Positions 1-64,000 of a stretch of DNA of 64,000 nt are shown in pieces. The position numbers and the translations under genes were made by a program. How positions within the stretch are numbered: the stretch's first letter is position 1; every line of letters starts with the position of its first letter. Location: contig CM069876.1 of assembly GCA_036172665.1 (NCBI GenBank), positions 682,001 to 746,000 on the forward strand, read 5' to 3'. The DNA is from Prosopocoilus inquinatus (taxonomy: Eukaryota > Arthropoda > Insecta > Coleoptera > Lucanidae). Under the pieces are notes generated by a model. The model saw only the letters and a program-made list of their open reading frames with translations, did no database searches and was not told the origin of the DNA.

Positions 1-1165
1 ATTGACACCTTGTCTGGTGCGAGATGGTTTTCTACCTTGGACTTGGAAAGTGGCTATTGGCAGGTTGGAATGCATCCCGAAGATAACGAAGAGACAGCCT
101 TAACTGCAGGTACTGGTCTGTGGCGGTTTAAAGTGATGCCTTTTGGTTTATGCAAAGCCCCAGTCATTTGTGAGTGACTCATGGAATTGGTATTGCGGGG
201 GCTTAGCTGGAAGACTTGCCTCGTGTATCTAGATGACGTAATTGTTGTTGGAAGAACCTTCAAAGAACACCTTGCGAATCTGACGAAAGTTTTCCAAACG
301 ATTGAAGAGGCGAAACTGAAACTAAATCCAGCCAAATGCAAGTTCTTCCGAAAGGAAATGAAATGCATGTCATCTCTGATGCAGGAGTTGCGGCAGACCA
401 GTTAAGAAGAAGTTTTTTTGGTGACGGCTCCAATATTGTCTTATCCAAGATCAGAGGGCATGTTCATTATTGATAGTGATGCTAGCAACCATGGAATTGG
501 AGGCGTACTGTCGCAAGTACAAGATGGGCAAGAACGTGTTATTGGTTACTTCAGTAAAGTTTTGTCAAAAGCTGGAAGGAACTATTGTGTAACCAGGAAG
601 GAGCTTCTTGCCGTGGTGAAGACAACAGAACATTTTCACAAGTATTTTTATGGCCGACAGTCATCTTCGAACAGACCATGCAGCATTGAAGTGATTGCTT
701 TAGTTTAAGAACTTAGAAGGCCACTTTGCTAGATGGATAGAAAAATTACAGAAGTATAATTTTACGATCGAACATCGTACAGGTCGCGTCTAGAACAATG
801 CAGAGGCACTTTCCAGAAGACTTTGTCCGGAGCATTGTCGGCAGTGATCAAAAGCAGAAAACAAAGAAGGGATAATTCCCATGAGATGGACTGGTGTAAT
901 AGTAGGCAAATGGCAAACGAAGACCATCACGAGGGAGCCACGAGAAGATCTTGAAATAAGAACCGTAATTGAATGGAAGGAAAGAGAACAGCTTCCAACA
1001 CGGGCAGAATTATGAGAAAAAAATCCAGTGTTTAAAACTTATTGGGCACAATGGGATTCTCTGGAGTTAAAGAATGGGTTGCTGATGAGTAAATGAAAAT
1101 TACGAGATGAAGACTAAGTAATGCTTCCAACTGTAAGGGTTGCCGAGGTCCTGGAAGAGATTCAT
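1..1165 (+). pseudogene. Ty3/gypsy pol remnant (RT, RNase H, start of integrase)
   Basis: Decayed reverse transcriptase polyprotein, entering from the left window edge. Readable pieces include the RT block with STLDLESGYWQV near the start, the catalytic YLDD at about 225-236, and an RNase H block from about 418 with DSDASNHGIGG and GYFSKVLSKAGRNYCVTRKE. Beyond 700 the frame breaks repeatedly; about 1040-1160 still resembles the segment leading to the integrase zinc finger. Stops interrupt the RT (TGA near 177), and roughly 90 residues between RT and RNase H are missing (junction near 370-418). The protein pieces are closely similar to the nearly intact element at 52.4-58.9 kb, so this is probably an older copy of a related family in the opposite orientation. 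Not functional. Confidence 0.9.
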
Positions 1166-2100
1166 GAGTCCCAGAGTGTGCTTCTGAAGACGGAGGTGAT
1201 ACTGTTTTCAACATCATTAATGATACTCTTGGAGTTAAAATCTCTTTGGAGGATATTGAAAGAATTCACAGAGTTGACCGTGTTAGTGATTCGGGGGAGA
1301 AACGGAGGGCGATCATTATAAAATTCTGCTCATATGGAAAAAGAGCGCAAGTGTATACACCTGAGAAAAAAATAAAAGGTAGTAAAATAGTGCTGAAAGA
1401 AGATTTGACTAATTTGCGTCATAGAGCGTATCAAAAAGCAATTGGCAAATACGGTGTCTCACGTTGCTGGACATGCGATGGATCCATTTTTTGGAACGAT
1501 GCAGGCAAGGTCCATAATCTAATACAGACCATATTAATACTTTTAAATTAATATTTAATCGCTTGGTAGAGGATTTCTAGAACTTAAAGATTTTGTACTA
1601 AGTAATAGTTTTGATTTACTTGGGATATCTGAAACATGATCAAATCACGGTATTGATTCAGACACAGTAAAAATTCTTGGTTATATTTTTTTACGTGTGG
1701 ATGGGAATAGTCGAGAAGGAGTTATTGGCTTTTATGTAAAATGTATTTATCGTTATTCGATAATAGATACTGAATTTTTTCCATCTCTTAAACAATTATA
1801 GCTGAATATTAATTAATTGCATTTGGGATAGTTTACAGACAACCTCATACCGATGTTAATTCTTTCATCCAAGACATAGCAACATCTTTTAATACAATTT
1901 TACCGACAGTGGGCGAAGTTATATGCTCTGGTGATATTAACATTAATCTTTTCAATATAGGAAGTAATAATGTTAATCTCTTTTTGTCAATGATTGATAC
2001 GTATGGCATTACTCAGATTGTGGACGAACTGATCTGAGTTAATGCTTATAGCAGCATTGACGTCAGTAATCTTGACTTGGTTTTGCACTGGTATGTATTT
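1166..2100 (+). pseudogene. Non-LTR LINE remnant: ORF1-like FP domain and endonuclease piece
   Basis: About 1171-1524 reads DIERIHRVDRVSDSGEKRRA and onward to SRCWTCDGSIFW. This resembles the C-terminal half of LINE ORF1-type proteins related to baculovirus FP domains, which bind nucleic acid. After a break, about 1826-2040 reads IVYRQPHTDVNSF ... GEVICSGDININ, the pattern of an AP-type (APE) LINE endonuclease, where a G-D-[FI]-N motif is part of the active site. The order ORF1 then endonuclease is that of a LINE, with the region between them decayed. It abuts the gypsy remnant at about 1165, so one element probably inserted next to or into the other. Family assignment rests on motif recognition only. 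Confidence 0.72.
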
Positions 2101-3244
2101 CTCTGATCATAAACTAACATTTTGCACTCTAACATTTGAGGTATGCCTGCGAAGAAACGGATCCTGAGGAGTTATATTTTCCGAGAAAGACTAAGCACAC
2201 TCTTCCTCGGTCGTGTACGTCCGATACTCTTGGGTTGCGTAACCACTGCTGGGTGGCGCCCTTTTTCGTAACATCTTCAGTGATTTCCCACGTCGTCTCC
2301 ACTGAGTGGGCATCGTTCGCAACTCCGGTCTACAACCTAGTCTTCAAGTGGACGACCGACCTGGCTTCTGTGATACGGTAAAGCGCTCCATTGTCCCGAC
2401 AAAACCAGGACGAGCGTCGTTGCAAATTCTTTTGGATAAACGTCGTCGTCGCAGCATTTTCTTAAGTACGTTAAAAAGAAATCATCATGAAATTGTTCTC
2501 TTGAAACAACTATTACTTCTTAATAATATTAAAAAATCTCTAGCAAAGCTCGATAGTACATATTACAGAGTAAATTATTTATTGTATAGCAACAACCTCA
2601 ATTTAAATTTAGAGTTTGTTTAGAAAGTAACTGTTGAACTAAGTGAATTTTCATTTTAAATCAAGAGAGTTTCTAAAATACAACTTCTGTTATGATTTTG
2701 TATTACTAAAGTTTAATTAATTAAAAATTTAAACTGATTAAATAAACAAATTTCATGGCATTTGTTAGTATTTTACAGATCTATACATTTTTGAGGTGCC
2801 TTTCAAAGTAAAATAAAAGTCTAATTGAATCAGTTTTTTTTTACTTACAATCAACTATTTTTTGTACAACTGCAATTCTGCTTACGTACATGGTTTGGTT
2901 TAAGTAGCTGTATGTTTACGTTTAAGGCTATAAATACGAAAAAAAAAACATTATTTACACGGTTACATGGGAATAGGTAAAGGTTTTTTTTCATAAATAA
3001 ATATATATACAACATTCATTGGCTCATCCTTTGGCAAAAATTATATCCGGTAGCTGCCAGAAGCGATTGACAATGTTGGACCTAGCACAGGAAGACTTCT
3101 GTTTCTGTTGCTTGAAGAATTCGAATGTTTACAGGAAGGCAGAATACTGCTGATTGTCAATTTGCTGGCACCGTTTACCTATTGTTTCCTCTTGACGAAA
3201 CGCACTTCTATATTTAGCTTCTATTTTAATAACGTTTTTAATTA
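2101..3244. other. Downstream of FoxF; no recognised gene
   Basis: About 2130-2460 is more GC-rich than its surroundings and has short open frames on the plus strand (2136-2381 and 2306-2623) matching nothing I recognise; it may be further LINE-derived sequence. From about 2640 to 3240 the DNA is AT-rich with no coding signal. Part of it may be FoxF 3' untranslated region if the transcript runs beyond the candidate polyadenylation signal at 3245. Confidence 0.5.
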
Positions 3245-3250
3245 TTTATT
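3245..3250 (-). terminator. Candidate polyadenylation signal for FoxF
   Basis: AATAAA on the minus strand, about 80 bases after the FoxF stop at 3329-3331. The motif is common by chance in AT-rich DNA, so transcript ends would be needed to confirm it. Confidence 0.35.
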
Positions 3251-3328
3251 TTTCACATGAAACAAAGACGTCCTAAATCTAATACTAATTTTCACTGGTT
3301 TCGCGTGTGCTCGCTCTTTCATCATTTT

Positions 3329-3489
3329 TCACATCGTGTACTTGTTGACATGGTGATCGTAGAAGGCGTTGGCCGTATTTGCAGCTGGTGGAGATGGTAA
3401 AGATGTTGGAATCGATGGTGGCGTTGGGCTTAGATATGGTTTCCTATCACATTGCAGAGGTTGCATTGAGCCACCAGAAGTTCGCATAA
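3329..3489 (-). CDS. FoxF: FoxF (biniou) transcription factor, last coding exon
   Basis: This is proposed as the second and final coding exon of the forkhead gene whose first exon is at 43675-44617. On the minus strand it begins after a T-rich acceptor ending TTTTTGCAG, with a CTAAT branch-point candidate at 3507-3511. Exon 1 ends one base into a codon; this exon supplies two bases and then 52 sense codons and a TGA at 3329-3331, with no interruption. The peptide contains CDRKPYLSPTPPSIP and ends HHVNKYTM, a Pro/Ser-rich tail typical of a transcription-factor C terminus. FOXF genes of vertebrates also have a late intron and a short last coding exon. The joined protein would be 367 residues. 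The link across 40 kb is inferred from phase, splice sites and tail character; RNA evidence would settle it. Confidence 0.8.
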
Positions 3490-3640
3490 CTGCAAAAATA
3501 ATTTGAATTAGAATCGTTTCTTTTCAGAGTTATAGTTATAGTTATAGTAGTCCGATTTTAAATTAGTTTTTTTATGACAGGGGAATAATGATTATTGTAA
3601 ATACTAGGAGACTTACCTGGCTACTGAAAGCCAAGTTATA

Positions 3641-4556
3641 CAAGGTGTTCTTTTACTGTGTGCAAATGTTTAAACAAGCAATATATCACCATAAATAGCA
3701 ACGATTGAACTCATATGTTCTTAACAAAAATTTAATATTTATCTAGAAAAATGCAGTGGCAGATTTTCACTAAACCGTTTGAGAACTACTGGCATAGCTA
3801 AAAGTGGAACGCGGCCGCTTCTTCAATTATGACCCGAAGCCGAAGAGGTTGGTCAGTACTTCAATTGATCTTGAGCACAAACGACGTGAATCAACCGCTC
3901 CGATCAGCTGGTCAGTCAAAAGGTTTACAATTTAAATTGACTCCACTGCAAGTGATTACAAGTTTAAGTTTTTTTAAATTAAAATCTAGTGCAATTCAAA
4001 AAGCTGTCGTTCGTAATTGTCGAACAAATTAAAAGTGAGGAAAAAAAAATGTAATTTCTCATTCCATATTATTTTTATAGACTTTGACTTTTAACTTTTC
4101 CATGGACTGTAAGTAGTAATACTTTCATAGCTTGCAGCGAGATTACAGTAAAAGTTTATTTACGTAAAAAGGTGAAGGAAGAACATTTTTAATGCGCTTG
4201 CCTAATTGGTGCATACATTTTCGCATTTATTCGTCGATAGTTGATATCGTAAAACATATTACTTCGCTCAGTGAATTAAAATTTTAAATAAAATAATTAA
4301 TAAACGATATCAGTGATTATTATTACGAAACTCTGCGTTGAATATCGAGTGCGGTGTCGGTGGACGTGTTCATACCGAGAGGAAGGCGAAGTTGACCTTC
4401 CTATATTTCTCGCACATTTCAACAGTTCCAAACAAGTGGTCTATTCGAATTTTTTTGGCTATGATACGGTAGCCATCAAAAAATACCTGCAGAAGGTAGC
4501 ATTTCGTGTACTTATACTGAGGTTTTTCTATTTGCACACAGTAAAAGAACAGCCTG
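3641..4556. mobile_element. Non-autonomous DDE_3-type (Tc1/mariner superfamily) element, copy A
   Basis: Terminal inverted repeats of about 26 bp (CAAGGTGTTCTTTTACTGTG at the left, its complement with small changes at the right) are flanked by TA on both sides (3639-3640, 4557-4558), as for Tc1/mariner-type insertion. There is no transposase. The left half (about 3690-4070) matches copy C at 63.6-64.0 kb, and the right part (about 4271-4556) matches the right end of copy B (30.1-31.2 kb), which still carries a transposase reading frame. The open frames at 3829-4032 and 4313-4597 are probably chance frames inside the repeat. Confidence 0.85.
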
Positions 4557-4715
4557 TATATAAAAGTTGGAGAACAGGTAGAAGAAGCACTCGATAAAAA
4601 AAAATGTAGCTGAATAATTAAATTTTGGTGAAATCACGAAAGAAGAAGAATAGAGATTATGAAGTGAAAAATGTATAAAAAATATGAGGTATTGGGAAAA
4701 GTAAAGAACACTGTG

Positions 4716-5235
4716 TACAAGGTGCCCCTGTCAAGACTTTATTTATTGATGAATTTTGCTAAAATTTGGCACGCACCTTTACTAAAAAAATTCAGCGACA
4801 TCAAATATTATTAAGAATATCGGTAAGGGTACAAACATGTCGAAGATGCCTCACTGCTCACCCTCGATGTTTAGGTCGCGCTTGATGGATCGACGTGAAA
4901 CAAACGCATAAATTTAAATGAAAACGTGCATGTTGAAGATGCGCTCAACTATTCATCTTCGACATGTAAAAAATTTAAAATTTAAAACTGTATGTTTGTT
5001 TTACTTCGAAGTGATATCGCAGTATCAAGTGCGATCTAAACATCGAGAGTGAACAGCGCGGCATCTTCGGCCAAGTTCGTACCCTAAGTGCTTCTGAATG
5101 TTTTCATGTTTACTCTTACTAAACAGACAATATTGATCATGTTAAGATTTTGAATTCTTTTATTACAGGTGCCTGTAAAATTTTAGCTAAATTTAGAGAA
5201 GTGTAAAAACTGGAACGGTTTCAACCTGCCTCAGT
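4716..5235. repeat. Foldback/MITE-like inverted repeat
   Basis: Two arms of well over 80 bp are inverted copies of each other. The clearest part pairs about 4815-4900 (GGGTACAAACATGTCGAAGA...) with about 5005-5096. Weaker pairing continues outward to blocks around 4750-4790 and 5165-5200. No reading frame. Most likely a non-autonomous DNA element; the exact ends are uncertain. Confidence 0.65.
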
Positions 5236-5990
5236 GTCATCTTGTTGCGATTTTGGTCTAGGAACAGTTATTTTTAAGAACAATTTGTTACGGTGTTGGT
5301 TTTCGAACATGGCTCAGCCGAAACAGTTTACTAATACACGAGTAACAGACACGTCTTGAAGACTGTATATGCTTCTTGCTCACGTCGCCCGTCGCACTTT
5401 TTAAGACCGTTTTGCATTACATAATTTATTGTATAAGTAATTTTGGAACTTATTAATTTTTAGAATCTAAGTTGAGTAATTTCAAACAACAAATTATGTG
5501 AAATGTAAGCAATGTTTCGTACAATTTGCTGTTTGAAACTAAGTAATATAGCAAAATTGCACAGGTTTTTTTAATATATTTTATTCTAGTTAGAAACATT
5601 TATTTTAGAATGTAGAGAAAAAATTTAAATATTTTTAATACAATTACCTTCTAGAGTTATCACAAAAAACAAAAGGCACATATAATTTTATTTTAATTTT
5701 TTTATGGAGCAGCCTTTATAATGTTCCTTAAAATGAGAGATAATTTCCTCCTGATTCCAAAAATTTGTTGATTCTTGAGAGCTATTTGTGAGATTTAACT
5801 TTAAAACATGCTCTATTTTAATTACTTTCCAAGGGAGTATGAATTATTATCAGCTCACTCGGAAAAAAATGTTCTGTGGAACTAAGTTCTAGTTCTAGTT
5901 CAAGAACTAACACGTCAAAATACATACACTCAAGGTAGTGTTCATTTGCGTTAGTCATAGAAACCAACATTACCAATTGTTACTACACCA
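5236..5990. other. AT-rich intronic DNA, nothing recognised
   Basis: No coding frame, terminal repeat or known motif was seen here. It lies between the foldback element and the inverted 41-bp arrays. Confidence 0.5.
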
Positions 5991-5997
5991 TTTCGAG

Positions 5998-6885
5998 CTG
6001 TAATTCAGAAAATATCGACGGAAATATTCAAATGTAATTCAGAATTGTTAATTTAATTCCAGAATATGTTATTTAAAATTCAGATAAATCAAATCAGTTT
6101 CAGATTGCATCACTTGTAATTCAGATTTATCAATTTAATTTCAGAATTCGTTAGTTGTAATTCAGATTAATCAGTTTTATTTCAGAAAATATTAATTGTA
6201 ATTCAGAAAGTATGAATTGTAGACTATGCGTTCTTTATCTACTTTAATCGTAAATCAGAATTATACAATTCTTTAGGATAAAGAATAGGAATAAGTTCTT
6301 TATATCTTATTGTACAGTTGTTCCTGAAATAAACAAACATATACAATATTTAAGGTCCCCTTATATCATGATGAGAATTTCTGCAGTGAAGAAACCTCTT
6401 TTCGACTGGCCCGGTTTTTTTTTACATAGTATTCTATGTATTGGTTAGTTCTTGGAGGAATGGTTAGACTGAAGGGCTACATAGTATTTACTTCAAGCTT
6501 GTTATGGTGTTTGCTGTTTGCTTTTGTATAATATCTATGATAAATAAAATATTGACGTTATCGCAGAAAGTTTGATTGGAGATGCTCTAAGGAAATTTAT
6601 TGAATTATGTTTGCCGGAATTTAAAATCATTCTTATTTCAATTAAAAGTTACGGGTTCTTAATTGCAATTGATGTAATCACAAATTAATTTAGTATATTC
6701 TGAAATTAAACTGATTAATCTGAATAACATTTGATGAATTCTGAAACTAAGTTGGTAAATCTGAATTACAAATGATATATTCTGAAACTAAATTGATAAA
6801 ACTGAATTATATGTGACACATTCTGAAATGAAATTAACAAATCTGAATAGCAATTGACGAATTCTTAATTACAGTTGGAAAAGGT
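5998..6885. mobile_element. Element with inverted subterminal arrays of a 41-bp repeat
   Basis: About 5998-6215 contains several imperfect copies of a roughly 41-bp unit, each with TGTAATTCAGA and ATTTCAGAAT half-units. About 6690-6865 contains copies of the same unit in the opposite orientation (TCTGAAATTAAACTGATTAA). The 470 bp between the arrays has no reading frame. Two inverted arrays facing each other suggest a non-autonomous DNA transposon whose subterminal repeats could bind a transposase supplied elsewhere. True ends and target duplication could not be fixed by eye. Confidence 0.65.
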
Positions 6886-7371
6886 GCAGTTAAGGGAGTG
6901 CTACAATCGAATTAGTCGATTATTAAAATGTGTCGAGAAAATCGATTAATCTTACGAAAATTAGTAGCATTAATATTGTTAGGTTAGTTTTAGTATTACT
7001 AAGAAAATTCACAGCGTTCTCTCGAACAATGAAATAAGCAAATGAGACACATATCGACTGCTCGAGTCCTTTTAAATTTTTAAAGTCTTACCACGGTATA
7101 CTAATTACTTTTTATATAACTGATACGTAATCGACTTCGAACCCGCGCTTTTCTTAACAAACTCCCACACAATTGACCGACGGGCATTGGTTCTTCTCAA
7201 TATTTTTACAAATATATTAGCGATAGCGATTAAATTGTTAACTGTTACAGTTAGTAGTTAGTAGTATCAGTACGTTTACGTTCTAATTTGTGATAATTAG
7301 TAGTTGATACTACTAATTTTAACTACTAATATTAGTCGAGTATTAAAATACCTCGATTACTAATAATCGAT
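6886..7371. other. AT-rich DNA with short palindromic TAGTAGTTA repeats
   Basis: No gene. ATTAGTCGATTATTAAAATG at about 6909 is echoed near 7333-7352, and TAGTAGTTAGTAG-type units recur at about 7250-7330. This may be a further decayed MITE. Confidence 0.4.
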
Positions 7372-7631
7372 TATATTCAGGGGATAAATTATTCTATAAT
7401 TGGGCTGCAGTCAAAAAGGTTAAAGTTTAAGTGAATTAACTTCATCTACTAATCATTAAGGAGTAAGTTATCATTTGTAATTTTTCTTTTTTAAAAAATA
7501 TTTATGTAAATTTTTGTTGTAGAAACCTTGAAAAACGAAATAAAATTTTCGAAAGCTCGGTTGAACTTTAAAAGAGTATTATTTACCCCTTTTGACTGCA
7601 GCCCATTTACGGAATTGATCCCCTGAATATA
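7372..7631. mobile_element. 260-bp MITE with about 46-bp inverted ends
   Basis: The left end TATATTCAGGGGAT continues to GGGCTGCAGTCAAAAAGG. The right end is its inverted counterpart, CCTTTTGACTGCAGCCC continuing to ATCCCCTGAATATA. A small, clear miniature inverted-repeat element with no coding capacity; the open frame across it on the minus strand is incidental. Confidence 0.85.
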
Positions 7632-9430
7632 TGTATTCTGAAGTAATGGAAGGAGATATGCATTCAAAATTAATTCCCGTATCATCAGAAAATAACAACC
7701 TCGCTGTTATTTGAAACGTACTAGACTTATTAAGTTTTGTAAATAAAAACGGACAAAATTATGAAGGGAAAACCACTCAACGTTTCTCTATTGATTAATA
7801 GCTTCTTCAGTAGTGAAAAAAAGTAAATAAAAAAGTTGTCAAGAGAAACAAAAAGTTAACATGATTTTAAACAAAAATACCAGTTGTCCGAAATGCAAGA
7901 AAAGTAACAAGAACTAAATTAAATTTACTTTTTTTAAATAAATTATTAAATTGACAGATCTGTATTTTTGGTTTAAAGTTTGCCTAACATTATTAGACAT
8001 TTGACATTTTGTAAGTATTTAATACGATTTTTAATTACTGATTTTTCCAAATACTATATTTTATCAAATACTATACATGTTAATCTAAAGGAAAAAGTAA
8101 GTTTTTATTTCATTTTAATTGTTTAAATGTATTACATATTATTTCTTTATTTTGAAGGTTATATTATATTTCTACTGACGCGACGATGAGCTTTTGTGAA
8201 ACCGGTCTAGAAAGAAGATAAAAAAACTAACAAATTGCAGTTGAAGATATTTCAAATTATTATTAATTACTAATAAATGCAAATCATTTCATTTTTTCAT
8301 ATATATCTAATAGTAGTATTCATATCCAAAAATTGGGTAAAATGATAACGAAGTTAAGAATAATACTCCCAATTTTCTCTCGATATTTATTTGACAACCG
8401 GTTTCGGCATTTACGCCTTCATCAAGTCTACAACAAGTGGAAAAAAGAAGAATGTTATGAAAGTTTTGATATGAAATTCTCGCGTAACAAGTTGCAAAAA
8501 AAAAAAAAATTAAATTTTTTTTTTAAATTATTTGAAAATACATAGTATGGCAGTTATGAACAGATTATCGCGAGTAATTGAATACGCGATATCAAACAAA
8601 AAATATAATCGTTGAGGCTTCACGTGAACAGCCTGTATACATGTTTGTATGAACGTTTTCTTTGTTTTGATCTGTAGAATACCTGATGTGGAGGCCTGTA
8701 TTTTTGTTACATCCTGTACAGTGAAGTGAGTTTTAAAACGCACGTCTAAGGACCTAAGAAAATTCTTGTCTTGGTTGACTTCTTCCACGCCAGGACTTAA
8801 ACTATTTTTCTCAAAAAGCATATAAGGTAAAAACCTAATCCGTTTTAAGAACTTCCCTTGGGGTGGGAATGTCATCTTTTGATGCCACTGTAAAACATTT
8901 TTTAATTTAAGAATTATTCTCTCTTCTCACTCTAAGAACATGGTAGAAGTACCGTACACGCTCCCTCCCCTCGTTGATGCTAGCGCGTTGCCCAGACTAT
9001 TTAATTCCTAACAACGCTGACTTGGCGGGCGATTGGAGGGAGAGTATACGATATTCTTACGCGTTCAGAATATTTTGAGTATTCGTACTTGTGGGGCTTT
9101 TGCTTCACTTTGGCCCCACAAACCGTGTTCATACTCACAAAAGTACAGTTTTTGGCCTAGTAATACAAATAACTATTATTGATTTCAGACAGAATACATT
9201 TGAAAAGTTATCTACACTCTCTGTTCACGCTTAGAGCATAGTCAGTGGTATAGTGCTTTTTTGTTTATTTTATTTTTTTAATCTTATAAATCAATAAAAT
9301 GCGGATTTAGAGAAATATTTGCTGTACAGGGTTAATTTTATTAACGAGAACCCCCCTTTATTATTTTAATTATTAACGAATACAGGAAACAAAAAATTAA
9401 TAAACGTTTATGTAGATTTTAATCTTGCCA
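7632..9430. other. Intronic DNA, no supported gene
   Basis: Several repeat-like scraps but no supported gene. About 8380-8430 has GACAACCGGTTTCGGC followed by GCCTTCATCAAG, a motif I associate with terminal repeats of Penelope-like elements. A 9-bp hairpin (TTGTGGGGC / GCCCCACAA) lies at about 9090-9122. The minus-strand open frame 8528-8875 matches no protein family I recognise. Confidence 0.4.
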
Positions 9431-11013
9431 AAGACCGAATTACACCTGCCGAATGCCGACTAATGTGATCAGTATAGAGTGGACCATTTTTGATGGTTTT
9501 ACAAAGTTTCTCAGTTATTTATAGGAATAGAAGAAAAGCGTTTTCGCGATCCAGTGCTACTTTCTGAAGAACAACTCGGTGGAGAAAACAAAAGTTAGCT
9601 ATCTCGATTCCTTCGGGAAATATCGGCCGAACACGAATTTTTTCGAAAAATTATTTTTTCACGATATCTCAGTTGTTTGACAAGATATTTTGATAATTCA
9701 AAAACTGTTTTATTCAGAAATTAATGTAGATGTCGCTGACGTTACTGTCTTTGGTAAAAACTGCGCCAGTTCTGCGAAATAGACTATAACCTTCTAATTT
9801 TAAATGGAAACCGTAGTTAGCTATGACTCAAGTAAATTGCTTATATAATGAGGTTTTCAAAAATATAAAGTTTGATATAATTACTTTTATACATAACAAA
9901 GATACTAATTTTGCTATCTATGACAAGGAAACAAAAGAAAATTCAGCTATTTTCCTCAAACAACTATTACTAGAATAAATAATACAGGTAATTAAATTTA
10001 ACAAAATAAATATCTAATGCTATTAGAGAACTCATAAAACTACAAGTAATGTAAATATGAATTAATTGTCAATGCCGTTTTGATGAATTATATGTTGTAT
10101 GTTCCTTTGAAATTATTAAATCTTAAATTTTATGTTATTAAAAATTAAAGATAAGTTTATTTCATTTCTACCCGCGATTACATTTATTAATACAGAAAAG
10201 TTCTTGAAAGCATTATTAAACTTAAGAAATATCCGACATTTCAATAATTCCTTAAAGAAATGCATTAATTTATACAATTTAAAATTTATAGAAATCTCTT
10301 AACTATTCTCATTAGTAATTAAAGAAATGTTCAAATAGAGTTAATTCTTTTTTACATACTTGTGGTTTTATGTCAGTCTCTGATAGATACACGAAGCTAT
10401 TTATTTATTGAAATAAATTAACTGTTTTACTTAACAATAATTGATTTTGGGGAAAACAATTGAACTACTTTTTTGTTTTTGGTGTCATGGATGGCTTGTT
10501 AGCTACTGGAAAACAAAAAATAATTAGTATCTTTATTATTTGAAAAAATAAATACATCAAACTTTACATTTTTGAAAACCTCATTAAACAAGCAATTTGT
10601 TTGTCATAGCCGGCTGCGATTTCCATTCAAAATTAGAGAGTTACAGTCTGTTTCGCAGAATTGGTGCAATTTTTACAAAAGAGAATACTGTCAGTAAAAT
10701 CAGTGTTAATTTCTGAATCAAATAGTTTTTAAATTTTCGAAATATCTTGTCAAACAACTGAGATATTGTGAAAAATAAGTTTTCGGAACAATTCGTTTTC
10801 GGTCGATAATTCCCGAACGAATCGAGATAGCTAACTTTTGTTTTCTCCACTAAGTTTTCCTGGAAAAAGTAGCATTAGGTCGCGAAAACGGTTTCCTTCT
10901 ATTCCTATAAATAACTGAGAAACCCTGTAAAACCATCAAAAATGGACCACACTGTACAATCAATACTCGGCCGAGTAACAAAGCGAGTGACTCGGCCTAT
11001 GTAATTCGGCCTT
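9431..11013. mobile_element. Foldback element with about 450-bp inverted arms
   Basis: The left arm runs from about 9431 (AAGACCGAATTACA) through TGGACCATTTTTGATGG to about 9890. The right arm, about 10540-11013, is its inverted copy, with matching blocks such as GTTTTCTCC, the CGAGATAGCTAACTTTTGTT block and the ATGGACCA block. The central 650 bp is AT-rich and without a gene. The arms have diverged noticeably, so the insertion is old. No transposase is present. Confidence 0.8.
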
Positions 11014-11590
11014 AACCATGTAGCAGTTATGTTTTCTGTATACAGTACATATTATTTGAAATAAAAAAACAGCTGAAACACGTTTCCTGCCTTCAAGGTG
11101 AATCTACCTATGTAAAAACACGTCAACGCAAAAATTAATGGCCGTATTTTGAGCTCCGCTTCGCAGATAAAATCGTGAATAATCCTTCATATTTATAGAA
11201 GAAGCGAACCAGGGAAATTTCAAACAGCCGAAAACTTTGTTCGTCTGAGACGCACTGAAAATAATTTAGTATACACTACATCTTTTAGTAGCGCTTAAAT
11301 TATCTTTGACGTTTATTATTTTAAGTACAGACTACAGGCGTCAATTGCCTGCGTTTTCCCGGCGATTTTGCTCTTATGTCGAAATCCGGAATTTCGTGCG
11401 ATGATGAAAGTTTTCAAGATGCGAGGAAACGATAAATACTTACAGGCAACGAAAAATACGTACAATGCCGGTGTCTTTTACGTGTTAATGGAATTTAGGT
11501 CTACAGGAAAGAGGCAAGGAAACTATATGGTTTCAGTGGCGATGGCGTAGCGACCGAGATGGAGAATTTTTAGTCCGCCCATATCACACT
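11014..11590. other. Intergenic-type DNA with unassigned small open frame
   Basis: A plus-strand open frame at 11368-11550 (60 residues) starts in a less AT-rich patch but matches nothing I know and has no visible partner exon. The rest shows no signal. Confidence 0.35.
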
Positions 11591-11612
11591 ATAATAATAA
11601 TAATAATAATAT
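11591..11612 (-). repeat. (ATT)n 3' tail of the minus-strand LINE
   Basis: A run of ATA/ATT triplets marks the 3' end of the LINE at 11.6-14.2 kb. On the minus strand it follows GACAATAAA closely, exactly as in the plus-strand LINE ending at 27552-27576, which supports a shared family with a triplet tail. Confidence 0.8.
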
Positions 11613-11953
11613 TTATTTATTGTCAACTGGTCTTTCAGACATGGACATTGTCAATTCATAATTAATACATAAAATAGTTTAGCAGTAAAACAGATGACGC
11701 GCTAAAAACAGTATAACAGTATAATGACAACATATAAAATAGAAAAGACTAGAGATAGCTATGAACTATTTCAATGCGTCGCAGTATATTCTTGAAAACT
11801 GTAAAAACAGTGCCGCAGTAGGTACAATTTTACTTCTTTAGCGAATTGCTTAAAATGTTTAATGTTTCAGTTCAGTGGGTAGCACGTTATATGCGGTTAT
11901 CATTTTATATTTTGGACCTCGTTCATATCGAGAAGAATGATGTTTTGGTATCA

Positions 11954-14210
11954 TTAAATTCTTATAAAAATGTCAGAGTTATAAAGTCCACCGTGTTGCC
12001 TGTAAAAAAGTAACAATTTATAAATATATAAGCAAGGAAGTGGAAGAATATCTAAGTTTCTGAAATAATTTCTACACGACGTTCGTGACGGAAGTTTAAG
12101 CATGCATCGAATTATTTGCTTTTGTAACACGAAAACCATATTTGAATTAGTAGATGACCCCCAAAATAATATACCATGGGATAAATGACAATAAATGTAA
12201 GCATAATAAAAAATTTTTATTACATGAAGACTAACTTCATTTCTCAGTTGAAAAATTGCATAGAACGCTTTTCTCAGTTTAGCACATATGTTTTTAGTTT
12301 GTTGTTCCCATTTCAGCTCAGAATCCATAGATACACCTAGAAATTTTACTGTTTCACTTTCTTTAACTAACTTTTCATTCATTGTAATGTGGAAGGACTC
12401 TTCTTGAGAAATTTTATTGTAAAAACTTATCGCAGTAGTTTTTTGTTCATTTAAATATAAAGAATTTGACTCACACCAATTAATCATGTTTTTGATTACG
12501 TTTGTAGCTACCATGGATAGATTAACGATGGTTGATTCACTAAAAATGCAAGAAGTGTCATCAGCAAATTGATACAATGAATTTATTTTTAAGTTCGCAT
12601 GAAGATCATTAACATATATTAAGAATAAAATAGGGCCCAAGATAGAACCCTGTGGAACTCCTTGTGAAACATCAGCAAAAGAGGAAAGTACATTTTTGCG
12701 TTCTTTATTCACGACTGCATTGATTGAAACTTTTTGTGTTCTGTTAGTCAAGTATGACTTAAAAAGATGTAGGACCTTACCGCGAATGGTGGTGGTGGTA
12801 ACGCGTGGTTGACCGTGTCAAATGCCTTTGACAGATCAAAATAAACGCCGATTACCTTATTATTCTTTTCTAATTCTTCTAATATAAATGTGAGGGATTC
12901 AAATATAGCAAGTTCGCAGGATTTTTTTGGTAAGAAGTCGAATTGGCGCGTGGTTAATATACGGTTTAAACGAAGATAAGATAACAATCTCACATATATG
13001 GCATTTTCAAATATTTTGGAGAATGACGATAGTAATGATATGGGACGGTAATTATTGATGTCAGTTCGACTTCCATTTTTATGGACAGGAATTACTTTGG
13101 CTTCCTTAAGTTTCGTTGGAAAAAAGCCGGATTTAAACATTTCATTGATAATATTGGCCAATGGCTCTGCTATATGTTGGGCACATTTATGGAGAATTTT
13201 AACGGGAATTTGATCCAAACCTGATGATAATTTTGGATGAATATCATTAATTATATTGAATATCTCCAAAACACTACATGGCTTTAGAAACATTGATGAA
13301 GTGACTGAGACCGTAACCGTTGATGCTAAATGATTGTAAGTTGCAGTCGGAAGGTTCTTAGTAAATTTGTTGTTAAATGAGAAAGCTATTGTCTCAGGAT
13401 CATTTATAATATCATTTCCATTTTTAAGTGTAATATCGGTGTCATTTAGCTTAGGTCTGGTTTTTCCATTTAAAATTTGCCATACTGCTTTGGATTTGTT
13501 CTTAGCTGTTTGTATTTTACTGTCATTTAGAAATTTTCTATAATTATTTGTGTATTCAGTTGCCTCAAGTTTTTTACACTTATAGTGTTGTAATATATTC
13601 TCATCGTTGGTGATCTTATAGAGAGAATATAACTCACGAACATCATCCCACATGCTTTGGATATCTTTATTCATTAATTTGTTGCGTTTATTTGGTGCAT
13701 CATTTACTTTTGTTAAAGGAAACGACAAATCGAAATAATAAAAGAAAATATTAAAAAACTGCTCGTATTTTAAGTTTACATCGTGTTCCTTTAGCACTTC
13801 GTCCCAAGATTCTGATTGTATTAAGTTTAAAAAGAATTCTACGTTATTATCGTTATAGAACCTCCTGAAGAAATGTAATTTTTCGCGCAATATTTGTACA
13901 CTAAATTTCAATGTTATCGTGCTGTGATCTGAAAGACCCTCATCCGAGATAAACGTTTGTGTAAAGGTTGCTGGATAATTGCCGAAAACATTATCTATAC
14001 AAGTGCCCCCGGAATTGCAAGGTCGAGTCACTGCATTAACTACATACGACTGTAAATTGTAAGACATCAATAAATTAGTTAACTTAGTTACGCATACTAA
14101 AGAAGGCGATTTCCTATACAGTAACATTTCAATTTCACACACACTTGATAGGGATTGCAAGTTGTTACGAAATTGTTTACAGAATGCCGCTTTTGCAAGG
14201 TCACTTGAAA
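11954..14210 (-). pseudogene. 5'-truncated LINE ORF2 (endonuclease C-term and reverse transcriptase)
   Basis: Reading leftward from about 14210, the frame carries the end of an AP-type endonuclease (CIDNVFGNYP ... EGLSDHSTITLKF), a linker, then the RT fingers (AKVIPVHKNGSRTDINNYRP, ISLLSSFSKIFE) up to GVYFDLSKAFDTVNH. Near 12780 the frame shifts, apparently with a small deletion in a run of CCACCA-type triplets. It resumes in a second frame (12751 down to 11954) with GVPQGSILGP, the catalytic FADD box and the thumb (VKFLGVSMDSELKW), ending at a stop. ORF1 and most of the endonuclease are missing, as expected for 5' truncation. The frameshift makes it inactive. It resembles Jockey/CR1/I-type LINEs; the exact clade was not determined. 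About 340 bp of 3' UTR precede the triplet tail. Confidence 0.92.
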
Positions 14211-14239
14211 CATAGCAATAATTGATATAGAATAGAATA

Positions 14240-14775
14240 GATCCCAAGCAAAAGCTTCTAGAACACGTTCTCTCAGGTCTTCTGTTGTTGCACACAACAA
14301 CCTTCGATAGACCTTATCTTTTCTCGCTCCCCTTAAGTAAAAGTCTAAAACAGACAGACAGATCAGGGGATCAAGGTGACCACGTTATTGGTGCATTTCT
14401 TCCAATCCATGAGTTGGGCAGTTTCATTTAAATAATTTCGTACTGTTAAATGACTATGCGGCGCGGCGGTCCGCCATCAACCATTCTAGCAATCCTCGAG
14501 TTATTTAATTCGTCCAACATATTTTCAAAATCATTCTGTAAGAAATGAAGATAGCGGTCACCAATGAAGTACCGTTAAAAACATAAGGACCGAGAATTGT
14601 TCATTTAATAACACCGCACCAAACATTTAACCAAATTTAATTTGTGGTCTTCTTTGTTCAACCTGATACGGATGTTCTTTTAACCAAAGATGCTCATTGT
14701 GTCTATTAAATATGTCACAATTTATAAGCTTGATTTCATCTGTCCAAAGAACTTAAAATTTGAACTGTGCGTCAC
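14240..14775 (-). pseudogene. Decayed DDE_3 (IS630/Tc1-mariner-type) transposase
   Basis: On the minus strand the sequence can be followed through frame breaks: a WTDEIKL block with NRHNEHLWLKEHPYQVEQRR, then ...TVRNYLNETAQLMDW, and finally GERKDKVYRRLLCATTEDLR. This order (first catalytic Asp region, then the 'SPDLxxLDF..G..K..VY' tail region) is that of DDE_3 transposases common in arthropods. Several stops and frame changes make it dead. The LINE at 11.6-14.2 kb begins immediately after the ATTEDLRERVLEAF tail, so the LINE probably landed inside this transposon. Confidence 0.7.
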
Positions 14776-17689
14776 TTATACATTTACCTTTAAACTCAGG
14801 TATTGTTTGAGAAATATCAAGATATTCACTTCACGTTTATAAGATTTTATTGTAGTACAAAATTGAGTAATAATTTTACCACAAACGCACGTAAACATTT
14901 TTCAGGTCGAGGTGGAAATAAATCTGAATTTTTTGAAACAAGTTCAACAATTGTGTTAAAAATATCTGCAACTTCTTTTTACACGTATTTGTACAGAATT
15001 TCTCTTTCTCATTTCTCTCTGTATACTTTTATAAAAAAAAACAACATGTTGACGCATTATTTTACTGCAACCAACTGAATATAGTCAATGCGTTACGTTT
15101 CTTTTTTTTTAATAAAAATATACGCAGTTGTATACAAATAAAAAACAAACGCTTGGTATTTATAAATGGTGTCTAATGAATATTTGGGTTTTCTTGCCTT
15201 AGCTGCGGCTGTCTCCATTTGGAAAAATTAAAAAAGGGGAAAGCACTGGTCTAAAGAGTGGTATAAACAGACAGAGAAGTATTTCCTTACGAACATTTAT
15301 GGAATCCTGACCGATGGGATTATCAAAAAATTTACTTAGAATGGCCCAAGAAGGATTTCATAGCTCATTAACCCCTCAGCCATGCAGGCAAGTGACCGAA
15401 AGATTGTCAATTGCGCAGATACACCATCAATTGAGGCGCGTCAGTAGCCTTCAAACAAATTTCCCATCAATCTCCGTCCATCGATTGACATCCGTGTCAA
15501 TCGTCTCTTACACGATCAATGAGTAGCTACCATTGACAATATTATTGACAATTCTATTGATCGTCCCCCGGGCCAATTTACAGTCAGTGCGGTCCTCTTC
15601 TTGTCTTCGAACTCTTATTAAAAGAATGTTTAGTATTTCAATTAACAGCCGGAAGTGTCATGCAAAGTTGTCAGTTAAAAATTCGGTCCATTTGGCAGTG
15701 ATAATGTCTATTACTTAAGTATAGAAATTCATAGAAAAAAAAATTGTTTCTTTAGACGATGACTTATACTATAATAACTTATGATATTACACTATTTATG
15801 TTTTTGCCATATTTTCTAAATAATGCTTCTCATTTTTAGACTTGTTATTAATTCCGTTGTTACTTACGTAAATTTGAAATTACAATTAGTTTTTGTTCTT
15901 AAGTTACTTAAGGAATCATTTGAAAAAAGAAACCGCTTGAATGCTGCAATATCTGAACATTCAGTAAATAAAATGATCTTTGTAATTAGTCTGAATTTCT
16001 TATTTGAAGTAAATGCATCAATTTACAGTTTAAATGAATTTATTTTTCAATTTAATAAGACAACTTTGATTTTGTATGTCACAATACTATTTTCTGAGAG
16101 TAATTAACTCTTTGAAAACCTTATTTGTATACCTGCTTAAATTAAATAATTCTTTTGATTTTCGAATTATGTATAAAAAAACACATCAATAAATTATTTT
16201 CTTTGAATTCGAAAGACCCCATGAAATAAAATACTGAAAATTTTGATGCATGGAATTATCTTCGCCTATAATTTATTTTGTAATAGTAGATAAAAGTACG
16301 AAGGAAACATTTCGTACGTTCCGTTTCACAGATAAAGGGACTGGCTGGAAACTTTAGTGTCCATATATTTAAGCATCAAAGCTCGCTCAGAAATACTAGC
16401 ACTTATTTCGATTTCTTTTCACTTTGAAGATCCTGACTCCCGAAATAAAGTATTAATAATTGAATATAATTGGAAGGAATAATGACAAGTTTATGGTAAT
16501 GGCCCAGAAAGTAATTTTTTGATGATTCTTTTGTAACAAAATAAAGTACTGATAAGTGAGCATAATTGGAAAGGATAACGAAAAATTTGTGATACGACCG
16601 AGAAACACTTTTTTGAGATGTTGCTAATATAAAACAGGAGACAATTAAAATAATAAAATTCTTGCATAATAAAATTTTCGGTTCTTTTTAAACTCCTCCA
16701 ATTTACTGAAATCTTTTATTATACAACATGACGTTTTAGATTCAGATAAAGTTTTTAATAAAGAATATTTTTAGCTGTGCTGTTGTACATACTGGGTGTT
16801 TGGAAATTGCTAGCACAACAAAAAAAAAACTGTGACATCTGCAGGTCCTAAGAAATCCAAGATACTCAATTTCTTTTTTCATAAAATAACACCGTCAACT
16901 CATTATTTGTGTAAGCGGCATTCATTTACGTAATAATAATGTACCGAGTTGTGACTGCTTAACTCAGTGGCGCACCAATAATTTTGGCCAAATTTTTATC
17001 TCGAAAACTAAAGGATATATCTGTTTATATTGCAAGAAAACTGTTTTTGATCTTTAAACAGACACTGCTAAAATTATAAAGAACGCTTATGTTTTACTAT
17101 GGGTTGATAGGTTTTAACCTGTAACTGGACACTATTAAAACAGGGAAGTATACTCAACGTTTCACTAACGCTTGATACATTCGTCAGGAGTAAAAATAAA
17201 TAAACAAAAAGTTAAAAGAAACGAAAAAAAAAACATTAAAATGTGTTGTCCGGAAAAACGCAAAGTTAAGTTCTTTTTTTAATGTGCCAGATGTCTCAAT
17301 ATGGCCGGAGATGTACTGGGTGATTCCAAATAAGTGTCCGAAACGTCAGCCGCAGAAAAAGAAGACAAAAAGTCTATATGCATAGGAGTCTAATATCCGT
17401 AGTTTTTGAGATAAAATGCATAGAACATTCAGATATAAATTGGTTGATGGGCACTAGTACAGTTGTATTACATCACAGGAGCAATGAGTTTACTTAGAAT
17501 AGAACGAAACAAGAGCGTTTACCAATAAATGAAAGTGTAGCGGTTATAACCATGATGTCATTAATGACGATTTTAGAAATAACGGGTACCACGCGAAAAT
17601 ACAGCGGTCCAATTACCATAAGTAACCGGTTGTAACCGGTACCTCGCCAAAAAATACTAAGTGTTTTTTTGTTTTAATACACAATCTTG
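14776..17689. other. Intronic DNA, no recognised gene
   Basis: Open frames at 14803-15078, 15314-15526, 15533-15718 and 15823-16107 are short, AT-biased and match no family I know. ACTGGGTGTTTGGAAATTGC near 16790 and ACTGGGTGATTCCAAATAAG near 17309 look like the ends of Tc1/mariner-type elements, but no partner ends were found. AAATTGAGTAATAATTTTAC (14861-14880) recurs at about 31553, showing another shared repeat. Confidence 0.4.
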
Positions 17690-18033
17690 TAAGAAAAATT
17701 GTAGCAAATCGTTTTTGATTGCAGTTAATCCCTCGAACAGCGTCTGTACAGCTGTTTCGGCCCTATTTGGGGCTTCTTCAGCCGAAGCGTAGCTCGAGAG
17801 TTTCACTGTAAATCAAAACGATTCGACCAAGGTTAATAGGATCGAAACAGCTGTACAGATGCTGTTCCAGGGATTCACTGCAATCAAAAACGATTGGCAA
17901 TAATTTTTTTTTAACTTTCACTATGTTTTGACAATAAGTATGGCCGCCTTGCATGGGATGACTTATTACGTTGCAAACTGGCTTTAATTTGTCAATCCTA
18001 ATGAAGTATCAGGTCAAAAAGCGATCGTAAGAT
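17690..18033 (+). mobile_element. piggyBac-related MITE, decayed copy
   Basis: An inverted-repeat block (GCAAATCGTTTTTGATTGCA ... GGGGCTTCTTCAGC ... inverted partner) is followed by a right end containing GGTCAAAAAGCGATCGTAAG. The same right end closes the MITEs at 35.1 and 60.7 kb and the DNA just after the piggyBac gene (21.89 kb). This copy has lost part of its hairpin symmetry. Confidence 0.75.
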
Positions 18034-19544
18034 GTCGCCGTTTAAACTATTCAATAATCTTATAGATACTAAAATTAAAACATACCCAATGATGGTAGGG
18101 GTAACCACCCACACTAGGTATTTTAAACTAAATATTTCACTACAGTATCTGTCTTTCAGTTGCAAATTTGCAGGTTAATACAAAAACAATCACCAGTCCG
18201 GCGTAATCCTCAACTTACACTAAATAATAATTTCTAAATTCATTTTTATTAGAACCTGACTAGCAACTAATTATTGCATTCGAAGTAGTGTCAAAAACGC
18301 TAATTTACGAATACAGAAGATAAATAATTGTTTTGCAATCTGAAAAAAGTTTGAGCAGTTTATGATTTAAAATATGTTTTCTAAAGCGACCTAAATACCA
18401 GGGAGCGACCGCAATAGACCCTTGAAAGGTAAACATGTTTTTTCTTTCGAATGTACAGTTGGGGAAATAGAAAACGGGACAGTAAACTTTTGTTAGTTTA
18501 AACCTCACGTCTAAATTTCGGTAACTATGGTAATTTATCAACCTTCACATTAAGTAAAGTGATTAATCATTCCGTTTATAATTAAAAATTATAACGAACA
18601 AATACCTCATACAAATAAATCATACTAGCGTACTAGTTATTTTTTTATTTTACTTACAATTATAACCCATGCGAAATAAAATGAAACAAAATAACCCTTC
18701 GATTGAATTATTGAATGCAAATATCCGGACTTTGATTGAATTAAGATTTCTAATATATATATTCCACATTCGAAATGCCACATAGTTCTTCCAAAGGCTT
18801 CACTAATTCCATTTGATTTACTGGTTGAAAATTTTCTCTTACATTTCCGTTAGAATGACGATACATTCTTAAGAACTCAATTTGACAAGTTATTTCTGAT
18901 GTTCACTGACGGTAATAAATTAATCAGAAGGATCACAACCGTCATCAAGGAAACTTCACACTATCAAAATAATCGGAAATTTCGTTATAAGACTTGTTCC
19001 GCTTTCTATTTCCGCAACTGTACTTTCGGACGTTTTCGTCCCAAGAAAATGTTGGCTATAGGTCAGCATATTTTAACGACACGTTCCGCGTAAATAATAT
19101 AAAGCGGTATCTTACTTCGAACTTTTTGCAATCTGTCGGCTCTAAAATGCTTTCGATTGGGAAATGCCTCTTAAGCCGGGCTGGCAATCTGCAGTCAAGA
19201 TCTGTAATTTAAAAATTCTCCAAGAAAAATGATTTCATATACATTTTATTAAACTTAAAAGCTGTTTTAGAACAAGTACTGAGTGAGACATACAAGGTGT
19301 AACTTTAACGAGGGGACAAACTTTAATGATAGAGCGTACAGCGTCCTTCCAGAAGGACCGGATCGACTCATTTGAGGACGCTAGAAATCGAGATGTTTGA
19401 GTATTTTGCGTACTGCCAGCGTACATTAGCTTGTTATGTAGGTAAAGAAATAAGGAATCAGCGCATTTTTGAATTTCTATGTGTTTTCTTCGGAAAGTTA
19501 TGTATTGTGCAAGCTGTACAGTTTGTCTAGTCAGATCTTGCAAA
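18034..19544. other. DNA left of the piggyBac gene; weak inverted repeat
   Basis: No gene seen. About 18430-18540 and 18960-19070 share inverted similarity (TTTTCTATTTCCCCAACTGTAC against CTTTCTATTTCCGCAACTGT), suggesting another decayed MITE. The left end of the piggyBac element should lie in or near this stretch but no inverted counterpart of its right end was found. Confidence 0.4.
19347..19362. promoter_or_regulatory. Palindrome matching the cluster downstream of piggyBac
   Basis: GTCCTTCCAGAAGGAC: two perfect 7-bp arms around CA, about 185 bp before the transposase start. The same type recurs in a cluster at 21992-22230 on the other side of the gene. It could be a transposase-binding subterminal site or a heat-shock-element-like TTCnnGAA site. 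Confidence 0.5.
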
Positions 19545-21746
19545 ATGGTGTCCGTTGGCGATCGTGTATCGGCATTAGCCACAATTTTTGATCAGAAAAA
19601 TGATCATACTTGGAGTAAAAGTGAATTTGGGGAAAACTGGAATAGTGCAAGATGTTATGGAACTTGCCAAAAAGTATTTAAAGCGTCTATATGTGCTTCA
19701 GTGAAATGGGATATAGACAGTCACATAATCAAAGTTGCCTGCAGTGTACTGCGAATTGAAAATTCTGCAGCATGTAGTACAGGTAGATTTATTTATATGA
19801 AAAGTACTGTTTTTATATAAATTGTATGAAATTATATGAAATGTATATAATACTACCAAAAAAATTATAAAAAATAATTTTAGGTTCTGATGGTGACGTT
19901 TCACGAAGGAATAAAAACAACGGGAAACTCAAATACAGTCAAGCTCTTTTATCTGCTTCTAGCCCAGTAGCTGGAATTAAACTCTTCCGACAGTGACTTA
20001 TCGACAAGTGAATCAGAAAGTGACACGGAGGACCAAAATATAAATAATTCTCTTATCCAAACGAGGGACGATGATATTAGCAGAGACAGCAAGCACCAAA
20101 ATCAATATACAAATACTGTAACAGTACATGGTAGTTTGTGGGAATTTGGTACCTCTGTCGAAATCAATACTTATAAGGATACCCATTTCAAGCCTGAACT
20201 TCATGTAAGGAATATTCAGTCCATGAAAGAACAAGTTTTGGATGGCATTTTTTCCCTCTGAAGATTTAGATCTCATTTTACAATGCACAAACGCGCATCT
20301 TAGAGAACGCCGAAGACTAATAACCAAAGGCGATTTTTTTAAAGCAATAGGAATCATGTATGCAATGACGATCAATGTTCTTCATAGCCGCCGCGACTAT
20401 TGGTCGACTGAATCGGGTCTCTTCCCAGCTCCAGCGTTCGGCCAAAGATTTAGAATGGGCCTTCATCGCTTTGAAGAGATACTGGGATGCATGGCGTTTG
20501 CAATGCCTGCTAACGAAGAACCGGACGATAAATGGTACCATGTTCGTCAATTTTTTGATATGAGCACGGCAAAGTGGAGAGATATTTTCACTCCAGGATA
20601 CAAACTTACCAAAGACGAATCTATGTTCAATTGGTACGGCAAAGGACTACATAATGAAAAGGATGCCATGCCTGCCGTGATAAAAATAAAGCGCAAACCA
20701 AAAGGCGTTGTGTGCGAATGCAAGACTTTGGCCGACGTTCAATCTGGCATTATGATAGCAATTGAAATTAACGAAGGCAAAACAGCAATGCAACAAAAGG
20801 AATTCCAACAAGAGTTTGGTGCAGGCACTGCAACTACATTACGGATGACACGTCCTTGGCATGGTTCTGGTAGGATAGTCGTGGGTGACTCCTGGTTTGC
20901 ATCCGCAAAAACAGCCATCCAGCTTCATAAGTATTATGTATCATATATTATATGTATTTTCTTGGTATCATCAAAACCGCTACAAAAAATTATCCAATAG
21001 CAGAAGCTAGAAGACGGTGTCCCTCTGAACGAGGTAAATGTGCAATTGGTACAGCAAAAATTGATGATGTGAATCTGACATGCGTTGAATGGAGAGACAA
21101 GAAAGTGCATACCTTTATTGGTTCATGCAGTACTACATTAGAAGGGATACCAGTACAGAAACGTAGAACTGACGAATCAGGTAGAATTATTATAAAAGAA
21201 GTTCCTAGACTTAAAATCGTCGAGGAATATTTTGACGGAGCACCTTCCATTGATGTACACAATCACATACGTCAAAGCGGTCTAGCTCTAAAGGAAATAT
21301 GGAATACTCAAAAGTGGCACCATCGTATGTTTGCGAGTCTACTTGGAATTATTGAAACCAATGCCTACCTGGCATTTAAATATTTCAGAAAAGATGCCAC
21401 TATCAAGCATTCACATTTCACTGAGTCGCTAGCATTGCAGTTAATCCACAATACTTGAGATAATAACAGACAAGTTGCTAATTTAGGTGACGAGGTAGCC
21501 AATCGGCCTCAACAAGTTCATCTTCAGCAAGAGTTACTTAATGGGGACCACGTACTTATTCCTTTGAGTCGAGATGATGAGAGGGTGAGGGTCCAAAGAA
21601 AATGCATTATTTGCAGCCGCATTCACAAAAGACAACAAAAAGCAAGCTATAGGTGCAGTTCTTGTGGAGATCGGTCAGTTATGTGCGCACCAACCACGGG
21701 AAGAAATTGTTTCACGTACCATATTCAGCATGGGATTCCTGCTTAA
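19545..21746 (+). pseudogene. piggyBac-type transposase gene, broken
   Basis: Cut-and-paste transposase of the PGBD/DDE_Tnp_1_7 type. From the ATG at 19545, exon 1 (to 19782) reads VGDRVSALATIFDQKNDHTW ... ASVKWDIDSH, which looks like a small SH3/Tudor-like domain. A GT-AG intron of 101 bp (19783-19883) keeps the frame. An acidic segment (SSDSDLSTSESESDTED) follows at about 19983. The catalytic core keeps all three expected Asp motifs: TKDESMFNW, GRIVVGDSWFAS and GAPSIDVHNHIRQ. A C-terminal cysteine cluster (CIICSRIHKR ... YRCSSCGDRSVMC) at 21600-21700 matches the zinc finger typical of these transposases. Breaks: frame changes near 19990 and 20257, one near 20940 that looks like a short insertion or local duplication, and a TGA at 21456-21458. 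The damage is light, so loss of function is fairly recent. Confidence 0.88.
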
Positions 21747-21859
21747 AAATTATATGTAAAAATAATACATAATTACATCTTATATCAGTAACTTTATCTC
21801 GTTTGTTAATTTCACGTTTTTGTACTTATTATGAACAATAAAATTTGTTTTAGAAAAAT

Positions 21860-21925
21860 TTTGTGCAAATCGTTATCCTTACTGCAATGTTAGGTCAAAA
21901 AGCGATAGTAAGATGTCGCTATTTT
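21860..21925 (+). mobile_element. Right end of the piggyBac element
   Basis: TTTTGTGCAAATCG ... GCAATGTTAGGTCAAAAAGCGATAGTAAGATGTCGCTATTTTATATG is followed by TTAA (21921-21924), the target site of piggyBac elements. It is shared with MITEs at 18.0, 35.4, 46.4 (inverted) and 61.0 kb, which are therefore probably mobilised by this family. Confidence 0.78.
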
Positions 21926-21991
21926 ATATGTTAATAAAATTTGTGTTAGTTTCAAACATTTAAAAATTATGTTTATATGTCCAAGAGCGCG

Positions 21992-22230
21992 GTCCTTCTA
22001 GAAGGTTTTAGTTATACCAGCAGGACAAGTTTATGAATTATTTACGTCCTGCTAGCAGGACAAGTGTATTTAGCTACAAAAGAAATTAGCAATCGATCGC
22101 CATTTTGACTCGGTACTGCCAGAAGAACAAACCTTCCTTCCAGAAGGACACAGTCATATACAAGATATTGTGCTGCCAGCAGGACATCGTCTCTGTACAA
22201 AAGTACTTCCAGAAGCGCTTCTAGCAGGAC
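21992..22230. promoter_or_regulatory. Cluster of seven palindromic TCCTnCnnGnAGGA sites
   Basis: Sites at 21992-22007 (GTCCTTCTAGAAGGTT), about 22016-22025 (half site), 22046-22061 (GTCCTGCTAGCAGGAC, perfect 16-bp palindrome), 22116-22128, 22134-22149 (TTCCTTCCAGAAGGAC), 22170-22185 (GTGCTGCCAGCAGGAC) and a double site at 22204-22230. Arms are 6-7 bp around a TA or CA centre. Several contain TTCnnGAA, the core of a heat-shock element. One matching site lies left of the piggyBac gene at 19347. Either transposase-binding repeats or a host factor array. Confidence 0.6.
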
Positions 22231-23070
22231 AAGCGGCTGTACGTTCTATCATTAAGGGCCAACTCCTCACAATTTTTTAGGTGGTCACAATTTCGTATTT
22301 GACATCTTATAACTTTCCATAAAGGCATTTCCGCGTATCTCGAAAAATAAAGGTACTCTACTCTTACGTCTGCTTCAAACATTTCGAACTCCTCGGTATA
22401 TGACGACAGATATTCAAACTGTGACAAGTATATTTTAAGTTTGCGAAGGTGAGGGAACTTTGACAAAGAATAATTTTTTAACCGGACCCTGTACCTTAGA
22501 AACTACGCGTTCCCGAACATATTGCTATGTTATTTTAGTTGAAGGTTTAATTTTGACTATGTTAAATAAGTTTTACTTACATTTTTGGGATGTATTATTA
22601 TGATTTCGCTTCAGAATTTTATTTAAAGTCAGTGTAATTTTCGTGTATCAAGGGAGAATTGTAATTCCAAGGTATTTCGCCTCAAATAATGCATACACTA
22701 AAACATGAAATTTTGTTACATGAATTAAATGATATGGGTTACAACAAAACACATTGAACCGCAACCTAAAGTCAGTCTTGAAGCTTCTACGATGTGATAA
22801 AGGACTGCAAGACTTTGCTGATATGAAGGCATCTCTTAAGCTTAGCAAAAGGTGAACGCATTGTAAGTCAAAGGTGAACACATCGTAAGCCAAAATGGTC
22901 GACCAAGAAGTCTTCAAGCATCACGACAACAAGAAACACATTCGTGGTAACAAAACAAAGTATGTACGAAGATTATTGTTTGATATCTGTCAAGAGAATT
23001 CATTTAGGAACATTTTAACACATTACATAAGTCGGTAGCAACAGTAATAAGGAATTAGTTTTCTGGACAG
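22231..23070. other. Intronic DNA, no recognised gene
   Basis: No coding signal supported; open frames on the minus strand at 22221-22466 and 22648-22917 match nothing. A short local duplication (AAAGGTGAACGCATTGTAAG / AAAGGTGAACACATCGTAAG) occurs at about 22847-22890. Confidence 0.4.
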
Positions 23071-25010
23071 GTCGGAGTAGCATCCCGATTACCTGCTTTA
23101 ATCCGGCGACTAAAAATATACATTTCTGAGTAGCGTCCGGTGTAGATAGTCCTTTTTATCGCTGATTACTGGAATGATGCTATCCTGAAATAATACTTAT
23201 CCCTAAACCGATCGCAGATTGGGCAGAAACCATCCCCTTCTATCCCTTCAAAATAAATCGTTTGCAAAATATTATTAAATGAAGTAAAATTATATCAGTA
23301 TTGTTTTGTCGCCCTTTTCGTGAACCTTGTTTTTCTAAGTGTGTCTGTATCATCAATGCCTTAGAGTTTGTCTTGAGTGAAAAAGGAAAAGAATTGGTAC
23401 TACTGAACGGTTTTACATATCGGTTTCATAAAGATTTAGCGGGTGGAGTGCGTCGTTGGTCATGTTCAACAGCTTCAAGTAGAAGATGCCCCGTTTATTT
23501 GAAAATTTACAGAGAAACAAGAATTTTGTTGGAAACAAATGATAAACACAATCATTGCGCACTGGATGAGAAAATCTTAAACAGGAATCTTTTTAACAAT
23601 TCCGTGAAGAGAAAGGCGACCGAAGACTTGAATGAAAAAAAAACCTTTGAAGATAATTCATAAAGAATTAAGAGCAGGAGATTCGGAGACACTGACCCAG
23701 CATGATATTCGTCGTATAAGGAAGAACATTCATTACAAAAGAAGAAGTGTTCTACCCAAGCTCCCAACAAATCAGAAAGAAATGTATGACGTACTCAGGT
23801 CTTATGTTGCCGAAACAAATCGCCATGAAAATTTTTTACTAGTAAATGATAGTAAAAATCATATAGATATGTTTTCCTGCAAGGCAAATCTAGAATTTTT
23901 ATGTAGCTTGAAAACTATATATGTAGACGGAACTTTTAATTATTTTACAAAATTTTATACTCAATTATTTAAAATTCACGGGTTAAAAAATGATCATTAT
24001 ATTCCGTTAGTATTTTTCTTATTGCCAAGTAAATGTAAGTATGTTTATAAAATTGCATTTGAATACATAAATCAAGAAACACAGAAGCTTGGAGTAACAT
24101 TTGCACCGCATAAAGTGGTAGCAGATTTTGAGGAAGCAATCCACGAAGCTGTGAAAGAAGTTTGGAGTGAAGTTTTATTATCAGGCTGCAGATTTCACTT
24201 GGGCCAGTCATGATAAGTAATTTATTATTTTCAGAAACGTTGGGATTAATATTTAATGATATATATAAAATTTTAGGTGGAGAAAAATACAAAAACTTGG
24301 TCTAACAAGTTTTTACAAAAATAAAGATTCGGAAGAGGGGACATTTTTGCGATATTGCTTCGGTTTACCCTTTCTGGGCCCAGAAAATGTTGGCGACTGT
24401 TTCGCCATTGATTTTGCTGCTGTTCAACCAGATAACCCAAACATAACTCAATTTTGTGATTATTTATATCAGAATCATCTCGATTCCCACCGCATTTATG
24501 GGCTGAAAATTCCAGCAGCTACAAAAGAACAAAGAACGCTTGTGAAAGCTTTCATTCTAATTTCAATTCATTGTTTTACCATGCTCACCCAAATATATTT
24601 CAATTCATTAATGTTCTAATTAATTGTCAATGTATTACATATATAAAAATAAGGAGTGTTCAACAATGCGAGAAAAAAATTTATGCTTCTCAAGTAATAA
24701 AAAATCAAACGTTTTTAAACGAAAACATTTCGAAATTAAAAGCTGGAGAATTTAGTAATTTTGAATTTGTGAAGCTAGTTGGAAATTATTTTAAAATGTA
24801 GAAAAATATTGTATCATGTAGTATTTTAAAGTGAATAAATATAATAATACCTACTGGCAGTTATTTTCTGCATATTTATTTAACCTTTTTTAAATGTAAT
24901 CCTCCCTTAGAATTAACAAGGATAACATGCCGGACGCTACTCAGACATGGGTCCGGACGTTACTCGGATATATCATTTTGAGACGAAAATTTTTGGGACG
25001 CTACTCGGAC
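23071..25010 (+). mobile_element. MULE (Mutator-like) element with FLYWCH-type transposase
   Basis: Left end GTCGGAGTAGCATCCC (23071-23086) and right end GGGACGCTACTCGGAC (24995-25010) are inverted copies with two differences. Inner copies of GAGTAGCGTCCGG also occur near 23130 and, inverted, twice near 24930-24970. The ends bracket the transposase remnant. A 9-bp target duplication expected for MULEs was not evident. Confidence 0.75.
23340..24801 (+). pseudogene. MULE transposase with N-terminal FLYWCH finger, broken
   Basis: The FLYWCH zinc finger (about 23355-23560) reads FVLSEKGKELVLLNGFTYRF ... RRWSCST ... CPVYLKI ... NDKHNHC. A shift in an A-run near 23640 leads into the catalytic region: YVDGTF (first Asp), KVVADFEEAI (second Asp) and GCRFHLGQS, the C-x2-H motif of MULE transposases. 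The sequence then meets a 64-bp intron (24213-24276) whose acceptor TTTTAG is intact but whose donor reads ATAAGT rather than GTAAGT, so translation hits an immediate stop. Downstream, WRKIQKLGLTSFY ... GPENVGDCFAIDF continues, and another shift near 24480 leads to HLWAENSSSYKRTKNACESF, ending at 24801. Not functional. Start codon not determined. Confidence 0.85.
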
Positions 25011-25162
25011 TCTCCGAGTTTTTTTTGTGAAAAGCAATAAAACTCATTTAGCAAAAAAGTGATTACTAGAAATTGGTAGTGACGCGGTCTAAGGATAGTC
25101 AGAAAACGAGAGGGAGGTGTTTTTCTTGTATGATCTGTATAAGGGGATGGAGCGATTTTCGC

Positions 25163-25355
25163 AGGAAGTCATCAAAATACCAGCAAATATAACGTTGGAT
25201 ATTATCAAAAAAGTCACCAAAATACTAGCAAACATAACATTGGGTATTATCGAAAAGTCACGAAAATACCAGCAAACATAGCGTCGGGCATTTTCGAAAG
25301 AAGTCACCATAATACCAGCACACATCCGCGTCGGGTCTCATCGAAAAAGTCAAGT
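25163..25355 (+). repeat. Minisatellite, about 45-bp unit, four copies
   Basis: Units begin AAGTCA(C/T)(C/G)AAAATAC(C/T)AGC and end with a ...TCGGG(T/C)ATT(A/T)TCGAAA type segment. Four copies plus a partial fifth lie head to tail, diverged by several substitutions each. No coding role seen. Confidence 0.8.
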
Positions 25356-26179
25356 AAAAACGAATGTATAGTGTCGAAGTTATCATCGAATTAAATTTAT
25401 TAACGAGTGCGTGCGTGTACATTAATAATAACGTGCAGATGGGACAAAAGCCGTAAGATGAACAAAATGTCAACATAACGTCTGGAACCATTTAAATCAC
25501 TTATCAATTTTAATAAAGGATTGTTCAATTAAATTCAACGCTAAATGTCACGACGAGTAATGAACATTTAAAGGAAAGCTAGCGTATCAGTATTGCAAAA
25601 ATAAATATCAAACAATTAATAACTCCATTGCAGGAACTTAGTTTGTTATAACCCGTTTAAAATAAAGAAATACATTTCATTTATTGTTGCGAAATCACAA
25701 ATTTGTTAAATAAACCAATAGAAGAAAATAAACGATTTTAATTTGTTCTGAATTTCATTGAAAATTATAATTGAGCTTTTATTTATAACAATTAGAAAAG
25801 AACCCAAAAGATTGTTATAAACAACAAACAAAAAGGTCACGACCCTGGACCTATAAGAGTTTCATGTTAACAAAAATTTATATGCCTTATTATAAACAAA
25901 AATTTTTGTACGAAAAATAACAATAACGTAGCAATATGTTTATATGAACTTTTCTTTTCATGTTTCGGCGTGAGGGACCAGCCCTTGAAGTTTGTCCCCT
26001 CAATAAAGTTACATGCTGAAGAACCCGCTGTTCTGTATAGCTAGAAAAAACGAATATAATTCGAATTTTGACCAAGATATGAGTTTGGTTTATCAAGAAT
26101 CATAACTTGCCGGCAGAAGAAAATACAAGCATTTCAGAAACTCCAGGAAAATCTTAGTGTAAGAGAAGTTTCACTTTGG

Positions 26180-27404
26180 ATTTCCAAGAACTATCCATGA
26201 GCTCACAATGGTTTTAGGCCAGCGAGGTCAACAAACACGGCAATCGCCGAATTTGTAAAACAGGTAACTGCATCGGTTGACGCGGGCGAATGTCCTGTTG
26301 GGTTCTTTTGTGATCTCAGCAGGGCCTTTGACTGCGTCGATCACGAGCTTCTCTTGCAAACTATGGAAGGTTACGGTATCCGTGGTGTCGTTATTAGTTG
26401 GTTCGCTTCTTTTCTTCAAGGGAGGACCCAATATGTTGAGCTGCCATATACTTCTGAGAATGTTCGCCATAAATGTTTATCGGATAAACTAGATATTGAA
26501 ATGGGTGTTCTCCAAGGTACAGTATTAGGCCCCGTGTTGTTTCTTCTTTATATAAATAATCTCCCAACTTATTTGAGTAATCACTTTTCCATAATGTACG
26601 CGGACGATACTTCCGTACTTGCTAATGTTAATGAGAGTGACAATGTACTGAGTAAATTGCAGGAATGGTCCGCTGAAAACAGATTGTATTTAAACGCCAC
26701 CAAAACTGGGTATATGCATTTTCATCATAAAATAAATAAAAAAGACATGAATTTAGACGTTTCAATTAATAGCACTAAGCTAACAAGATTTAATTCTGTT
26801 AAATTCCTAGGCGTAACTATTGATCAGAACCTGTCGTGGGAGGTACACTGTAATAATCTCATATCAAAAATAAATTCCCTAGCTTATCAACTCAGAATGT
26901 TAAAATCAGTTTTGAATATTAATGTTATTTTATCATTTTACTATACACAGATCGATAGCAGATTAGCATATGGAATTTGTTTTTGGGGTTCGTCATCGCA
27001 ATTTAAAAATGTCTTTATTTCTCAAAAAAGAGTTATTAGAATGATCGCTGGTGTAGACAATAGAACATCCTGTAGAACTTATTTTGGGCAGTATAAAATA
27101 TTAACATTGTACGGATTATATATCTTCAAGCTCTTGGAGTACATTTTTGTAAATCAAAGTATTTTCACTAGAAATAGTGAATTTCACGTTTATAACACGA
27201 GAAATAGATCAGATTTTAATATTCCAATTCACAAATCCGCCTGTCTGTTTTAACAAAAGCTTAATGGTTTATGGCTTGAAGATGTTTAATTCATTACCTG
27301 AAGATGTAAAACGTATAAAATTTGTCAAACCCTTTAAAAGGCGCATCAAATCAATTCTTACAGATCTGTGTCCGTACAGCTTGGGGGACATTCGTTTCAG
27401 TTAA
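26180..27404 (+). pseudogene. 5'-truncated LINE reverse transcriptase
   Basis: Begins mid-RT with NGFRPARSTNTAIAEFV, then GFFCDLSRAFDCVDHELLLQ, GVLQGTVLGPVLF, the catalytic MYADDTSVLA box (about 26590-26625) and the thumb (VKFLGVTIDQNLSW). A stop at about 27250 comes with a frame change, and the C terminus continues in a second frame (NKSLMVYGLKMFNSLPEDVK) to 27404. The RT core frame itself is open for about 300 codons. The same family is seen on the minus strand at 11.6-14.2 kb: both have GACAATAAA just before an ATT-triplet tail. Truncation removes the endonuclease and ORF1, so it cannot move by itself. Confidence 0.92.
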
Positions 27405-27551
27405 TTTTAAAGTGAGTGTTGGTTTTTGTATTGCTTTTGTTTTGTTTCTTACTGCTAAATGTTTTTTGACTGAAGTTTACTTGTGTAAGCCTATCTATGT
27501 ATTTTTGACTAGTCTTATATGACTTTTGTAGCTCTGAAAAGACAATAAAGG

Positions 27552-27576
27552 TTATTATTATTATTATTATTATTAT
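27552..27576 (+). repeat. (TTA)n tail of the plus-strand LINE
   Basis: Triplet run directly following GACAATAAAGG; marks the 3' end of the LINE insertion. Confidence 0.85.
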
Positions 27577-29105
27577 AGAAAACCCCTGAAGGTGTCAATT
27601 GAAGTTACTGTAATAGCTGGGAAGAAGGTTATCAAGTACCAACAGCATTGATATTTCCTCGGTCTTAAAAATGAAAACTCCAAAACCCAAGCGAGAAATA
27701 TTTCCTGTGGGTGTATGAAAGTATAGAAAATGTTATGAAGATGAAATGAAAAAGAAGTTGCTTCCTATAACAAAAAAAGCATCCAAAACTGTTACTAAAA
27801 GCACTGATTGGGACATGCTTTCTGTACTATTACGTATGGCGATGAGCATCAAGACTCTAGATGTAAGCGATATTTTAACAAGTTAAGTGTTCACTCTTAT
27901 TTTAATAAAATGTCTTACTTTTGCAAGAATTATCTTGAAGAACAACGATCAGGCAGCCGAGACACTGTCAATCGTCAAGTTTGCTTCATTTAGACATGCT
28001 CGTATTTGTTTTAATAAAATATAACTTTTTTTAAACTGGAATTCTCTTTTCCTGTAGCTGGGACAGTTACCCTATTTCAGTTTTAAGCACGCAAATAAAT
28101 TTGTACTTAGTGTATTATCAAACATAATTCGCAGTGAGCAATATTTCTTTATAAATTAGTAAGTACTGCACCAAATGCTCAATTCTGAAGTCTGACGAAT
28201 TTTGATTTTGAATAAGGCCTCAAAGGCAAAACAAACAAATAGTACAATTCTTGGATGTAAAGTACGAGACATGCCATTTACTTTTTTTTAACAATAACCT
28301 CAAAATGTGAGCAGGAATCTTCAATTAGAAAAATTGCATTGAAATTCATATGGTGTGTAATTAAGGTGGACATCCGGAACATGTTTTTTATGCATATTTT
28401 GTTCATAGGAAGCTTAGTAAAAATACACACTTTAATTGTGATTGTCCTCTTCCCTATTTTGTAATTGTTCAATTCAAATCGAAGGAAAGTATACATACAT
28501 TATCTACCAGAAAATCTTGTTTCAACGTTATTCTGCAATCGTTAAAAACAGACCTATTGCGTCAGTGAGTCAACGAACTTGAAAAATATAAAATGTATCT
28601 GATATTAACGACTCCGACGTCTGAATAAACTTCTTATAAATCCATTTCCTTCGTTCATAGATAAATTACGTCATTAACTATGCCCGCATATTTTTTTACC
28701 AATGATCCGCCTAAATATTTATGCATTCGCGATATTACATATTTTTTAGAGTAAAAATCGACATGAAATTCCTTCTGAACTCTTTTGTACCTACCAAAAT
28801 AAAATAAAAATTTAAACAAGTATTTTCCTTTGTACTATTACGTCGTTGTTCCCAGAGAACATGGGCCATACAGCAAACAGAAAGCTGTATACATGTTAAA
28901 AGACAAAGAAAACCTTTGTATGTTTTAAGCTCCTGCTTGTCATATTTCTTTTTTTCATTCAACAAGCGTTTATGTACGTACGAAAATTGCATTCCCGTTT
29001 ATAAGCAACGAAATCCAAATCCAAACAACTTGTAGTATTTAGCTTTGTTCGCAAGAGCAAGCAATTTGTGCGACCAGAAACTCGACTGGGACTAAGAACT
29101 TAAAC
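27577..29105. other. Intronic DNA, no recognised gene
   Basis: About 27690-27900 can be read as a Lys-rich peptide (EDEMKKKLLPITKKASKTVT) without recognisable homology. GCATTGAAATTCATATGGTG at about 28337-28356 recurs near 39178, so an interspersed repeat is present. No gene supported. Confidence 0.4.
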
Positions 29106-29109
29106 GCCG

Positions 29110-29385
29110 TGTAACATCAATTTGGCGACCGATAAAATGAAGACCTGCTTCAATCGACGAGCCAATGAAACAGGCTTCCAACAGGGGGGCCAGCTGTGGC
29201 TGTACAATTCCAGAAGGACTCGTGGACTATGGTCTAAATTACAAGCGCCTTGGGATGAACTCCATAAAATAATTAAAAGGAACAATGCTGTGGTCCACGG
29301 GAGACAAAATCTACCCCGAGGGAAGATGAACGTGAACCACATCGAACGTTTGCTTGGTCCCATACTCCATTGGGGACGAAATTAG
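29110..29385 (+). pseudogene. Ty3/gypsy integrase C-terminal remnant
   Basis: Reads MKTCFNRRANETGFQQGGQL, then WLYNSRRTRGLWSKLQAPWD and a degraded HIERLLGP ending. This is the integrase tail around the conserved 'G-F-x-x-G-D-x-V-W-L' and 'L-x-P-Y' stretch of gypsy elements. It aligns with the corresponding part of the element at 52.4-58.9 kb and shows a Gly codon at the position where that element has TGA. No flanking LTR was seen; an isolated fragment. Confidence 0.8.
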
Positions 29386-30133
29386 AAAATTCTAGGAACA
29401 ATTCTCATAAAACGTCAAATTTACTTTCATGGTAGGTATGTCCAGACGATTTAAAAGGAGAAATATTATTTTAAACGTCAGTGAATGAACAATACGTGGA
29501 AAATGCGCCGACTTATTTCACTTTCACAATTTCGGTTGGCTGGTATAAATATTGATTCTATTCTAGGACGTGGTTCTTGAAAAATATAAAATTGTGATTT
29601 ATGAAATGAAAATAAATACAAAAGTAGTAAATAATTTTGCACATCCACATCGCGACACTGACCGGATTATCCGATTTGAGTTATTATTAATCCCAGTTCG
29701 AAACTCGGAAAATTATATGAATCTGATATTATAAACTTTATGTTTAAAACCTGCAGAGGATAGAAATTTGTTAGTTGTTTAAACCATGTTTAAAAATATG
29801 CAATGTGTAATATACTTTTGTACAGTCGTTGCATTTATAATTATGTAGGGTGTTTAAAAATATGTTCGGATACATAATTATATGTAGACTCACCAATACA
29901 AACAAAAATGCTTAATGAACAAGTCCACAAATCAACTATTTCTGAGTCAAGGTCGATTAATTAAAAAATAAATTTTGCTTGTTTTTCGAGTAACTTTTTA
30001 ATTTAAACTAACAGTAAAACGAAAAACCGAAAATCTTCTGTTAAGAGAAGAATTTAAGAGATTGTTGGAGGCGAATGCAAAAAAGGACACAATTGAATAA
30101 CCCAATTTTGGATATATTTAATGAAGTAAAATA
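29386..30133. other. Intronic DNA, no recognised gene
   Basis: AT-rich, no coding signal. GTAGGGTGTTTAAAAATATG at about 29846 resembles a Tc1/mariner-type terminus but no partner was found. Confidence 0.4.
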
Positions 30134-31228
30134 CAGGATGTTCTTTTACTGTATGCAAATACCGTGCTTTCAAGTGAATTCTTCATTAAAGTGGGCTCTG
30201 ATTTCACTGTTTTTTTCTCCCAAGATTTACAGCACTGCTGTTCAATTATTTAATTAAACAAATGTCAAATTGACACTTTGTATTTTCAATTAATTTAAAA
30301 CGTTAGAATTACAGCAGAAAATATTTATTGTTGAAAGTTATTTTCAAACCGGTAGAATAGAAAATGGACAGTTAGTTTATTCAATTAATCAGTGTGTAGA
30401 GAAGTTTCGACAGCAGTTTCCTAATTTTGCTATTACTTATGAACAGCTAGTTAAACATATCCATGCTTGTGTTCTTAAATTTCGTGAAACAGGATCACTT
30501 GGTCGCAAAACAGGGAGCGGAGCAGCTAAGAAAAGGACTGCCGCCTGCATTGAAGATATTCGGGATCGAATGGAGCACTCTCCCAAGAAATCTATTGCGA
30601 AATTTTCACAAGAAGTTCAGCTATCAGTGGGAACATGTCACACTTTTCTTAAAAACGACTTAAAGCTTTATTCATATAAGATTCAAGCAGTCCACGAACT
30701 CAGGCCAGTAGATTTTCACAGAAGAACAGAATATTGTCAGTGGTTTCTTGATAACTTAAACAACGACGACATTCTTGACAAGTGTTTCTTTTCCGATGAG
30801 GCCTGGTTTCATCTCTCAGGGTATTTAAATAAACAGAATATGAGAATATGGTCAGCAGAAAATCTCCATGAATTTGTGAAAACTCCATTACATCCATTAA
30901 AAGTTGGTGTTTGGCTAGCAGTGTCAAGAAGGCGTATCATCGGACCAATATTTTTTAACGACTCAGTGAATTAAAATTTTAAATAAAATATATATTATTA
31001 TTACGAAACGCCGCGTTGAAAATCGTATCGGTGGACGTGTTCATACCGAGAGGAAGGCGAAGTTGACCTTTATATCATTTTTGCACATTTAAGCAGTGCC
31101 AAATAAGTGATTCTTCCGAAACTTTTGGCTATGATACGGTAGCCACCAAAAAATACGCGCAGAAGGTAGCATTTCGCGTACTTATACTGAGGTTCTTTTT
31201 TATTTGCACACAGTAAAAGAACACCCTG
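30134..31228 (+). mobile_element. DDE_3-type element, copy B, internally deleted
   Basis: Left terminal repeat CAGGATGTTCTTTTACTGTA with TA before it (30132-30133); right end inverted, ...CACAGTAAAAGAACACCCTG. The interior holds the N-terminal two thirds of a transposase (30303-30974), then jumps directly to the right-terminal region shared with copy A. The missing part is the last catalytic segment. The 3' flank beyond the terminal repeat (about 31229-31377) also matches the flank of copy A (about 4557-4705). Confidence 0.85.
30303..30974 (+). pseudogene. DDE_3 transposase, C-terminally truncated
   Basis: A single uninterrupted frame of about 223 codons. First comes a helix-turn-helix region (KIFIVESYFQTG ... 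FAITYEQLVKHIHACVLKFR, then TGSLGRKTGSGAAKKR), then a second DNA-binding segment (EDIRDRMEHSPKKSIAKFSQ), then the catalytic start with FFSDEAWFHLSGYLNKQNMR and VGVWLAVSRRRIIGPIFFND. The first catalytic Asp (in SDEAWF) is present. The later Asp and Asp/Glu are lost where an internal deletion joins this frame to the element's right end, giving a stop at 30972-30974. No clear ATG was found near 30303. Typical of arthropod IS630/Tc1-mariner-type transposases; inactive as it stands. Confidence 0.85.
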
Positions 31229-32437
31229 TGTATAAAAGTTGGAGAACAGCTAGAAGAAGCAATCGATAAAAAATTGGAGCTGAATAATTAAATATTGATG
31301 AAATGACGAAAGAAGAAAAATAGCGATTATGAAGTGAAAAATGTATGTAAAATATGAGGTGTTAGGAAAAGGCAAAGTTTAATACAGATGGATATTAAGA
31401 GAAAAAAAACGCAGAAATCTAACCAGCAAGTTCAAATTCCTGCAAAGCAAGCAATACGGACAGCGAAAAATGAATATTATTGAAGTTGAAAGGAAAACAG
31501 CAGGCTCTTCACGCTGGTTGTAGTACAAAAGTCAAGTTTACTTCTTTACTCCAAAATTGAGTAATAATTTTACCACAAACGTATTGCGATAATAACTGGC
31601 CATCTTAAAATAAAATACGCGAAAAGAAGTAGAAACTTGATTAAAATATTACTTTTGGAAACCATTAAGAAGAGACAACGTCAAGATTAACTGTGATGGA
31701 TGTAATTATATGGTTTATCCAAATTAAAAAAAAAAAACAAATCCATAGTCCTATTCCAAAATTTACACATTACATTATAACTAAGGGTCAGACATTCCTA
31801 GGATATCTGGTAAAAACCAGTATAAAGATAAACAAAGCAGCGGCGTAGATTTTAACGTCGCCGCTGAACGGCGTTTATGCCCGAGGCACTCTCACCCTGG
31901 CGATCTTTGCATCCATCAGAAGCAACCGCTTTATGTATATTACGTGTGTAACATAATTGCCTTTATAGTTTCTTTCAAATTAATAATTATGAAAACATTA
32001 TAATTCTTTAATGTAGCTTTTAAAAAGACTGGCATAATACATTTAATTCATATCAATTATAGCGCCGTCCCTGTAAAAAGAATGCGAGTTCGTTTCGGAA
32101 TGAATCGATTATGTAAACAAGTTTTTATAACCAGTCGACCAGAACTGTAGTGGTTACTGCGTGCCGCATAGACTTCTCGGGCTTCGACTGGTGTATTGTT
32201 TTGTTTTTACAGGGCAGACGCATTATAGATTAGAACTTTCTCCGACTATGATCGCTTCAGCATATTAATATCTAACGAAACCTTCCGCCTAAAATGCGCC
32301 TGGGCCTGATTATAACACATAATACAAAAAGAGAGATGGAGAACTGTTGGTACATCTTGAGTGGGACAGCACCACACCATCAATGAGTTTCCACAAAAGA
32401 CATCCTCAACGCCGCTGTTAACATCCCAACTTACTTA
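31229..32437. other. Intronic DNA; shared flank of copy B, then unassigned sequence
   Basis: 31229-31377 repeats the DNA at 4557-4705. After that no gene is seen. About 31840-31900 is locally GC-rich, with GGCGTAGATTTTAACGTCGC and nearby GCCGCTGAACGGCG able to form a small hairpin. Confidence 0.45.
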
Positions 32438-32870
32438 CCGAGAACTTAAGTTCACTATAAGAACTGCTTACAGCTGAAATTAATTAATTGCTAAAGTAAT
32501 TTTCGTTTAATGAAACTTGAACTCTATCAACCCTTCAATGTTTATCTAATAATATCTAATCGATATACAACGCTAATGAATTGTTATTGAAAATGTTTTA
32601 TACCCTAGTATTACTAATTTTTTTTTAATTCAATCAAATACGATAGGATATTAAAAAAAATAAGAGAAATTTTTCAAAAACTTAGCTACAAATTATTACT
32701 AGACATTCAATAGCTTCCAAGAGATCGACTAAATGTTGAAAATAAATTGAAGGATTCATACACTTCAAGTTTCATTAAATGAAAATTACAGGTTGGACTT
32801 CTTTGTTAGAACTTTAGCTGTTATTTAATTTCAGCTGTAAGAAGTTCTTTTAGTGGACTTAAGTTCTCGG
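32438..32870. mobile_element. 433-bp foldback MITE
   Basis: Left arm CCGAGAACTTAAGTTCACTA... and right arm ...TAGTGGACTTAAGTTCTCGG are inverted copies over about 120 bp, including GAACTGCTTACAGCTGAAAT paired with its complement near 32831. No coding capacity; central part AT-rich. Confidence 0.85.
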
Positions 32871-33290
32871 ATTATTTATAAATGTTAATACTTTCTTAAG
32901 ATTTAAGAGATGAACGTAATTGTGCCCTTATCTTTTGTTTATTTTCGTGACAAAAAATGAAAAAAAAAAATAGGTTTTGAAAAGAAATCATCGATAACGA
33001 CTGAACTATAATAGGTAGGTATACGGAATGCTAATACAGGACGAAAGAAAATTTAATCGTGAATCACATGGATAAAACTATACCAGGCGTTCTATTTAAA
33101 AAACATGACTTTTGGACAATTGAAATTAGGCCGAACAGATAACCAGTCTGTAAACAATCAAGTGCAAAGCTGGGCATGATCTGAAAGAATGTTACTGTAG
33201 CCTACTACAGACCAAAAATTGGCGTCGTGGTTTTTGTTGCACAAAGATGGCAGTGTCGTAAGCAAGGTACTGTAAAATCTGAGCTTTTTT
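32871..33290. other. Intronic DNA, nothing recognised
   Basis: AT-rich, no gene or repeat structure identified. Confidence 0.4.
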
Positions 33291-34010
33291 TTGAACGTTT
33301 GCTTAATAAAATTCAAAAAAAAAAAACAACGTAAAAAACCAAATAATTTAATTGCCTGTAGAGATGATAGTTTCCATATAAAAATTGTCGATAATATAAT
33401 AAATAGATGGCTGAAAAATTATTCAGGTGTTGAAATTCCTCAACACTTAAAATATATTTTTGCTTTGGGAAAAAAAATTCATTTCCAACTTTTGACCGTA
33501 AACAAGTTGATTTTCTTCAAGTTTTAAGCAGTTTACAATTATTAGGTTATTATTATTAGGTATTAAATCTTTAGATTCAACTTCGAAAATTCAAATTAGA
33601 AACAAATTTTGTAATGATTTTTTAAAATATATTAAAAGTATTGATCAGACTTTTCACAAATCAAAATATAAGATTTTAATTCGTGATCTTTTACAATGTA
33701 AAGCATTTCTTAAATAAATTCTAATATTATAGTTACAACATCAGATAAAAGAAATGTTACTGTTTTATTAAATAAAGGAAATTATTTTCCTAAAGTTAAT
33801 AACATGTTGTCTGATAGTACCACATATTTAGAAATCAATCATGATCCTGCACAAAATTATCAAAGACAAGTTCTAGCTATGATCAATAAATTTATAAAAT
33901 CTTTTGAAATTAGTCTCTAAAGTCTCTAAAAGTACAGAATCCTATTTTCCAAAATTATATTGTATTCCTAAAATTCATAAACCAAACATTCCTCTCAGAC
34001 CTATTATAAT
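33291..34010 (+). pseudogene. Penelope-like retroelement remnant
   Basis: Several frames give the N-terminal part of a Penelope-like reverse transcriptase: DNIINRWLKNYSGVEIPQHL and a LxxG-type block near 33400-33480, then VTTSDKRNVTVLLNKGNYFP and KVNNMLSDSTTYLEINHDPA near 33730-33850, and LYCIPKIHKPNIPLRPII near 33955-34010. The last is the characteristic 'PKIHKP..PLRPI' motif. Stops and shifts are frequent and the polymerase core and GIY-YIG endonuclease are absent. A dead fragment. Confidence 0.75.
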
Positions 34011-35117
34011 TAAGTTTTTCAGGAACAGATTTTCATTCTAAACCTTCAGCGTCATTTTTATTGATTATTCTTAAAATATTTGTTTCAAGATTTCATATTT
34101 TCGACTAATAGGAAATTAAAAGGCAGGATAAATCCATCACATCCATCACCTAAACGTCGGTCCTAATGTAACCATTGGAATTCTATTTACTTCAGGATAC
34201 GCTACAGCCAGTTAATTATTACTTAATAATTTATACCGCCTCAAAATAAAAATAATCCAGTCGGTATTTATTTACGAAAGCCGTAAATATTTGGGCCATT
34301 ATTATAAGAAATTTTACGCTCTCGAAATTCGGTTTACTACGTGATTATTGTTCCTCGAGACGTTAAATGACGCACTTCGGTAAATCTTTTTCAGGAGTTT
34401 CGCCCTTGATCGGGTGCGTATTTTCAGTTGTTGCACTTGCAGTGGGTAATTTAATCGTTGTCGCTTCGGTAAAAAAATTCCGGACTGTGTGCTTTGGCAA
34501 GAAGTCTTTTGGGCCACCCACGTCGGCGAGCTTAATGTTGCTGCCAAGAAATGTCAAATGTCATGTCATCTGCCTTGTAAACTGGTTAACGGGTGGATAA
34601 GATTACAGCAATAACATATTTGTTGACGCCGGATATTTAATGTAGCACCGTATTGCATTGCAGCACAAACAGTATTAATTGATACAGGGCCGGCTCTAGG
34701 TTTTTGCTAACGTAATTTAAAAATTTATGGACGTCTTACGATCAAAACTTATCTATTTGAATGTGAATTGAATTAATATATGACACATAAAGGACTTTTC
34801 AGAAGTATTAGGTTCGTTCCTTTCGCCAGAATTTGAAGTTCTGGACCGCTCAAATCCATATTGAGCAAGCGCAATGCATGAATATAGATACAAATTCATC
34901 GCTGCTCACGATTAAGACAGTTCAGAACTTGAATAAAGAATAAGAGAATAAAAAAATAAGTAAATTTTTAATTTCCTGACAGTTACCTTAAGCATTTTTC
35001 CTTCGTATTCTTTTATCAGTTGATTAAATTTCACTTACAATTTCTGGGTTTAGTAAATATAACGCTACTTTTATTGCCTTTTGTCTCATTTGACTTTTGA
35101 TTACTGTTTCTTTCAGT
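34011..35117. other. Intronic DNA with an unassigned less AT-rich patch
   Basis: About 34360-34600 is less AT-rich and open in more than one frame (34367-34600 plus; 34363-34557 and 34314-34547 minus). No domain is recognisable in any of them; possibly a further retroelement scrap. The rest carries no signal. Confidence 0.35.
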
Positions 35118-35481
35118 TAATTTTTTTTTTTAAAAATTGTGCAAATCGTTTTTAATTGCAGTGAAAACATCGAGAGGCCTCTTTTAATTTATTCGCAATT
35201 GCGATGTAAGAGTTTTGTTTGCGGTGGGAATGTCGAGCTACGTCGCTGAAGAAGTCCCAAGCAGGGCTGAAACAGCTGTACAGAGGCTGCTCGATGTTTT
35301 CACTGCAATCAGAAACGATTTGCACAAATTTTTTTAAAAACTTTCATTATGCTTTGACAGCAAGCATGGCCGTCTTGCATGGGGGACTTATTAGGAGCAA
35401 ATCTCGCTTCAATTTGTCTATCCTACTGCAATGTCAGGTCAAAAAGCGATCGTAAGATGTCGCTATTTTATCTGTTAATTT
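35118..35481 (+). mobile_element. piggyBac-related MITE
   Basis: Begins near TTAA (about 35118) with AAATTGTGCAAATCGTTTTT, contains a partly decayed hairpin (CTGAAACAGCTGTACAGAGG...), then AGCAAGCATGGCC and a right end GGTCAAAAAGCGATCGTAAGATGTCGCTATTTTATCTG followed by TTAA (35478-35481). The right end is nearly the same as that beside the piggyBac gene, and TTAA flanks fit piggyBac insertion. Confidence 0.8.
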
Positions 35482-36057
35482 TTTTAAATGTAAACGTCTT
35501 CAGTTTTACACAATGGAAAAATATTATGAAAATATTTCTCTTATCTAAATTTTTAATATAACCGATTTATAGAATTAAGAAAAAACCAAAGCCAAATTCA
35601 AAATATTCTTGATTAGAAATTTATTAAAAAATATTTACTTGAACAGTATTTTCGAATTTTTTAGTAAAATATAATTTATGACTATGTACATTTTTTCTTT
35701 TTTTCTAGTATTTATCCTGCGGCTGCAACCACTGTGGTCCATCCACTTTTCAGTACACAATGTTTACGTCAGGAAGCGCAAAGTAGAGAGAAATATGTCT
35801 GAAATTTATAAAACAAACTCTAATAAAATAAAATTAAACGTAAAAGCAGCAAAATAAAAGCAAAAAAATGAAATAAGATGTACTAAAATTAAAATAAATA
35901 ATTTAATTTAACATTACGTATTTATTCCCCAAAAAAAAAAAATTTAAATAAGCAAGTATAAACCGTTTTCATTTTTCTTTGTGTTAAAAAGCAAAAGGAA
36001 AAAACCAGCATTTCGTAAAATGAGCAAGCAAGCGAAATAAATAATTAAAACAAATAA
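35482..36057. other. AT-rich intronic DNA, nothing recognised
   Basis: No gene, terminal repeat or motif seen. Confidence 0.4.
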
Positions 36058-37355
36058 GGAAAGTATTACGAAAATTTCAATGAAACAAAGTGGTTTTCAG
36101 AGGTGAAAAAATGTGACTTTTAAATTCCAAGTCATCAAAGAGAAACTGATGAAACAATGTGTATAGAACTAAAAACCTTTGAAAAAGGCTAGAAGCAGTA
36201 AAAAGTCAAACAAGAATATAAAAGCTTCGTTTTGCAAGTAAGGCAAAAAATAAAGTTTTACGTTTCGCTGCGCGTTTGATAGCTTGTTCAGGGTAAAAAA
36301 GTTGTTCATCTACATAAAAATAAATCAATTGATTGTATTTTCTCATTCGGTTTTAAAGCATATGAATGAAAATAAAAAACAAATATGTATGTAAAGAAGT
36401 AGTATAGAAAATTACTTTATAATTAAATAATTTATTAATTGTAATTCATATGCTTTCTTCATCTTTCATTTTTTGTCTCTTGTTTTATACATCACCGCGA
36501 ACGCCATTTGTAATAATTATTTCTCTGGCAATCTTTTTTCAAAATTCAAATTTTCAACGAAAACGCTGTGCATTTTCTATAAAAATAATATTACAAATTT
36601 CTTTATTAATTAACACCGAAATTAATTTTTAAGCAAACAGTTTTTGCAAAGTAATACGTTATACCGGTTGTCTCAACAAGGGCGGCGGCGGCGATATACC
36701 GGTTGTCCCACGCCTAGTGTTCATCCTTATAGAATCTTTATTTATCAATCGATTTACATGAAATTTGGAGACGTTAAATTAAACAAAAAATGGAATTTTC
36801 TGACATACTGCTAGCCGTCAAAGGGCTACCGGTTTTGCCGAAAGTGATATAAACTTTCTTATCTTAAATAGAACACCCTTTATATTTTTACATATTTAAA
36901 ATCTAAGGATCATTGCGAGTCCGAATCTGTACGAACTTGTAAATTTGGTTTCAATGACAACGGCAAAGAACTTTTTTATTTTTCAGTGTAACATGTCAGG
37001 GTTAAGTAAAGTTCTGAATTTGGTCATTTATGAAGTTATTTAAGAAGACACTAAAAATTAATCTGCGGCATAAGATTACTAAGGTAAATGTCCACAACTG
37101 AAAATTATTTTTAATAATACAGGATGTTCTATGAAATGGGGACATTTTTTTAATGGAACTCCTGCATATGATACACTTTTTGAAATGTCCTGGATGGTTG
37201 ACAAGTTATGGCCACTTTTGTCTAAAAATTAGCATAACTTTAAGGTCCTCTTTAACGTTAGAAGTCATTTGCAAATATACTTTGTGACTGCGAATATAGC
37301 ATGTTATCAAAAAGTCCCTGCACCCTAGTAAGCTTTGGATGTGTAAGGACACGTC
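36058..37355 (+). repeat. Direct duplication, block A (first copy)
   Basis: About 1.3 kb nearly identical to 40747-42047. It includes the ATACCGGTTGTCTCAACAAG segment near 36662 and the left end of a Tc1/mariner-type element (ACAGGATGTTCTATGAAATG, near 37120). The short open frame at 36450-36632 exists in both copies but resembles no protein. Together with block B it defines a tandem duplication. Confidence 0.9.
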
Positions 37356-37439
37356 TTTCCTTAGAACATAAGAATGTTTATCACTTTTATGCGTTACATT
37401 AGAAGTGTCAAATACTTAAGTGATCGCTGTATTAAAGTC

Positions 37440-37950
37440 AGAACAAAAGAGAATTATGGAGAGTTATTTTAGAAACGACCAGTGGCTAGAAAATGGAGAA
37501 TGGAGTTATTCTGAGTCTGAGGGCTACGAAGAACTCCGGGAAAGATTTCCACTCCATTACACCCTTTAAGGAATTTGTGACTATGAGTTACTATGTTACG
37601 TCGGAGAATAGTTGGACCCATATTCTTCGAAGAAAATTTAAACGAAGAACAGTATCGCACTGATATCCTTGAAATTTCCATCAATACGAAAAGACAACGA
37701 ACTTATTAATGGATATTTCCAAAAAGACCCCATGCCATGACCGATGGTAGACTCACCAGCATCAGTGTTGATCTCTTTCCTCCTAGATCTTGTGACCTTA
37801 TCTGCCTCGACTGCTTTCTTTTCCCATATTTAAAAAATGAAACTTTTTCCCATATTTAAAAAATGAAACTTTCTTTCAAAGAACCAGTTCAAACCTCAAA
37901 GGATTGCGGCAAAAAATTCAGGAGAAATGTGATCAAATAGTGTAAATATT
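37440..37950 (+). pseudogene. DDE_3 transposase remnant
   Basis: After frame changes the plus strand reads RRRIVGPIFFEENLNEEQYR TDILEISINT, then DGRLTSISVDLFPPRSCDLI and FLFPYLKNETFF, the late catalytic part and 'PRSPDLxxLDFFLWGYLK' region of DDE_3 transposases. The N-terminal half is missing. It belongs to the element starting near 37120, which itself begins inside duplicated block A. Confidence 0.65.
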
Positions 37951-39204
37951 CTTCAAAACGTATTTCACAATATGAAGAATCCTGTAAACATTCGTCGTCA
38001 GCAAAAAGGGCAGCATTTTTAACAGTTTTTATGAAAATGTGTGGTGTGAATATTGTAATTTTCCGGTAATAAACACTTTTCTTAGTGTTTTGGCATGTAT
38101 CAATAAATTAAATAATAAATGATTAATCAATTATTTTAAGAAAAGACATGCGTTTACACTTCCAAAGCCCACTAGAGTGCCGAGACCTTATGATCACATG
38201 TTAGAAAGGTAATTGCATTTTTTCGATCTAATACGACTAACTGTGATTGTTTTTTGATTTTTAACATTTTTATAGCATTTGAAGTCGTAACTTATTTTCT
38301 TTAATAGAACCTCACGTATTTCTTAGTTTAGTTCAACAGTTTTTCTGAGTATGCTGATACCAAATACGTCATATATATTTTATTTGAAAGTCATTTGAAA
38401 TAAAGGGAGCGTAAAGCTCTATTTTAAAGTATTTTCAAAAGAAGTACGAAATATTCGGTTTCTGCGTACTCAGAAACAAATGTTCCGTCTATGGCATCCA
38501 GTACTATGTGGAAAAATTTAATTTTTATTTAATTTATTGTCTCCAAATTTGATATAAGTAAATCGATTTAAAAATATATTAATATTCTGGAAGGAAGAAC
38601 ACAGGGTGTGGGACACCCGGTATAGCAAGCCGTAATACATCTGTGTTTATAGTTCCAAAACCAAATAAACAGGGTTTCATGTTATGGTCGGTCGAAGTAG
38701 AAAGAATTAAATTAATATGAATTGAGTGAAAGTAAGTGCTCTTATTTTTCTTTAAAGAATCGTTTGCAGTGTTCAATAAAGTTCTAGTTTACATTTAATT
38801 TAGAAGTGTTAAAGAACGTTTGAGAACAAGTATTTGCTTTTCAGTAAAGTAACCGTAAATTCATGACAAAAAATTAGCAAACGCTGATGAACTTAATAAT
38901 ACTTTACAACTCTTAATGACAACTTTTGATAATTTCTATAATTCTACAGATTACTAACTTTGTGTACTGCATTATTCTGAATTAACGGTATTATACCGCG
39001 TATCTCAATAAGGATGGCGACCGGCGATACATACCGTGTCTATTTTGATTACGCTCCATAGGAATTCTAAATTCCTGCTTTCCTGTCAAATTTAAGCCAA
39101 TTTAAGTTCAAGCTACGTATTATGCCGTTTAATACTTTATGATAAATTCCATTTCCAGGAAAACGATTAAAAAGAATGCATTGAAATTCCTATGGTGCGT
39201 AATC
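37951..39204. other. Intronic DNA, no recognised gene
   Basis: ACACCCGGTATAGCAAGCCG near 38604 matches the terminus of the MITE at 39.2 kb, so a related element lies here. A short direct repeat, TTTTTCCCATATTTAAAAAA with ATGAAAC, occurs in tandem at about 37823-37870. No gene. Confidence 0.45.
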
Positions 39205-39800
39205 AAAGTGGACACCCGGTATAGCAAACCGTAATATCTACAGTTTCGGGAGAAAAAAAATGTAGTTAAAGTGACCAAGAAAAATACAAAGAAAATATTT
39301 TTAAGTATCTGAGTATACCGCAAGGGGTCGCAAGCAATTGACACAACAATAAAAATTAATTTTACCAACAATACATATAATTCAACTGTTTCCTCTACCC
39401 TTATGGTGATACGATAATAAAGCCTCAAATAAAAATTGCGCGGAATTAATTCAGCTTTCCAATGACGCTATCAAAGCAGCAGCTTATTTTAGATACATTT
39501 TTGTTAGTAAAATTAATTTTTATTGTTGAATGCAAGGGTGAGCATAGGTTGAGCCTATTAATTGCGGTCAATTCAAATACTTAAAAATATTTTCGTTGAA
39601 CTTTTCTTGGTCACTTTAGATCTGTTCGTTTGTTGTACACGTTTGCACTCAGGATATTTTTTTCTTGTTCTAATCTCGTACTTTAATAAGAGATGAAGAT
39701 ACTTAGAGTGCAAACTAGTGCAACAAACGAACAGACATTTTGTCTATATTTTTTTCTCCTAAAGCTGTAGGTATTACGGTTTGCTATACACTGTGTTGAA
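39205..39800. mobile_element. MITE with nested second MITE
   Basis: Outer arms: CACCCGGTATAGCAAACCGT (about 39213) pairs with ACGGTTTGCTATACACTGTG near 39775. Inner blocks AAGTGACCAAGAAAAATAC and AAAATATTTTTAAGTAT pair with inverted copies at about 39575-39620. Between the inner and outer right-hand blocks sits an unrelated 114-bp inverted repeat (39621-39734). Confidence 0.75.
39621..39734. mobile_element. Small MITE nested in a larger MITE
   Basis: CTGTTCGTTTGTTGTACACG at the left pairs with CAACAAACGAACAG at the right over about 35 bp. It splits the right arm of the surrounding element. Confidence 0.7.
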
Positions 39801-40277
39801 TCGTTTTTCAGACATAGCAAAATAGCATGTAAAACGAAAAATTATGAAATAATTGGCTCTCCTGTAAATATTAGAGTAAGCCAGTTTCTTTTAAAATTGC
39901 AAAAATCTTCTGAGAAATAGCCTTTAGTTTACTAACAAGTTAGCTATGACTTATAATATTTAACTTAAAAATTTGCAATTTTGTGTCGTTTCGTAGTCAT
40001 TGTAACGGAGGATTATAATATCCTATTTTGAAGTATTATAACACTCTGTTACCCTCCGGAGAAGTGCAAAAATTGCAGATTTTGAAGTTGTCTCACTTTC
40101 TAGACATACCTAAATATTTCTCGGTCATAGTGAAGTTGAGTTGTTAGTGAACTAAGTGCATTTTTCATAAGATTTTTACCACTTTAGAGGAAATTGGCTG
40201 CTTAGTTTAATGTTCTAAATATGACATCACGTGCATTTTAAGATTCTGAACAGTATTTTCCTTTACCGTTTTGCTCT

Positions 40278-40748
40278 AAAATTTACGCGAGAACTGCCAG
40301 TATTTAATTTTACATGCTGTTTTGCTATGTCTGAAAAACGATTCAACACAGTGTATATCGCCAGTCACGGCCCTTATTGAGACTCCCGGTATATACAAGT
40401 CTGTTAAAATAAAAATTCGAATTGAATTAATTGAACTGAATGTGAATATAATTGTATTTACATTTAAAATGTAAAAGAAATCCATCCCAATTTGCTGTTC
40501 AAATGGATAATATTGGTTGTTCGGAAAAAATGTCGTTTTTTTCTTTATCAACTAATTCATATTTCGAAGGTAGCTAGATATAATTTTTTATTTGCAAATT
40601 GAAGAGTATAGTTCTCTAAACAATACACTACGCAAATGTTAACCCGTACTTAATTGTGTGTTCTTTCGAAGAATAACCAAAAAACGAAGAATTCTTGAAC
40701 CTATTGTTATTCGAGTTTCAGAAGAAAAGCGGCTGCACAAGTGGCTGG
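40278..40748 (+). repeat. Direct duplication, block B (first copy)
   Basis: Matches 42048-42515 closely, starting AAAATTTACGCGAGAACTGC. It is separated from block A by 2.9 kb here but directly joined to it in the second copy. Confidence 0.9.
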
Positions 40749-42047
40749 AAAGTATTACGAAAATTTCAATGAAACAAAGTGGTTTTCAAAGATGAAAAAA
40801 TGTGACTTTTAAATTCCAAGTCATCAAAGAGAAACTGATGAAACAATGTGTATAGAACTAAAAACCTTTGAAAAAGGCTAGAAGCAGTAAAAAGTCAAAC
40901 AAGAATATAAAAGCTTCGTTTTGCAAGTAAGGCAAAAAATAAAGAGTTTTACGTTTCGCTGCGCGTTGGACAGCTTGTTCAGGGTAAAAAAGTTGTTCAT
41001 CTACATAAAAATAAATCAATTGATTGTATTTTCTCATTCGGTTTTAAAGCATATGAATGAAAATAAAAAAACAAATATGTATGTAAAGAAGTAGTATAGA
41101 AAATTACTTTATAATTAAATAATTTATTAATTGTAATTCATATGCTTTCTTCATCTTTCATTTTTTGTCTCTTGTTTTATACATCACCGCGAACGCCATT
41201 TGTAATAATTATTTCTCTGGCAATCTTTTTTCAAAATTCAAATTTTCAACGAAAACGCTGTGCATTTTCTATAAAAATAATATTACAAATTTCTTTATTA
41301 ATTAACACCGAAATTAATTTTTAAGCAAACAGTTTTTGCAAAGTAATACGTTATACCGGTTGTCTCAACAAGGGCGGCGGCGGCGATATACCGGTTGTCC
41401 CACGCCTAGTGTTCATCCTTATAGAATCTTTATTTATCAATCGATTTACATGAAATTTGGAGACGTTAAATTAAACAAAAAATGGAATTTTCTGACATAC
41501 TGCTAGCTGTCAAAGGGCTACCGGTTTTGCCGAAAGTGATATAAACTTTCTTATCTTAAATAGAACACCCTTTATATTTTTAGATATTTAAAATCTAAGG
41601 ATCATTACGAGTCCGAATCTGTACGAACTTGTAAATTTGGTTTCAATGACAACGGAAAAGAACTTTTTTATTTTTCAGTGTAACATGTCATGGTTAAGTA
41701 AAGTTCTGAATTTGGTCATTTATGAAGTTATTTAAGAAGACACTAAAAATTAATCTGCGGCATAAGATTATTAAGGTAAATGTCCACAACTGAAAATTAT
41801 TTTTAATAATACAGGATGTTCTATGAAATGGGGACATTTTTTTAATGGAACTCCTGCATATGATACACTTTTTGAAATGTCCTGGATGGTTAACAAGTTA
41901 TGGCCACTTTTGTCTAAAAATTAGCATAACTTTAAGGTCCCCTTTAACGTTAGAAGTCATTTGCAAATATACTTTGTGACTGCGAATATAGCATGTTATC
42001 AAAAAGTCCCTGCACCCTAGTAAGCTTTGGATGTGTAAGGACACGTC
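40747..42047 (+). repeat. Direct duplication, block A (second copy)
   Basis: Nearly identical to 36058-37355 with scattered substitutions and small indels. It starts at a GGAAAG junction directly after block B and ends at ACACGTC, where it is joined to the second block B. Confidence 0.9.
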
Positions 42048-42515
42048 AAAATTTACGCGAGAACTGCCAGTATTTAATTTTACATGCTGTTTTGCTATGT
42101 CTGAAAAACGATTCAACACAGTGTATATCGCCAGTCACGGCCCTTATTGAGATTCCCGGTATATACAAGTCTGTTAAAATAAAAATTCGAATTGAATTAA
42201 TTGAACTGAATGTGAATATAATTGTATTTACATTTAAAATGTAAAAGAAATCCATCCCAAGTTGCTGTTCAAATGGATAATATTGGTTGTTCGGAAACAA
42301 TGTCGTTTTTTTCTTTATTAACTAATTCATATTTCGAAGGTAGCGAGATATAATTTTTGATTTGCAAATTGAAGAGTATACTTCTCTAAACAATACACTC
42401 CACAAATGTTAACCCGTACTTAATTTTGTGTTCTTACGAAGAATAACCAAAAAACGAAGAATTCTTGAACCTATTGTTATACGAGTTTAAGAAGGAAAGC
42501 GCCTCGACAAGTGGC
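42048..42515 (+). repeat. Direct duplication, block B (second copy)
   Basis: Nearly identical to 40278-40748; the copies diverge in the last 40 bp. It continues into unique DNA leading to the mariner remnant. Confidence 0.88.
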
Positions 42516-42585
42516 TTAGAATATCTGTGAGAAGACAAAGAGTCTCTTAATGTTAAGACATGCCCAACATGAATTTATCAAATTT

Positions 42586-43420
42586 AGAAATGGCGGTTTT
42601 ACTCTTCGAAGGAGTCGTACCTCGGATTGCCCTTTAAAGATTAACCAAATTTTTTCTTGCAATTTATTAAAGAAAATGCGGTTACTACAAGATATCGATT
42701 GTTAGACGAGTTGGGTGCATTCAATTCAACCATTTGGTGCCACTTAAGAGGTCGTAGTACGATTATTAAACGTTCTACAAAAATTTGACATAACTTAAAT
42801 GAATCTCTCAACCTAAGCACCTTAAACATTTGTAAAAAATTAATCCAAATTTCCCGCCACAATCGTTTTCTGTGACAAATCATGATTGATGAAGAAATAT
42901 GGATTCTTTTAAGAATCCCAACTGGTATAAACAGTGGCTTAATCTTCGACAAGTGTCTTTTTCAGTCGTTAAAGATCGTTTTGGAAGATAAGTAATGTTC
43001 AGTGTTTAGTGGAATATCTTTATCGTGATCCATTTTGAACTTGTTCCAAATGTCCGCACAGTTACTGCTACAGTCTATTGTGCTCAACTTACCAAAGTAC
43101 ACGAAATTTTACGTTTAGGGTGCCCTGCATTAGTAAATACAAATCACGTGATCCACCACTAGGATAATGCAAAACCACATAATAAAATTAGGTCTCAATA
43201 AAAACTGATGGAGCTTGGATGGACTTTTCTACCTCTTTCTGCACAAAGACATTGCTCCTTCGGATTACCATATGTTTTTTCGATGAAACATTTCCTTAAA
43301 GACAGAAATTTTAATGAATATCGCGAAGTCGTTACGGCATATCAAGAATTTATTGACTCTAGAGAACTTGGCTGGTAAAATCGAGGAATACAAAATAGGA
43401 AAATGGCAATTGCATAGTTT
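42586..43420 (+). pseudogene. mariner transposase remnant
   Basis: Across several frames the plus strand gives QFIKENAVTTRYRLLDELGA near 42660, IMIDEEIWILLR (first catalytic block, normally GDEKWI) near 42880, VPNVRTVTATVYCAQLTKVH near 43047, then ALVNTNHVIHH, DNAKPHNKIR and KLMELGWTFLPLSA near 43130-43250. The last is the mariner 'HDNARPH ... LGWEVLPHPPYSPDLAPSDYHLF' region. Stops and shifts throughout; the final catalytic motif is degraded. An old, dead copy close to FoxF exon 1. Confidence 0.8.
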
Positions 43421-44629
<1,209 letters not shown>

Positions 44630-44760
44630 TTATTCGGTAAACATTTACTCGATACTATATCCTTGTCCAAACAATTTAATCTTCAATGACTTACTGCCTG
44701 GTTATATTACAAACATTTGATACTCGTAACGAGTTGTATACATAAATATTGTATACACAG

Positions 44761-44810
44761 TTTATATACAAACACGCGACGATTCGTACACAATTTACTA
44801 GTTTTATATA
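44761..44810 (-). promoter_or_regulatory. Two TATATAAA boxes upstream of FoxF
   Basis: TATATAAA occurs on the minus strand at 44761-44768 and 44803-44810, 144-193 bases before the FoxF start codon. Either could position transcription start about 30 bases nearer the gene. AT-rich context makes chance matches likely. Confidence 0.3.
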
Positions 44811-45980
44811 CAAATGTTAGAGCCGTAAAATTTTGTGATATTAAATGCGGTTTGTTTGGTTCGGTACGCGGTTAGTTGTAGTTGGGCTTGCACTGAGGAG
44901 ACTCGAAGGCTCCTGGTGCTGTTGGAGTCGGAGTGTATCTTAGAACTGAGTCAGACGGGCCACCAGCATGTGTATGTGAGTGGGACGCCGCCCCCCGTCC
45001 CCCTATGGCAGGATCTTGAAATGATCAAGACAAGATACGAGGATGTGTGCAAATAGCGTGCTTTTTTATTCGCCGTTAAATCGTGTGTATTTTACTTCGA
45101 TATCATATTTTTTTTAAGTGACACATTAAAAGCCTCCCATCATTTCAGGCACCAAGGAGCAAATCTAACTCCAACAAGGAAACACTCCAAAGTAAATTGT
45201 ATAAAACTTCATGTTTATGTTTACAGTTAATTAAGCTCGTACAATATATGTATAAAACAAATAACTGCGCGAACCGCCATGAAGATATTATTTTGTAATT
45301 CTAGTTTAATGTTATCGTTTATTTATGCGGTCAGGTAGATTAAAAATTTTATTTTGTAAGCAAATTTTTTTTATAATGGCCATTCTTAACTTTGATGTAC
45401 TAGCCGTTAATTTTAGGAAAATTCAATAATTTATTACGCAACTTTCGTTTTTAAACAAAATTTTGAAAGTCACCGATGCAAGAAATAAGTTCTTCTGTGA
45501 CTAACCAATTTATTTAAAACTATTTAAATAAAATTATTATTTTTTTTTAATTTTCTATAGGTAATATAATTTTAAGGAATTTATGTTTTTAAAGATTTCG
45601 AAAAACAAATGACGAATTAATGAAATTATATATATTTATACAATAAATAAATATCGTTATTTTTCGCATGGATTCATTTTATTTAACATTATTTAATGGT
45701 TTGCGTGAAAACTGTCAGAGTTCTGTTACATTTTGTAGTTCCCAACACTCTTCTAACATTTGATCTTTATGATGAAATTGTTATAGCTTTATTCACTAAT
45801 AGTTAATTAGTTATATTTATATATTTTAAAAGCAATGAGAAAGGATTCTTAATATTATGTATTTTCTATTCGTTATGGCGTACTTTTTAACGTTAGTATG
45901 TTACTTGCATAAAGCATTTTCTTATTTTGTTCTCACGTTTAATGATAATCTACGGCAGACCAAAAATAAATTGTATATGC
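44811..45980. other. FoxF upstream region
   Basis: About 44835-45060 is GC-richer than the surroundings (with a CGCCGCCCCCCGTCCCCC stretch near 44982) and could be 5' untranslated or promoter DNA. The open frame on its plus strand (44835-45056) resembles nothing. From 45060 on the DNA is AT-rich with no gene. Confidence 0.4.
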
Positions 45981-47035
45981 AGGGTTACAACTAATTAAAG
46001 GGCCACTATGGGGATCTCGTAAACCGTAAGAGATACAAAGATGATTAAATTAGAGAAAGGTTGCGCTATCTTGAGGTTTAAAAAAATATGCAAAAAAATC
46101 TTTCCAATTTTCATTCGTTTTTGAAATATCTTCAAAAAACTGAAACTCAATTTAAAAAATCTCGAATATCTTCTTTATTTCTTAAGATGGAATCATAAAA
46201 TTCGGTGATTTTACATTAAATTCGATGGACAACCTAATGCAGTTCGAAGAAATAGGTTAGGTTTGACAGTTTCGTAGATACGACTGTCAATTGTTTCTCT
46301 TCTTATTGACACTACCACAGATCTTCACAGCACGTGATGCAGAAATAATTTTTGAATACGACCATACGAACATTTATGCTTTTGTTTTGAAACAAAATAT
46401 TAGATTACTAAGAATTTTTAAACATATAAAATAGCGACATCTTACTATCGCTTTTTGACCTAACATTGCACAAAATTTTTCTAAGAATTTTTGTTAAACA
46501 GTAATTTTTTTATGTAAAAATGTAAATAAGTACCATAATTGAGTAAGATTTATTATTTTAATAATAATTTTAGTTCTGAATGTTTACACGCATCCGCCTT
46601 CCTAGGAATCTTTTTCGAAATCTTTTGTAGTATCTTGATGTTATGTTTTAAAACAAAAGCATAAGTGTGTATGATCGTATTCAGATTTTGTTTTTGTATC
46701 ACGTGGTATGAATATCCAAGGTAGCGTCCATAAAAAAAGACAGTTGACAGTCGTATCTGCGAAACTGGCAATGCTAACCTATTTCTTCGGACTCTGTTAG
46801 ATTACTCATCGAGTTTTACATAAAAATAACGAATTTCATTATTCTATTTTAATATTTAACATTAAAAGGAAGGAAGATATTCGAGATATTTCAGAAATGA
46901 ATGGAGATAGAGAAGATTTTTTCGAATATTCTCATAGGATACAAAACAGCGCAACTTTTCTGTGATTTAACCATCTTTGTATCTCTTATAGTTTACGAGA
47001 TTCCCATGGTGGCCCTTTAATTAGTTGTAACCCTG
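45981..47035. mobile_element. Foldback element with about 430-bp arms and 6-bp target duplication
   Basis: Left end CAGGGTTACAACTAATTAAA..., right end ...TTTAATTAGTTGTAACCCTG. Arms pair over several hundred bases, for example GGGCCACTATGGGGATCTCG with CGAGATTCCCATGGTGGCCC. TATATG flanks both sides (45975-45980 and 47036-47041). No transposase. The centre contains a piece of a piggyBac-type MITE. Confidence 0.88.
46415..46510 (-). mobile_element. piggyBac right-end fragment inside the foldback element
   Basis: ATAAAATAGCGACATCTTAC followed by TATCGCTTTTTGACCTAACA is the inverted form of the piggyBac right end at 21.9 kb; a TTAA-like flank adjoins it. It lies between the two foldback arms, so it was probably a later insertion or a captured filler. 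Confidence 0.7.
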
Positions 47036-47041
47036 TATATG

Positions 47042-50000
47042 CGAAGTTTAGATAATTATCAACCAGGTTTTTCGATTTAGCTGGATTCAGTTTTTATGTT
47101 ATAAACTACACCGTTTCTATAAATGATTCTGACGACATTCGAGGCGTTGGAATGTCCCGTCTTTCTCTGATTGTGAAACTACAACTGTTTGTCAATTTAA
47201 CAGAAATATTCGTTGGTGCGTAGCATGCTTTGTTGCTGCATATTTTATTTTAATTTCTCTATAGTGTTTAGATAGGTAAGCTTTAAAAAAAAATGCCAAC
47301 ATTTTTGAAGAAACAAAAATGTTTTCAGGAGACCAATTCGCTATTTCCATTGAATTATATTAGGAGTATTAAATTTGATACGATCTTAATTATTACACTA
47401 AATTAATTAATTGTGTTTAAGGAGAGCCGTGCGTGCAAATTCTGTACGGTTTCTTGATTCTAACACGATTTTCTTTGTTTTTGTAAAAATCAAATCAACT
47501 GAAGCATCTTTTTAACGATTTCGTTAAATGTTAAATTAATTTTTAAGTATACTTTTACTTTATGCAAGAAATTTGTAGAGTTTTATTAGATTTATTTCAT
47601 TTCAGGGTTTTATTTCTGTAATTTCAAGAAAATAAATGTAAATATTTATACAATTTACGTTTAATTGTTTAATTTGACGAGTTCTATTACTGGTTAAAAT
47701 TAACGTACTTATTTCTGTGACACCCAGTAGAACGTACTGCCCTACATTTCAACGGAAGATGACATTGATGATAATAATTTCAAAAAATATTATTATATTT
47801 TTTAACAGGGTGCAGAAAATTACAAAAGAGATTTTGGTTAAGGATTACTTTGTGCCATTAATGATACAAATTGAATGGCAGAGTAATTTTCAAATTGAAA
47901 AATGGTTTTCTTAGCGATCTAATTAAGTTTGCTAACTACACCAATCTACAACCAAAGTAATTATCGCAACCTTGGTCTGTCAGATAAGATTTGCGCAAAA
48001 TAAATCCTCTTAGACAGCGTGTTCGCACTAATTACAGTTTGTGTACGTTCGCGTCATCGTAGTGTGGACGTACATGTTGCGTCAGCATCTTGCGGTTTTT
48101 CATTGATATGATATTGTTTCGTATTTTTTTTAGGGTCTGCCTTTTGAGTACGGTTTATTTTTCTTTTGAAGTCGGATTTTCCGAAGCTTGACATACGTGC
48201 CAAACTCAACGTAGCTCGTTGGAACAAGCATCAGATTATGAATTTTGGTTTTTCAAATGGTTCGAGGAATTTTCTTCGTTCTTGATAAATATAAAAACAT
48301 TAATGCATTAAAAATTCCTCACCCAAACAATTTACATGTTCTTTAATTAGTCTTTGTAATACAGCTATATAAATAAATGGGGCAGCAATAATCATTAAAA
48401 AAGTCGACCATGGAAATTGTGTCGCTATTCTTTAACTAATTATGAGACTGGAAGTTTACAAAGTATGCGTCTGGAATTTTTTGGAAGAAAAATTGATACG
48501 TCGCAAATTTTCTCATGTTTTATAGGGAGTATGGGCAACTCCGAGGAAAATGTCCTTTAGCCATTGTTTCAAAACAATCTACAGGAAAAATAATATGTGA
48601 AACCAATTATTGAAATCTAATAGTAAGATTAAGTATATTTTATTTTTGTATTTAAGAAATGTTTGCCAGTGAGTTATTTTTTTATTTGATAAAATGAGTA
48701 TATCGTGTATTATGCGGTCAATAAGTAAATTTCTAATTAAACTAGGCATTACACAAAAATGTTTGTCAGTACTGTTGAACGTTGGAATTTGGAGAAATTT
48801 TAGTTTTAGATGACGTTTATAGAAAACCTGGTTCAGGTGAACGTCAGTTTTAAACCTGCTTTGTGTACATACAACTGGCACCTAATTTAGAATTATTAAT
48901 TTTTAATTTATAATTTTCAATTGTAATTTTTAATTTTCATTCAGTAATTTGTACCTTATTTTGCGAATGTATTTCTTTAAATTAAATGTAGTTTAATACA
49001 ACTCTGACGGCTGTGGTCCTCGGCACCAGCTGATGAATTCTTCCGAGGGCTCTGCATTAAATTAAATCTGATCCATAATCGACAGAGTTACTTTTGTGTC
49101 TTTAGTACTAAATAAATTTGTTGCTTTTCCTTTAATGTATTTAAGAAAATATAATGAAAATATATTACTAAGTTATAGCAATAGCATCATATGGGGTAGG
49201 CTTAGAATTAAATAAATAGAAGTAAATATTTAACTGTTGTGGCTCTCACATAGCCGCTGTTATTGTCAATAGTATATTATAGCCATTTTACATTTCACAA
49301 TTTATTGTTCAATTTTGGAAATAATCTAAATTGTGCGTGAAACATTGCTTGCTTTAAGAATTATCACAGTCTGTTCTATTTATAAATCGGTAATAATAAT
49401 AATTTCTTCCTATCGTTCGGCTCATCTTCGCAACGTTTTAACTAACATAGAGGCGGTAATGGTAATCTTGGTTTTTACAGGGTGTCTCAAAAGCTCTGTC
49501 TTTAAATGAAACTGTAAGTTCCTCGTTACATAAGAGATTAATTCTCCAAATCTGAAATTTTTTGCCCAAAAATGATAAACTGACCTATCACAAGCGAGGG
49601 CAGTCCCTTTGTTTTGAAACCTCTGCTTGGTTTACGGCTTGTTTCAGCAATTCATTCCGATAAAAGCAATAAATCGCAATAAAACTTTTATTTACGTTTA
49701 GAAGAACTCGGTCAAGGTCTTATTGTACACGAATATGAATCCAACTTGCGGACATCGACATGTTTATTTGTATTTTCAACATGCGATAAGTAAGAACGCA
49801 CCTCTTTGGAATAGACAATAAAAATTATGTTAAAAACGAGTACCTAATCTTCATTAGATATTTGCTGAAGTAATTAAACATCTTCGTACGATAGTTTTGT
49901 AACTGCGTTGAAAATGCGTGAAATTATTGTGTAATTATCGCACTAATAGCTGCAGAATAAGTATTGCAAGAGCAGAAACTATTCCTATTGTAAAAACGAG

Positions 50001-52383
50001 AAGCAAGAATTGGAGCATGATACGATGAAAAATTTAAATAAATTAGATTGCCTGTACACACAATAATCTACGGGTTCTAAATAAGTGATTGAATAACTTC
50101 GTTAACTCTCAATCGAACTATTTTATTAATTGTTTACATTCCAACTCAAAACATGTGTTTTTATAAGGATAATTTTGAACCTGAATTTCTGTGTCGGCTT
50201 AAACCATAAAGCCAAAAAGCTCTCGCCTAGTGCAGAAGTTTATTTCGACGTTTATTCGAAGTTTTAATAAAGAAACAAATGTATTTTTGCTTTACAGATA
50301 CAATAACTTGGAGTAATCAACATTGTAAGTTGATTATTGGTAATTTACAGATTAATATGATGTAAGATTTCCACTGTTTCGATCGCCTTTAGATTGTTTT
50401 TTTTAAATTTAAGAGTTAAAGTACGGATTAGCACAAAACTAATCATCAATTAATGCAACACGCACAGAATATTTTATACTATTAAGAACTTACCTAGTTA
50501 CAAAATTTATATGCTTTTAAAATGAATAAAAAACACGAAACTTGACCTGTCTTAAGTACAATATCTGTGCATTAGGTCATGGTCTGCGTTTTTATGACTT
50601 TGTATGGCCTCGAACGTCGGAGAATAGTTGAAAACCAAGCTCAGCCGGAACATTTATAGCGACCCTCAAACAATTTCTATGAAAAAATAAAATAATTTTT
50701 ATCTGCGTTATTATTGCTATCTGACCAATAGTTGTATAACAAATTTTGCTTCTTTTCTTGACCACTATTTGTGGTTTCATAAAAGACATAGGTTTAGAGA
50801 CACGCTGTATATTCATTTTAAAATACAAGGCACAATAACTAATATACAGGCAATAATGTAATCGTGGCTTGTACATTCATTTTAAAATAAAACATGTGGG
50901 TATAACCAACCAATTGTAAAAGACAATTAATTGCACAGAAGCACACACCATTTCTTGTGCAATAATTACTGCGAATTTCAAACGAGATACATCGAGATTA
51001 ACTCCAGATGCTACACAATCTAGATTACTTCAAAAAATTATTGTACAATGAATTGTATGATCTGTATGTAATACAATTTATAGTTTATTAATTTTTTCCT
51101 ACATAAACAGTTTGATAAGGTAAATTGAGTTTAATACACTTCAAAAGAAATGAGAAAATCATTAGGAAGAGGTCGTCGTTGATAAATTAGATTCATATAC
51201 TTACCTTTGTTTTTATTTACGCAGATATCAAATCTTTATTATCTCAATTTAATTTCGGTTTAAATACAGTCCCAAATAATATTTCAAAATTATTTTATGC
51301 AATTATAGTTTTTACACATATAGTCCCGGTTTCTCAGTCACAGTTTAACTTTAATCTTTAGTTTTCTTACATGGGAACAGACGGAAGTTACTAAGCAACC
51401 GGCCCATAGAATTTCTTGAATTCATTTTTAAAAGCATCAAAAATACACAAATAATTTAATGTTGACAGTCTTTATTAAGTTGTGTGTTGTCTGTTATCTA
51501 CCTCATTTTCATTTATTTTTGAATAGTTTCAACAATTGCTACTCAGATTTACTTTTGTTGTTTTTAAAAGCTTTGTATTTGAGTCACTTAATTTGTTGTT
51601 GTTTAAGCTTTAAATTTACTTTTGCTGTTTTCAAAAGTTGAGTCACTTAATAGTTGTTTTTAATTCCGGCTACTTTTACGTCGTATTTTAAAGTCCAAAA
51701 TTTATATCAAAACTATCCAAAAGACGACTTTTATGGCTATTTAGTACAGTCTACTTTAAATTTCTCATTTTCACTAATATAATATGAAACAATAATTTGA
51801 AACTAATGCAGGGATGCACAAAACAACATCATGTGCATCCCTAATCTAATGCATACAGAGTTCTACTAAAATAAGGTAAACATTTCTATATATACTGTTT
51901 CAATAAAAGCATTTATGAGTACTTACAAATAATGTTGAAGCTAAAACTAACTAGAGGTGTTTGCAAGTTGTTTTTATATGTACTACTGCACATATTTGGT
52001 ATTCTGGATGCAGAAATTATTTTTCTTTAAATGGGGCCCCTCCAATCATTTAAGGTTGGGCAGCTCTGATTTAGATGAAATTTAGATATTCTTTAAATAT
52101 TTAGAAACATCATGTAAAATAAAAATGTGTAATAATTCAATTAATATAAGAACAGATTTTGCAAATTTGAACGAAATATTTTGTAGTTTTCTAAGTTCAT
52201 TAAATGAGACATAATAATCGGAAACTTCCCTGTTTCTTTATTAGAAAAACTATATTATTATCTTATTTTATTGGTTTATTATTGTTAGAATTGTTGTAAT
52301 TTTTGTTACAACAATTTATTTGCATATTCTTGTTAGGTTTTATCCGGATTTCCCTAACTCTTGCAGTTAATACTGAAGTATAT
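47042..52383. other. AT-rich intergenic DNA, no recognised gene
   Basis: 5.3 kb without any supported coding region. ACAGGGTGTCTCAAAAGCTC near 49480 resembles a DNA-transposon terminus without a visible partner. Open frames at 47717-47914 (plus), 48579-48881 and 50592-50876 (minus) and 51459-51641 (plus) match nothing. FoxF enhancers could lie here but no motif-level claim can be made. Confidence 0.45.
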
Positions 52384-52709
52384 TGTTACGTTTCTAGGGT
52401 TTGAGTTTATTTATTTTCACGAATAAAACACTCGATAAAAACTTAACCGTAATTTAATGAAGCTTAAAAACTAATTTATTTGTAACAATTTATTTTCACA
52501 CTAAAATCTAACTTCGACTATCGCTGCTCGAATTCGACTGACTGGTGAGTCAACCCCGGGCCATTTTATATCATTGCTGGCGTCTGGAAGTCTCGATTCT
52601 GGAAGATTCTAGTTTGCTCCATATAGGCCCCGAACGCGTGACGGCCTATGACACATCGAAGCGGACCGACTTCCTGACGCCTTGCGCTAAGTCAGGTTGG
52701 CTCGCCACA
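52384..52709 (-). repeat. 3' LTR
   Basis: 326 bp; on the minus strand it starts TGTGGCGAGCC and ends CGTAACA (TG...CA). It contains TATAAAA (52564-52570) and an AATAAATAAA polyadenylation-type motif (about 52407-52416). It also supplies the last codons and stop of the upstream reading frame. Confidence 0.95.
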
Positions 52710-53588
52710 CTGCCCCCTTCTTAGAAACGTTTCGTCTCGAAATGTTCCTGGTGATAGTCTTGAAGGAGGGTGTCGGAATCTACATGCTGGCCCATTCTTG
52801 CAACTTCCCGCCTGGAAGAAGTAACAGTCCACGGTTTTGCTGTTGCTGACTGTTGCCTGTGGGTGGTGGCTGCAGACTAGGACTTCAATTCCCGTTCTGT
52901 GGAAGATGACTTCCAGCATGCTTCGAATTACTCTCCAGTCTAGTCCGTCCAATCCGCAGCCCAATTTGGGGATGGCTAACTTCATCTGATGGTTCTCTAT
53001 TAGCTGTCTCCTCAGGCTATATAGGGCTCTCCACATAGTCACATAGTCAGGTTTACCGCTTGATGTCTTCTTAGTGACTAAATAATGCACGTGGCGCCTC
53101 CGATCTGCCGTCGAATCAATGATCTGCAAGCTCTTGCCTACCACGGGATGCTGTCTTCGTAGCTCCTCGATTTGGCCAAATTTCTTCTTAAACACCTGAG
53201 CGATTCCTTTGGACATTTTCAGGTCTTCTGCTACGCAGTGGGCCAGACTGTACTCCAGTGGCACTTTAAAGAGATCTTGTTGCTTCTCCGTGGTCACTCC
53301 AAACCGTGCCTTGCTTCCTTCGGCGTGATGAGACATAAAGGTTTCGAAGTTCACTTCGGAAACTTGCGCTCTTTGTACTGTCCCTTCATCTGCTTCTCCA
53401 TGGTAAGGGGCTATCCGGTTGAAGTGGATTACTTTGGGTTTGCCATGGGGGACCTTCTTGATGCGGTAAACGACGTCGTTGATCCGTTTCATCACTTTGT
53501 AAGGACCTTCCCAAGAGGTCTGTAATTTTGGGGAGAGGCCTCGACGTCTTTGGGGGTTATAAAGCCAGACCAGTGCTCCAGGTTGGTA
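52692..53588 (-). CDS. Integrase tail, TARG1/OARD1-like macrodomain and CCCH zinc finger
   Basis: Same frame as pol, separated from it only by the TGA at 53589-53591. After that stop the frame gives the integrase end (LVWLYNPQRRRGLSPKLQ, then KVIHFNRIAPYHGE). Next is a linker and a macrodomain. Numbering from the first Met at 53495, residues about 78-210 read YSLAHCVAEDLKMSKGIAQV, FKKKFG, YLVTKK and PKLGCGLDGLDW. This pattern is that of TARG1 (OARD1), which removes ADP-ribose from acidic residues; its catalytic Lys84 and Asp125 correspond to K142 and D183 here. Residues 224-242 form C-x7-C-x5-C-x3-H, a CCCH finger of the RNA-binding type. The frame ends inside the 3' LTR. A role in reversing ADP-ribosylation or in RNA binding is inference. 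Confidence 0.85.
   Translation of the reverse strand, partial: YQPGALVWLYNPQRRRGLSPKLQTSWEGPYKVMKRINDVVYRIKKVPHGKPKVIHFNRIAPYHGEADEGTVQRAQVSEVNFETFMSHHAEGSKARFGVTTEKQQDLFKVPLEYSLAHCVAEDLKMSKGIAQVFKKKFGQIEELRRQHPVVGKSLQIIDSTADRRRHVHYLVTKKTSSGKPDYVTMWRALYSLRRQLIENHQMKLAIPKLGCGLDGLDWRVIRSMLEVIFHRTGIEVLVCSHHPQATVSNSKTVDCYFFQAGSCKNGPACRFRHPPSRLSPGTFRDETFLRRGQCGEPT
52710..52722 (-). other. Polypurine tract
   Basis: AAGAAGGGGGCAG on the minus strand directly before the 3' LTR: the expected primer for plus-strand DNA synthesis. It lies within the coding frame of the macrodomain ORF, which is still open there. Confidence 0.8.
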
Positions 53589-53591
53589 TCA
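53589..53591 (-). other. In-frame TGA between integrase core and macrodomain
   Basis: The only stop in the pol frame between 57035 and the LTR. Reading ...QHG, stop, YQPG.... Either a nonsense mutation in this copy or a readthrough site limiting production of the extended protein. The base after TGA is T, not the CTA context of the best known leaky stops. Confidence 0.85.
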
Positions 53592-56500
53592 CCCGTGTTG
53601 AGCGTTGATGTCATAGTGCTCCTTCATCCGATCGCTGGCCGTCTGTATATTGTGACGCACTTGGTTGTGGATATCATCCATTTTCCTGCGTAATTTGCTC
53701 ACGTAATCTTCGTCGGCAGAGACTTCGCCAGGCTTCACACCAAACTTCAGGTCGCAGGGCAGTCTCGGCTCTCGCCCGAATACCACTTTCGCGGGAGTCT
53801 CTCCTGTTGTCTCATGAACAGATGAGCGGTATGCCAATAGAAATAGGGGGATGTACGTGTCCCAGTCCCTCTGATGATTGGAAACGACCTTGGACAAATG
53901 TCGGTTGATGGTTCTATTGAACCTTTCCACCATTCCGTCCGACTGTGGGTGGAGTGCAGTTGTTCTAGTTTTTCGTACGCCGAGCAGAGTACACACGTTC
54001 TTGAACAAGGCCGATTCAAAGTTCCTTCCTTGGTCTGAATGCAGTTCCATAGGTGCACCATACCGACTGATCCATTCCCTGACAAGGACTTCCGCAATAG
54101 TGACTGCCTCTTGGTTAGGTAGGGCGTAAGCTTCAACCCACTTGCTAAAGTAGTCCATTACCACGACGATGTACTTGTTTCCACCATTCGTTTCTGGAAA
54201 CGGGCCGGCTACATCGATGGCAACTCTCTCAAAAGGACTTCCAACGTTGTACTGTCTCATGGGAGCCTTACCCCGCCTGTGGGGACCGTTACTGGCTGCG
54301 CAGACTGTACACTTTCTGCACCATTCCTTCACGTCTTCCTTGCAGTTCACCCAGTAAAATCTTTCGCGCACCTTCTCCATAGTCTTCTTAACTCCCAGAT
54401 GCCCTCCCGAAGTTCCATCGTGAAGTTCCCTCAGAACTTCTGGCACCCTATTCTTCGGGATCAGTAACTGTGTCTTCTGTTCCATGCCTTCCTGATTCTC
54501 TATGCTTCGTCTCAGAAGACCACGATCCAACACTATGGAGTCCCACTGCGCCCAGTATGATTTTACGGACGGTGCACATGGTGCTACCTCTTCCCAGGTA
54601 GGCCTCGCGTCCCTGCTTTTCCATTCTAGCACTAATTTCAAATCCGGGTCGTTCTCCTGGTCTCTTCGCAGTTCTTCGCCTTGCCATTTGTCATCAACAA
54701 TGGCTGTCCTCGCAGTCGTGGCTACTTTCTCGTCCAAACGACTACAGTGCTTACAGTCTTCGGCACAGGGTCTTCTCGACAGAGCATCGGCATTTCGATG
54801 GCTAGTTCCTGCCCGATGCTGAATTTCAAAATCGTACTCCTGAAGTCGTTCGATCCATCGTGCAACTTGCCCTTCTGGGTTCTTGAAACGGAGAAGCCAT
54901 TTTAGAGCGGCGTGGTCGGTCCTCAGCAGGAAGCGTCTACCATACAAGTACTTGTAGAAGTGTTCTATCGTTTTTACGACGGCTAGCAATTCCCTTCTTG
55001 TGACGCAATAGTTTCGTTCCGGCTTTGATAGGACTTTACTGAAGTAGCCGATCACCTTCTCTTGCCCCTCTTGTATCTGGGAGAGTACGCCACCAATTCC
55101 AACGTTGCTAGCATCTGTGTCCACGACGAACTTGCCTTCCGGGAGAGGATAACTCAGAATAGGAGCACTAACCAAGTACTGCTTTAGTTGTTCAAAGCCA
55201 ATTTGACACTGTTGGTCCCATTCAAATGGACGACCTTCTTCAGTGAGTTTTGTTAACGGCTTAGCAATGTCTGCAAATCCAGGAACGTAGCGCCGATAGT
55301 AAGTGCACAGGCCAAGGAAACTCCTTATTTGGTGTTTATTTGTGGGAGTTGGCCAGTCTTTCACCACCTGAATCTTCACAGGGTCCACGGCGATTCCGTT
55401 TCCATTAACAATGTGCCCCAGGTAATTCACTTCCTTCTGGAACAGGTGACACTTCTTGAGGCTAAGCTTTAGTCCAGCTCCGCGAAGCCGCTGGAACACT
55501 CCTTCCAGGTTCCTTAGGTGGTCGTCGAACGTCTTTCCCACGACAATTATGTCGTCAAGGTACACCATGCACGTTGTCCAGGACAGACCTTTCAGAACCG
55601 TCTCCATTAACCTCTCGAATGTCGCTGGGGCATTACATAACCCGAATGGCATCACTGTGAACTGCCACAGACCCATACCAATGGAAAACGCCGTCTTTTC
55701 TCGATCTTCGGGCGCCAGCTCCACTTGCCAATATCCACTCTTTAAGTCCAAAGTTGAGAAGATCTTTGAGCCGGCCAGGGTGTCCAGGGTATCATCAATC
55801 CGGGGCAAGGGATAGCTGTCCTTCTTGGTGACATTATTGAGTAACCGGTAGTCTACACAGAACCTGGTGGACCCATCCTTCTTCTTCACAAGCACTACTG
55901 GTGACGCCCACGGGCTGCTTGATGGTTCTATTACATTATCCTTTTCCATCTCGCGAATAATGCGTTCCGCTTCCTCACGCTTCGCCAACGGTAATCGCCT
56001 TGGAGCTTGACGGATAGGTCTTTCTTCTCCAGTCTCTATTTTGTGTTTCACGACATCAGTTCTTCCCTTGGATCCATTTTCTACCTCAAATACATCTTGA
56101 TAGCGGCCGATCAGATTCTTTGCTTTTGTCTTCTGGTCTGGAGTCAATTCCTGGGCTGTTGACATAACCATTTCCCATAATTTCTTTGGGACTTTCGCTT
56201 CTGGCACGTTTGTTTCAAGTTGCCGGGAGATGGAGGACACCATGGTGCAGCTTCCCAAGATTGTTCCTTTCTTGATATTGACAGAGAAACAATTGACGTT
56301 CATCAGGCGGACAGGTACTTCCTTCTTCGCCGTCAACAACATTTTCCCAACGAGGACTCCTCTTCCAATCCTTTGATCATCAGTATTAGGTTCAACCATA
56401 ATGACTTGCCCATCTTGAAAAACACCGTCCAGTTTTGCGTCGACGATAACCTCAGTCCTGCTGGGTAATACAACGTCTTCAGCGAGGACTACTCGAGCGG

Positions 56501-57035
56501 CCACGTCCCCTCGTTGATGTAGAACCAACTCCTCATTATTGACCGCCATCACGCCACGCTTTAAGTCCAATTGGAACCCGTGGGCACACATGACGTCCAT
56601 GCCCAAAATTGCCTCGTCCTCTATATCTGCCACCAGTGCACGGTGTTTTATTGGAGTTGAACCAATGGTGATGATAACCTCTACTTCACCGTGGACAGTT
56701 GCTGATGTTCCAGTTGCAGTTTTCAGTCTCCACTTGGTCGGCTCGGTGCGTCCAGATGACTTAATGACGTCGGGTCTTAGGATGGTCTTCGTCGCACCTG
56801 TATCCAACAACATGGTGTGAGGAATGTCATCAATGGTGACATCCACGAAGACACTGCTGGTTAACTGCCGTAGGAAAATTACTTGGTTGGCTTTCGTCTT
56901 TGGGGGCCTTTGAATACGGGTCGACGTTTGCCCCTCTGCACCGACCCGGCTTAGTTTAACTGTGGCTTCCTTGGATCCTGTCTGGGCTTTGGACATCGCC
57001 TGCGAACATGTCCTTCCTCCTGGCAATTCCAACAA
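53589..57035 (-). CDS. pol: Gypsy Pol: protease, reverse transcriptase, RNase H, integrase
   Basis: Copies element RNA to DNA and inserts it. Numbering from the open frame at 57035 (entered by frameshift from gag, so the first residues are not used): protease with LLDTGATKTIL (DTGA at 79-82); RT from about 330, with STLDLKSGYWQVEL and the catalytic YLDD at 492-495; RNase H about 636-755 with D639, E682, D707 and D750; integrase with an H-H-C-C zinc finger (H872, H879, C909, C912) and catalytic D941, D1001, E1037 (D-x59-D-x35-E). All active-site residues are present. The frame stops at TGA 53589-53591, inside the integrase C-terminal tail; the same frame is open beyond it into the macrodomain. 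The TGA replaces a codon that is Gly in the related fragment at 29.1 kb. Confidence 0.93.
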   Translation of the reverse strand: MLELPGGRTCSQAMSKAQTGSKEATVKLSRVGAEGQTSTRIQRPPKTKANQVIFLRQLTSSVFVDVTIDDIPHTMLLDTGATKTILRPDVIKSSGRTEPTKWRLKTATGTSATVHGEVEVIITIGSTPIKHRALVADIEDEAILGMDVMCAHGFQLDLKRGVMAVNNEELVLHQRGDVAARVVLAEDVVLPSRTEVIVDAKLDGVFQDGQVIMVEPNTDDQRIGRGVLVGKMLLTAKKEVPVRLMNVNCFSVNIKKGTILGSCTMVSSISRQLETNVPEAKVPKKLWEMVMSTAQELTPDQKTKAKNLIGRYQDVFEVENGSKGRTDVVKHKIETGEERPIRQAPRRLPLAKREEAERIIREMEKDNVIEPSSSPWASPVVLVKKKDGSTRFCVDYRLLNNVTKKDSYPLPRIDDTLDTLAGSKIFSTLDLKSGYWQVELAPEDREKTAFSIGMGLWQFTVMPFGLCNAPATFERLMETVLKGLSWTTCMVYLDDIIVVGKTFDDHLRNLEGVFQRLRGAGLKLSLKKCHLFQKEVNYLGHIVNGNGIAVDPVKIQVVKDWPTPTNKHQIRSFLGLCTYYRRYVPGFADIAKPLTKLTEEGRPFEWDQQCQIGFEQLKQYLVSAPILSYPLPEGKFVVDTDASNVGIGGVLSQIQEGQEKVIGYFSKVLSKPERNYCVTRRELLAVVKTIEHFYKYLYGRRFLLRTDHAALKWLLRFKNPEGQVARWIERLQEYDFEIQHRAGTSHRNADALSRRPCAEDCKHCSRLDEKVATTARTAIVDDKWQGEELRRDQENDPDLKLVLEWKSRDARPTWEEVAPCAPSVKSYWAQWDSIVLDRGLLRRSIENQEGMEQKTQLLIPKNRVPEVLRELHDGTSGGHLGVKKTMEKVRERFYWVNCKEDVKEWCRKCTVCAASNGPHRRGKAPMRQYNVGSPFERVAIDVAGPFPETNGGNKYIVVVMDYFSKWVEAYALPNQEAVTIAEVLVREWISRYGAPMELHSDQGRNFESALFKNVCTLLGVRKTRTTALHPQSDGMVERFNRTINRHLSKVVSNHQRDWDTYIPLFLLAYRSSVHETTGETPAKVVFGREPRLPCDLKFGVKPGEVSADEDYVSKLRRKMDDIHNQVRHNIQTASDRMKEHYDINAQHG

Positions 57036-58477
57036 ACCAGCGGCCTCTTCTGTTTGAAGACCTGTTCCACAATGCGGCGAACATCCTCGGCGGTGGCATA
57101 CTCCCTGGCTCGCTCCTTTATAGTAGATCCCACCTTGGCGTTAGCGGATTCTTCCTCTTCTTCCTCTTGGAAGTCCATAGCCGCTCGCACCTTGACATGC
57201 CCTCTTGAGACTCGTCTCGCTGCTTCAAATTCCAAGGCATAAGCTAATGCGTTCTTGGACGTCTTCGGATGGGTCATTCTCAATGCCTGCTGGTTGTCTG
57301 GGTCACGGATTCCATCTATGAAGGTCTGCACCGTCAAACATTTGAGGAATTCAACAGGAGCTGTGGGATATGCCAACTGGGCCAGACGCGCAACGTCTGC
57401 TTCGAATTCCTGAAGACTTTCTCCGGATTTCTGACAGCGATTCCTCAACTGCGCATGGTATACCTCGGTCAGATGGGCCTGTCCGTAACGCATTTCCATC
57501 CTATTCACCAGCTTGTCGAAGTCTTCTTGTTCCTCTGGCGGCATCGTCTGCAGCACATCGATAGCGTCCCCTCTCAAGGCCACAATTAACGAAGTGGCTT
57601 TTTCGCTGGCCGTCCATCTGTTTGCCTTTGCTGCTGCTTCGAACTGTTTGAAGTAATTGGGCCAAGAAGACTTTCCATCGAACGTTGGTGGTTTTACTTT
57701 CAGTTTAGAATTTTCTGCTGGTCCTTCCATAATTCGGGTTTCATTATTTTCTAGTACTTCTACTGGTGGCTGATCCCCGAACACTCGTAACCCCGCCATG
57801 ATTTGTTCCAGATTTTTGATTTTGTTATCCTGCTGGAATATTATTTCTTCCACATTTTCTTGCAGGTTTCTTGTTTCTTCCGATATTTTTACCACTAGTT
57901 TATCTTCGAGTCCTTTCGTCTGTTCTAGAAATTCACCCTTCAAATTTCCGGACTGTTCTAGAAGTTTCTCGTCGAAATTTCTGGATTGCTCTAGAAATTT
58001 CTCGTCTAAGTCTCTAGATTGTTCCAACAATTTATTTTGTAATTTGTCGAAATTTCCAGATTGTTCTAGAAGCTTCTCCTCTAAATTTCTGGATTGTTCT
58101 TAAAGCTTCTGTAAATTTCCAGACTGTTCTTGAAACTTCTCGTCCAAATTTCTGGATTGTTCTCGAAGTTCGTCCTTGAAATTTCCAGATTGTTCTCGAA
58201 GTTCGTCCTTGAAATTTCCAGATTGTTCTAGAAGCTTTTGCTCTAAATTTCTGGATTGTTCTCGAAGTTCATCTTTCAGGATTTTATTAAAATCGGCGGG
58301 ACCACACGAAATTTCGAAAAGGAAGGTCTCTGGATCTTCGCCAGCTGTCAACAAATCGGATCGGAGACGCTGTTGAAGTGCGCCTTTCAAACCACAGGTT
58401 TCTAATTCTCGTTCTTCCAATTCGGTTTTTAATTCGGCCACTTTTAAGTCTTTCAACAACACTTTTCTCGTAGCCAT
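56951..58477 (-). CDS. gag: Gypsy Gag with SAP motif, 11-residue repeats and zinc knuckle
   Basis: Structural protein of the retrotransposon particle. ATG at 58477 in good context (CAATGG). Residues about 7-41 (LKDLKVAELKTELEERELET ... LQQRL) match a SAP motif, a helix-turn-helix that binds DNA or chromatin. Residues about 80-190 are around eleven copies of an 11-residue unit of the type EQSGNFKDELR, predicting a long coiled coil. Next comes a gypsy-type capsid region (FDGKSSWPNYFKQFEAA ... LVNRMEMRYGQ ... FIDGIRDPDNQQALR) and a CCHC knuckle (CWNCQEEGHVRRRC, C-x2-C-x4-H-x4-C). One in-frame TAA at 58100-58102 interrupts the coiled-coil region, with the same frame open on both sides. The frame ends TAA at 56951-56953, overlapping pol by 85 bases in the -1 frame. 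Confidence 0.9.
56954..56960 (-). promoter_or_regulatory. -1 ribosomal frameshift site G_TTA_AAC
   Basis: Heptamer G TTA AAC in gag frame, immediately followed by the gag stop TAA. A -1 slip reads GTT AAA CTA AGC and enters the pol frame exactly. GUUAAAC is a known slippery heptamer in arteriviruses. The stop directly 3' of the site may strengthen pausing. No downstream pseudoknot was modelled. Confidence 0.75.
57880..58275 (-). repeat. 33-bp tandem repeat inside gag
   Basis: About eleven degenerate 33-bp units (plus strand: TTGTTCTCGAAGTTCGTCC TTGAAATTTCCAGA) encoding the 11-residue coiled-coil repeat. One unit is longer by nine bases, giving 14 residues. Neighbouring units are nearly identical, so copy number probably varies between element copies. 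Confidence 0.85.
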
Positions 58478-58561
58478 TGTTTTTTTTTTTTTTCGATACT
58501 GTACTTATTTAATAATCTGATTAAATTTAATTTACTTTAAATTGTTTATTTATTTGCACAA

Positions 58562-58580
58562 ACCCGCACACCGACACCAC
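58562..58580 (-). other. Primer binding site candidate
   Basis: On the minus strand, one base after the 5' LTR, TGGTGTCGGTGTGCGGGT starts with the TGG expected to pair with the CCA end of a tRNA primer. The tRNA could not be identified from sequence alone. Confidence 0.6.
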
Positions 58581-58906
58581 TGTTACGTTTCTAGGGTTTG
58601 AGTTTATTTATTTTCACGAATAAAACACTCGATAAAAACTTAACCGTAATTTAATGAAGCTTAAAAACTAATTTATTTGTAACAATTTATTTTCACACTA
58701 AAATCTAACTTCGACTATCGCTGCTCGAATTCGACTGACTGGTGAGTCAACCCCGGGCCATTTTATATCATTGCTGGCGTCTGGAAGTCTCGATTCTGGA
58801 AGATTCTAGTTTGCTCCATATAGGCCCCGAACGCGTGACGGCCTATGACACATCGAAGCGGACCGACTTCCTGACGCCTTGCGCTAAGTCAGGTTGGCTC
58901 GCCACA
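58581..58906 (-). repeat. 5' LTR
   Basis: 326 bp, identical by eye to the 3' LTR, ending in the TATAAAA (58761-58767) to AATAAA layout of a compact LTR promoter. Followed by ATAT, the target duplication. Confidence 0.95.
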
Positions 58907-58910
58907 ATAT

Positions 58911-60467
58911 GTTAAGACGGGCCTGGCCGCATCAGTAATGATATTCTTGGTTACAAGTTATATCTTTGCTGATAATTTTTTTTTAACCACTAACAATCTC
59001 TTCACAATTTAAAGAGAAAAATAGTAGGCTAAATTTTTTTTATTTTCCGTTATTCATTTTTGATAAAGCAAATAATTATCTTTGCGAAACCTCAAGTAAG
59101 TCAATAAATTATTCTTTTAGTTCGTTTTAAAAACTTTTTTTTTTATTTGTTTCATATTCTCTATATATATTAAGTTGGTATTATGTGAATGAAGGTTCAC
59201 CACTTTCAAGACAGCCCACAGTGGTTTCATAAAGAGTAATAAAGAACATGTTAAGAAAAAAATGCATTGTTCACGTGAGTAGTCGGCATTACAGATGTAC
59301 GAATAGTCTTCAGAGGATTGTAGTATCTTTTAAAGGCAGCAACAAATAACTTATTTATTAAGCAACGATGTTTTCTTTTTAAATGAAGAAGTAATATTCA
59401 TTTTCGAGACTTAGATGCGACCGCAACAAATAGGTAGGTTCAACAAAAGTATTGCATTGTAATATTGATTGTTTCATTGAAATTAAAAAAAAAAAAAAAA
59501 CAACCGTGTCCGGACAGAATTGACAATATCGTAAAAAGCACAAACGCTTTGTTTAATTTAATAGAAGTGAATATGAAAAGATTGCTAAACTTTACCAACC
59601 AAAATGAAACATGTGCTATAATTAATAAACCTTCTTATTAATCTCTTTCAAGTATTCCATTTCAATTTGAGTTTTTTTTCAGTACGTCATTGTTGCTGGT
59701 TAAAGAAAATAATGGTTTTGATTCTGTGGCATGCAGAAAGAGATTCCCTGACGGGCGTAACTTTAAACCCCCTGACAAGAGTGTGAAAATCCACAATTGC
59801 AGTATAATTAGAAGCGCTCCCAGCAGATGTATAAATATCACCACCGACGATTAGTTCTAACATATGTGGGCGTTCGTGACGTCCTCGAAGGCGGAGTATC
59901 CTGACATCTGGGTGTATCCTACGCCGCTGATGTAAAGCAAACATGACGTACGATGTGATCCTGATAAGAAATACGGAAAAAAATTGCGTTCGAACGTGGA
60001 CGAAAGATCAAAAGATAAGGTCGTGGAGAATAGAATCAAAAAAGAATACCTAACCCATTCGGGAACGGTATTTGTTTAAAACGATTTTTAAATAAAACAA
60101 ATCTGATTTCATCGAGCGTATAAGATTCAATATTTGCGTTCTAGTAATCGTAACGTAACTACCATTATTGTCATAATAATTTTGAATTTAGAGTTAGGCC
60201 AGTTCACTTTCTTGGTGCTTAGATTGGTGTTTTCAAATAACTGAAATTAAATTTATGAGTGTCGTGTATAATGTTCGTTTTTAATATTAAAACGAATTGT
60301 TTTTTTTTTGTAAATAATTTTCCTTTTTCAACTTTATCAGAACAAGAGAAAAAAGCAAATTGGTTTTGAACCAATTGAATTTTATGTGCATACGGCAGTG
60401 ATAACAAACGGAATAAATTAAATTTACATTCTCTGACGGAAATCCATTAGAGTGTGCAATTGATTTA
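58911..60467. other. Intergenic DNA with a less AT-rich unassigned patch
   Basis: Mostly AT-rich with poly-A/T runs (for example at 59486-59501). About 59740-59960 is richer in GC and open on the minus strand in several frames, but no family is recognised and no splice partner was found. No gene is called. Confidence 0.4.
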
Positions 60468-60651
60468 ATAAATAAAAGGGGGAAACTCGTATAGTCCTTT
60501 TATTTCCACACAAAAAGTGTCGGTCAAATATGTATATACATGTTTTCAAAATTCTTTTGAAAATACATATTTTGGTTTTGAAAATACATATCTGACCAAC
60601 ACTTTTTGTGAAGAATTGAAAGGACTATATAAATTTCTCCCTTTTATTTAT
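60468..60651. mobile_element. 184-bp MITE with about 65-bp inverted ends
   Basis: Left end AATAAAAGGGGGAAACTCGT then ATAGTCCTTTTATTTCCACA CAAAAAGTGT; right end is its inverted counterpart, ACACTTTTTGTGAAGAATTG AAAGGACTAT and CTCCCTTTTATT. Clear miniature inverted-repeat element. Confidence 0.85.
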
Positions 60652-60689
60652 TAAATTTACATTGCTTTCTATATTATAAAAAAAAGTTG

Positions 60690-61082
60690 AATTTTTAAAC
60701 AAAAATATTTTTTAGAAAAAATTTGTGCAAATCGTTCTTGATTGCAGCGAAAATCTCGAGCAGCCTCTATACAGCTGTTTCAGCCCTGCTTGGGGCTTCT
60801 TCAGCAGAGACGTAGTTGTTTGCAGTGGGAATGTCGAGCTACGTCTCTGCTGAAGAAGCCCCAAGCAGGGTTGAAACAGCTGTACAGAGGCTGCTCGAGG
60901 TTTTCGCTACAATCAAGAACGATTTGCACAAAATTTTTCGAAAAACTTTCATTATGCTTTGACAGCAAGCATGGCCGCCTTGCATGGGGGACTTATTAGG
61001 AGCAAATCCCGCTTCAATTTGTCTATCCTACTGCAATGTCAGGTCAAAAAGCGATCGTAAGATGTCGCTATTTTATCTGTTC
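60690..61082 (+). mobile_element. piggyBac-related MITE with 94-bp hairpin
   Basis: Best-preserved copy of the family at 17.7 and 35.1 kb. Arms 60722-60815 and 60839-60931 are nearly perfect inverted copies around a 23-base loop (for example GGGGCTTCTTCAGCAGAGAC with GTCTCTGCTGAAGAAGCCCC). A unique tail follows with AGCAAGCATGGCCGCCTTGC and the piggyBac-type right end GGTCAAAAAGCGATCGTAAG, then TATTTTATCTGTTCA, where TTCA stands in place of TTAA. Confidence 0.85.
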
Positions 61083-61263
61083 AAAAATATTTTTGTTTTA
61101 AGTATTTGTATTTATTTATTTAATGACAAAAGACAACAATTAAATAATGTAAATAACAATAGAATATAGTAAAAAGAACGTAACAAAATACAATAAAAAT
61201 TTTTAGGAAAATTAAATTAGTAGTATGAACCCGTAATCGTATGTTACCACACTCGGAAAACAA

Positions 61264-61406
61264 AATGCATTGGATCAACCAAACCATTGCTATTTAATGT
61301 ATTTAATCAAAAATATGTGTTAAATTTGACTTTTTTGGTTGATCCAATACATTTTTTTTGCTGAATCAACCAAAGAAGCTAAATTTAACGAATATTTTTG
61401 ATTAAG
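61264..61406. repeat. Overlapping palindromes around TTGGTTGATCCAAT
   Basis: AATGCATTGGATCAACCAAA (61264-61283) pairs with TTTGGTTGATCCAATACATT (61334-61353). A second inverted pair links TTAATCAAAAATATGTGTTA (61303 on) with the segment ending at 61406. Probably a decayed MITE. Confidence 0.6.
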
Positions 61407-62520
61407 TGCACATGTCAGCATGGATGAGAACACTTATATCGAATAAAATGAATTGTTAGACAAAAATTATTTTAATTTTCTTAAATTAATTATTAATTAA
61501 TTAATAATTAATTATTTCTATTTATTTTCACACTGTTTGGCAGTAGATTGTAAAAATGAGACCCAGCATATTTAGAAGATTTCTCAAAAAGAGAATCTAA
61601 ATGGGTTTAACTTGAAGGCCTGATGTAAATGTTTAATGCTTACTGTCAGAGAGTGCAAGAAATTAGAAAATAAAATATAAGCACAGATTACTACATACAA
61701 ATGCGAAGGCTGGCATTCCCGCCATTTCTCATGCCGCCATTGTTTAGGCGGTTTATTAATCAGGTAGTGTGAGGTTACGAAATATAGTGCACTGTTTGTT
61801 AACCAAATGATTTCGCCGTATTTTGATTACTATCTTCATTCATTGATCAAAATAGCAAATTGATGAAAGGTGCTTTAATTTATTAATACTACAATACGCC
61901 GCAGCTTTCAAACTGCGCATTTTACCAACCACCTAAACAATAGCTGAAGGTTACGGAATCTTGCCGCGCGTCACCAAAGGTGCCGCTCGGAGCTTTCGTG
62001 ACGGTATATTTTTTTGCTTGTTAATGTTGTCATAGTATTATCTTGTATTTTTTGTTTTATTTAAATCTTGTTTTTATCTTGCAGGATTATAGAGGTTCAT
62101 CGTACACCATAGCTTTTCTTTTGAAAGTGAAAACATTCCTCTCCCGTAAACCGAATCTCGGTGCGTATTTACATTAGGAAATTAATGATTATCTAAATCT
62201 TAGAAGAAGAAATATTAAATAACTAACTAAACAGTTTTATAATCGAATATTTAAATAGTCGAACATTCAGATATTTGAAGAATTCGATAATCATTCCTAG
62301 CGTTCCGTTATTCGAACAATTCGAATATTCAAATATCCGAATTATTATAGAATACTTGAATATTCAAATATTCGAATACGCAATTATTTAATTATTAATC
62401 CGAATATTCGGACATAAAAATTTATAAACTTTTTAGTCATATGCTAGATATACATACACAAATAAAATACATAACTAAATATGTACACAGTGTGTCCCCG
62501 GATTGAATTTGCGATACGTA
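61407..62520. other. Intergenic DNA with ATTCGAATATTC-type repeats
   Basis: No gene. About 62236-62415 contains many short copies of ATTCGAATATTC / CAAATATTCG in both orientations, a simple self-complementary array. About 61690-61760 has repeated GCCGCCATT/GCGG-type words with partial inverted matches near 61890-61960. Confidence 0.45.
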
Positions 62521-63570
62521 TAATGGACCAAAAATTTTTGAATTCAGGCTTCATGTTTTGCAGTTCAGGTCTGCTTGATGCGAAATGAATTTTTGCCAAA
62601 TTTGACGTCGAAGGTCTTCAAGGTGGCGGAATTAACACAAGAAGAAACAAAATCTGTGTGGTCCTGCTTTTAAATTTAGAAGAAAATTTTAGTGAGATAA
62701 AATGAATGTCTGTCTCAGTAGAATTGTAAGACGTAAACGCCATCATGTGCTAATATACACTGTGTCCACATTTCGATGCTCACCATTGGCATCTCGGTTA
62801 TTGAAAGACATAGAGTTACGGTTAAATGGGGAATGTTTTGCAGAATTCAATGATCGCAACAAATCTCATTTCGAATTCCCTATAACTTTTTAAAGTTTTT
62901 GATGCAAACAAAAACCTCCGATTGTCATTTGTTTTCAAGTTATTAGCGCTAACTTTTATTTTTCATATGGCACGCGTATTAGGTTTTCGGTTAGTTCGAT
63001 AATCTTTAAAAATAGCTTTTTAACAAAGTATAACATACCCGAAAAATTTTTATTTTTAGAGGAGATATTAACAAAAACATAAATTAATCCCTTATGAAAT
63101 TAGTAGGCTATGAAATTAAACACTCAATACTTGCTATATTTGCTCTATGTCTTCTAATAACCGCGATGCCAATGGGGAGCATCGAAATGTGGACACAGTG
63201 TATGTAGGTGGCGTATTATTTGAAGAACAATATTTTATTTGTATTTGGGTCAATAAATTTGCAAATGGCATGAACATTTTACAACTTCACTGAAATAATA
63301 TGTATTTATAATTATTAGTAATGTTCCGTAATCAAGTTTTCTTTCTAGGATGTTGGAATTTGATTTATTTCCCTAATTTCAAGTGAGAAACATGTTATAA
63401 AAATATTTCCTGAAGTCAAAAGGAAGGCCTCTTTACCTAAACAGATTCTATTTCTTCTTGTGCTAATTCCGCTACCTTGAAGAATTTCAAGGTCAACTTG
63501 GCATATTTCCATTTCGCGTTAAGCAGACCTGAACTGTAAAAGATGAAGTTGCAAAAATTTTGTTCCATTA
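62521..63570. mobile_element. Inverted-repeat element containing a nested MITE
   Basis: Outer arms of about 145 bp: TAATGGACCAAAAATTTTTG ... CAGTTCAGGTCTGCTTGATG ... CAAGGTGGCGGAATTAACAC at the left pair with inverted copies at about 63428-63570. The middle holds a separate element (62758-63200). Confidence 0.8.
62758..63200. mobile_element. 443-bp Tc1/mariner-type MITE, nested
   Basis: Ends CACTGTGTCCACATTTCGAT GCTC and its inverted copy GAGCATCGAAATGTGGACAC AGTG pair for about 58 bp. TA flanks both sides (62756-62757, 63201-63202). No transposase. Confidence 0.85.
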
Positions 63571-63572
63571 TA

Positions 63573-64000
63573 CAGGGTATTCCTTTACTGTGTGCAATAA
63601 ATGGCAACGATTGAACTCATATGTTCTTAATAAAAATTTAATAGTTTTCGAGAAAAATGCAGTGGCAGATTTTCACTAAACCGTTTGAGAACTGCTGGAA
63701 TAGCTAAAAGTGGAACACGGCAGCTTCTTCAATTACGACCTGTAGCCGAAGTAGGCCTGAGTGACTACTTCACTTGATCTTAAGCTCGAACGACGTAAAT
63801 CAGCCGCTCCGATCAGCTGGTCAGTCAAAACGTTTACAATTTAAATTAACTTCACTGCAAGTAATTACAAGTTTCAAGTATTTTTAAATTAAAATCTAAT
63901 GCAATTCAAGAAGCTGCGGTTCGTAATTGCCGAACAAATTAAAAGCGAGATACAAACAAATTGTAATTTCTCATTCCATATTATTTTTAATAGACTTATA
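63573..64000. mobile_element. DDE_3-type element, copy C, cut by the window end
   Basis: TA then CAGGGTATTCCTTTACTGTG TGCAA, followed by about 380 bp matching the left half of copy A (3.69-4.07 kb), including GCAGTGGCAGATTTTCACTA AACCGTTTGAGAACT. It continues past the window. Confidence 0.85.

Follow-up and report, generated by a model that had tools for sequence, protein, structure and literature searches.

A predicted TARG1-type ADP-ribosylhydrolase domain and a CCCH zinc finger in the pol frame of a Ty3/gypsy retrotransposon of Prosopocoilus inquinatus

In the 64-kb window, i.e. the whole stretch of 64,000 nucleotides that was analysed, an LTR retrotransposon of the Ty3/gypsy type spans positions 52384-58906 on the minus strand (Table 1). 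The two LTRs are 100% identical, ATAT is found on both sides, a candidate polypurine tract precedes the 3' LTR, and protease (PR), reverse transcriptase (RT), RNase H (RH) and integrase (IN) are encoded in the order that is typical of Ty3/gypsy. Because the LTRs are identical and flanked by ATAT, the insertion is probably recent. Pfam matches were obtained for a SAP domain at the N-terminus of Gag (PF02037, E = 3.7e-07) and for zf-CCHC in the second part of gag (E = 8.1e-06), and, in pol, for RVT_1 (E = 9.4e-38), RT_RNaseH (E = 1.3e-33), Integrase_H2C2 (E = 3.1e-20), rve (E = 2.5e-12) and Asp_protease_2 (E = 3.2e-10). After the SAP domain, at 57909-58276, gag encodes a run of 11-residue repeats of the EQSRNLEEKLL type, with DNA units of 33 bp. 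Scans of the 64-kb window yielded no tRNA gene and no Rfam match. With Ty3/gypsy elements (Metaviridae) in general, the element has in common the LTRs, the duplicated target site, a gag frame that differs from that of pol, the PR-RT-RH-IN order and the integrase C-terminal domain; public records list its relatives as transposon 412- or K02A2.6-like.

The pol ORF stops at a TGA (53589-53591) located between the integrase core and the integrase C-terminal domain, beyond which the same frame is open again and reaches 18 nt into the 3' LTR, the candidate polypurine tract being coding. RRGQC-like residues, encoded over this tract, recur in 24 of the 57 relatives whose tail is 30 aa or longer. With the pol frame running into the 3' LTR, an env gene would have no space downstream of it, and no same-strand ORF of env length, the trait of errantiviruses and insect endogenous retroviruses, was found beyond the pol frame. 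Given the in-frame stops in gag (58100-58102) and pol (53589-53591), the fusion is not encoded intact by the window copy. Thus, this is a probably recent yet stop-bearing copy, in which the fusion would need the stop to be read past; related proteins encode the fusion intact.

Table 1 Features of the element and of the segment that follows the pol stop (positions in the window).
Feature	Positions	Strand	Remarks
Target-site duplication ATAT, 3' side	52380-52383		matches 58907-58910
3' LTR	52384-52709	minus	326 bp; TGT start, ACA end; matches 58581-58906 at 326/326 bases
Pol-frame continuation	52692-53588	minus	ORF of 298 aa; integrase C-terminal domain, linker, macrodomain, CCCH finger, tail
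Candidate polypurine tract AAGAAGGGGGCAG	52710-52722	minus	abuts 3' LTR; within coding frame
CCCH zinc finger C-x7-C-x5-C-x3-H	52770-52826	minus	C255, C263, C269, H273; PF00642
TARG1/OARD1-type macrodomain	52863-53300	minus	residues 97-242
D214 codon	52947-52949	minus	counterpart of TARG1 Asp125, by alignment to TARG1
K173 codon	53070-53072	minus	counterpart of TARG1 catalytic Lys84, by alignment to TARG1
Integrase C-terminal domain (PF22938)	53406-53507	minus	E = 1.4e-11; residues 28-61
Pol ORF	53589-57140	minus	frame differs from gag, overlaps gag; protease, RT, RNase H, integrase H2C2 and core
Gag part 2	56951-58099	minus	after the stop, frame unchanged; repeats, then CCHC knuckle
Gag part 1	58100-58477	minus	first Met (58477) to in-frame stop 58100-58102; SAP, first 11-residue repeats
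Candidate primer-binding site	58563-58580	minus	abuts 5' LTR; TGG one base in; based on position and sequence
5' LTR	58581-58906	minus	326 bp; exact repeat of 52384-52709
Target-site duplication ATAT, 5' side	58907-58910		matches 52380-52383

A preliminary description of this DNA had reported a TARG1-like macrodomain and a CCCH finger downstream of the integrase, in 267 residues at 52692-53495. The blocks on which it relied, SLAHCVAEDLKMSKGIAQ, FKKKFG, YLVTKK and GCGLD, followed by C-x7-C-x5-C-x3-H, were recovered in that place on the minus strand. However, the open segment is longer, comprising 298 codons (52692-53588), and its first ~62 codons still belong to the integrase C-terminal domain, so that the added part starts near 53300, after a linker of about 30 residues. 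The frame is shared with pol, as described, but the in-frame TGA parts the segment from the integrase core; neither this stop nor the one in gag figures in the preliminary description. Both catalytic residues are present, although the numbering given for them, K142 and D183, is off by one (141 and 182 counted from M33).

When the segment was compared with PDB sequences using phmmer, human TARG1 (C6orf130) was the best match (E = 6.4e-29, residues 98-238), and the top five sequences were all TARG1 (E from 6.4e-29 to 1e-28), the next macrodomain being DarG (5m3i, E = 5.7e-06). In the AlphaFold2 model, the ten-residue blocks of the macro part have pLDDT of 91 or more and the CCCH finger is poorly modelled. 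Structure comparison of this model with Foldseek and VIA-align again ranked TARG1 at the top, with DarG as the next structural family; a chance profile match is excluded by this ranking together with the phmmer result. The suggestion that the domain falls within the macrodomains, closest to TARG1, is thus borne out by both sequence and fold. In Pfam, the segment scores 17.9 bits against Macro (PF01661), below the cut-off of 22, which is a profile threshold and not a defining trait of the macrodomain fold; among the relatives, P0236 reaches 23.5 bits and P0228 15.5 bits (P numbers designate the fetched proteins). The CCCH finger scores above its cut-off (PF00642, 26.7 bits vs. 20.5, E = 5.2e-06) and has the C-x7/8-C-x5-C-x3-H spacing of the family. 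Asp125 has a catalytic role in TARG1. The role of Lys84 is documented in a passage of PMC8501950, and Gly123 lies in the ADP-ribose-binding loop of TARG1 according to a passage of PMC5928194; glycine occupies the Gly123 position in the window copy and in 45 of the 48 element rows that have a letter there. The domain belongs to the TARG1/OARD1 macrodomain class and is a predicted ADP-ribosylhydrolase.

The domain is present in many further proteins. Relatives of the segment numbered 110, of which 59 have the macrodomain at an E limit of 0.01. In a pool of 346 fetched proteins, which combined these 110 with the best 120 of 290 and the best 120 of 2578 matches, 201 contain a macrodomain, and in 76 the integrase C-terminal domain precedes it, the order that the preliminary description had proposed to look for in other copies; 19 of those 76 exceed 1100 aa. 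This speaks against a chance chimera confined to a single copy, which the preliminary description had named as a refutation. Both domains occur in one protein in Aromia moschata, Molorchus minor, Exocentrus adspersus, Callosobruchus maculatus, Gonioctena quinquepunctata and Leptinotarsa decemlineata, and the protein of Pyrocoelia pectoralis retains a short piece of the integrase C-terminal domain. The proteins of Aquatica leii, Brassicogethes aeneus and the leafhopper Macrosteles quadrilineatus do not include this domain, and their membership in the elements comes from the macrodomain tree (below). All named carriers other than Macrosteles are beetles. Some of the pooled entries bear bacterial or fungal names (Klebsiella, Erysiphe) and were taken for contaminated assemblies. 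The L. decemlineata gene model P0046, annotated as "ADP-ribose glycohydrolase OARD1-like", includes sequence of the integrase C-terminal domain; thus, at least one beetle gene model with this name looks like a piece of a transposon rather than a host gene. A scan of genome contigs with alignment A2 and scans of viral contigs with the window segment, alignment A2 and P0112 as queries found no confirmed further locus.

Among the pol relatives (the best 120 of 2578 matches), 26 have the macrodomain, 15 of these with a match to the finger, and 94 lack it. The macrodomain-lacking proteins mostly end just past the integrase C-terminal domain (0-18 residues beyond it in 84 of the 94; the other 10 end further on or show no match to that domain), whereas the macrodomain-bearing ones, like the window element, continue, by 186-278 residues in 23 of the 26 and by 104, 119 and 575 in the rest. 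Of the 57 relatives whose tail reaches 30 aa, 38 have the exact C-x7-C-x5-C-x3-H pattern and 19 do not.

A quick pol tree, with SH-aLRT as its sole support measure, was built from 61 rows with the macrodomain left out: the window element, 18 of the 26 macrodomain-bearing relatives (8 were dropped because the core was too short) and 42 hand-picked ones of the 94 macrodomain-lacking relatives. All 19 macrodomain rows fall within one side of 22 rows (SH-aLRT 100), in which three rows, P0241, P0246 and P0255, are without the domain. P0241 still has the shared tail together with a finger remnant and therefore seems to have lost the macrodomain. P0246 is nested among macrodomain rows, and its exclusion from them was rejected (p-AU = 0.0003). 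P0255 may have split off before the macrodomain was gained (p-AU = 0.491 for its placement outside the gain). On this tree, a single gain with a few losses fits best.

The macrodomain tree comprised 90 rows hand-picked from the fetched proteins. The 51 element rows form one clade (100/99), separate both from 36 rows of host, bacterial or metagenomic origin and from three rows of another, aphid-type kind. Of the 13 element rows without the finger, 12, including Macrosteles, group together (91/91), and P0233 is placed elsewhere; since finger-bearing rows surround the 12-row group, the finger was probably lost in it. AU tests on this tree were run without P0229 (gappy) and P0244 (long branch), with P0175 classed as an aphid-type element. 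A tree in which the element and insect-host macrodomains were held together was not rejected (p-AU = 0.264). The best 120 of 290 matches included no evident host TARG1 from a named beetle.

In the aphid-type arrangement, that of another gypsy-like element, the macrodomain precedes the integrase. In P0112 and P0175 (aphid Metopolophium dirhodum), integrase H2C2 begins behind a TARG1 macrodomain (PF17921, E = 0.0084 and 0.00023, respectively, both below the cut-off; LISEFHDTPLGGHQGV in P0112); P0096 groups with them by similarity, and its sequence ends before the H2C2 point. The three form their own clade (100/100), and a second capture of TARG1 is suggested. Because the constraint of the aphid-type and main-lineage rows to one clade was not rejected (p-AU = 0.232), it is only the position in pol that argues for independence, and a common origin followed by transfer is also conceivable.

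We lean, by a modest degree of confidence, towards the following reading of the main lineage. An ancestor of these Ty3/gypsy elements would have acquired a cellular TARG1-type ADP-ribosylhydrolase, joined, together with a CCCH finger, to the integrase C-terminus in the pol frame. The macrodomain would be produced as part of Pol and packaged with integrase, and would strip ADP-ribose that host PARP-type enzymes attach to proteins of the particle or of chromatin, or to the RNA or cDNA of the element, around the time of reverse transcription and integration; the CCCH finger would probably keep it on nucleic acid. Since integrase is the part of Pol that comes into contact with the cDNA, the nucleus and the target site, a hydrolase attached to it would work at these stages. 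That related elements in beetles and in a leafhopper carry the domain suggests that such elements erase a mark that their hosts use against them.

TARG1 cleaves ADP-ribose from protein Glu and Asp and from RNA ends, according to a passage of PMC6582358, and clears it from thymidine in single-stranded DNA, in which the K84A mutant fails, according to a passage of PMC8501950. Support from Drosophila PARP-1 is thin. As given in a passage of PMC7712786, eight mobile elements changed significantly in flies without PARP-1, five up and three down, three of the eight belonging to the gypsy superfamily; ten more rises, nine of them in the gypsy superfamily, did not reach significance under the false-discovery limit, and the authors regard an indirect effect as possible. 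Parasites' cargo reveals the host defences that it counters, and an integrase-fused ADP-ribose eraser would predict that ADP-ribosylation restricts LTR retrotransposons in insects. A natural integrase-hydrolase fusion would also be a tool to ask whether PARP signalling hits particles, cDNA or integration sites. A wider version, in which insect LTR retrotransposons captured TARG1 at least twice, behind and before the integrase, and use it to undo a host defence, based on PARP or on nucleic-acid ADP-ribosylation, that targets particles, cDNA or integration sites, we put forward tentatively, as conceivable rather than probable; if true, insects would have an undescribed branch of transposon control that works by ADP-ribosylation.

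The catalytic residues bear on whether the domain removes ADP-ribose or only binds it. Among element rows with a letter at the position, 46 of 50 have the Lys and 45 of 49 the Asp, compared with both residues in 37 of 37 comparison rows, a group that included the aphid-type P0175. The exceptions are concentrated in one subclade, P0008, P0021, P0250 and P0251 (100/92), in which Asp is missing from all four and Lys from three of the four; in addition, P0244 has Arg in place of the catalytic Lys. For these reasons, hydrolysis is not essential in every member, and the domains of this subclade are possible ADP-ribose readers. Alternatively, the integrase-fused domain could bind ADP-ribose and steer integration to PARylated or damaged chromatin, by analogy with the C-terminal chromodomain of chromovirus integrases, which reads histone methylation and directs these elements to marked chromatin. 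This reading accords with the place of the domain directly behind the integrase C-terminal domain and with its retention in a subclade devoid of the catalytic Asp; TARG1 itself binds RNA and PAR, and its binding to ADP-ribose brings it to sites of DNA damage, as stated in a passage of PMC5928194. Against it, binding alone would not obviously need the Lys and Asp that most element rows keep, and we consider it unlikely, even though it is the main rival. Eraser activity is the most likely, and the subclade suggests that eraser and reader activity may both occur.

Another variant keeps the hydrolase and changes its target: in the manner of DarG, the domain would clean ADP-ribose from the single-stranded cDNA or the RNA ends of the element within the particle, and not from proteins. 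Telomeric DNA is modified by PARP1 and cleared by TARG1, according to PMC11102865, DarG is the next structural family after TARG1, and the CCCH finger adjoins the macrodomain, all of which are compatible with such protection. However, sequence cannot separate these substrates, and the modification of retroelement cDNA or RNA in insects is hypothetical here; we rate this variant as rather improbable.

Constraint on the domain was gauged at the protein level, from an identity table of 24 rows (P0229, P0232 and P0259, incomplete or broken, were dropped), using 151 pairs of relatives with integrase-core identity of 0.70-0.75. Mean identities were 0.77 for RT, 0.71 for the integrase C-terminal domain, 0.52 for the macrodomain, 0.31 for the tail and 0.25 for the linker. 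Thus, conservation of the macrodomain falls short of that of RT and integrase, and its identity is about twice that of the adjoining linker, which favours a domain that evolves faster than integrase and is more constrained than the linker next to it. This comparison weighs against a captured host domain that is simply carried along, decaying and without a role, as does the finding that the macrodomain is open behind the integrase in the 19 pol proteins longer than 1100 aa, although integrase cores across the sampled set differ by up to ~40%. The loss of the domain in P0241 and P0246, its possible primary absence in P0255, the subclade deprived of catalytic residues and the stops in the window copy would suit such a passenger, which we nevertheless regard as quite improbable. 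That a host TARG1 gene or an assembly join merely lies beside a retrotransposon is hardly credible: the window holds a single macrodomain-bearing element copy, but there the domain is enclosed by identical LTRs and a target duplication, which excludes an adjoining host gene, and the same order in 76 proteins, including those of six named beetle species, excludes a one-off chimera.

Compared with TARG1/OARD1 (C6orf130, terminal ADP-ribose protein glycohydrolase), the element version belongs to a retrotransposon, in which it is fused to integrase and has a CCCH finger behind it, and among the sampled sequences the element domains form a clade of their own, apart from those of hosts. Chromoviruses likewise have an extra cellular domain behind the integrase, theirs being a chromodomain, whereas here it has the ADP-ribosylhydrolase fold. 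The preliminary description knew of no element with this layout, and among the open-licence PMC papers listed, none dealt with an LTR retrotransposon that carries a TARG1 domain. However, LTR retroelements with a cellular macro domain have a precedent, the nearest being the epsilon-like endogenous retroviruses of ray-finned fish, in which a macro-domain or CNPase occurs as an additional ORF (Basta et al. 2009, cited in PMC4977317); the relevant passage of PMC4977317 gives no macro class and mentions no integrase fusion. Macrodomains encoded by parasites are also represented by those of RNA viruses (alphavirus nsP3) and by TARG1-like proteins of phages. The model had its best viral structure match in a putative VP8 of Kadipiro virus (BFVD A0A8E0KJF2, at 32% identity), a hint that a TARG1-like domain exists in a dsRNA virus of insects.

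Elsewhere in the window, decayed gypsy-type fragments related to the pol of the element lie at 1-1177 (44-50% identical) and 29176-29352 (44% identical); no match to a macrodomain was found after the integrase fragment in these pieces. A forkhead-domain gene, FoxF-like by eye, is located at 43646-44629 on the minus strand, ~8 kb from the element. Further mobile-element remains, at 11954-14313, 20227-21458, 23632-24213, 26201-27253 and 30294-30974, include two RTs of apparently non-LTR type, a piggyBac-type transposase (DDE_Tnp_1_7) split over two frames that overlap, a MULE transposase domain and, judged by eye, a mariner/Tc1-like ORF.
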